From: Candidatus Woesearchaeota archaeon
GTDB taxonomy: Archaea; Nanobdellota; Nanobdellia; Woesearchaeales; JACPBV01
Length of the DNA stretch: 32,336 nucleotides
Direction of reading: 5' to 3'
Assembly: GCA_016188175.1 (NCBI GenBank)
Contig: JACPII010000038.1
Location: 1-32,336 of the forward strand
Made by a program: the position numbers and the translations under genes. The notes under the pieces were generated by a model. That model did not search any database and was not told the origin of the DNA. It saw nothing but the letters and a program-made list of their open reading frames with translations. The number at the start of each line of letters is the position of its first letter. The stretch's first letter is position 1. This document shows positions 1 to 32,336 of this stretch, piece by piece.

Positions 1-146
1 CCTATGACAACCATCGTTTCGCATTTGCAACGATTGAAGAATTCATGAGATGGTACAACGAAAAAAGGCCGCACAGAAGCCTTAACTTTGCCATTTTAGA
101 GACCCCACAACAGGCGTTTGTCAGGAAGATGAAAGCGGAGGCTTAA
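1..146 (+). CDS. Integrase-core transposase, C-terminal fragment (partial at window edge)
   Basis: An open frame enters from the left edge (frame starting at base 3) and stops at 144-146, giving 47 residues. It contains the WYNEKRPHRSLN stretch followed by ETPQQAF. This is the usual tail of rve-type DDE integrases of the IS3/IS481 kind, where WYNxxRPHxxL sits just after the catalytic Glu and a TPxxxF segment follows. Only the tail is visible, so the family and whether the element is intact cannot be judged. The inverted repeat of the element was not recognised in the next 100 bases. Confidence 0.8.
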   Translation, partial: YDNHRFAFATIEEFMRWYNEKRPHRSLNFAILETPQQAFVRKMKAEA

Positions 147-210
147 AGAACATGAAACGAATTACGGCTTCGAAGGGAAATAGTTTCGGGATACGACATA
201 ATTACTAAAA

Positions 211-229
211 ATCGAAAGGTATTTAAAAC
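211..229 (+). promoter_or_regulatory. BRE/TATA-like promoter for the radical SAM gene at 284
   Basis: A purine-rich BRE-like CGAAAGG runs straight into TATTTAAAA. A start site about 25 nt downstream would fall near 250 and leave a leader of about 30 nt before the ATG at 284. The sequence matches the archaeal consensus; activity is inferred. Confidence 0.55.
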
Positions 230-283
230 CAAAACAACTTAATCCATTTACATAACGATTGTTAATTTCAAGAGGCAAAAACC

Positions 284-1720
284 ATGGCAATGAAAGTACT
301 GATCTGCAATCCGCCCTGGAAGACCCCGGCCGGCGACAAGGGACAGCGCTCCAACTCACGTTGGCCGTACACCAAGAAAACGAATGCATTCTCATTCCCC
401 GTGTACCTCGCGTATGCTGCAGCCTTATGTGAGCGCGACGGCTTTGAGGTTTCCGTCATTGACGCCGTAGTGGAGGACCTCGATGCAGGCCAGCTCGCGG
501 AAAGGGTCAAGAGCCTTCAGCCGAAAGTTATCCTTTTGGAAACTGCCACACCATCTATCAACCTTGATTATGCCACAATCGACAAGCTCAAGGCCGTGTG
601 TGATGCAAAGATAGCTGTCTGTGGCGCCCATGTGACGGTCTACCATGCAAAAGTTCTCGAAGAGCAGCCAAAGATTGACTATGTCATTCGGGGAGAGTTT
701 GAGATGGCGTTTCTCAACATTTGCAAAACCCTGAGGGATAATGCTCCAATAAAGGACGTCAAGGGCATTTCCTACCGGCAGGATGGCCAGATTATCATCA
801 ATGAGAATTCAGACCTCATCCACGACATGGACAGCATGCCGTTTCCCGCCTACCATCTGTTTGACCTCTATGCCTATGGAAAGCATGCTATCCGCCTTCC
901 CAAGAATGTCACCATGGTGAGCAGCAAAGGCTGCCCCCACCGATGCACGTTTTGTGTCTGGCCGCAGACGATGTACGGCCATGCGTTCCGCCCAAGGAGC
1001 GCAAAAAATGTTGTCGATGAGATGGAGATGGTCGTTAAAAAATACGGCGCCCAGGAAATTTTCTTTGATGACGACACCTTTACCATCATCAACCAAAGGG
1101 TCATGGATATCTGCGATGAGATCATCAGGCGTGGCTTGAAAGTGCGCTGGCAGTGCTACGCCCACGTCAATACCGTCGAACCCCAGATGCTTAAGAAAAT
1201 GCATGATGCAGGCTGCTATGTCATACGGTATGGCATCGAATCAGGGCATGATGACACGTTAAAGGCGATCAAGAAAGGCTCAACCCTCGAGAGGATCAGG
1301 AGGGCGATCCAATGGACGAAAGAAGCGGGCATAAAAAGTTACGGGACATTCATGTTAGGCCTCCCCGGAGACACCAAGGAGAGATGCGAGCAGACGATCA
1401 ATTTTGCCTGTGAGCTTGATCCCGATTTTGTCCAGTTCTCCATCGTTACCCCGTTTCCCGGGACCGAGCTGTACAACACGTTTAAGCAGGAAGGCCGGAT
1501 TGAGGCAAAGGATTGGGCTGAGTTCAACGGCAACTTAAAGCCCGTCTATGAGCTTCCCGACCTCTCAAGGGAAGACATGAAATCGATGCTCAAGAAAGCG
1601 TGGCGCTCCTTTTATTTGAGGCCCCACAAGATTTGGCAGACGGTCAGGAAGATAGACTCGTTTGATGTTCTCGCAAGGACAGTCCGGGGCGGTTATTCGA
1701 TTGCCATCGGAAGGCTTTAA
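284..1720 (+). CDS. B12-binding-domain radical SAM protein (class B RSMT-like), copy 1
   Basis: The protein has 478 aa. The N-terminal ~150 residues (beginning KVLICNPPW) look like a Rossmann-type cobalamin-binding domain. The radical SAM core follows with its CxxxCxxC cluster motif at Cys217, Cys221 and Cys224, then FFDDDTF, a GIESGHDDTLK segment and a FMLGLPGDT segment typical of the family. Such proteins usually methylate or rearrange unactivated carbons in lipids, glycans or secondary metabolites. The substrate here is unknown. It is clearly a paralogue of the gene at 3539 (same length, domain order and C-terminal YLRP region). Neighbouring glycosyltransferase, flippase-like and nucleotide-sugar genes suggest an envelope substrate, but that is inference. 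A second ATG two codons later is an equally good start. Confidence 0.88.
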   Translation: MAMKVLICNPPWKTPAGDKGQRSNSRWPYTKKTNAFSFPVYLAYAAALCERDGFEVSVIDAVVEDLDAGQLAERVKSLQPKVILLETATPSINLDYATIDKLKAVCDAKIAVCGAHVTVYHAKVLEEQPKIDYVIRGEFEMAFLNICKTLRDNAPIKDVKGISYRQDGQIIINENSDLIHDMDSMPFPAYHLFDLYAYGKHAIRLPKNVTMVSSKGCPHRCTFCVWPQTMYGHAFRPRSAKNVVDEMEMVVKKYGAQEIFFDDDTFTIINQRVMDICDEIIRRGLKVRWQCYAHVNTVEPQMLKKMHDAGCYVIRYGIESGHDDTLKAIKKGSTLERIRRAIQWTKEAGIKSYGTFMLGLPGDTKERCEQTINFACELDPDFVQFSIVTPFPGTELYNTFKQEGRIEAKDWAEFNGNLKPVYELPDLSREDMKSMLKKAWRSFYLRPHKIWQTVRKIDSFDVLARTVRGGYSIAIGRL

Positions 1721-1732
1721 CGTTCTCTACTC

Positions 1733-1768
1733 AGCAGCATAAGCATTTATCCAAGAAAGTATGCTGCT
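1733..1768. terminator. Hairpin between convergent genes
   Basis: AGCAGCATA (1733-1741) pairs perfectly with TATGCTGCT (1760-1768) across an 18-nt loop, 13 bases after the stop of the radical SAM gene and before the convergent glycosyltransferase end. Its placement suggests transcript 3'-end structure. No U-tract follows directly, so a terminator role is only a guess. Confidence 0.35.
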
Positions 1769-1839
1769 TCGTAATAAGCCAATGACATTATATATAAAAA
1801 TTTGTGTCGCTTGATATATCATCTGCGTGAGCCACCAAA

Positions 1840-3021
1840 TCACGTAAACCTCGCAATGATTTCCCTTAGTGTCTTTCCAATCGATGTCCAGCTATAATCC
1901 TCAAACACTTTTTTCATTGCTTTCCTTCCTTTTTCTTCGGATTTTTCAAGGTTTCCAGTAACCGCAGCCAACGCCCTGCTCAGCTCGCCTTTATCATTTG
2001 GCTTCACCAGGAATGCAGTCTCCTCATCAAGGGTGCAGGTGTGCGCCTCTATCCGTGTTGCGATAATAGGCTTCCCGGCCGCCATATAGGAAAGGATCTT
2101 TGTTGCCCTTTGCAGCGCCGTCCCTTCATCCTCAAGCCGCGGTGCAACAAGAATGTCTGCCGCCAGAAGGTATTTAGGTATCTCGGTGAAGGGGACCTTC
2201 CCGGCAAAAGTGATTCCTTCGACACCAAGCTTTCCTGTAAGGGATTTATAAGATTCGATCTCGGGCAGGGTCCCTCCAACAATCACGAGGTGCAGGTCTT
2301 TATTCCTTTTCTGCACCTCCGCAAATGATTCCAGAAGGATATCTAACCCCTGGTAAGGGGCTAATGTTCCCGTGTAAAGGGCCATCGTTTTTTTGCCGCA
2401 TAATGTATCCCTGATTGACTTAACCTCTTCGGGGGGCAATGAAAAATCTTCCTCGGAAATACCTGTCGGCACAACCGTAATGCGTTCAGGCAGCGCCCCC
2501 AGGGACTGGAAATGGCTTCCGAGCAGCCCGGAATCGACGGCGATGGCATCAGCATGCCCCACTAAAAACTTCTCAAGCTTTAAAAAAAACCGGTAGCGGA
2601 GCCCCTTTCTCTTCAGGAACTTAAAGGCAACCAGCTCGTCAGCAAGCGAAGCATGGGCATCAAAGATAACTTTCCTCCCCAACAGCCTTGCTGCAGCAAA
2701 GCCTATAAATCCCCCTTCGAAATGGCTGCCCACAATGACCTTGATATCATTTTTTTTGACGACACGGATTGTCTTCCAAAGGGCGAGGATGTCCAGTATT
2801 GGCTTGAACCACGACGGCCCGGGGCCCGTCTTCTTATAGGGGTTGTTCCAGATGCGGTGCAGAAGGATTCCGGAATCCTTTGGAGGATCCCTTCCTAGGT
2901 GATAGGCCACAGCATGGACTTCAACACCCTGCCCGGCAATCGCCCTTGCGAGGCCATAAATCCGGAGAGGGGTCCCTCGGTCATCAACAAACGGGCATGC
3001 AGCGATGAATGCAACTTTCAT
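1840..3021 (-). CDS. Glycosyltransferase family 4 (GT-B fold)
   Basis: The protein has 393 aa. The N-terminal half carries a GT4 donor-binding layout (KVAFIAACPFVDDRGTPLR at the start, a glycine-rich LGRKVIFDAHA segment). The C-terminal half is a Glycos_transf_1 domain with MALYTGTLAPYQGLDILLESF, LVIVGG and the EGTALQRATKILSYMAAGKPIIAT block that binds the nucleotide sugar. It is expected to be a cytosolic retaining glycosyltransferase for cell-surface glycans or glycolipids; donor and acceptor cannot be read from the sequence. It lies convergent to the first radical SAM gene and divergent from the ferredoxin gene. Confidence 0.92.
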   Translation of the reverse strand: MKVAFIAACPFVDDRGTPLRIYGLARAIAGQGVEVHAVAYHLGRDPPKDSGILLHRIWNNPYKKTGPGPSWFKPILDILALWKTIRVVKKNDIKVIVGSHFEGGFIGFAAARLLGRKVIFDAHASLADELVAFKFLKRKGLRYRFFLKLEKFLVGHADAIAVDSGLLGSHFQSLGALPERITVVPTGISEEDFSLPPEEVKSIRDTLCGKKTMALYTGTLAPYQGLDILLESFAEVQKRNKDLHLVIVGGTLPEIESYKSLTGKLGVEGITFAGKVPFTEIPKYLLAADILVAPRLEDEGTALQRATKILSYMAAGKPIIATRIEAHTCTLDEETAFLVKPNDKGELSRALAAVTGNLEKSEEKGRKAMKKVFEDYSWTSIGKTLREIIARFT

Positions 3022-3042
3022 TAATAAAAGGGTTCAATTCTT

Positions 3043-3056
3043 CCTTTTAAGGATTG
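3043..3056 (-). promoter_or_regulatory. TATA-like box for the GT4 gene
   Basis: On the minus strand the box reads CCTTAAAAGG, centred about 26 nt upstream of the ATG at 3021. That spacing predicts a leaderless message. Confidence 0.4.
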
Positions 3057-3084
3057 CTTATTTTCTTTATTGTGCATCATCTCA

Positions 3085-3100
3085 GGGAAAGTTTTATAAA
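3085..3100 (+). promoter_or_regulatory. BRE/TATA-like promoter for ferredoxin/radical SAM pair
   Basis: GGGAAAG followed by TTTTATAAA is a close match to archaeal BRE plus TATA. The predicted start site (about 3122-3126) nearly coincides with the first ATG at 3127. A weaker box near 3191-3200 could serve the internal starts at 3238 or 3259. Confidence 0.5.
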
Positions 3101-3126
3101 CGGACAATATTCTTAACGATTGTGAA

Positions 3127-3516
3127 ATGGGCACTGCGGGAGGGATAGATTGCAGATGGTCAGCCAGGAACATGTTTTACCAAACCGAAAAAGATTTAAT
3201 GCCCGCGGTTTCCCCCTATGGTGCGTTGAGCCATCGTATGTTCGCGCTTTTTTGTCAAATGGGAAAAGTCATCAAAGATGGGGTGGAAATCGAAGTGAAG
3301 GATGGTGACTCCATCATTCCAGCCTGCGAAAAATTAGGGCTGTACATGGGTTGTACGGAAGGTAATTGCTGGACATGCCTGGTTGATGTTATCGAGGGCG
3401 GTGAAAATCTCTCTGAGAGGACAGAAGCTGAGGCTGCCTTGGGAGTTAAATCCAAGGAGCGGCTGGTCTGCCAATGCAGGCTCAAGGGGGGAACCGTCAA
3501 ATTACATTGGGAATGA
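3127..3516 (+). CDS. [2Fe-2S] plant-type ferredoxin
   Basis: The protein has 129 aa from the first ATG; the recognisable ferredoxin fold begins only near residue 45 (GKVIKDGVEIEV). The cluster cysteines are Cys76, Cys81 and Cys84 (CX4CX2C) plus Cys115 or Cys117 in VCQC, the plant/adrenodoxin-type arrangement. The 44-residue N-terminal extension has no recognisable features, and the true start may be 3238 or 3259 (92 or 85 aa). The promoter at 3085-3100 favours the long form. The stop lies 22 nt before the start of a radical SAM gene, so this protein is a likely electron donor for that enzyme's [4Fe-4S]/cobalamin chemistry (inference from position). Confidence 0.85.
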   Translation: MGTAGGIDCRWSARNMFYQTEKDLMPAVSPYGALSHRMFALFCQMGKVIKDGVEIEVKDGDSIIPACEKLGLYMGCTEGNCWTCLVDVIEGGENLSERTEAEAALGVKSKERLVCQCRLKGGTVKLHWE

Positions 3517-3538
3517 CCCTGAAGAGGAGTATAGCGCT

Positions 3539-4957
3539 ATGGGGGTATTATTATTTCGGCCTCGGTTGTTGGAGGAGCACGCAGAATGGCTCGCGCCACC
3601 CTTAGGGCTTTTGTATATAGCTGCAGTATTTGAAAAGAACCAAGTTCCCGTCGCTGTCTATGACCTTGCTATGGACAAGTTGACCGATGAAGAGATAAAA
3701 ACTAAAGTGCGGGAGATGAAGCCGGATCTCATCGGGATCGGCCCTATCGTGACGGTAACCAACAATAATGCTTCTAGGTTAGCGAAGGCTATTCGGGAGG
3801 TTTCGGATGCTCCGATTCTTATCGCAGGCCCCCATCCGAGCGTCATGCCACTGCAATGCTTGCAGGAGATGAAGGCAGATGTTGTGGTTCATGGCGAAGC
3901 CGAAGGGGTTGTTTTTAACCTTTACAAGGCAATTACTGAGGGGGGGAGTCTGCAGGATGTTGACGGGATTTCTTTTCAGGCGGATGGCCGCCTGGTCAGG
4001 ACAAAAGCCGCTGAGCCGATCATGGATATGGATAGCATCCCTTTTCCGGCGAGGCACCTCGTTCCGTTTCATCGCTATCTCAAGCTGAGGGGCAGCAGGG
4101 AGATGTTTACCCGGAATTATCCGGTCACTTCAATCACCACCAGCAGGGGCTGCCCTTTCCGGTGCACGTTTTGCTCGCGCCCCTTCGGCCTGAAGTGGCG
4201 TGCGAGAAGCCCGAAAAATATTGTCGACGAGATGGAGCTGCTCGCCAGGGATTATGGGATCCGCGAGATCAACATCGAGGATGAGAATTTTAGCCTTGAC
4301 CGCGATAGGGCGATGGCGGTGTGTGATGAGCTCATTAGGAGAAACCTTGGCCTCACCATCAAATTCCCCAACGGCCTCAAGCCGGAGAAGCTCGATCTCG
4401 AATTGCTTCAGAAGATGAAACAGGCAGGTGTTTTTTACGTCGCCTTTGGCATTGAGAGTGGAAGCCCTGAAGTGGTCAAGCGGATTAAAAAAGGAGTTAC
4501 CCTTGAGCGTATCCAGCAGACCATAAACTGGGCGAAGCAGGTAGGAATGATTACCCACGGTTTTTTTATGATAGGCCATCCCGATGAGACAAGGGAGGAT
4601 TTTGAGAGGACTATCGAGTTCGCGAAAAACTCGGGGCTCGACGTTGTTGGGCTGTCCACGCTCACCCCCTATCCGGGGACTGAGGTGTACGCGGATTTTA
4701 AGGCAAAAGGGATGATCAAAGAAGATAACTGGGATGCCTTTTTCCTTCACGGTGCCCCGGCGTTTAATGGGAGCAAGATGACTTCAGATGAAATTCTTAA
4801 GTTCAAAAAGAAGTTTTATCCATCGGTCTACCTCCGGCCAAAATACTTGCTGTGGACATTGCCCCGGCTTATCGTGAGGACGGGCTTTAAGCCCAGAGAT
4901 ACGCTTTACTACCTCAACAGGTTCCTGAGGCTTGCGGTGAGGGGTAGGTTAGCGTAG
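3539..4957 (+). CDS. B12-binding-domain radical SAM protein, copy 2
   Basis: The frame is open from 3383, but the start is placed at 3539. A strong GAAGAGGAG ribosome site sits at 3521-3529, the protein then begins MGVLLFRPRLLEEH, and its 472 aa match the 478 aa of the paralogue at 284. The upstream part of the frame lies inside the ferredoxin gene and looks non-coding. A cobalamin-binding N-terminal half (PPLGLLYIAAVFE, IGIGPIVTVTNNN) is followed by the radical SAM motif at Cys205, Cys209 and Cys212 and by GIESGSPEVVKRIKKG. The substrate is unknown. It is co-transcribed behind a ferredoxin and convergent, 2 nt apart, with a SAM methyltransferase gene. Confidence 0.88.
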   Translation: MGVLLFRPRLLEEHAEWLAPPLGLLYIAAVFEKNQVPVAVYDLAMDKLTDEEIKTKVREMKPDLIGIGPIVTVTNNNASRLAKAIREVSDAPILIAGPHPSVMPLQCLQEMKADVVVHGEAEGVVFNLYKAITEGGSLQDVDGISFQADGRLVRTKAAEPIMDMDSIPFPARHLVPFHRYLKLRGSREMFTRNYPVTSITTSRGCPFRCTFCSRPFGLKWRARSPKNIVDEMELLARDYGIREINIEDENFSLDRDRAMAVCDELIRRNLGLTIKFPNGLKPEKLDLELLQKMKQAGVFYVAFGIESGSPEVVKRIKKGVTLERIQQTINWAKQVGMITHGFFMIGHPDETREDFERTIEFAKNSGLDVVGLSTLTPYPGTEVYADFKAKGMIKEDNWDAFFLHGAPAFNGSKMTSDEILKFKKKFYPSVYLRPKYLLWTLPRLIVRTGFKPRDTLYYLNRFLRLAVRGRLA

Positions 4958-4959
4958 CC

Positions 4960-5646
4960 TTATCGCTTTACAGCAACGACATAGAAATTAGTCTGAAAAA
5001 ACAGGGGAAGATAGCGGAAAGGAAATTTCTTAAAGATTTTCGCTGGTAATTGCCCAAGGCCCCCCTGGATTCTCCGCAGGGTATGGCTGTTTACAGGGCT
5101 CATCTTATAGAATCTTGGCTGAAATCCTTTTTGTAGGAGGGCGTTTCTGAGTCGGGGGTAAGTATGCAGTGAGCAATGGTAATCGGTGCCCCAGCGCTTC
5201 TGTCCAGAAAGGGCGTTGTACACAAAAGCAGCCAGCCTGTTGGTAATCTTATTGGGCGTTTGGAAGATATACTTTCCCCCATCTCGAAGGACCCGTGCAA
5301 CTTCCTCAAGGTGTCTTGAAGTATTCGGAATATGTTCGAGAACGTCAAAGGAGAGGACCACATCAAAAGAGCCGTCCTTAAATTTCAGGTTATCTCCGCT
5401 CATGGGGATGATGCGGAGACCTGGAAACATTTTTTTTCCAACCCTGATCGCAGACCTGCTCAACTCTATGGGGGCGATATCATATCCCTGGGCCGCCAGA
5501 TGGTTGGCAAGAGCGCCGCAGCCGCACCCAATCTCGAGAATTTTTTCTTTTTTTGAAATCTTGTCTATCAGGAAGCGGATGTTAGTCTCCATGCTGGAAA
5601 ACTCTTCATAATGCCGATACTCAAGGGGGATTGATTTTGTTTTCAT
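4960..5646 (-). CDS. Class I SAM-dependent methyltransferase (Methyltransf_11 type)
   Basis: The protein has 228 aa. Motif I is LEIGCGCG at residues 37-44; an acidic end of strand 2 lies near APIELS, and DVVLSFDVLEHIP (95-107) is the motif IV/post-motif typical of UbiE/Methyltransf_11 enzymes. A C-terminal segment rich in Phe and Pro may hold the acceptor site. Its start codon lies inside the 3' end of the UPF0104 gene (26-nt overlap), so the two are probably translationally coupled and act in the same pathway, perhaps on a membrane-linked glycan or lipid. The exact substrate is unknown. Confidence 0.88.
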   Translation of the reverse strand: MKTKSIPLEYRHYEEFSSMETNIRFLIDKISKKEKILEIGCGCGALANHLAAQGYDIAPIELSRSAIRVGKKMFPGLRIIPMSGDNLKFKDGSFDVVLSFDVLEHIPNTSRHLEEVARVLRDGGKYIFQTPNKITNRLAAFVYNALSGQKRWGTDYHCSLHTYPRLRNALLQKGFQPRFYKMSPVNSHTLRRIQGGLGQLPAKIFKKFPFRYLPLFFQTNFYVVAVKR

Positions 5647-6616
5647 GGTGTATGGCCTGCCGGGTATACAGCAGTAATCCTATGAGTCCTGCAACAAGGG
5701 TATAAAGAAACGAAATGAGGTGCAGCACGAATGAGGAGAGGATCGCTTGTTCCTTTCCGATGCCAAATATCAGCAGGACAAGAGCCGTAGCAGCCTCCGT
5801 CGTACCAAATCCCCCTATGCCGTAGATGGGCAGTAAAGGGAGGAATACTAAAAATACCACGAGAAAGGCAACCTGCCAGAAGCTTAGGGGTAAATTAATC
5901 GAGATCACCAGCAGGTAAAAGAGGGAGAATGAGAGAAACCAGATGGCAAACGTGGAAAGAAAGGTGGCGCCCAGGGCCCCCTTGTGCTTCATCACATCAA
6001 ACCCATCGAGAGTTGCTATAATGTTAGTTTTGACCCAGAGAAATGGTCTTGTCCGCCCAATACGAAATCGGGAAAAGGCATCCTCAATAAAATGGAGAAA
6101 CTTGTTTTTGAAAACAACGATCAAAACCAACACTGCAATGAGCAGAAGAAGGATGATGCTGATAGTTGCCTGCATCCCTTTGGGAAGAGATGCTTGGTTG
6201 ATATGGGGGAGGATGATAAGGGAAAAGAGAGACAATACCATCACATCGGCTATTCTTGAGATGATAAGTGTCGCAAGGCCCTTTGCCCCTTTAGTCCCAA
6301 ACTTTTTGACAAGGTAGATGTAGGATAGCTCCCCTACCCGGAGGGGGATGGTGCTTCCAATCAACGTGTGCACGGCAACAATGTTCAGGAGTTTTCGCAT
6401 AGGAACAGACCCATCGAGGAGCACATAAAAACGCAATGCCCGGAACAGGAAAATTCCAAGGTACAGGGCAAAGGAGAGGATGATTGTCGTAGCAGGGATG
6501 ATGGTGAAAATTCGGAAAATTTCCCGTAGAGAAACCTGCTTTACAAGGAAATACAATAAAAAGATAGTAATGAACAAAGAGATTACAGCCGCAATCGCTC
6601 TTTTTTTCTTTCCCAA
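5621..6616 (-). CDS. Lysylphosphatidylglycerol synthase TM region / UPF0104 flippase-like membrane protein
   Basis: The protein has 331 aa and about eight hydrophobic helices. The N-terminus is MGKKKRA followed by a long helix, then an LFRALRFYVLLDG segment, GSTIPLRVGELSYIYLVKKFG and a conserved-looking LPIYGIGGFGTTEAA stretch near the C-terminus, as in UPF0104/LPG_synthase_TM proteins. These are thought to flip lipids or lipid-linked sugars. The start is TTG at 6614-6616: no in-frame ATG exists upstream before a stop, and a TATA-like box lies about 30 nt ahead, giving a nearly leaderless message. Its 3' end overlaps the downstream methyltransferase. Confidence 0.85.
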   Translation of the reverse strand: MGKKKRAIAAVISLFITIFLLYFLVKQVSLREIFRIFTIIPATTIILSFALYLGIFLFRALRFYVLLDGSVPMRKLLNIVAVHTLIGSTIPLRVGELSYIYLVKKFGTKGAKGLATLIISRIADVMVLSLFSLIILPHINQASLPKGMQATISIILLLLIAVLVLIVVFKNKFLHFIEDAFSRFRIGRTRPFLWVKTNIIATLDGFDVMKHKGALGATFLSTFAIWFLSFSLFYLLVISINLPLSFWQVAFLVVFLVFLPLLPIYGIGGFGTTEAATALVLLIFGIGKEQAILSSFVLHLISFLYTLVAGLIGLLLYTRQAIHHENKINPP

Positions 6617-6641
6617 GGCATCGCGGGGAGCATCGTTGGCA

Positions 6642-6655
6642 GTTTAAAAAGATTG
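6642..6655 (-). promoter_or_regulatory. TATA-like box for the UPF0104/methyltransferase operon
   Basis: The minus strand reads CAATCTTTTTAAACTG, with TTTTTAAA about 30 nt ahead of the TTG start at 6616. This supports the TTG start and a very short leader. Confidence 0.45.
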
Positions 6656-6821
6656 CGGAGACCGATGATTTTCTTTTACTGCCCCACACCCGGAGACCGC
6701 GAAGAACTCGGAAAAAATTATAAGGTAGATGCCGCTTATGGGCTTACCGTTGTGTTTCATAGCCTAATGTGGCTCGGACGGTAGGTTTACCGCCCCGCAC
6801 CCGAAAATCGGTGATGTTTTA

Positions 6822-6937
6822 ATGCAACCATTCCATCCGGTCTTAGGCCGTTGCCGAGCGAAGCGAGCGCAACTAGGAAAATCTGCGGATTTTCCGTTGG
6901 TGGTTGGAAGCAATAGCCCCATCCAGAATGGTTGCAT
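6822..6937. repeat. Palindromic element with CGAGCGAAGCGAG core, copy 1
   Basis: The outer arms ATGCAACCATTC (6822-6833) and GAATGGTTGCAT (6926-6937) are perfectly complementary. Inside lie GTTGC/GCAAC arms around the core CGAGCGAAGCGAG (about 6850-6873) and then a perfect 8-bp hairpin, GGAAAATC (6876-6883) with GATTTTCC (6888-6895), loop TGCG. Related copies are at 12315-12350 and 12413-12460. The core also appears at 18690-18702 on the other strand. Confidence 0.7.
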
Positions 6938-6947
6938 GGAGCGGCAT

Positions 6948-6964
6948 ACCAAAGGTTTAAAAAC
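6948..6964 (+). promoter_or_regulatory. BRE/TATA-like promoter for the UDP-glucuronate decarboxylase gene
   Basis: ACCAAAGG followed by TTTAAAAAC predicts a start near 6983, leaving a leader of about 60 nt to the ATG at 7045. The box lies 10 bases after the right arm of the palindromic element. Confidence 0.5.
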
Positions 6965-7044
6965 ATTTGTTTTACCCTCATTTGTTTTACCATGCCACTC
7001 AACTATCAGGTATTTCTGAACCTCAAAGACAGAAAGGCTTTCCT

Positions 7045-7992
7045 ATGAACATCCTCATCACGGGCGGGGCAGGATTTATTGGCTCTCACCTTTGTGACGC
7101 CCTAATCAAAAATCATTCTGTCATCTGCGTGGATAACCTTTTCACCGGATCCAGGGAAAACATTAAACATCTTGAGGATAATAAGAACTTTTCATTTGTT
7201 AACCATGATATTGTCGAGCCGTTGGCGATTGATGAGCCCATCCATCAGATATACCATCTGGCCTGTCCTGCTTCTCCCGTCCATTACCAGTTTGATGCCA
7301 TAAAGACGATTAAGACCAATGTGATGGGCACCATCAATGTCCTCGAATTGGCAAAGCAAAAAAAAGCGGCAATCCTTCTTGCATCCACATCTGAAGTCTA
7401 TGGTGATCCCCTGGAACATCCCCAAAAAGAGGAGTATTGGGGCAATGTCAATCCTATCGGGATTAGGAGCTGTTATGACGAAGGAAAGCGCTGCGCAGAA
7501 ACCTTGATGTTTGATTACCACCGCCAAAACAAGGTGGACATCAAAGTGGTAAGGATTTTCAACACTTATGGCCCGAGGATGGCCCGCCACGACGGCAGGG
7601 TGGTCTCTAATTTCATCCTCCAGGCGTTGGAGGGAAACCCTATCACCATCTACGGGAACGGTGAACAGACAAGGAGCTTTTGTTATATCGCTGACCTCAT
7701 CAATGGGTTGATGAAGATGATGGGAAAAGAGCACATTACCGGGCCGGTTAACCTGGGAAACCCCGTCGAGCTCACTATCGGGGAATTGGCAAAAACCATC
7801 ATCACCATTTCCGGTTCACCTTCAGGATTGGTGCGCAAGCCGCTTCCTCAGGACGACCCTCGCCAGAGGATGCCGGACATTTCCCTCGCGAGGAAAGCGT
7901 TGTCGTGGGAGCCTGCCGTCAGCCTGATGGAGGGCTTAGGTAAAACTATTGGTTGGTTTAAAGAAAGCCTTGGCAGGACGCCATGCCATTAG
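7045..7992 (+). CDS. uxs: UDP-glucuronate decarboxylase (UDP-xylose synthase), extended SDR family
   Basis: The protein has 315 aa from the ATG at 7045; the frame is open further upstream but residues before this Met do not belong to the fold. The NAD-binding glycine motif is GGAGFIGS (7-14). The catalytic set is Thr115/Ser116/Glu117 in TSEVYGDP plus Tyr144 and Lys148 in [21 protein letters not shown] and [10 protein letters not shown] are signature stretches of UDP-glucuronate decarboxylases as opposed to 4-epimerases. The product UDP-xylose would feed surface glycan synthesis by the nearby glycosyltransferases. The gene overlaps the next one by 10 nt. Confidence 0.92.
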
Positions 7993-9881
7993 AAGGGGGT
8001 AGTAACGCAGAAATTCTCTTTCCCTTTGAGCATGTCCGTCCCATTCAGAAAGACATGATGGAAAAAGTGAAGGAATGCCTTCGTGATAAGAAGGTGCTTA
8101 TTGCCCATGCTCCGACCGGGCTCGGAAAGACTATCGCAGCCCTTGCCCCCGCAATCCCTTTTGCCTTGAAGCACAACCTCAGGATTTTTTTTCTCACCTC
8201 AAGGCATACCCAGCATCACCTGTGCGTCGAGACGCTTCGTTCCATCAAAAAGAAATTCGGCATTGAGCTTAATGCAGTTGACCTTATCGGAAAGCAGCAG
8301 ATGTGCCTGCAGGGAGTTGACGGTCTTCCCAGCTCCGATTTTCTTGAGTTCTGTAAAAAATCAGTTGCGGCAAGGCAGTGTGAGTATTATGAGAACACCC
8401 GGCAGGAGAATGGAAAGCCCACCCTCGCAGCGGAACAGCTGGTGAGCACTTTTTCAGCCCTGGGCCCCCGGCACAGCGAAGAGCTCATCCATTCCTGCAA
8501 GGGCGCCAGCCTTTGCCCTTATTACACCGCTGAACTATTGTCCAAGAAAGCAAATGTCATCATCGGTGATTATTTTCACCTCCTGCATCCCCCCATCAGG
8601 GAAGCGTTTTTAAAAAAACTGGAAACCGATATCTCCCGATGTATCATCATTTTCGACGAAGCCCACAATGTGCCTCAGCGTGCAAGGGATCTCTTAAGCA
8701 CAAGCCTTAGCTTGTTCATGGTCGATAGGGCGCTTGCAGAGGCAGGAAAATTTGGCTGGGATAAGGCAGCGGAGATGCTTTCAGCAATAAAAACAGTTGT
8801 TGGAGAATGCATCGACGGCATGGAAGCGGGCCAGGAATTGCTCGATAAGGATGCATTGTCCGGGGGATTGGAAAAATATCATCCCTACGAAACCTATATC
8901 GAGACCCTGGACGAGGCCGCTGAAGATATCCGGGAAAGGCAGAGGCTGAGCTTTTGCGGCAGCATCGCGTCATTTCTTGGGGCATGGAAGGGCCAGGACC
9001 ACGGCTTCTCAAGGATCCTTCAAAGGTTTGAAGCCTCTAATGGGGTCTCCTGGGAGCTCCGCTACGATTGCCTTGACCCGACGTTGGTCACCAAAGAAAT
9101 TCTTGGAAGCGCATACGCCGTTATCTGCATGTCGGGCACGTTGCTTCCGACGGAGATGTATGCCGACCTCCTGGGTTGTGAATCCCCGATCCAGGTCCAT
9201 TACCCCAGCCCCTTTCCGAAAGAAAATCGCCTGACCCTCATCATTCCGGAGACGACAACAAAATTTTTGAAGCGCTCAAGGGAAGAATATGAAAAGATTG
9301 GAAAAAAGGCAGCCCAGCTTATAGATATCATCCCGGGAAATGTCCTTCTTTTTTTCCCAAGCTATGAGCTCCGCTCCCAGGTGTATCCCTATCTCCGCGA
9401 ACATGCGAAAAAACAGCTTTTGATTGAGAAGCAGGGTATGACCAAACAAGAAAAGCTCGCTCTCCTTGGCGATTTTAAAAAGCTGAAGTCAACGGGCTCA
9501 GCCCTCGTCGCAGTCGCTTCCGGCTCGTTTGGCGAAGGCATCGACCTTCCCGATGACCAGTTGAACGGGGTTATTGTCGTTGGCGTTCCGTTGGAAAAGC
9601 CGACCTTGATGGTGAAGGAGCTTATCGAATATTACGATTTCAAATTCGGCAAAGGCCTCGATTACGGTTATTTCCTTCCAGCGATGATCCGGGTGATGCA
9701 GAATGCAGGGCGGTGCATCCGAAGCCCCACCGACCGGGGCGTCATTGTCTTTCTGGATGAGCGCTACGCAGATCCAAGATATAGGGATTTGTTTCCAGAC
9801 GATTTCATCACAGAGGATCCAAGCGGCGGAAACGGCGGGAATTGGAAGCAGAGGATTTCTGAGTTTTTCTCAGGTAAATAA
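7983..9881 (+). CDS. XPD/Rad3/DinG-family 5'-3' DNA helicase with Fe-S domain
   Basis: The protein has 632 aa. Walker A is HAPTGLGKT (42-50), the DEAH box is Asp225-His228 in FDEAHNVP, and helicase motif VI is [14 protein letters not shown] near the C-terminus. Between motifs I and II lie Cys108, Cys124, Cys133, Cys172 and Cys178 (the last in CPYY), matching the four-cysteine [4Fe-4S] domain of XPD, with one spare. [10 protein letters not shown] is the usual motif III region. The expected role is DNA repair or replication-fork processing. The start overlaps the end of the sugar decarboxylase by 10 nt, suggesting co-transcription without an obvious functional link. Confidence 0.93.
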
Positions 9882-9916
9882 TCCCGGAGATCCGTTTTGT
9901 TGGAGCAATTTTTTTC

Positions 9917-9931
9917 GAATTATTTATATAC
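9917..9931 (+). promoter_or_regulatory. TATA-like promoter for pcm
   Basis: CGAATTATTTATATAC is centred about 28 nt ahead of the ATG at 9953, predicting a leaderless or nearly leaderless message. Confidence 0.5.
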
Positions 9932-9952
9932 CCGTTTTATGTATCTCTTATT

Positions 9953-10597
9953 ATGGAGCACCAGAAAGACCATCTAGTCCATTTCTGGAAGCGGCATTTC
10001 CAGTTTAATCTGGCGGAAATCCGTGCGTTCGCCTCTGTCCGGAGGGACATGTTCGTCCCTGAGAAGCTCATGCCCTATGCCTATGAAGACCGCCCATTGC
10101 CCTTGCTCAGGGGAAAAACCATCTCACAGCCGACCACCGTCATGATCATGACCCATGCGTTGGAACTCGAGCCGGGTGAAAAAGTCTTTGAGGTGGGGGC
10201 AGGTTCCGGTTTTCAGGCCGCGATCATCGGGAAGATTGTTGGCCCGAAAGGGAAGGTCGTCAGCTCTGAAGTGATCCCCGAGCTGGTTCTCTTTGCGAGG
10301 CAGAATCTCAAAAAGGCAAGGATCAATAATGTCCAGGTTAGGGAGGATGACGGGGCAAAAGGCATGAAAGAAGAAGCCCCGTTTGACAAGATCATCATCA
10401 CGGCAGCATGCAGGGAGTTCCCGAAAGAGCTCTTGGAGCAGCTGAAGCCCAATGGTGTTATTGTCGGCCCCGTAGGTGATAAAAGCGAGCAGGAAATGGT
10501 CCGCGGCATCAAGCGCGAAGACGGGACCCTTGCATTGGAATTCCTGGGCCAGTTCTTATTCACCCCGATGTATGGGAAGTATGGGTTTGAAGTCTGA
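9953..10597 (+). CDS. pcm: Protein-L-isoaspartate O-methyltransferase
   Basis: The protein has 214 aa, the family's normal length. The diagnostic ISQP motif is at 57-60 within [20 protein letters not shown]-binding motif I is FEVGAGSG (79-86), followed by the acidic strand-2 end SSEVIPEL and [13 protein letters not shown], where most members have an Ala-Pro pair. It repairs isoaspartyl residues in aged proteins by methylating the side-chain carboxyl. It has its own promoter and lies between the helicase and pdxS. Confidence 0.95.
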
Positions 10598-10619
10598 GGG
10601 TTTTTTCAATATCCCCGTC

Positions 10620-10635
10620 TCAAAACATTTATAAA
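10620..10635 (+). promoter_or_regulatory. TATA-like promoter for pdxS
   Basis: ACATTTATAAACC, with TTTATAAA at 10628-10635, predicts a start near 10658. The short leader would hold GGGGTGA (10658-10664), a Shine-Dalgarno-like run 4 nt before the TTG start. Confidence 0.5.
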
Positions 10636-10668
10636 CCGCCTTCAACCTTTCTTGTCCGGGGTGAATTT

Positions 10669-11571
10669 TTGTCGATACCTAAAATGAAAAGCGAAATAGC
10701 CAAAGGGACATACCAGCTGAAAAAAGGCCTCGCCGAAATGCTGAAAGGCGGCGTTATCATGGATGTCGTCACAGCCGCCCATGCAAAGATTGCAGAAAAA
10801 TCAGGCGCAGTCGCCGTCATGGCTCTTGAGCGCGTGCCTGCAGATATCCGTGCGGCCGGCGGTGTCGCGAGGATGTCAGACCCAAAAAAAATAAAAGAAA
10901 TCATGGCGGCAGTAACAATTCCCGTCATGGCGAAGTGCAGGATTGGCCATTTTGCCGAAGCGCAGATTCTCGAAGCGCTTGGGGTCGATTATATCGATGA
11001 AAGTGAAGTTCTTACCCCTGCCGACCCAAAGCATCATATTGACAAGGGAAAATTTAAAATTCCCTTTGTCTGCGGGGCCCGGGACCTTGGGGAAGCCCTG
11101 AGAAGGATCCAGGAGGGGGCAGCTATGATCAGGACAAAAGGCGAGGCTGGGACAGGCAATATCATTGAGGCTGTAAGGCACATAAGAAAAATAAACGAAG
11201 ACATCACCCAGCTTAAATCCTCAAGCGAAGGCCAGCTGAAGGAAAAGGCAGCCCAGTGCCGTGTTCCTCTCGATGTATTGCAGGAAACAAAACTCCTCGG
11301 CAGGCTCCCGGTCGTCAACTTTGCTGCCGGCGGCGTTGCGACTCCTGCTGATGCTTCCTTGGTGATGCAGCTGGGCGTCGATGGCGTCTTTGTCGGCTCG
11401 GGAATTTTCAAATCAGCAAATCCTTTAAAGATGGCAAAAGCGATTGTGGAAGCGACAACCCATTTTCGCGATGCAAAAATTGTTGCAAAATCATCCGAAG
11501 GCCTGGGAGAGCCGATGAAAGGGCTGGAGATCTCGACTCTTGATGTGAAAATGCAAGAGAGGGGATTGTAA
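10669..11571 (+). CDS. pdxS: Pyridoxal 5'-phosphate synthase, synthase subunit
   Basis: The protein has 300 aa from TTG (10669), or 295 aa from ATG at 10684. It makes PLP from ribose 5-phosphate, glyceraldehyde 3-phosphate and ammonia supplied by PdxT. Family blocks are intact: [66 protein letters not shown]. The two lysines of the catalytic relay are Lys89 (in MAKCRIGHF) and Lys157 (in RTKGEAGTG), counted from TTG. The TTG start is supported by a GGTGA site four bases upstream; the ATG gives the more usual N-terminus. pdxT follows after a 74-nt gap. Confidence 0.96.
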
Positions 11572-11645
11572 AGTCCACGGCTGTAAGGGGGGGAGCAGCA
11601 AATCCTTCAGAAATCGTCATCAGCCATTTTCACCTTTTGTCTAAA

Positions 11646-12218
11646 ATGAAAATCGGAGTTCTTGCATTGCAGGGGGATGTCCGTGAGCATGTTCAGATGC
11701 TCCAAGCTCTTCAGGTAGGGTCCGTCCTGGTAACTCTCCCCGAGCATCTTGGTGGGATTGATGGACTTATCATCCCCGGCGGGGAATCAACGACCATCGG
11801 CCTGCTCATGGCTCGCTATGGCCTCGATAAAGCGGTCATAAGCCGGCACAAACAAGGCATGGGAATTTTTGGAACCTGTGCCGGTGCAATCCTATTGGCA
11901 AAAGATATCCTGGGAAGCTCCCAGCCCAGGTTAGGGATTATGGATATCTCCGTCGCACGAAACGACTACGGGCGGCAGGCTGACAGCTTTGAGGCAGCCA
12001 TCAAGGACCACCGGTTGGAACTGCCCGGCAAGCCGCTGAAAGCCGCATTTATCCGTGCGCCGGTCATCAAAAAAATATCCGATGGCTGCAAGGTCGTTGC
12101 CAAACTTGGGAATTCCCCTGTCTTGGTCCGGCAGCACAGGCTCCTTACATCAACATTCCACCCGGAGCTTGTTGGAGAAACGAGGGTGCACAAATATTTT
12201 CTGGGGATGCTTCGGTAG
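11646..12218 (+). CDS. pdxT: Pyridoxal 5'-phosphate synthase, glutaminase subunit
   Basis: The protein has 190 aa. It is a class I glutaminase with the oxyanion-hole GGEST segment, nucleophile Cys78 in FGTCAGAI, and the His172-Pro-Glu174 pair in STFHPEL, so the triad is complete. It feeds ammonia to PdxS. I chose the ATG at 11646 because it gives MKIGVLALQGDV, the standard N-terminus; an in-frame TTG three codons earlier (11637) is possible. No clear promoter lies in the 74-nt gap after pdxS, so the two are likely co-transcribed. Confidence 0.95.
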   Translation: MKIGVLALQGDVREHVQMLQALQVGSVLVTLPEHLGGIDGLIIPGGESTTIGLLMARYGLDKAVISRHKQGMGIFGTCAGAILLAKDILGSSQPRLGIMDISVARNDYGRQADSFEAAIKDHRLELPGKPLKAAFIRAPVIKKISDGCKVVAKLGNSPVLVRQHRLLTSTFHPELVGETRVHKYFLGMLR

Positions 12219-12314
12219 AAGGACTATTTATCTGGGGCGCTATCAATGAATGGTAGGCTCGCTGTACCATACTCAGATGTAAAATCTCATTTTCCATCAG
12301 TGTATTCACTGGTG

Positions 12315-12350
12315 GTTGCCGAGCGAAGGGAGCGCAACTAGGAAGTTTCC
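12315..12350. repeat. CGAGCGAAG-core element, copy 2 (short)
   Basis: GTTGC/GCAAC arms surround CGAGCGAAGGGAG, one base different from copy 1. This is followed by the reduced palindrome GGAAGTTTCC (12341-12350), in the place where the other copies have a 7-8 bp hairpin. Confidence 0.6.
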
Positions 12351-12412
12351 GAACTGAGTGGGTGAAACTAAGAAAATCCTCAGATTTTCTGTTAATCTGA
12401 AGATTTTCTGTT

Positions 12413-12460
12413 GTTGCCGAGCGGAGCGAGCGCAACTAGGAAAACAGAAGTTTTCCGTGG
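12413..12460. repeat. CGAGCGAAGCGAG-core element, copy 3
   Basis: GTTGC/GCAAC arms surround CGAGCGGAGCGAG. This is followed by the hairpin GGAAAAC (12439-12445) and GTTTTCC (12450-12456) with loop AGAA. Relative to copy 1 the stem differs on both sides in a compensatory way (AAAATC/GATTTT against AAAAC/GTTTT). Confidence 0.65.
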
Positions 12461-12563
12461 CCGGATTTTTTTGATTGCCAGAAATTTTTTTTGATTCTGC
12501 CGGAAACAAACCAACCCCTATGGATGATAAACCCATTGCCCAATGATATATCGTCTGTCTAAC

Positions 12564-12576
12564 AAACTATAAAAAG
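12564..12576 (+). promoter_or_regulatory. TATA-like promoter for the GT-HAD fusion gene
   Basis: CAAACTATAAAAA, with the box at 12567-12575, lies about 27 nt before the ATG at 12598, predicting a leaderless message. Confidence 0.5.
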
Positions 12577-12597
12577 CAGCGGTTTTTTCTTTTTTCC

Positions 12598-13890
12598 ATG
12601 AAAGTAACGTGCATCATCCCTGCGTATAATGAGGAAAAGACGATAGGAACTGTTTTGGACGTCGTCAAGAGGATAAAGTCCATCTCGGAGATAATTGTTG
12701 TGGATGATGGCTCCACCGACCGGACCTCTGCCATTGCAAGGGCCCGGAGGGTTAAGGTTTTCCGTCACAGCCTCAACCATGGAAAAGGGGCTGCCATCAA
12801 AACCGGTTCTCAGCACGCGGCAGGGGACATCTTGCTGTTTCTCGATGCCGACCTTCTCAATATCCAATATCTTAAGATAACGTCCATTGTCCAGCCTATC
12901 TTGTCCGGAGAAGCCGATTTCGTCAAGACGGCCTTTACCCGGAAGCGGGGAAGGGTTACGGAATTGGTCGTCAAGCCGTTATTTAAGGTGATTCTCCCCT
13001 TTATCCATTTTGACCAGCCCCTGAGCGGCCAGTTTGCCATTAGGAAGGAGCTTATCAAAAATCTTGCCATCGACGACCGGTGGGGTGTCGATGTCCAGAT
13101 ACTTCTCCAGATGGTCAAAAAAGGGGTTAGGATAGCCGAGGTTGATATCGGGAGATTGGAGCACAAGAAGCAGCCGATCGAAAGCCTTACGATTATGTCA
13201 GAGAACGTCATCAAAACTATTTTGGAAGAGTTGGGCATTATTGCCCATAGGCACAAGCTCATCATTTTTGATTTTGACAAAACGCTGATTAGGGAGAGCA
13301 GCATTGAGGTGGTTGCAAAATTCTTTGGCTTTGAAGCTGCCCTTGCCAGGCTGAGAAAGCTTCATACGCGGGGAAAGCTCAAGGACTATCAGATTTCCCT
13401 TGCCCTTGCAGATATCCTCAAGGGGAGGGCCAAGGAAGAGATGCAGGGCGTTTGCCATAATCTGAATCTGCGGAGGACGGTTCCCCGCCTTATTGGGAAT
13501 CTGAAGAAACGCCGGTACGAAATAGGCATCATTTCGGTCGCCTTTTCCCCTATCGTCGAATTCTTCGCAAAAAAGTTAGGTATCCCTTCCGATAATGTGG
13601 TTTGCCCGCAACTGGTTTCCAACCCCTCGAATCGGTTTACCGGCGAAATAATTGCGAAGACGCGCTACAATTCCCCCTGCTGTGACGCCATTATCTGCAA
13701 GGCCCAGGCAGCAAAGGAGCTCATGAGGAAGCTGAACCTCAAGCCGGAACAATGCATTGCCGTCGGAGATGGAAAGACAGACCAGTGCCTCTTCAGTTCA
13801 TGCGGCCTTTCCCTCGCCTACAGGCCCGTTAAATCGATGGGAGACATCAAAATCACGAATATGGCAGAGGTGCTGTTGTATGCAGAGTGA
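12598..13890 (+). CDS. Glycosyltransferase (GT2/GT81 type) fused to HAD-IB phosphatase; candidate glucosyl-3-phosphoglycerate synthase/phosphatase
   Basis: The protein has 430 aa in two parts. Residues 1-~210 form a GT-A glycosyltransferase: IIPAYNEE, VDDGSTD (Asp36-Asp41), the metal-binding Asp83-Ala-Asp85 in FLDADL, then GRVTEL (118-123), LSGQFAIRKEL and a GVDVQILL segment. In my recollection of the families, the GRVTEL..PL block and the later GxDV/GVEI segment resemble GpgS (GT81) more than dolichol-phosphate synthases. Residues ~218-430 are a phosphoserine-phosphatase-like HAD domain with Asp225/Asp227 in FDFDKT and Asp391/Asp395 in VGDGKTD. A synthase plus phosphatase in one chain fits two-step production of glucosylglycerate or mannosylglycerate, a compatible solute. 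The domain calls are firm; the product is inference. Confidence 0.88.
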   Translation: MKVTCIIPAYNEEKTIGTVLDVVKRIKSISEIIVVDDGSTDRTSAIARARRVKVFRHSLNHGKGAAIKTGSQHAAGDILLFLDADLLNIQYLKITSIVQPILSGEADFVKTAFTRKRGRVTELVVKPLFKVILPFIHFDQPLSGQFAIRKELIKNLAIDDRWGVDVQILLQMVKKGVRIAEVDIGRLEHKKQPIESLTIMSENVIKTILEELGIIAHRHKLIIFDFDKTLIRESSIEVVAKFFGFEAALARLRKLHTRGKLKDYQISLALADILKGRAKEEMQGVCHNLNLRRTVPRLIGNLKKRRYEIGIISVAFSPIVEFFAKKLGIPSDNVVCPQLVSNPSNRFTGEIIAKTRYNSPCCDAIICKAQAAKELMRKLNLKPEQCIAVGDGKTDQCLFSSCGLSLAYRPVKSMGDIKITNMAEVLLYAE

Positions 13891-13931
13891 ATAGCAATCA
13901 AATCAACTTCCCTGAGCATCACTTTCGGGCC

Positions 13932-14906
13932 TCATTTCTTTGCCTCTTTCCCAAACGGATTCCACACCATTAAATATTCTTTGTTGATGATCAAGACATC
14001 ATAATCATTGTAGTCATGGACAAACGCAACCCTGAACCCGTCCATTATTCTTCTCAGTTCGTCCGTATGGGGGACATGGAGCTCGATCGTCAAGTCATAT
14101 TTTCCGAGCAGCTCTATCGCAAACAGGCATGAATCTGTCTTTTCAAAATACCCTATCACCGATTTTCTGGCTCTCGGATTTTTCAGGCTGATGTTGAGCT
14201 GGATGAAAAGTAATCCCAATCTCTCAAAGTTTGGCGCCGTTGCATGCCCAAGGACAATGCCGTCGTGCTCTAGCTTTTTTATCCGGTATGAAACAGTATG
14301 GTGCTCCGCCCCGAGCTTTTCCGCAAGCTCAGCGGCCGTCATGCGGGCGTTCGTCGAAAGAAGCCCCAATATTCCCCGCTCTAAGGCATCAAGGGGATAA
14401 TTGCCGATCTCGACCGGATAATGAAGGTCCTGCCTCTCTTTCCCTGCGAAGAGAAATCGTTCGTTGAGCCGGTGCGCGGTGAGGAAAACCGCAATATCCT
14501 TCTCCTGGATGAAATTCCCGAATCTCTCCACGAACGGATCCATAAAACCAGCCATATCTTTCGCGCTCCTCACCATGATGAGGAAAATGCAGTCGTAATG
14601 CCCTTCGACGCTTGCCAGGTAGGCGATATTGTCGCTCTTGGATATATACAAAAGGAGCTCCTGTTCCCTTTCGGGAGTTATATTCTTGAATTTGATATAA
14701 ACTTTGTAATAGTAATATCCTAACTTTGACGTGTTGCAGACAGTATACGTCCCTTTGAGGTACCCTTTCTGGAACAGCCGGTTGATGCGGAAATTTATGG
14801 TATCCTTGCTCCGCCTCAGCTTTTTTGCCAGTGAGGAAGCCGGGATTCTGGCGTTGAGGTCGAGTTCAAAGAGAATCTTTCGGTCAAGAAGGTCTAAATC
14901 AGCCAT
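13932..14906 (-). CDS. Tandem Lrp/AsnC-family transcriptional regulator
   Basis: The protein has 324 aa, twice the normal Lrp/AsnC length, because the HTH-plus-effector unit is repeated. HTH 1 is near residues 4-55 (LDLLDRKILFELDLNARIP, SSLAKKL..STINFRINRL-type helix) and HTH 2 is near 172-225 (LDALERGILGLLSTNARMT, AAELAEKLGAEHHTVSYRIKKL). Each is followed by an alpha-beta effector-type domain. It probably binds DNA as a dimer or higher oligomer in response to a small ligand that cannot be named. It is divergent from the membrane protein gene at 15006. The shared intergenic region holds an AT-rich inverted repeat that could be its operator. Confidence 0.9.
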   Translation of the reverse strand: MADLDLLDRKILFELDLNARIPASSLAKKLRRSKDTINFRINRLFQKGYLKGTYTVCNTSKLGYYYYKVYIKFKNITPEREQELLLYISKSDNIAYLASVEGHYDCIFLIMVRSAKDMAGFMDPFVERFGNFIQEKDIAVFLTAHRLNERFLFAGKERQDLHYPVEIGNYPLDALERGILGLLSTNARMTAAELAEKLGAEHHTVSYRIKKLEHDGIVLGHATAPNFERLGLLFIQLNISLKNPRARKSVIGYFEKTDSCLFAIELLGKYDLTIELHVPHTDELRRIMDGFRVAFVHDYNDYDVLIINKEYLMVWNPFGKEAKK

Positions 14907-14927
14907 TTATTAAACAAATTAATTGAA

Positions 14928-14940
14928 ATTTATATAATTT
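14928..14940 (-). promoter_or_regulatory. TATA-like box for the Lrp/AsnC regulator
   Basis: The minus strand reads AAATTATATAAATTTC about 28 nt before the ATG at 14906, predicting a leaderless message. Confidence 0.5.
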
Positions 14941-14950
14941 TCTAAAAAAG

Positions 14951-14976
14951 ATTAATATTCTAATCAAAATATTAAT
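14951..14976. promoter_or_regulatory. AT-rich inverted repeat, candidate operator of the Lrp/AsnC regulator
   Basis: ATTAATATT (14951-14959) and AATATTAAT (14968-14976) are perfectly complementary across 8 nt. The right arm merges with the TATA-like AATATTAATAAA that lies about 26-30 nt before the ATG at 15006. Binding here would block the membrane protein promoter and lies 10 bases from the regulator's own box. Low-complexity AT sequence makes chance palindromes common, so this is a candidate only. Confidence 0.45.
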
Positions 14977-15005
14977 AAATGACAATCACCATGCAGTAAG
15001 AACAA

Positions 15006-15752
15006 ATGGCAGATAACAATCCCCTCAAAGAAAAAGGGAGCGAAAAAGCGGAACAGCCCCTTGCAGGAGGCCTGGAGGGGATCCTCAAAGCCGGCTTTTA
15101 CGGCGCCCTAGGCATCGCCTCTGTTGCAGTTGGGACTGCTGCGTTCGGCATTGACGGCCTTTCGAATGCCCTTGCGTTCCCGGCAGCAGAATGGGTTGCG
15201 GGCAAGATAGAAGGGAAGCCGATCAACCTCGAAAAAATAGCCAAGCAGTCCCTTTCCGGTGTCGCCATGACTCCCGTCTTTCAATATGGGTGGGGCCTGA
15301 TGGAAGATATTGCTCCGATTGAGCGCCTTTCCAACGTCTATAAAGCCACGGGCTCCCTGAGGTCAACAGGATCTTTTGGATTTTCCCATTGGAAGGAATA
15401 TGCCGCCCGGACTGGCCTTATCGCCTCAGGATACCTTCCTGCCGGAGTTGCTGCCAACCAGATCATCGATTACGCTATAGGCAATGGATCATTGGCCGGG
15501 GTTGGAAGCGAGCTGAAAAAAAATTGGTGGAAGACTACAAAAAAAGTGATATGGCAGGTGACCCCGCTTGTCGCGATTAACGCCTTTTTGGTCCCAGCCG
15601 GATTGAACGTTGCGACAGGAGCCCTGGTTTCGTTTGCCTACCGGATTATCGCAGCGTTGGGGTCAAGGAAAAATTCTCCGGCAAAAGTAAAACAATCCGG
15701 GCCGGAGTATACTCCCCCTATGAGGTATGCTCCATCATATAATTATAGATAA
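15006..15752 (+). CDS. Hypothetical integral membrane protein
   Basis: The protein has 248 aa and no family I can name. A hydrophilic, charged N-terminus of about 20 residues is followed by several hydrophobic helices (about 30-52, 85-100, 135-155 and 188-215), with many Gly and Ala, and a Pro/Tyr-rich cytosolic-looking tail (KQSGPEYTPPMRYAPSYNYR). A segment NWWKTTKKVIWQVTPLVAIN faintly recalls Mpv17/PMP22 proteins, not enough to assign it. It is divergent from the tandem Lrp/AsnC regulator, with a candidate operator on its TATA box. The message appears leaderless. Confidence 0.75.
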   Translation: MADNNPLKEKGSEKAEQPLAGGLEGILKAGFYGALGIASVAVGTAAFGIDGLSNALAFPAAEWVAGKIEGKPINLEKIAKQSLSGVAMTPVFQYGWGLMEDIAPIERLSNVYKATGSLRSTGSFGFSHWKEYAARTGLIASGYLPAGVAANQIIDYAIGNGSLAGVGSELKKNWWKTTKKVIWQVTPLVAINAFLVPAGLNVATGALVSFAYRIIAALGSRKNSPAKVKQSGPEYTPPMRYAPSYNYR

Positions 15753-15874
15753 TTCTGTTAATTAGAGCATATTTTTGTGAAAGCTATCCGACGATAAATC
15801 CTTAAAGTTATGTATTCCAATCAGGGGAATTATCTATAAGAAGGATTTGTGTGCCCCGACTTTCAAGAACAGCA

Positions 15875-15934
15875 ATATTTAAATATAACCTGTATAATAA
15901 TGATTATAATCAGCATAAAGGTTATAATAATCAT
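15875..15934 (+). promoter_or_regulatory. Promoter and candidate autoregulatory inverted repeat of the MNT/HEPN pair
   Basis: The palindromic TATA-like box ATATTTAAATAT (15875-15886) predicts a start near 15906. Just around that point lie ATGATTAT (15900-15907) and ATAATCAT (15927-15934), an 8-bp inverted repeat with a 19-nt spacer, ending 4 bases before the ATG at 15939. Toxin-antitoxin pairs commonly regulate themselves at such sites; here it is only inferred. Confidence 0.35.
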
Positions 15935-15938
15935 CACC

Positions 15939-16526
15939 ATGAGCCTGAAAACATTCCTTAAAACAAACCAGGAAGCAAGAAGGATCTTTGGAAAAAAAGA
16001 GATAGTTATCATGCTCAAACAATTGGACGGCATATCCTTGACCCAATCGGAAAGGAACCGGCTGAGCAGGGATATTAAACCTAAGCTCAAAGTAATTATT
16101 GCCACTGCCGCCCATCAAGAAGAATTTGCCCTGAAAAAAAATCAGGAAGCAAAAATTCTTATTAAAAAAACCGTTGAGGCAATGCTTAACGACCCCTTGA
16201 AGAGCTCAATCAAAGCCATTTTGCTCTTTGGCTCATTTGCGGATAATTCTTTTACCTTTCGGTCAGATATCGACCTGTGTGCAATATTTGATCATATAGA
16301 CTCCACTGAAGCTACTAAATTTAGGATCCGCATTCATGGGCAGCTTCCAGATAATCTTGATATCCAAGTGTTCAATGTGCTTCCGCAGAAAATCAAGAAA
16401 TCAATTGCCGCAAACCATAAGGTTCTTTTTGAAAGGGGGGATTTTGATAATGTCAATTTCTCCCTCCAATTTGGAAAGTACCAGGATTACTTTGCACGCA
16501 TGAGCCGTATTTTTGGGGAAACATGA
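15939..16526 (+). CDS. mntA: MNT-type nucleotidyltransferase (antitoxin of a HEPN/MNT pair)
   Basis: The protein has 195 aa from the ATG at 15939. The frame is open to 15849, but the extra residues are translated AT-rich leader containing the promoter. The catalytic motif GSX10DXD is exact: Gly98-Ser99 and Asp110/Asp112 in LFGSF..RSDIDL, as in MntA antitoxins that transfer AMP onto tyrosines of their HEPN partner. The ~95 residues ahead of the motif are mostly charged and helical, longer than in minimal MNT proteins. It overlaps the next gene by 4 nt (ATGA), the usual organisation of the pair. Confidence 0.85.
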   Translation: MSLKTFLKTNQEARRIFGKKEIVIMLKQLDGISLTQSERNRLSRDIKPKLKVIIATAAHQEEFALKKNQEAKILIKKTVEAMLNDPLKSSIKAILLFGSFADNSFTFRSDIDLCAIFDHIDSTEATKFRIRIHGQLPDNLDIQVFNVLPQKIKKSIAANHKVLFERGDFDNVNFSLQFGKYQDYFARMSRIFGET

Positions 16527-16948
16527 GCCGGATTACCGATAAAATGGGGGAGATACAAACGTATCTTAAGGAGCTTGAGAGTTTCGTTCCCCGTGATCTT
16601 GGGCTGTACAGGAAAGATATTCTCCGTAAAGCCGCCTGCGAGCGGTTCGCCGAGAAGATTATTGAGGCGGGAACCGACCTCGCATTTTTTATCATTAAGC
16701 TGAAAAAGTTCAGAAAGCCCAACGACGATCCAGATGCTTTTTCCATTCTTACTGAAGAAAAAATCATCGATGAACCCTTATCTCGGCGTTTGCAGTCAGC
16801 CAAGGGCATGAAAAACATCATTGCCCACCAGTACGGGAAGATTGATGACACCATTGTTTTTGAGGCAGTCTCCAAAGAGCTTCCCCGTGATATGAAACAG
16901 TTGCTTAAGGAGTCAGGGGAGGCGGTAAGGGCTAAACCTTCACCATAA
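16523..16948 (+). CDS. hepT: HEPN-domain ribonuclease-like protein (HepT, toxin of the pair)
   Basis: The protein has 141 aa, normal for HepT, mostly helical. The HEPN motif reads Lys97-Asn-x3-His102-x-Tyr104 in MKNIIAHQYGKID. The family motif is RX4HXY, so the usually essential Arg is a Lys here, while His102 and Tyr104 (the tyrosine whose AMPylation silences the toxin) are kept. In other HepT proteins this motif forms the RNase site at the dimer interface. The conservative change may weaken or tune activity. The stop overlaps the convergent thioesterase by 17 nt. Confidence 0.82.
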   Translation: MSRITDKMGEIQTYLKELESFVPRDLGLYRKDILRKAACERFAEKIIEAGTDLAFFIIKLKKFRKPNDDPDAFSILTEEKIIDEPLSRRLQSAKGMKNIIAHQYGKIDDTIVFEAVSKELPRDMKQLLKESGEAVRAKPSP

Positions 16949-17324
16949 TCCCTTCCGCCTCTGCCGTCACTACCCCTTCCGCATCGACCAATCTCGATTT
17001 TGCAAGTATTTTTCTTCCCTGCTCTTCTACGATCTCTCCGATAGCGGTGTATTTTTTTCCAACCAATGTTGGCTTGTTGAGGCGTATCTTCAAGGAGCCG
17101 GTCACGGCATTTTTCTTCAGCTCGTACATGAGCCTTCCCATCGCCTCATCCAAAACTGTTGCGATGATCCCGCCATGGACAATTCCCTTGTACCCCTGGT
17201 GGTTTTCAGTCGGAGAAAATGCTGCCTCGTATGCTTTTCCTTTTAGCTTAAAATCAAGCTTTAGCCCGATGGGGTTGTCCTTCCCGCAGGCAAAGCAATT
17301 ATTGTTGTTGAAAAGTGTTATCAT
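16932..17324 (-). CDS. PaaI-like hotdog-fold thioesterase
   Basis: The protein has 130 aa from the ATG at 17324; a longer frame exists but the start chosen gives the usual short N-terminus. The CFACG..NPIGL opening (Cys10, Cys13) is typical of this subgroup. The active-site loop is IVHGG (His50-Gly51-Gly52), with Asp59/Glu60 in VLDEAMG on the hotdog helix. It likely hydrolyses an acyl-CoA or similar thioester in the cytosol. The substrate cannot be told. It is convergent with hepT, overlapping it by 17 nt. Confidence 0.9.
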   Translation of the reverse strand: MITLFNNNNCFACGKDNPIGLKLDFKLKGKAYEAAFSPTENHQGYKGIVHGGIIATVLDEAMGRLMYELKKNAVTGSLKIRLNKPTLVGKKYTAIGEIVEEQGRKILAKSRLVDAEGVVTAEAEGIMVKV

Positions 17325-17359
17325 TTTGTAAAACAATTCTTCTTTTAGTAAACATCTTA

Positions 17360-17473
17360 GAAAAACTCCAGCCAAGGCGGAGACGGGGGGAGGGTTGGCT
17401 CCTACAGAGTACCCCGGAGGACATTTTCGCTCCGAAAATGTCCGTCTCCCGCCATGGTTGGCTCGAGTTTTTC
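17360..17473. repeat. Palindromic element E1 (114 bp)
   Basis: The arms GAAAAACTC (17360-17368) and GAGTTTTTC (17465-17473), AGCCAA/TTGGCT (17370-17375 and 17458-17463), then GGCGG-AGACGG against CCGTCTCCCGCC, make a nearly continuous stem. Inside is a perfect 11-bp hairpin, GGACATTTTCG (17419-17429) and CGAAAATGTCC (17433-17443), loop CTC. On the minus strand the hairpin is followed by TCCGGGGTACTCTG, recalling CCGGGGACGCAG in E2 and E4. The flanks carry an imperfect direct repeat, CATCTTA and CATCCTGA. Confidence 0.65.
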
Positions 17474-17523
17474 ATCCTGATGGGAATGATGTTTTGACAC
17501 CATCAAATCTAACTGTCACAATC

Positions 17524-18327
17524 CTACAGCGTCACTATCCATCGCAGCAAAAACCCTATGTAGTAGGAGATAACTGCTGCTGCCCCGCCGATAAAAAGCG
17601 TTTCTATCATGGACATCCACACATTCTTTTTGGTGATATGCCTCTTGACAACCCCGATGATTGCAAGGGCAACGAGCGTCATGCCGATAGCGAGTTTAAA
17701 AGTGATGGCGTTAAGGGGAGGAAAAAAGTGGGAAAAGACGAACGCCAGCAGTGGTATGATCCCTATGCTTATAAATCCAAAATAGGTTAATGCAGCAGTT
17801 TTCCAGGGGACCTTGGGGCTGTCCAGCAGCCCAATCTCGTCTGCCATCATGGTTTCAATCCATGTTTTTTTGTCCGACGTGATGATAGACACTGCCCGCT
17901 TCAGGTCTTTTCCCCTAAACCCCTTCTTTCGGTAGATTTCCTCAATCTCAAGCCGTTCACCCTCAGGCAGATGCTCAATTTCCCACGCTTCCCGCTTCCG
18001 CTCCCTATCGATGTAGTCTCTCTGGGCGCGTTCGCTGAGGAAGTTGCCGCAGGCCATCGAGAAGCCGTCTGCCAGAAGATTCGCAAACCCAAGGATGATG
18101 ACGATGCCCGGAGACAATGCTGCCCCTGTTGCCCCGGACACGACGGCAAACGTCGTTACCGTGCCGTCGATCGCGCCATATACAAATTCTCCGATGTACT
18201 GGCCGTGCTCATCTTTTTCTTCCCCGTGGATCTGCTCCCGTATGGCTGCCCTGCTGTGGGCATTTATGGATTGCCTGATATCTCCGGAGGCGAATGCCTT
18301 CCTGGCCTGTGAAACCCGTGATGCCAT
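17524..18327 (-). CDS. VIT1/CCC1-family Fe2+/Mn2+ transporter
   Basis: The protein has 267 aa. Helices 1-2 contain YGAIDGTVTTFAVVSG (50-65) and LADGFSMACGNFLS (85-98), the conserved ion-path region of VIT1/CCC1 proteins. A charged cytosolic insert (about 100-165: RDYIDRERKREAWE, GERLEIEEIY) matches the metal-binding helical domain that supplies Glu ligands. Three more helices follow, ending GGAAAVISYYIGFLLRW. It moves ferrous iron or manganese out of the cytosol. It has its own TATA box, and a palindromic element lies on each side of the gene. Confidence 0.92.
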   Translation of the reverse strand: MASRVSQARKAFASGDIRQSINAHSRAAIREQIHGEEKDEHGQYIGEFVYGAIDGTVTTFAVVSGATGAALSPGIVIILGFANLLADGFSMACGNFLSERAQRDYIDRERKREAWEIEHLPEGERLEIEEIYRKKGFRGKDLKRAVSIITSDKKTWIETMMADEIGLLDSPKVPWKTAALTYFGFISIGIIPLLAFVFSHFFPPLNAITFKLAIGMTLVALAIIGVVKRHITKKNVWMSMIETLFIGGAAAVISYYIGFLLRWIVTL

Positions 18328-18350
18328 CGCTAGGGTAACAAGGGTGCGGG

Positions 18351-18362
18351 TATTTAAATATT
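18351..18362 (-). promoter_or_regulatory. TATA-like box for the VIT1/CCC1 transporter
   Basis: The box AATATTTAAATA (minus strand), centred about 29 nt before the ATG at 18327, predicts a leaderless message. Element E2 starts 10 bases behind it. Confidence 0.55.
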
Positions 18363-18371
18363 GGTGGAAAA

Positions 18372-18502
18372 AGTATCTGCTTACGGCATAAGGTCAAAAC
18401 TCTAACGGTTTAACGTCGTGTTCGTTGCGGGGGGATGACCCCTACGGGGACGCAGAACCTTCCTGGGCCACGTCCTGAGTTTTGAAGCCGTAAGCAGATA
18501 CT
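18372..18502. mobile_element. Palindromic element E2 (131 bp) with flanking 8-bp direct repeat
   Basis: The outer arms AGTATCTGCTTACGGC (18372-18387) and GCCGTAAGCAGATACT (18487-18502) are a perfect 16-bp inverted repeat. The inner arms CAAAACTC (18395-18402) and GAGTTTTG (18477-18484) are perfect over 8 bp. The spacers are 7 nt left and 2 nt right. The 74-nt core contains GCGGGGGG..CCCC followed by CGGGGACGCAG. TGGAAAAA occurs at 18365-18372 and again at 18502-18509, overlapping the arm tips by one base, as a target duplication would. Confidence 0.75.
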
Positions 18503-18651
18503 GGAAAAATCGCGTTTATCCCCTTATCCTGGAAAAATGATCATTCCCCAGCGCCATCCTTTGCAATAATGGGGGCGTGCTGCTGCCCCCGATCAAGATG
18601 CAGCGGACTCTCACGGAGTAATAGGTTAGCCGGCTGAAGTGACTTAACCAA

Positions 18652-18772
18652 GAAACCCAACAACAACAATGGGCTCGACGGTCAAATCCTCGCTTCGCTC
18701 GGATTTGCCCTGCTCGGTCACCCTGGAGGGGGCAAGTCCCCCGACCTCGCCTCGCCATTGTTATTGGGTTTC
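18652..18772. repeat. Palindromic element E3 (121 bp)
   Basis: The outer arms GAAACCCAA plus AACAATGG (18652-18672) pair with CCATTGTTATTGGGTTTC (18755-18772), the left arm having one extra CAA. Inside, CAAATCC (18683-18689) and GGATTTG (18701-18707) flank TCGCTTCGCTC, the complement of the CGAGCGAAGCGA core seen at 6850 and 12413. A GGGGG/CCCCC hairpin (about 18728-18742) follows. It thus combines features of both repeat families. No clear flanking duplication was seen. Confidence 0.65.
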
Positions 18773-18837
18773 CCGACCGGATAAATAGAAATGTCAAGAC
18801 CTAAACTTCAGGCTCCTGACAAATTACCTCACAGGAC

Positions 18838-18850
18838 AATCTTTATAAAC
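18838..18850 (+). promoter_or_regulatory. TATA-like promoter for the secreted toxin-like operon
   Basis: ACAATCTTTATAAAC, with TTTATAAA at 18842-18849, predicts a start near 18872 and a leader of about 12 nt. GGGGGGAG (18875-18882) directly before the ATG at 18884 can act as ribosome site. Confidence 0.5.
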
Positions 18851-18883
18851 TTCCCCCCAACTAACTCCTTTTTTGGGGGGAGC

Positions 18884-21800
18884 ATGAAAAAGGTTTGGGT
18901 TTCTTCATTGGCAATCTTCTTCCTTATTGTAGCTCCTTTGAGTTATGCAGACAACACCAACTGTGCTGAGGCATTGCCAAAGGCGATGGGGGTTAAATTT
19001 CCAACAAAATTAACTGCTTCGGGGCAGAGCAGATGGTTCAAACTGGATCCTACTGATGATGGGCAGTTATATACTGACTTCTCAAGTACAGTATCAGGAA
19101 ACCCAAACTATGACCTGGGGTTATATGATGAGTGCGGTGGAACACTCATCGATTCTTCGACTTTGCCGGGGATGTCCGATGATGCCATGTGGACGAGGGT
19201 TACAGATGAAGATTATTTCCTTCGAGTGTATGGTTCAGCTGGCACGTATAACCACAACCTCATTTTGGAGACCCAATTTAAGGATTGTGACAAAGACGAA
19301 GATGCCTACGACAATTATGATTACCCTGCCTGTAAAGATGTAACTGAGGAGGATTGTGACGATAATGACGCTAACACCAATCCCGGAGCATCAGAAAAAT
19401 GCGATGGTAAAGATAACGATTGTAACGGCAGTGTCGACGAAGGCCTGACGGATTGCTGCGGTGACGGAAGATGTGACAGCGGAGAAACTGGTTCTGGCTG
19501 CCCATCTGACTGTTACGAGGCATGGTCGCTCTCTTGGGTTAATCCTCCTTCTGAGGCAAATGAAGGGGATGTAGTTCCACTCCAAGTCAATATTAGGAAT
19601 ACCGGAACGATTGATGGTACGACAAAGATACAGGCTGCCATCTACCCGGATGATTGGGCGGGAACTTATTTTCCATCTATGCAGACAATGGCGATAAGGC
19701 CTTTTTCCATTGTCCTGCCAATAAACAATTGTTGTGTGGGGGAAACCTTTGTTGAAACCAAGCATGTAACATTAGCACAAGGAGAAGAAACCACCCTGAC
19801 CTTTGGCAATATTATAGCGCAGGAGTCAGGTACCACATCCCCCTGTGTTGGGGACGCCACGGACAGCTCGTACACTCTCTTTTCAGGCACCTTTGAGGAA
19901 TGTAATGGTGGTTATAACAGATATATTCTTCAAGATTTTGCCATCAATGCCTGCCAAGATAGCCCGGGCTGTGATGCCTGCTTAGACCGGGACGATGGAA
20001 CGACGAGCAGCGAAAAATGCGATTGTGCAGCCGAATGCAGCTCAGGCAATTGCGGTGGTGGAAGTGACCCTTACTATAATTTCCATTGCACCGATGCAGA
20101 CGATGGCAGCGACACCTATTGGTATTATTACGAGGACAGAAGAAACTCGTGTGGTGGTGGGGGTTACATTTATGATAATAGTCTCGGGGAGGGTATATGC
20201 ACGGATGAAGAAGTCGGGTGCACTGACTGCATCTGCGATGAGGACCATGACGATGCCGAGGTTGATGGTTATTCGGATCCCTGCCGGAAAAAGATTGGCG
20301 CCGGCTGCGCCGCGACATCTGACTGCTGGAATGACCGCGATGGGGACGGCGATAACTGGTGCAACTCGCTGGACAAGTGCACCGATGGCGCAAACGGCAG
20401 GAATTGCGGGGAGGACAATGATTGCAGCTCCGGAAGATGTGACAGCACCTGTAAGGCCAGGCTCGCCAATTGGAAGTCATGCGATGAGGATTCCGACTGC
20501 ATCTCGGATGATTGTACGGGCAGCCTTTGCCTGCCCCCCTCCCCGGTTTGTGGCGACATCCATTGCGAGGATAGCCGTGGCGAAAATGGCCAAAATTGCC
20601 CTGACGATTGTAACTGCGATTCCAATGCGGACTGCCCGGATGGCTATTTTTGCGATTTTAAGGCGGGTGATGACCTCTGCAAGGAGATAACCTACCCGGA
20701 TGAATGCACAACAGAAGGAGCCTGGTTCTGCCAGGACGGCGATGTTTACCTTTGCGAACAGCGCCAGCAGCAGAAAAAATCAACTCTTAAAAAGTCCTGC
20801 CGTTTGGACAAAGTATGTGATCCAAACACGGTCGGCTCAACGCACGATTGCGGCTCCTCGGAAATCGACCTCCAGATTGAGGATGCTGCTCCTGGCGTTC
20901 AAATATTCAAGCAGCCGGGTGACTTCGTAACGGTTTATATCTTTTCAAAAACAGACCAGGATATCAGCTTCGATTTTAACTCCGGCCTGAAGCTGGAAGA
21001 GGGAGTATGCCAAAAGGGGGCTATTTCCTTGACCGAGAAAATTACGAAATGTGTCTTCTCTGTTGAAGAAAATGCCGGGGGCGTCCTTCGTTTTAAAGCC
21101 GCAAACAAAGAGAAGGGGATTACGGTCATCAATAACCCCGCCCTCCTCATTATCACGAACAAGCAAAAGCTCAACGAGCGTTTTGCCAGCAACCCAAGCG
21201 GAGTTCAGGCTCTCCTTGCAAAAGCATACGAAAAGGCTGCGAAGGGCACAGGCATCGTTTATGACATCAACATGGAATTTGAGGGCCATCCCTTCCGGAA
21301 TTATCTGAACTATTATCAGGACCCCCTGGATCCATCCATGGTTGACAATACTTATTCTCTTGGAATATCACGGTTAATCTCTGAAAAATGCAATGGGTGC
21401 GGAAACACCATCATCCTGGGGGACGATTATATTATACCCTGGCATAGGGCAGATGTTAAGGCAAAAGAAGGTTGGTTATCGACCGCTTTCAAAAACGTAT
21501 TCACTGATACGCCCTTTATTGAAACTTCTGATGCGGAATTTCTTGAGTTTGAGGATCTTTTCAAGTTTCGCGGCAAGTTTAGTGGCAAAACCGTCAGGTT
21601 TCTCTTTGATGAGAACGCACCGCAGGATTTCATCGAGAACATCACGTTGCTGCAAAGCACGATGAGGAAAGAATTTAAGTCAACGGTAAAGAACCATTCC
21701 CTGGATGCCTTCCTGACGAGTTGCAATTCAAAAAACTATTTCAGCATATTTGATGGCTCGACCCTTGTCGTTATTGGAACGCCGGGAAACAATTATTTCT

Positions 21801-22921
21801 TTAACTGTTTCCCTTATGCAACGGGTGAAGACAGGGATGATACCGTCGCTCTGGAACGGAGCCCCTGGGATAAGAATAGCTATGCGTTGCTGATTAATAC
21901 GGAAAACCCGTTTGTATTGGAAACCTTTAATACTTTTATCGTGAATAAAACGTACGAAAAGATACCTTCAAAAAATATTTGGTTTGTTGAAATTGGATTA
22001 GACGCATTCTCCTACCTTTCGATTCTTGGCGAATTTTTAACAGGGATTCCCCTCGATACGTTAGGGGACGTGGCCGATTCCGTCAATGATTGCTGGTTTA
22101 AAAAGGACATCATTTTTTGCAAGGTTAGTGTTGCAATGATTGGTGTCCAATATGTTCCTGCCAAGGCTGTTAAGACTTTATTGAACCGATTCAGAGATAT
22201 TGGGGGGAAAGCAGTAGAGGTTTATCTAAACTATCCGGGTGAGATGGGTAATTTCTTCCTAAAGTTGCTGAAGGAAAATAAAGCCCAGCGTTTTCTTGAC
22301 GCGTTCCGGAAGGCGGGGGATTTTGGGGAGGATATTTTCAAGATATTCCGTGGAAAAGTCTCCCGTTTTGATAACGCGATTAGCAAGGCATCCAACAATG
22401 TTGACTTTTTTGACAATAAGCTTAGCAGAGAGGCACAGCAGGTTTCTTCATATTCCATCCATGGGCCTGGAGGAAAATATCTTCCCGAACCTCTTGCTCA
22501 GGGGGCCGCCTTTGGGAATCTAGAAAAAAGGGGGATGGAACTTGCAAATACTGAGAGTGATTTAAGGGAAATCAAAAAAACTGGCGCTATTGGGGCTGAT
22601 TTTGTTGGAAGGTTCGCCGGTGAAAAGGTTGGAGTGAGTGTGACGAGGGCAGTCCGAGACAGCACAGGGACCCTAGAGAGTTCCATGGAATCAACACTCA
22701 GGGAACTGGTTGAAAACAAAGATCTTTACCCCCCAACCCATAAATGGGATAAAGGTCTCGTTTATGTAATCGCGGAAACCGAAAAATTAGGAAATGATGC
22801 AAGAGCCATCGCAGAATTTCTCATAAAAAAGAACGCCGGGGTAAAAGGGTGGAATGAAATTCATGTTGTTTTCACGGTCATTCCCGATCAGAATTTTATT
22901 TTCAGAGGGATTGCCTCATGA
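18884..22921 (+). CDS. Large secreted Cys-rich protein with pretoxin-like and novel C-terminal domain (candidate polymorphic toxin)
   Basis: The protein has 1345 aa from the ATG at 18884, which opens directly into a signal peptide (KKVWVSSLAIFFLIVAP..YAD); the 31 codons upstream are excluded. Residues ~30-125 resemble a PPC-type beta domain (GQSRWFKLDP, YFLRVYGSAGTYN). A MopE-like metal-binding motif, DCDDNDANTNPGASE onward, spans ~157-188. A Cys/Asp/Gly-rich stretch runs to about Cys656, followed by a beta-rich segment and a part with ILGDDYIIPWHR. Near 1047-1070, GEFLTGIPLDTLGDVADSVND looks like the helical pretoxin segment of bacterial polymorphic toxins. The last ~110 residues (GADF..GEKVGVSVTRA at 1237-1256, then GLVYVIAETEK) form a compact domain that could be a nuclease-like effector. 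Signal, Cys-rich shaft and C-terminal domain are seen; the toxin role is inference. Confidence 0.8.
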   Translation: MKKVWVSSLAIFFLIVAPLSYADNTNCAEALPKAMGVKFPTKLTASGQSRWFKLDPTDDGQLYTDFSSTVSGNPNYDLGLYDECGGTLIDSSTLPGMSDDAMWTRVTDEDYFLRVYGSAGTYNHNLILETQFKDCDKDEDAYDNYDYPACKDVTEEDCDDNDANTNPGASEKCDGKDNDCNGSVDEGLTDCCGDGRCDSGETGSGCPSDCYEAWSLSWVNPPSEANEGDVVPLQVNIRNTGTIDGTTKIQAAIYPDDWAGTYFPSMQTMAIRPFSIVLPINNCCVGETFVETKHVTLAQGEETTLTFGNIIAQESGTTSPCVGDATDSSYTLFSGTFEECNGGYNRYILQDFAINACQDSPGCDACLDRDDGTTSSEKCDCAAECSSGNCGGGSDPYYNFHCTDADDGSDTYWYYYEDRRNSCGGGGYIYDNSLGEGICTDEEVGCTDCICDEDHDDAEVDGYSDPCRKKIGAGCAATSDCWNDRDGDGDNWCNSLDKCTDGANGRNCGEDNDCSSGRCDSTCKARLANWKSCDEDSDCISDDCTGSLCLPPSPVCGDIHCEDSRGENGQNCPDDCNCDSNADCPDGYFCDFKAGDDLCKEITYPDECTTEGAWFCQDGDVYLCEQRQQQKKSTLKKSCRLDKVCDPNTVGSTHDCGSSEIDLQIEDAAPGVQIFKQPGDFVTVYIFSKTDQDISFDFNSGLKLEEGVCQKGAISLTEKITKCVFSVEENAGGVLRFKAANKEKGITVINNPALLIITNKQKLNERFASNPSGVQALLAKAYEKAAKGTGIVYDINMEFEGHPFRNYLNYYQDPLDPSMVDNTYSLGISRLISEKCNGCGNTIILGDDYIIPWHRADVKAKEGWLSTAFKNVFTDTPFIETSDAEFLEFEDLFKFRGKFSGKTVRFLFDENAPQDFIENITLLQSTMRKEFKSTVKNHSLDAFLTSCNSKNYFSIFDGSTLVVIGTPGNNYFFNCFPYATGEDRDDTVALERSPWDKNSYALLINTENPFVLETFNTFIVNKTYEKIPSKNIWFVEIGLDAFSYLSILGEFLTGIPLDTLGDVADSVNDCWFKKDIIFCKVSVAMIGVQYVPAKAVKTLLNRFRDIGGKAVEVYLNYPGEMGNFFLKLLKENKAQRFLDAFRKAGDFGEDIFKIFRGKVSRFDNAISKASNNVDFFDNKLSREAQQVSSYSIHGPGGKYLPEPLAQGAAFGNLEKRGMELANTESDLREIKKTGAIGADFVGRFAGEKVGVSVTRAVRDSTGTLESSMESTLRELVENKDLYPPTHKWDKGLVYVIAETEKLGNDARAIAEFLIKKNAGVKGWNEIHVVFTVIPDQNFIFRGIAS

Positions 22922-23556
22922 CGGGCAGATTTATTTTTGAGGGTTTTGTAAGTCTGAAAACTGTTGACCTGAGCAAGGTGGTATCAATTCTTCGTCAAAG
23001 TGCAGGGCTTCGGGAATCCCGCGTTGATGGGGGGGTGGTAAGGGGTAATCTTAAAACTTCAATTGCCCCCTTTAAACATACGCTCGTCATTTACCTGGAT
23101 TTGATGTTTGGGTCTGTATTTACGCTGAAGATGCCGGATGTTGTCCGTTTTGAGTGCAGTAAGGCAGCTTTTTTAACGGAATGGTGTCTAAGGAGCCAAA
23201 AAGCAGCCCAGTTATTGCATCTTTTAAAAAAACTGATGATACCGTTGGGTGTCCAATTTTTCATCGGCACTTTTGACCTAAAAGTTCTCGAAAAGAAAAG
23301 AGATGGTTCGTTGGATATCTGGGGAATTGACTTAATTGTTGCAAGAAACCAGTCTTACCTTGAATTTCTTCAAAAATATATCCTTCAATACACGAAAATA
23401 ATTGTCCCAACAGATGAGATACACAGGGTAATCGTTGGAAATAGCCTCGTGGAAAATATAGGCGGCGTTATAGTCGTTGATTTCATCAAAAAAGGGCCAA
23501 GGGGAATCATAAACCCAATCGAGGAGTGGTATGGCATCAAGCAGTTTGGCAAGTAA
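22918..23556 (+). CDS. Hypothetical cytosolic protein, candidate immunity protein
   Basis: The protein has 212 aa with no signal peptide and no membrane helix. Its ATG overlaps the stop of the large secreted protein (ATGA), and its own end overlaps the next gene by 26 nt, so the three are translationally coupled. The protein mixes beta-rich segments (HTLVIYLDLMFGSVFTLKM, GGVIVVDFIKKGPRG) with a helix (SQKAAQLLHLLKKL). I recognise no family. A small cytosolic gene placed directly after a secreted protein with a compact C-terminal domain is the position of immunity genes in polymorphic toxin loci. That function is inferred from position only. Confidence 0.72.
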   Translation: MTGRFIFEGFVSLKTVDLSKVVSILRQSAGLRESRVDGGVVRGNLKTSIAPFKHTLVIYLDLMFGSVFTLKMPDVVRFECSKAAFLTEWCLRSQKAAQLLHLLKKLMIPLGVQFFIGTFDLKVLEKKRDGSLDIWGIDLIVARNQSYLEFLQKYILQYTKIIVPTDEIHRVIVGNSLVENIGGVIVVDFIKKGPRGIINPIEEWYGIKQFGK

Positions 23557-26455
23557 CGGAAGATGGATGCTTTTATTGGGCGTAGTCTTTCTTACATTAA
23601 CCAATGGGTTTGCAATTACTCAAACCTTCGAAACCTCCACCGTTGCCAGAATAGTCGGCAACTCCCCCGATGAGATGATTGCCCAGCTCCAGAGTGACAA
23701 GCTTCCCCTTGAGCACGTTACCTTATATTCTGAAGATAAAATCCTCCCCAAGCATTATGGGGGGAACAGGCCGAGGGATATTAATGAGACCCTTTCCCGG
23801 CAATTTCCTAATGAACATGAGATTAATTTTTCCACCCAGAATATGCGTATCGGAGAAGGTTGGGAATGGGCTGATGTTTCCAGCGTTTTGCGTAAGGTAG
23901 GCAAGCGTAATCTTGTCGTCATTGAGTCCGGGGGTGGGTTGGAAAACGATCAGCTGTTTGCGGAAAGCCCGGAGTTCTATGACGATAGCCTTACCCCCCA
24001 GAATATAGATATCTCAACCTCAAACAAGCCCGTCATCCTTTTCGACTCCGATTTTGCTGGAATTCATCTCCCGTCATTTACCTCTTTCGTTACCAAGCTT
24101 TCTGGGAAATCCCATTTCATCGCCCCAACCGCATTTCCCGACAAGGAGTTCACGAAAGCATTTGTGTGCAGCCTCCGGAGTAAAAAAGACCTTGGAACGA
24201 TATACCGGAATGCCAGGAATAATTATTATTGGTCTTCAGCGACCCCTTCAGGCTTAACTCTTCTTTCTTATGAACTATACGGAGACCCGACAGTCAATGT
24301 TTCCATCCCGGGGAAAAACCCGGAGGATTGGGAGCCTTTTTGCGAAGGCTTTCTCAAGGACTACTCGTCCCAGATTCAGGGAAAGCCTCAGAAGGGTGCC
24401 AAACTTTTCTCCCTCAACAGCGGCAAGAATGAGACGCCATTTCTCAACGTCGGCTTCCGGTTGGATAACTACACTATTGAGCAGGACGGAAACCTCACCC
24501 TGCTTCTCGTGAATAACACCCAGCTTGCCTTTCAGGCTGATGAGCTTGTCCTTCCATACCTCACCAGGGTCGAGGAATTCCCATTGAAGACTATCATCCT
24601 GAATGTTTCTGGAAAGCTGTCCGACCCTGTTGCGGTTTCTCTGCCGTCTCTTCCATCTTGGCAGGGCCAGCTGGTCAACCGTACCTGCTTCATTGACAAC
24701 ACCTCTGCCAGCCTGTCATTTTTTCCAACCCAGGGGGAAGACCGGCAGTATATTCCGGTTCGTGTGAATCCTGTCGAAGTGGTAAACTGCACGGAAGGGG
24801 CTTTTAGGCTCTGGCGCCAGGTAAATTACTCTATTAGCTATCTTCCTTTCTCACCCGTACTGATCCGTGATGTCGCACATCCAATCGTTATGTTCCCGGG
24901 CGCTTTGGTGAACGTTTCCATATCGCTTGAGAAGGTAACTCTTGAGGATGAAGTTAACGGTTCGTTGGTTATCCAAAAAGACAACTTCACGGTATCAGAA
25001 AAAGAAATAAGGATCAATGCTTCAAAGATTGGTTTCAACCTCTCTTTTTTTGCCGATGCCGTCGAGCAAATTGCCTCCTACGACCTTTTGTTCATTCAAG
25101 GCAACGACACCATGACGTCAACATCCTTTGAAATTCCCGTTGTCTTATTGGAAGGTGCCCTGTTCACAAAAAATCTTTCTACGCCTGTCGCGAATGTCTC
25201 GCTGGAGCTTGTAAACCTCGGCAACTCAAGCATGAACGCCTCGGTCACGGATTACCTTATCAAAGGCGGCTTTCTTATTTCCAACAGCACACTGGAGAAA
25301 AATCTTTCCGTTGGAGTAACTGAATTTAATTATTCATACAGCGGCCTTACGAGGGAAAACCAGAGCTACGACCTCATCGTGGACATCATCTATGCCGGAA
25401 GGAAGAAAACACTCACTGCTTCTATCGTGGCGAATCACCCGCCAATTCTTGGTTTTCTCCCCGATATCTCAATAAGGGAGAACGAGAACATAAGCATAAC
25501 TCCCATTGCCGAGGACGCCGATGGCGATGCGCTTTCCTTTACCATCAGCGCTCCCATGGGCGATGATGGTTTCTGGCCAACCACCTATGATAATGCAGGG
25601 AATTATACCATAAACGTAACAGCCAGTGACGGCCTTCTGACCGACAGCCAAACCTTTGTCATCAACGTGAAGGATATTGTCCCCCCGGCCGTTTTCACCG
25701 GGAGCATTGCCTATCCTAATGGTTCCTTTGTTGAAGATAATGCAAGTGTTTGGGCATTCCTGAACGATACCTTTGCAGCAGCATCATTAACACGGGATGG
25801 CCGGTATTCTCTTTCCATCCCCGCAGACAACCTTGAAACAACGGAGAAGGATGGTGGAGTCGATAGCGACCTTGTGGTCCTTTATGTTAATGGCTTCTCT
25901 GTTGACAGGAATTTTACATTCTTCAATGACACTGCTAATCAGGCTGACCTTGAAATAGTGGAATCCTGCATGGGTATGTTCTGCGGGTTGGTGTTAAACA
26001 TCACCCTTGAGTTGGAGCCAGGATGGAACCTTATAGCTGCCCCGGTCGCGCCGATAAACGTTACCTATCCCCTGCAGATGGATAATGGCACGGCCCTTAT
26101 CGTTTTTTCGTATCACAACAAGAGCTGGATCAACATCACCGGGGGCGGTTTAAACGCCTCGATGGGAATTTGGATAAGGGCCCCGCATAAAGGGAACATC
26201 TCCATCCTGGGAACAAAGATAAACGCAACGGCATGGGGCATGGGGAATGGCTGGAACCTCATGGGATACCCCTACATATCGGCGAAAAACATCTCCCGGG
26301 GAGTTAAAAACCTCACGGGCTGGACCGCGGATTACGGGGTCATCTCCTATGGGAATGGCAGCTGGTCATCATTTTCTCCTGATAGGGCAGAAGCCGTGAA
26401 CACCCTCAAGAGCTTTCAGCCCACTCGCGGGTATTGGATTCGAAGGAAAACATGA
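23531..26455 (+). CDS. Secreted surface protein with C25-like N-terminal region and Ig/cadherin-like domains
   Basis: The protein has 974 aa. The start is supported by GAGGAG (23521-23526) four bases upstream. A signal peptide follows (RWMLLLGVVFLTLTNGFA). Residues ~30-260 resemble a C25 (gingipain)-type fold, ending in LSYELYGDPTVNV, a typical closing strand. Where active members have a His and a Cys, I read IESGGGLE and LFDSDFAG, so the dyad seems absent. Beta-sandwich repeats follow, including a cadherin/He_PIG-like one near 640-720 (LPDISIRENE, DADGDALSF, YTINVTASDG). The tail has repeated GWNL and GYWIR phrases. About 40 N-x-S/T sequons point to heavy N-glycosylation outside the cell. 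I see no C-terminal membrane anchor. Partner role with the two genes before it is inferred from overlap. Confidence 0.82.
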   Translation: MASSSLASNGRWMLLLGVVFLTLTNGFAITQTFETSTVARIVGNSPDEMIAQLQSDKLPLEHVTLYSEDKILPKHYGGNRPRDINETLSRQFPNEHEINFSTQNMRIGEGWEWADVSSVLRKVGKRNLVVIESGGGLENDQLFAESPEFYDDSLTPQNIDISTSNKPVILFDSDFAGIHLPSFTSFVTKLSGKSHFIAPTAFPDKEFTKAFVCSLRSKKDLGTIYRNARNNYYWSSATPSGLTLLSYELYGDPTVNVSIPGKNPEDWEPFCEGFLKDYSSQIQGKPQKGAKLFSLNSGKNETPFLNVGFRLDNYTIEQDGNLTLLLVNNTQLAFQADELVLPYLTRVEEFPLKTIILNVSGKLSDPVAVSLPSLPSWQGQLVNRTCFIDNTSASLSFFPTQGEDRQYIPVRVNPVEVVNCTEGAFRLWRQVNYSISYLPFSPVLIRDVAHPIVMFPGALVNVSISLEKVTLEDEVNGSLVIQKDNFTVSEKEIRINASKIGFNLSFFADAVEQIASYDLLFIQGNDTMTSTSFEIPVVLLEGALFTKNLSTPVANVSLELVNLGNSSMNASVTDYLIKGGFLISNSTLEKNLSVGVTEFNYSYSGLTRENQSYDLIVDIIYAGRKKTLTASIVANHPPILGFLPDISIRENENISITPIAEDADGDALSFTISAPMGDDGFWPTTYDNAGNYTINVTASDGLLTDSQTFVINVKDIVPPAVFTGSIAYPNGSFVEDNASVWAFLNDTFAAASLTRDGRYSLSIPADNLETTEKDGGVDSDLVVLYVNGFSVDRNFTFFNDTANQADLEIVESCMGMFCGLVLNITLELEPGWNLIAAPVAPINVTYPLQMDNGTALIVFSYHNKSWINITGGGLNASMGIWIRAPHKGNISILGTKINATAWGMGNGWNLMGYPYISAKNISRGVKNLTGWTADYGVISYGNGSWSSFSPDRAEAVNTLKSFQPTRGYWIRRKT

Positions 26456-26516
26456 AGGGATTCCCTTTATCGTCTGAAAATAATTTATGGATACTACAAA
26501 AAAACACCTTTTCGAT

Positions 26517-26528
26517 ACCTTTTTATAC
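26517..26528 (+). promoter_or_regulatory. TATA-like promoter for the Fe-S carrier fusion gene
   Basis: CCTTTTTATACG, with TTTTTATA at 26520-26527, predicts a start near 26550. A weak AAGGGG lies about 12 nt before the ATG at 26571. Confidence 0.4.
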
Positions 26529-26570
26529 GCCCCCGACTTTACAATCGTTATCTAAGGGGCGTGTATTCCT

Positions 26571-27158
26571 ATGAAAGATGTAAAACACCAGGAAACAGAA
26601 ATCCAGCATAAAATCACCAAAGAAATGCTCATCGGAGATTTAGTCTCTCTTTTTCCCGACGCAGTTGGCCCTCTCCTTGAAGAAGGCGTCCATTGCATCG
26701 GCTGCGGAGCCTCAAATTTTGAGACCATCGAGCAGGGCCTTCTCGGCCACGGCGCAAGCGAGCAGGACATCGCAAGGGTCATCGAAAAGCTCAACAAAGC
26801 TGTTGAAGAAAGCAAAAAATACCCTTCAAATCCCGAATCCGTGACCATCACCGAAGGAGCAGCCGATAAAGTTGGCGAGCTGCTAAAGAAGCAGAAAAAG
26901 CCATTTGAAGGATTGCGCATTTCAGTCGTCCCCGGAGGCTGCTCGGGGTTCCAGTACGGCTTTGAATTTGCTGAAAAGAAGGACAAGGAAGACAAAGTCC
27001 TCGAGGTGAAGGGTGTCAAATTCTTCATTGATTCCAGCAGCATGGACATGATGAAAGGCTCAAAAATAGAATATGTGGAAAGCCTCCAGGGTTCCGGCTT
27101 TAAGATCTCCAATCCTAACGCGCATGGCAGCTGCGGCTGCGGGAAATCATTCAGTTAG
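26571..27158 (+). CDS. DUF1858 domain fused to A-type Fe-S cluster carrier (IscA/SufA/ErpA family)
   Basis: The protein has 195 aa. Residues ~13-70 form a DUF1858-type domain (KITKEMLIGDLVSLFPDAVGPL, then HCIGCG with Cys42 and Cys45), a small redox or cluster-binding helical unit often found with hybrid-cluster proteins. Residues ~90-195 form a HesB/IscA domain with the three cluster cysteines Cys124 (GGCSG), Cys188 and Cys190 (SCGCG). A-type carriers receive and pass on Fe-S clusters; the fused CxxC domain may bring electrons or bind the cluster first. The next gene is a YgfZ-like protein, which also serves Fe-S maturation. Confidence 0.93.
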   Translation: MKDVKHQETEIQHKITKEMLIGDLVSLFPDAVGPLLEEGVHCIGCGASNFETIEQGLLGHGASEQDIARVIEKLNKAVEESKKYPSNPESVTITEGAADKVGELLKKQKKPFEGLRISVVPGGCSGFQYGFEFAEKKDKEDKVLEVKGVKFFIDSSSMDMMKGSKIEYVESLQGSGFKISNPNAHGSCGCGKSFS

Positions 27159-27221
27159 GATATGAACATTGCTCATGTGTAATTCTGTTCGCCTTTATCA
27201 AGATCAGAAGAGAGCTACTTT

Positions 27222-28037
27222 ATGGACACTACCCTTGAAGAATACACCATCGCCCTCATGCAGCCGGTATACAAAGAATTGCCTAAAGTTGCCTTTAAGG
27301 TCTCAAGCCGAGTTCCCAAAGGAGCAGTCGATTTCCTCAATAAGGTGGCGTGCAATGATATGCACAGGGCAAAAAATGCAATCCTTGACCGGTTTGGGAA
27401 GCTTGTTGTCTTCTTTGACCAGCTTGTTGTTGGCGGCAATATCTTTGTAGCTTTTGAAAAGCAGTTCAAGGATCGTTTTTTATCGGGCATCGGAAAATAT
27501 GCCGCTCTTGCTAAAGTTGCCGTCGAAGAAACCCCCCTGAAAGTGTTCCACATTCTCGGATTTGGAAAACTTCCTGATATCGGGGCCTTACGGATCCCTC
27601 AAAACATTGGCTATCTCTCCCTCCTGCCTGATTCTTCGGGCCTGGGAAGCCTCAGGGAAATTTCTGAAAACACCTACGCCATTTTCAGGCTGGAAAACGA
27701 TATCCCCTTGCAAGGAATTGATTTTGATCAGCAGATGTTTCTTGAAATTGCCCGGGACGGCTGGGTTTCCTTCACTAAAGGCTGCTACCCCGGCCAGGAA
27801 GTCATGGCAAGAGTCCACAACCTAAGCAATCCCGGAAGAAAGCTCGTTAGGATCCTCTACGAAAAAGTACCGGCCGCAGTAACCATCAATGGAACCCAGG
27901 TTGGCACCATAACTTCCAAGTGCTTCTCCTACCAGCATAAGAAATTCCTCGTGTTTGCCGCGATCACCAATTATCATGTCCCCGTTGATGATGGGGAGTA
28001 CCTGAGATATGGCCATTGGGCGGTTATCCTAACATGA
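27222..28037 (+). CDS. ygfZ: YgfZ/GcvT-domain folate-binding Fe-S maturation protein
   Basis: The protein has 271 aa. The signature KGCYxGQE occurs at 186-193 as KGCYPGQEV with Cys188. The N-terminal GcvT-like fold contains VPKGAVDFLNKVACND and a central FRLENDIPLQGIDFDQQMFLE stretch, the usual substitute for the ENDIRP/P-E region. YgfZ proteins use a folate to help assemble or repair [4Fe-4S] clusters in enzymes such as MiaB. The gene lies 63 nt after the A-type carrier fusion and is probably in one transcript with it. The plus-strand gene meets the minus-strand operon just beyond its end. Confidence 0.9.
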   Translation: MDTTLEEYTIALMQPVYKELPKVAFKVSSRVPKGAVDFLNKVACNDMHRAKNAILDRFGKLVVFFDQLVVGGNIFVAFEKQFKDRFLSGIGKYAALAKVAVEETPLKVFHILGFGKLPDIGALRIPQNIGYLSLLPDSSGLGSLREISENTYAIFRLENDIPLQGIDFDQQMFLEIARDGWVSFTKGCYPGQEVMARVHNLSNPGRKLVRILYEKVPAAVTINGTQVGTITSKCFSYQHKKFLVFAAITNYHVPVDDGEYLRYGHWAVILT

Positions 28038-28064
28038 CTCCCTTATTTTCACATAAGCAGCTGC

Positions 28065-28130
28065 TCATCCCTTCCCGATTGCATCCTTTATTATCTCTAT
28101 TCATCCCTTCCCGATTGCATCCTTTATTAT
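28065..28130. repeat. Tandem 36-bp duplication at the end of the small Cys/His gene
   Basis: A 30-base stretch, starting TCATCCCTTCCCGATTGC, occurs at 28065-28094 and identically at 28101-28130 (36-bp period). On the minus strand each copy reads IIKDAIGKG plus stop; the upstream copy is the real end of the gene at 28101-28271, and the other lies beyond its stop in the same frame. Confidence 0.85.
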
Positions 28131-28271
28131 ATCCATATTGCAGCTGTGATGCTCGTTGCACCATGCCTCGCAGGCATCTTTCATCGTTTTTGTCGGGTAT
28201 CTCATTCTGCAGGCTTTGCAAACATACTCTTTAGTGCTTTTTTCCTGTGCCTTATTTTTTTGCTTTGTCAT
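28101..28271 (-). CDS. Small Cys/His (zinc-ribbon-like) protein
   Basis: The protein has 56 aa. The metal-site residues are Cys18 and Cys21 (YVCKAC), Cys34, Cys38, His41/His42 and Cys44, in the pattern CxxC..CxxWCxxHxSCN. Similar small proteins with CExWCxxHHSCN are, as I recall, common in archaea near thiol-redox genes; they are uncharacterised. The ATG lies inside the last 20 nt of ccdA in a different frame, so it is translationally coupled as the last gene of the redox operon. It likely binds zinc or another metal in the cytosol. Confidence 0.8.
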   Translation of the reverse strand: MTKQKNKAQEKSTKEYVCKACRMRYPTKTMKDACEAWCNEHHSCNMDIIKDAIGKG

Positions 28272-29268
28272 TTTCTGTTGCCTGATGCTTGCCCCTTCTT
28301 CTCTTCCACAAAAACCAGGAAACGAGGGAGATAAAGGCGATAAACAAAAGGATCCCGGCAATTTCAGCGTAACTCCACTCCATGAGCTTATTTTGCAGGC
28401 TGTAAAACAGGTCCTTAGTCCCGAAGATGTCCCACGCATTCACGACTTTTGTCCCCTCAAAGATGATCATGACCATCCCCAGGAGGATGTAGAATGCCCC
28501 GGCAATCATGCTCGTGGAATGCACCTCATACTCCTTTCCAAACATTGAGAAATGGACAATCTTTCCCTTCATGAGCCTGCTCTCTCCAAGATTGAATTTA
28601 TCATAGAAAATCGACAGGAGAAACAGTGGAACTAAGTTTCCCAGCGAATAAAAAAACAATAATGCTCCAGACTGCAGTGGATTCCTTAATATTGCCCCTA
28701 TCCCGAGAATTCCTGCCAGTATCGGCCCAAGGCAGGCAGACCATCCGAGGGCATAGAAATTTCCCATGAGAAAAATTCCTGGAATATCATTAGTCCCTTT
28801 CCTTGCACGCCGCAAAAATGATGAAAACCCCTTCCCGAAGAACGACATGATGCCCATAAGGATGAAAAAAGCTCCCCCGATGCCAACCAGCCATGGCCCC
28901 TGGATAGCAATAAGGGCTTGCTGGCCGACAAATCCTGCAACAACCCCCATAGCCGTAAAGACCGTCGCAAAACCAAAAAAGAACACCAGCGTCATCAGGG
29001 TAATATTCCTTTTTTCCTTGAACGTATAGGAAAAATACGCCGGCAGGAAGGGCAAGATGCAGGGGGAAAATATGCCCAACATGCCGGCGATGAATGCAAT
29101 AAAAAACGTGATTTTTGTTGAAAAGTCAAGTGTTGACTGCTTGTTGTAGTCAAGGATACGTTGAAGGCCGATGGGGATCTCTTTCTGGGAAGCAGCAAAT
29201 GACGCACCCAGCACTGCAAGTGCAGCAATCACGGCAGCAAGGAAAATCCAGCGGCTGCGCTTCCTCAT
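28252..29268 (-). CDS. ccdA: CcdA/DsbD-type transmembrane thiol-disulfide transporter
   Basis: The protein has 338 aa. A signal-like first helix (6-25) and a short exposed segment precede six core helices. The paired redox cysteines are Cys70 in FSPCILPFLPAYF and Cys179 in GWSACLGPIL, the two hallmarks of CcdA. Two further C-terminal helices follow after an exposed loop, making it longer than minimal CcdA (about 220 aa). It carries electrons across the membrane to outside thiols, for instance to keep copper-site cysteines reduced. A strong AAGGAGGGGG site sits ahead of its ATG. It follows the CuA cupredoxin gene by 32 nt, which suggests it helps mature that protein. Confidence 0.93.
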   Translation of the reverse strand: MRKRSRWIFLAAVIAALAVLGASFAASQKEIPIGLQRILDYNKQSTLDFSTKITFFIAFIAGMLGIFSPCILPFLPAYFSYTFKEKRNITLMTLVFFFGFATVFTAMGVVAGFVGQQALIAIQGPWLVGIGGAFFILMGIMSFFGKGFSSFLRRARKGTNDIPGIFLMGNFYALGWSACLGPILAGILGIGAILRNPLQSGALLFFYSLGNLVPLFLLSIFYDKFNLGESRLMKGKIVHFSMFGKEYEVHSTSMIAGAFYILLGMVMIIFEGTKVVNAWDIFGTKDLFYSLQNKLMEWSYAEIAGILLFIAFISLVSWFLWKRRRGKHQATENDKAKK

Positions 29269-29300
29269 GTTTGTCTTTCCCCCTCCTTCTTGGGATCATC

Positions 29301-29780
29301 CTACTTGACCACAAACGTCCCTTTCATCGTGCTATGCCCAAACCCGCAATAGATAGTGCAGATGATTTCCCAAGCGCCTTTCTCATCGGGAGTAAATTCA
29401 ACAGTCACCGGAAACCCGGGCCTTATCACCGTCTCGATGTTGTAGCCGGGTATGCTCAGCCCCTCAATCTCAAATCCGTGGGGCACGTCTTCAGCCGAAA
29501 CGATAAGCCTCACCCGCTCGCCCTTATTGACGACAATGGTGGAAGGCGAGAAATAAAACTGGTATGCCTTGAGTGTTATTACCCTGACCCCATTGATAAC
29601 CGTCCCGGAAAGAGGATTGTCCTTATACCGGTCATCATGGTATTGGATGATTTTTTTTGCCTGGATAGTTGAAGAATTATCAAATGTGCATCCGCTGAGG
29701 ATAAGGAATGGCATGGTGAAGGCCAGAAAAAACGCGCCCAATCCTCTGGATTCCCTTCGCTTGTGACTCCTGTTTTTCAT
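29301..29780 (-). CDS. CuA-type cupredoxin (COX2/NosZ-like), membrane-anchored
   Basis: The protein has 159 aa. An N-terminal helix ending LSGC (Cys31) looks like a lipoprotein or membrane anchor. The cupredoxin domain (about 65-159) holds His101 in DVPHGF and the complete CuA ligand string Cys141-x3-Cys145-x3-His149-x2-Met152 (ICTIYCGFGHSTM), as in cytochrome oxidase subunit II and nitrous oxide reductase. No oxidase subunit I or NosZ body is in the window, so it may be a free-standing electron carrier or copper protein. GAGGG lies 8-12 bases ahead of the ATG. Confidence 0.93.
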   Translation of the reverse strand: MKNRSHKRRESRGLGAFFLAFTMPFLILSGCTFDNSSTIQAKKIIQYHDDRYKDNPLSGTVINGVRVITLKAYQFYFSPSTIVVNKGERVRLIVSAEDVPHGFEIEGLSIPGYNIETVIRPGFPVTVEFTPDEKGAWEIICTIYCGFGHSTMKGTFVVK

Positions 29781-29865
29781 TGCAGATGCCCTCTATGCCT
29801 AATTTTTCAAACAACGCCCGCCTATTGCAGGGATGATGTCCAATTTTTTTCTCGGTGCATCATCC

Positions 29866-29951
29866 TGCTCAACTAAGTATCGACCCCCCAAAATGGACAC
29901 ACCCTTCAATAATGCAAAACGGCACCAGCCTTGCTCACGTAAGTATCGACC
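29866..29951. repeat. Imperfect 20-bp direct repeat at the end of the YcdB-like gene
   Basis: TGCTCA, two variable bases, then TAAGTATCGACC occurs at 29866-29885 and 29932-29951 (18 of 20 identical). The second copy encodes the last residues (RSILT plus stop) of the gene ending at 29935, so the first looks like a duplicated gene end. Confidence 0.6.
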
Positions 29952-30783
29952 TCAGCAGTTCAGTTTCTACAACAGGTACATCTTTCCCAACGGTGTAGCC
30001 TGGCGGAAGTTCTGTCCTTGCGTTCCCCGAAAACACAACCCTTCCGTCAAGTGCATCAATCCCCGCAAATATCGGATAGATCTTTTTTACCTTGACAAGC
30101 CAGAGCGGCCTGTCTTTGTTGATAAGCAGGAGTGGATCAGCCGGAAGGGGTTGTCCGTTGAGCGACAGTTCACCGATTTTTTTGGCAACCTCCGCAGGAA
30201 TGGCGGGTGTTGTCCGGATGGCCTCCTTCGGGGAGGAAAAGAGAGACAGCCGGAACGAAACAATATCTCCATCAACCGGGTCAACCTCAACCGTAAAGTG
30301 CTCATTCATCACCGCAACACCATCCGCATATCTGAACCAGGTGAACTCATAAACTCCCTGGTAAAGTTTTTTCTCACCGGCAAACGAAAGCTCTTTTTTA
30401 TAGGGATCAGGGACATATTTCTCAAACGCTCTCTCTGCTATTTCCCTCATCTTCTCAGAAGAGAAAAACTCTTTTCCTGAAGAGGCAAGGCTGTCATCCC
30501 TAAATCCAAATATCGAGTTATCGGAAGGATTGACTAAAACCGATAATTCCAGCTTCCGGTCAAATTTCGCGGCAATGAGCTCAAAGTCATAGTCAAACAT
30601 GGTTGGCAGCTCCCCCACATTGAGAAACTTTTGTGCAGCTTGAATGACTCCCATTTTTTGTTCTTTGTCAAAATCCAGGCTTATGCCGTAGAGGATGTTG
30701 GAATGGGCGCCAGCTTCAATGGACAACAAGAAAAAAAAGAAAAAGGGAACGAAATACGCAAATCCCTTTTTTTCAGATGGCAT
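29935..30783 (-). CDS. Secreted YcdB/YcdC- or PepSY-like protein
   Basis: The protein has 282 aa. A signal peptide (FAYFVPFFFFFLLSIEAGAHS) is followed by alternating helix and sheet modules such as FTWFRYADGVAVMNEHFTVEVDPVDGDIVSFRL, the pattern of YcdB/YcdC and PepSY domains. A similar but shorter module (DRPLWLVKVKKIYP, ALDGRVVFSG) closes the protein. The biochemical role of these domains is unclear; some act as chaperones or inhibitors outside the cell. AGGGGAG lies ahead of the ATG. It is third in the redox operon, after two LPxMVGGC proteins and before the CuA cupredoxin. Confidence 0.72.
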   Translation of the reverse strand: MPSEKKGFAYFVPFFFFFLLSIEAGAHSNILYGISLDFDKEQKMGVIQAAQKFLNVGELPTMFDYDFELIAAKFDRKLELSVLVNPSDNSIFGFRDDSLASSGKEFFSSEKMREIAERAFEKYVPDPYKKELSFAGEKKLYQGVYEFTWFRYADGVAVMNEHFTVEVDPVDGDIVSFRLSLFSSPKEAIRTTPAIPAEVAKKIGELSLNGQPLPADPLLLINKDRPLWLVKVKKIYPIFAGIDALDGRVVFSGNARTELPPGYTVGKDVPVVETELLRSILT

Positions 30784-30812
30784 CTCAACTCCCCTGTTGC
30801 TGTTGGATAAGG

Positions 30813-31043
30813 CTAACAGCCCCCGACCATCGAAGGCAGGTTCTGGATGCTTGACGGAAGCGAACCAGCAGGGCTTCCTGAGCCGCCCGAACTTGCAGCC
30901 GGAGTTACCTTTCCGCTTGAGCCGCCTATCGTCATTTTCCCCTCATCTAAAGCAACCTTTAATCCCCTGAGCTGAAGTGCCTGCACTGCAGTAATCAACA
31001 AAAGCACTACAAGGGCAATTGCCATTATTGTTGTTTGTTTCAT
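30813..31043 (-). CDS. Small membrane-anchored protein ending in LPSMVGGC
   Basis: The protein has 76 aa. One N-terminal helix (about 6-24, MAIALVVLLLITAV) is followed by a flexible Gly/Ser/Pro-rich linker and the C-terminal LPSMVGGC (69-76), ending in Cys76, the only Cys. The same ending closes the protein upstream at 31104. GGAGGG (31051-31056) is a strong ribosome site for the ATG. I know no described function. The anchor, linker and invariant tail suggest the tail is displayed outside the membrane as a metal- or haem-binding, disulfide-forming or processing tag. Confidence 0.85.
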   Translation of the reverse strand: MKQTTIMAIALVVLLLITAVQALQLRGLKVALDEGKMTIGGSSGKVTPAASSGGSGSPAGSLPSSIQNLPSMVGGC

Positions 31044-31103
31044 TTCTTGTCCCTCCGTTTGAATCTTTTTTTCCTCAGTGTTTTGAATTCCATTTATTTG
31101 ACC

Positions 31104-31880
31104 TTAACATCCGCCGACCATTCCCGGAAGGGATTCGAGCGCGGAAGCATCTCCACCAGCTATCTTTGATGCAAGGTTTATCATATCTTTCGGGAAAAAG
31201 AGCGTTTTCCATCGCATGACCTCTCGTAAAACCTCTGCATCAGTATAATCGGTGTATGCCGTTAGGTAAAGGGTGACTGCAAGGAGCGCTGGGTTGTGCT
31301 GGCAGCCGCAGACCGAATTGCCGTTTTTATCAGCACCTGCAGGCCCTACCCCGCAGCAGTATTCGCAGGAAACCCCTTTCGGAGTGCTTGCAAGGTTCAC
31401 ATACCGTTTGAACGCCTCTGGATTGCTCTTCTCAACTTCAGCCTTGAGCGGCCTGAACATTTTGGAAAGCGTCGAAAGCGCGTTAACCGGGTCATCAAAC
31501 GTTACCCCTAATTTTTCCCCATATTCAGGGGTTCCCGTGGGAAACATCATTGCCATAACCCCATCCGCGCCGCCTGCCTCACTCAGGGGAAAGACCGCAG
31601 CAACCGTTTGGGCGGTTGATTGGAGCCCATCAAGGTTCACCTTGCTTAGGTCGCCTTTGCCCGCAAAAACAGATGTCTTCGAGCTTCCAAACCCGAGGAT
31701 GCTTATCCCTGCATTGGAAAGGGAACTTATCTGGACTTGGTTGATGACTACCATAACTACAACTGCCCCAAGAAGTGTAATATTCAGAGGATTGAATGCC
31801 TTCTCCTCTGTTTTATGGGTTTTTCCCCTTTCTGCCCCATGAACCTTCTCATTTATCTCTTGATCATGCTTGTGTTCCAT
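31104..31880 (-). CDS. Membrane-anchored Cys-rich protein ending in LPGMVGGC
   Basis: The protein has 258 aa. A charged His/Lys/Glu-rich N-terminus is followed by one helix (about 33-48), then an outside domain. A cysteine cluster at Cys172, Cys175, Cys176 (SCEYCCGVG) and Cys191, Cys193, His195 (VCGCQHN) is followed by helical ALLAVTLYLTAY and LREVMRWKTLFFP. It loosely resembles the PCYCGC-type metal-binding motif, though I cannot assign that family. It ends LESLPGMVGGC, with Cys258 last, as in the 76-aa neighbour. It is the first gene of the redox operon; GGAGGGGG (31885-31892) precedes its start. Confidence 0.85.
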   Translation of the reverse strand: MEHKHDQEINEKVHGAERGKTHKTEEKAFNPLNITLLGAVVVMVVINQVQISSLSNAGISILGFGSSKTSVFAGKGDLSKVNLDGLQSTAQTVAAVFPLSEAGGADGVMAMMFPTGTPEYGEKLGVTFDDPVNALSTLSKMFRPLKAEVEKSNPEAFKRYVNLASTPKGVSCEYCCGVGPAGADKNGNSVCGCQHNPALLAVTLYLTAYTDYTDAEVLREVMRWKTLFFPKDMINLASKIAGGDASALESLPGMVGGC

Positions 31881-31882
31881 TA

Positions 31883-31922
31883 TCCCCCTCCATGCTTGTG
31901 TTTCGAAAATCCTTATTTTATT
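31883..31922 (-). promoter_or_regulatory. Ribosome site and weak promoter of the redox operon
   Basis: On the minus strand GGAGGGGGATA leads into the ATG at 31880. An AT-rich GGGAATAAAATAAGG box (about 31912-31925) could be the TATA element. This differs from the leaderless style of most promoters here. The box also overlaps the left flanking repeat of element E4. Confidence 0.4.
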
Positions 31923-31927
31923 CCCTA

Positions 31928-32055
31928 TATTTGTTTAGCACCCTAAAGTCGAAATCATTTATCTATCGACGGCGAGCGCGTCGCGGGGGGTCGCCCCATC
32001 CGGGGACGCAGCGCCTGAGGCGTATCGTCTTGATTTCGAAGGTGCTAAACAAATA
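31928..32055. mobile_element. Palindromic element E4 (128 bp) with flanking 8-bp direct repeat
   Basis: The outer arms TATTTGTTTAGCACC (31928-31942) and GGTGCTAAACAAATA (32041-32055) are perfect over 15 bp. The inner arms TCGAAATCA (31949-31957) and TGATTTCGA (32031-32039) are perfect over 9 bp. The spacers are 6 nt left and 1 nt right. The 73-nt core has GTCGCGGGGGG..CCCC then CCGGGGACGCAG, nearly the same as E2 although the arms are unrelated. TATTCCCT flanks it at 31919-31926 and 32057-32064, like a target duplication. Confidence 0.75.
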
Positions 32056-32261
32056 CTATTCCCTTATTTCCTTAACCACCCTACTTTTATTCCCTTATTT
32101 CCTTAACCACTCTTCCTCAAATCTACTCCATTTAACCCTTCATCTCTCTTTCAACCACCCACTTACTTATCATAACCCTTCTTCAAATATACTCACTTTA
32201 ACCCCCCTAGGGAGTTCTTCCCGATATTTAAATAAGCTGAAATTATAGGGAAAGAATAGGG

Positions 32262-32273
32262 AAAATATATAAA
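32262..32273 (+). promoter_or_regulatory. TATA-like promoter near the right edge
   Basis: GGGAAAATATATAAATC is centred about 27 nt before the ATG at 32297. That is the leaderless spacing seen elsewhere in the window. Confidence 0.4.
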
Positions 32274-32296
32274 TCTTGGCCTAACTCTTTGGTCCC

Positions 32297-32336
32297 ATGG
32301 GGGAAAGAATAGGGAAAGGAAAAGGCATCTTGTTTA
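32297..32336 (+). CDS. Possible start of a gene running off the right edge
   Basis: An ATG at 32297 opens MGERIGKGKGILF and stays open to the window end. The only support is the TATA box at leaderless distance. The GGGAAAGAATAGGGAAA repeat lies inside these first codons and also upstream, so this may be non-coding. Confidence 0.3.
   Translation, partial: MGERIGKGKGILF

Follow-up and report, generated by a model that had tools for sequence, protein, structure and literature searches.

The operon in the window

The window, the whole stretch of 32,336 nucleotides analysed here, carries on its minus strand an operon that opens with genes for two membrane-anchored proteins, termed A and B. Protein A (31104–31880, 258 amino acids) comprises an N-terminal membrane anchor and an extracytoplasmic domain with a CxxCCG...CGCxH core, and ends in LPGMVGGC. 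Its core codons (C172-x2-C175-C176-G ... C191-G-C193-x-H195; 31296–31367) specify residues that are invariant among 94 aligned members, and the codons of the C-terminal MVGGC occupy 31107–31121. Protein B (30813–31043, 76 amino acids) consists of a membrane helix, a QxQLxxL juxtamembrane motif and a low-complexity linker, and ends in LPSMVGGC (tail peptide SIQNLPSMVGGC; MVGGC codons at 30816–30830). Both proteins possess a single hydrophobic N-terminal helix, and the shared LPxMVGGC end with its terminal Cys, first pointed out in a sequence-only reading of this DNA, is confirmed on the minus strand.

Next in order, also on the minus strand, are genes for a secreted YcdB/DUF4901-PepSY-like protein (29935–30783, 282 amino acids; PF16244, E = 1e-07), a CuA-type cupredoxin that is probably a lipoprotein (29301–29780, 159 amino acids; PF13473), a CcdA/DsbD-type (DsbD_TM) thiol-reductant exporter (28252–29268, 338 amino acids; PF02683, E = 1e-18, 68 bits against a cut-off of 27.1) and a small CxxC..WCxxHxSCN protein of approximately 56 amino acids (28101–28271). 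The Pfam matches bear out the initial assignment of YcdB, cupredoxin and CcdA proteins to this operon. The cupredoxin aligns over its full length with the CuA subunit (subunit II) of the Thermus ba3-oxidase (phmmer, 1e-14), and its ligands C-x3-C-x3-H-x2-M are aligned with those of Thermus CuA. The small protein, previously read as CxxC..CxxWCxxHxSCN, is real, and its relatives recur close to other A loci, but it probably starts at 28271, overlapping the end of the CcdA gene, rather than at 28439, where the longest open reading frame (28101–28439) begins.

Protein A is a new family and protein B resembles it without the core

Neither A nor B belongs to a Pfam or NCBIfam family. No Pfam match was obtained for any of the 94 A members, and PDB searches with A, by sequence and by fold, returned nothing significant. 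Two confident A models compared with the PDB gave best E values of 2.2 and 0.5 and TM-scores of at most 0.25; A is an unannotated family with a confidently predicted fold that has no match in the PDB. The PCYCGC proteins (PF13798) are likewise small, exported and Cys-rich and are at times encoded near A (L047 and L210), but a relationship with A was rejected at an hhalign probability of 7%. AlphaFold predicts an ordered tail in the A protein of the window (pLDDT 88); in an A paralogue a disordered linker (pLDDT 55) is followed by an MVGGC end at which the value recovers to 78, docking of the tail being read in both cases from pLDDT alone. Protein B resembles A minus its core, and the membrane helices of the two, with their QxQhxxL motif, are alike (hhalign 77%, 2e-5).

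The tails are paired, conserved and co-varying

The 18-base tail pattern is expected approximately 0.024 times in this genome by our estimate and is observed four times, as two adjacent pairs (Poisson P about 1e-8); the tail pair is therefore not a chance occurrence. Among 98 relatives the pattern is found in 29 genomes, where its copies almost always form neighbouring pairs or triplets on one strand; a reversed-pattern control gave no matches. Tail carriers in 99 genomes are A and B proteins only, with 1–6 sites each, and the motif was not seen at random positions in unrelated proteins. In newly sampled genomes, where A proteins were collected by searches blind to the tail (n = 69), 54 end exactly in MVGGC and 66 lie beside a tailed partner; wherever A is without a tail, a tailed B is present. 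Homologous operons thus retain the motif, and its pairing and conservation at loci found without its use support the earlier proposal that the tail is functional.

The two tails also change together: 121 pairs are MVGGC/MVGGC, three are QVGGC/QVGGC and none is mixed (Fisher 3e-6, phylogeny ignored), the QVGGC pairs coming from a Micrarchaeum record and from one or more further lineages. Gene conversion as the source of the identical tails was rejected because partners use differing synonymous codons, the codons being identical over 15 bases in only 11 of 135 pairs. Such co-varying tails lead to a testable claim, namely that the two proteins have one binding site in common. Two B proteins whose A is without a tail have drifted to QVGSC, and one B near a contig end terminates in ...YLVGGF and is thus without the tail (L218/L092). 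In single-chain fusions (L229/L230) the core is combined with a B-like motif in mid-chain, GCGG, and with GGC at the terminus. The searched literature yielded no biological use or mention of MVGGC.

Distribution and distant bacterial relatives

A and B appear to form a hitherto undescribed two-protein module whose role is probably extracellular copper and thiol handling. Of 279 genomes sampled from the window's archaeal phylum, 78 contain the module, which is also present in other DPANN archaea and a few Patescibacteria; searches of the phyla to which the Micrarchaeum and Altiarchaeota records belong covered one and the same set of ten genomes, and prevalence beyond the window's phylum is only poorly gauged. 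Patescibacteria-labelled records were initially suspected of being misbinned, but at least two (L271 and L274) look genuine, since their contigs measure 434 and 984 kb and the genomes are classed with that phylum. Another record so labelled (L148), a near-match to the window's protein A, may be a misbin. Exported proteins of DPANN archaea are mostly uncharacterized, and the A family is widespread in these archaea.

Unannotated bacterial proteins from Burkholderia and Paraburkholderia, together with a rhodanese fusion (L276), contain a helical RPCC..CNHG core that is homologous to that of A (hhalign 90%, E = 1.5e-6). By sequence comparison, this RPCC..CNHG...SCG family is related to A, but only distantly. 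Its members lie in cueR/P-ATPase (copA)/CcdA/TlpA/DUF411/SCO islands, and they share with A both the heavy-metal setting and a Cys near the C-terminus; three have a near-terminal SCG, and ends such as ...GGSCGA and ...ASCGTRR place the Cys some residues inside the chain. In contrast to A, they have a larger N-terminal part and two fewer core cysteines, the first of CxxCC and one of those in CGC being missing, and continue after the terminal-region Cys with Gly and further residues. No B partner was found for them. The A family offers a lead to the function of these unannotated heavy-metal-island proteins. Another distant A homologue adjoins DsrE proteins.

Copper and thiol genes around protein A

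The usual partners at A loci are a triple-thioredoxin protein with CcdA, or DUF411/CopG; VKOR-type thioredoxins, CcdA and the triple thioredoxin are the commonest neighbours. The triple thioredoxin possesses three conserved CxxC motifs and a cis-Pro, and in the window's own genome it is encoded on another contig. A is present in 44 of the 47 genomes with DUF411 (p = 3e-26), and DUF411 is a neighbour in type II A operons. The DUF411 (CopG) protein of the paralogous operon (L050, 7360–7839; PF04214, 84 bits; YCGCC in its sequence) resembles CopG 6WIS (2e-20) with the CxCC kept. Type II operons are also accompanied by membrane proteins whose ends read CPLC and CC-x-W, to which no role is assigned. 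Copper-type ATPases occur near A, within 5 kb at only a minority of loci, and CuA is found in only a minority of A operons. With CuA, CcdA, the triple thioredoxin, CopG and copper ATPases around A, the proposed thiol-redox and copper setting holds up well; YcdB, present in the window, turns out to be a rare partner (five loci).

CopG harbours a Cu4 cluster and TlpA reduces CuA cysteines (PMC7558416). A dedicated CuA-maturation role for the operon is possible. The CuA protein was rejected as a haem-copper oxidase component, since no COX1 was detected in 39 relatives. DPANN archaea without an oxidase have puzzling CuA proteins, reported as nosZ-like in oxygen-deficient zones (PMC10936187), and the A family may link the CuA proteins of such archaea to a copper/thiol module.

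Proposed function

The explanation that we favour, with a probability of roughly 45%, is that A and B, both extracytoplasmic and anchored in the membrane, are partners in a copper/thiol-redox module and that the MVGGC arm docks both in cis and in trans. The core cysteines and His of A would most likely form a soft-metal site, probably for Cu(I). The arm of A would fold back onto this core and set its terminal Cys thiolate, possibly together with the carboxylate, at or near the core site, while B, an anchor and arm minus the core, would offer its own arm to that receptor in trans for site completion, metal exchange or electron transfer. The triple thioredoxin and CcdA would keep the cysteines reduced, with CopG, the copper ATPases and the cupredoxins as copper-handling neighbours. 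We tentatively suggest, in addition, that MVGGC-COOH is a new C-terminal recognition arm with a common receptor in cis and in trans, and that A and B are a co-evolving pair completing a metal or redox centre in DPANN archaea and Patescibacteria. In favour of the main explanation count the pairing, conservation and coordinated change of the tails, the tailed B that accompanies each untailed A of the 69-protein set, the two B proteins drifted to QVGSC, the pLDDT of the modelled tails, the single-chain fusions, and the copper and thiol genes around A and its bacterial relatives. The tails, the new family and the gene context are established, while copper as the metal, docking, and the transfer of metal or electrons are inferred. 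The bacterial homologues without two core cysteines, the untailed B and the mere minority of A loci with a copper ATPase within 5 kb argue against the favoured explanation. A core change accompanying the M-to-Q change would have placed the receptor in A; none was found in the M-to-Q genomes, and the receptor may therefore be a protein other than A.

Known systems resemble parts of this arrangement. The Cu-thiol oxidoreductase CopG/CutG (DUF411) is, like A, exported, Cys-rich and found in copper islands, but has a thioredoxin-like fold with CxCC, whereas A matches no PDB fold and bears its Cys on a C-terminal arm. The TlpA/ScoI/PCuAC pathway of CuA assembly likewise couples a membrane-bound thioredoxin and a CcdA-type reductant to a CuA cupredoxin; however, the operon encodes no Sco or PCuAC, COX1 is missing from the 39 relatives, and A and B match no part of the pathway. 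In mercuric reductase and thioredoxin reductase a flexible C-terminal Cys tail reaches the active site of its own or the partner chain. Those tails carry paired redox residues on FAD enzymes, whereas here a single Cys is supplied by each of two membrane proteins.

An alternative that deserves consideration, albeit an unlikely one, is a redox relay without bound metal, in which the terminal cysteines of A and B form reversible mixed disulfides (A–A, A–B or with the triple thioredoxin) and electrons pass from CcdA to exported cysteines, by analogy with the Cys arms of thioredoxin reductase and mercuric reductase. The thiol-redox proteins that are the commonest neighbours, the exposed flexible Cys tail on its linker and the retention of G-x-C through the M-to-Q change are all consistent with it. 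The tail nevertheless has one Cys and no pair, the invariant M/Q-V-G-G before it exceeds the need of a bare thiol, the CxxCC...CGCxH core with its invariant His resembles a metal site, and copper genes co-occur with A.

It is improbable that MVGGC is a signal for a dedicated enzyme of cleavage, lipidation, thioesterification or other modification, although an identical C-terminal pentapeptide that follows a low-complexity linker in both proteins and changes in both together could be so read. As a conserved C-terminal motif after a linker the tail recalls LPXTG/sortase and GlyGly-CTERM/rhombosortase, but the likeness of LPxM-VGG to LPxTG is superficial: the tripartite signal of motif, membrane helix and basic residues is missing, the chains end at the motif and no cognate enzyme was seen. 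Substrates are also few per genome, the tail being confined to A and B; no candidate enzyme is consistently encoded at all loci, in distant homologues the Cys lies short of the C-terminus, and the GGC that ends the fusions is not preceded by M-V. The sorting, lipid attachment or proteolysis raised in the sequence-only reading is accordingly disfavoured.

Still less probable is the same architecture with another cargo, be it an Fe-S or haem cofactor, sulfane sulfur, mercury or arsenic. The promiscuity of Cys-rich soft-metal sites, the rhodanese fusion, the DsrE neighbours and the CPLC and CC-x-W proteins of type II operons would fit; against these stand CopG, CuA, cueR and HMA-type ATPases, which recur in the surroundings of the family and of its remote relatives, and the lack of COX1, and hence of a haem-copper oxidase, in the 39 relatives. 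Finally, that B is a duplicate of A stripped of its core, with a tail that reflects common descent and gene conversion without joint function is very improbable, since, for all the similarity of the helices and the adjacency of the genes, the linkers have diverged past recognition around an invariant tail that is encoded by differing synonymous codons and conserved across phyla and two domains, a constraint left unexplained by common descent even if that descent holds.

Organization of the operon and its copies

The sequence-only reading had described two neighbouring membrane-anchored proteins with a common C-terminus, and open reading frames and domain matches bear out both proteins and the gene order. 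Protein A (258 amino acids, ending LPGMVGGC; 31104–31880, minus strand) is followed by protein B (76 amino acids, ending LPSMVGGC; 30813–31043, minus strand); next come a YcdB/PepSY-like protein and a CuA cupredoxin, then CcdA and finally a small cysteine protein. The genes from A through CcdA are closely spaced, with gaps of 60, 29, 154 and 32 bases. The small YVCKAC...CEAWCNEHHSCN protein (28101–28271) has its probable start at 28271, which makes it overlap with the CcdA end. Kin of this small protein occur in the vicinity of several other A loci. Past the operon end, the plus strand encodes a fusion of DUF1858 with an Fe–S biosynthesis (HesB-like) domain (26571–27158).

The genome holds four MVGGC-stop sites, arranged as two adjacent pairs, one in the window and one on contig C43, against some 0.024 that we estimate to arise by chance (Poisson statistics). 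The second module (type II; stretch L050, 7360–9826) encodes a paralogous A of 265 residues, a 112-residue membrane protein, a tailed protein of 143 residues that contains the repeat WTENEKMNYE.HGTLPARL twice, a thioredoxin of VKOR type and a DUF411/CopG protein. The triple-thioredoxin gene of this genome lies on contig C46 (stretch L291, 1384–2797) and precedes a small lipoprotein with PVGGGCGIGAPAP, one of the VGGGCG(V/I) lipoproteins that are frequent near A/B loci.

Conservation and co-variation of the tail

Among 98 relatives, the MVGGC-stop site is present in 29 genomes, nearly always as same-strand neighbours, and the reversed pattern occurs in none of the 98. All hits inspected as open reading frames were A or B proteins, so that the motif was not seen scattered among unrelated proteins; a single pattern hit ended in TGG and hence has no stop codon. 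Because these loci had been picked by the tail, two further searches were made without it. The first, with the core patterns [IVL]SCE[YF]CCG and Exx[KR]WK..LF in 84,980 species genomes, detected 241 relatives. Ranking these by similarity over the entire query gives a top 80 labelled Woese-, Pace-, Micr-, Aenigmat-, Alti-, Diaphero- and Nanohaloarchaeota, with a few bacteria; their assessable A proteins end in MVGGC (74 of 76) or QVGGC (2 of 76). The second, a core-only profile, matched in 78 of 279 Nanobdellota genomes. The 69 A proteins of newly sampled genomes comprise 54 with MVGGC, three with MVGAC, QVGGC or IVGEC, and 12 untailed, all 12 of which have a tailed neighbour. Homologous operons thus retain the motif: a tailed neighbour adjoins 66 of the 69, and two of the remaining three are no more than 320 bases from the end of their contig. 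A rare tandem variant occurs in stretch L060 (678–935), where a protein ending PSMIGFC adjoins one ending PSMVGGC. Conservation and function of this tail, common to A and B, are near certain.

The distinct A/B pairs comprise 121 MVGGC/MVGGC, three QVGGC/QVGGC, 13 in which an untailed A accompanies an MVGGC B and two in which it accompanies a QVGSC B; no mixed M/Q pair is found among them (Fisher test, 3e-6, phylogeny ignored). The three Q pairs come from one Micrarchaeum record and, within the class to which the window belongs, from two separate families, and this spread makes it likely that the M-to-Q change arose independently at least twice. Comparison of the A core in these genomes revealed no matching change. 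Gene conversion as the cause of the matching tails is rejected, since the A and B tails differ at synonymous sites and are identical over 15 bases in just 11 of 135 pairs.

Structural features of proteins A and B

Protein A comprises an N-terminal cytoplasmic stretch, one helix (residues 31–62 in the model), a linker, an ordered domain and the tail. Gly116, Pro118, Cys172, Cys175, Cys176, Cys191, Cys193, His195 and Pro230 are invariant in the domain. In the AlphaFold model of the window protein, pLDDT is about 98 in the domain and 88 over the eight C-terminal residues; the model of the C43 paralogue drops to 55 in the linker and returns to 78 in the terminal MVGGC block. This recovery after a disordered linker suggests that the tail docks. 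Neither model matched a solved fold (best E values 2.2 and 0.5) and none of 94 A members matched Pfam; within what was searched, the A family and its paired cysteine arm are new.

Protein B begins with a membrane helix bearing QxQLxxL, continues as a low-complexity linker and ends in the tail; variants carry WTENEKMNYEMHGTIPARL or GGETYEQMMARMHPDQ upstream of the tail. The anchors of B and A are similar (hhalign, 77%), and B may therefore be an A without the core. Natural A–B fusions occur in L229 (4284–4922) and L230 (5305–5862), where one chain combines the B-like mid motif SYDEMMKAHHPEG, GCGG and a variant core (CCG...C.CGHH) and ends in GGC; these are probably the most informative members for structural work.

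Copper and thiol context

The surroundings of the module are of a known kind, namely extracytoplasmic copper and thiol handling. Type I operons contain A, B, a triple thioredoxin (three conserved CxxC motifs with cis-Pro), CcdA and sometimes CuA. Type II operons contain A, a B variant, DUF411, a CPLC membrane protein and a CC-x-W protein, and type III operons a tailed B and an often untailed A, some with an extra N-terminal membrane domain. In type II (L041, L042, L054, L274 and others), one of these two uncharacterized proteins has AHCPLC after its signal and the other has CCKEW or CCRDW at its end, which may be a further C-terminal cysteine motif. The DUF411 protein retains CxCC and matches CopG (6WIS), which holds a cysteine-bridged tetranuclear copper cluster (PMC7558416; PMC8456105). 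DUF411 is present in 47 of the 279 genomes, 44 of which also have A (Fisher test, 3e-26). HMA-type ATPases and BlaI/M56 pairs are recurrent neighbours. Patescibacteria have the same A–B–triple-thioredoxin set on contigs that are 434 kb and 984 kb long, one locus also having a copper-type ATPase and DUF411.

COX1 was found in 0 of 39 relatives, with positive controls, so that the CuA protein does not appear to serve a haem–copper oxidase. CuA proteins of DPANN archaea from oxygen-deficient zones have been described as nosZ-like (PMC10936187) and may be cupredoxins of A–B-type operons. ETNP3_MAG14, a genome named in that study, carries an A–B operon (L079/L040); no CuA motif was found in the stretch around it that was examined.

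Proposed function and distant kin

The paired tails are invariant, co-vary and were seen in no other family; the A family is new, and the context is one of copper and thiols. We regard this finding as real. Protein A would coordinate Cu(I) with the Cys and His residues of its core, the terminal cysteine arm would dock either there or onto a partner shared by both proteins, protein B would provide the arm in trans, and CcdA and the thioredoxins would hold the cysteines reduced. To this copper-arm reading as a whole we give a probability of about 0.45. Its strongest rival keeps the thiol chemistry and dispenses with copper, the module being a metal-free redox relay. That the tail is a processing or lipidation signal, as the sequence-only reading had allowed, is unlikely.

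The core profile also reaches a rhodanese fusion in Patescibacteria (PCCG...DCNHG, ending ...KFGGSCGA), the C-terminal part of which matches plasmid-encoded hypothetical proteins of Burkholderia contaminans and Paraburkholderia that bear Tat-like signal sequences (L281, 7857–8807; L282, 7851–8768). Profile comparison (90%, 1.5e-6) supports these as distant kin of A. They too have a cysteine near the C-terminus (...SCG), near rather than at the end, which suggests that such a cysteine is old and belongs to the function, and speaks against the sorting tag considered earlier. Both proteins lie in heavy-metal islands: that of B. contaminans carries CueR, P-type ATPases, CcdA, TlpA, SCO and DUF411, and that of Paraburkholderia P-type ATPases, heavy-metal-associated domains, DsrE proteins and CcdA.
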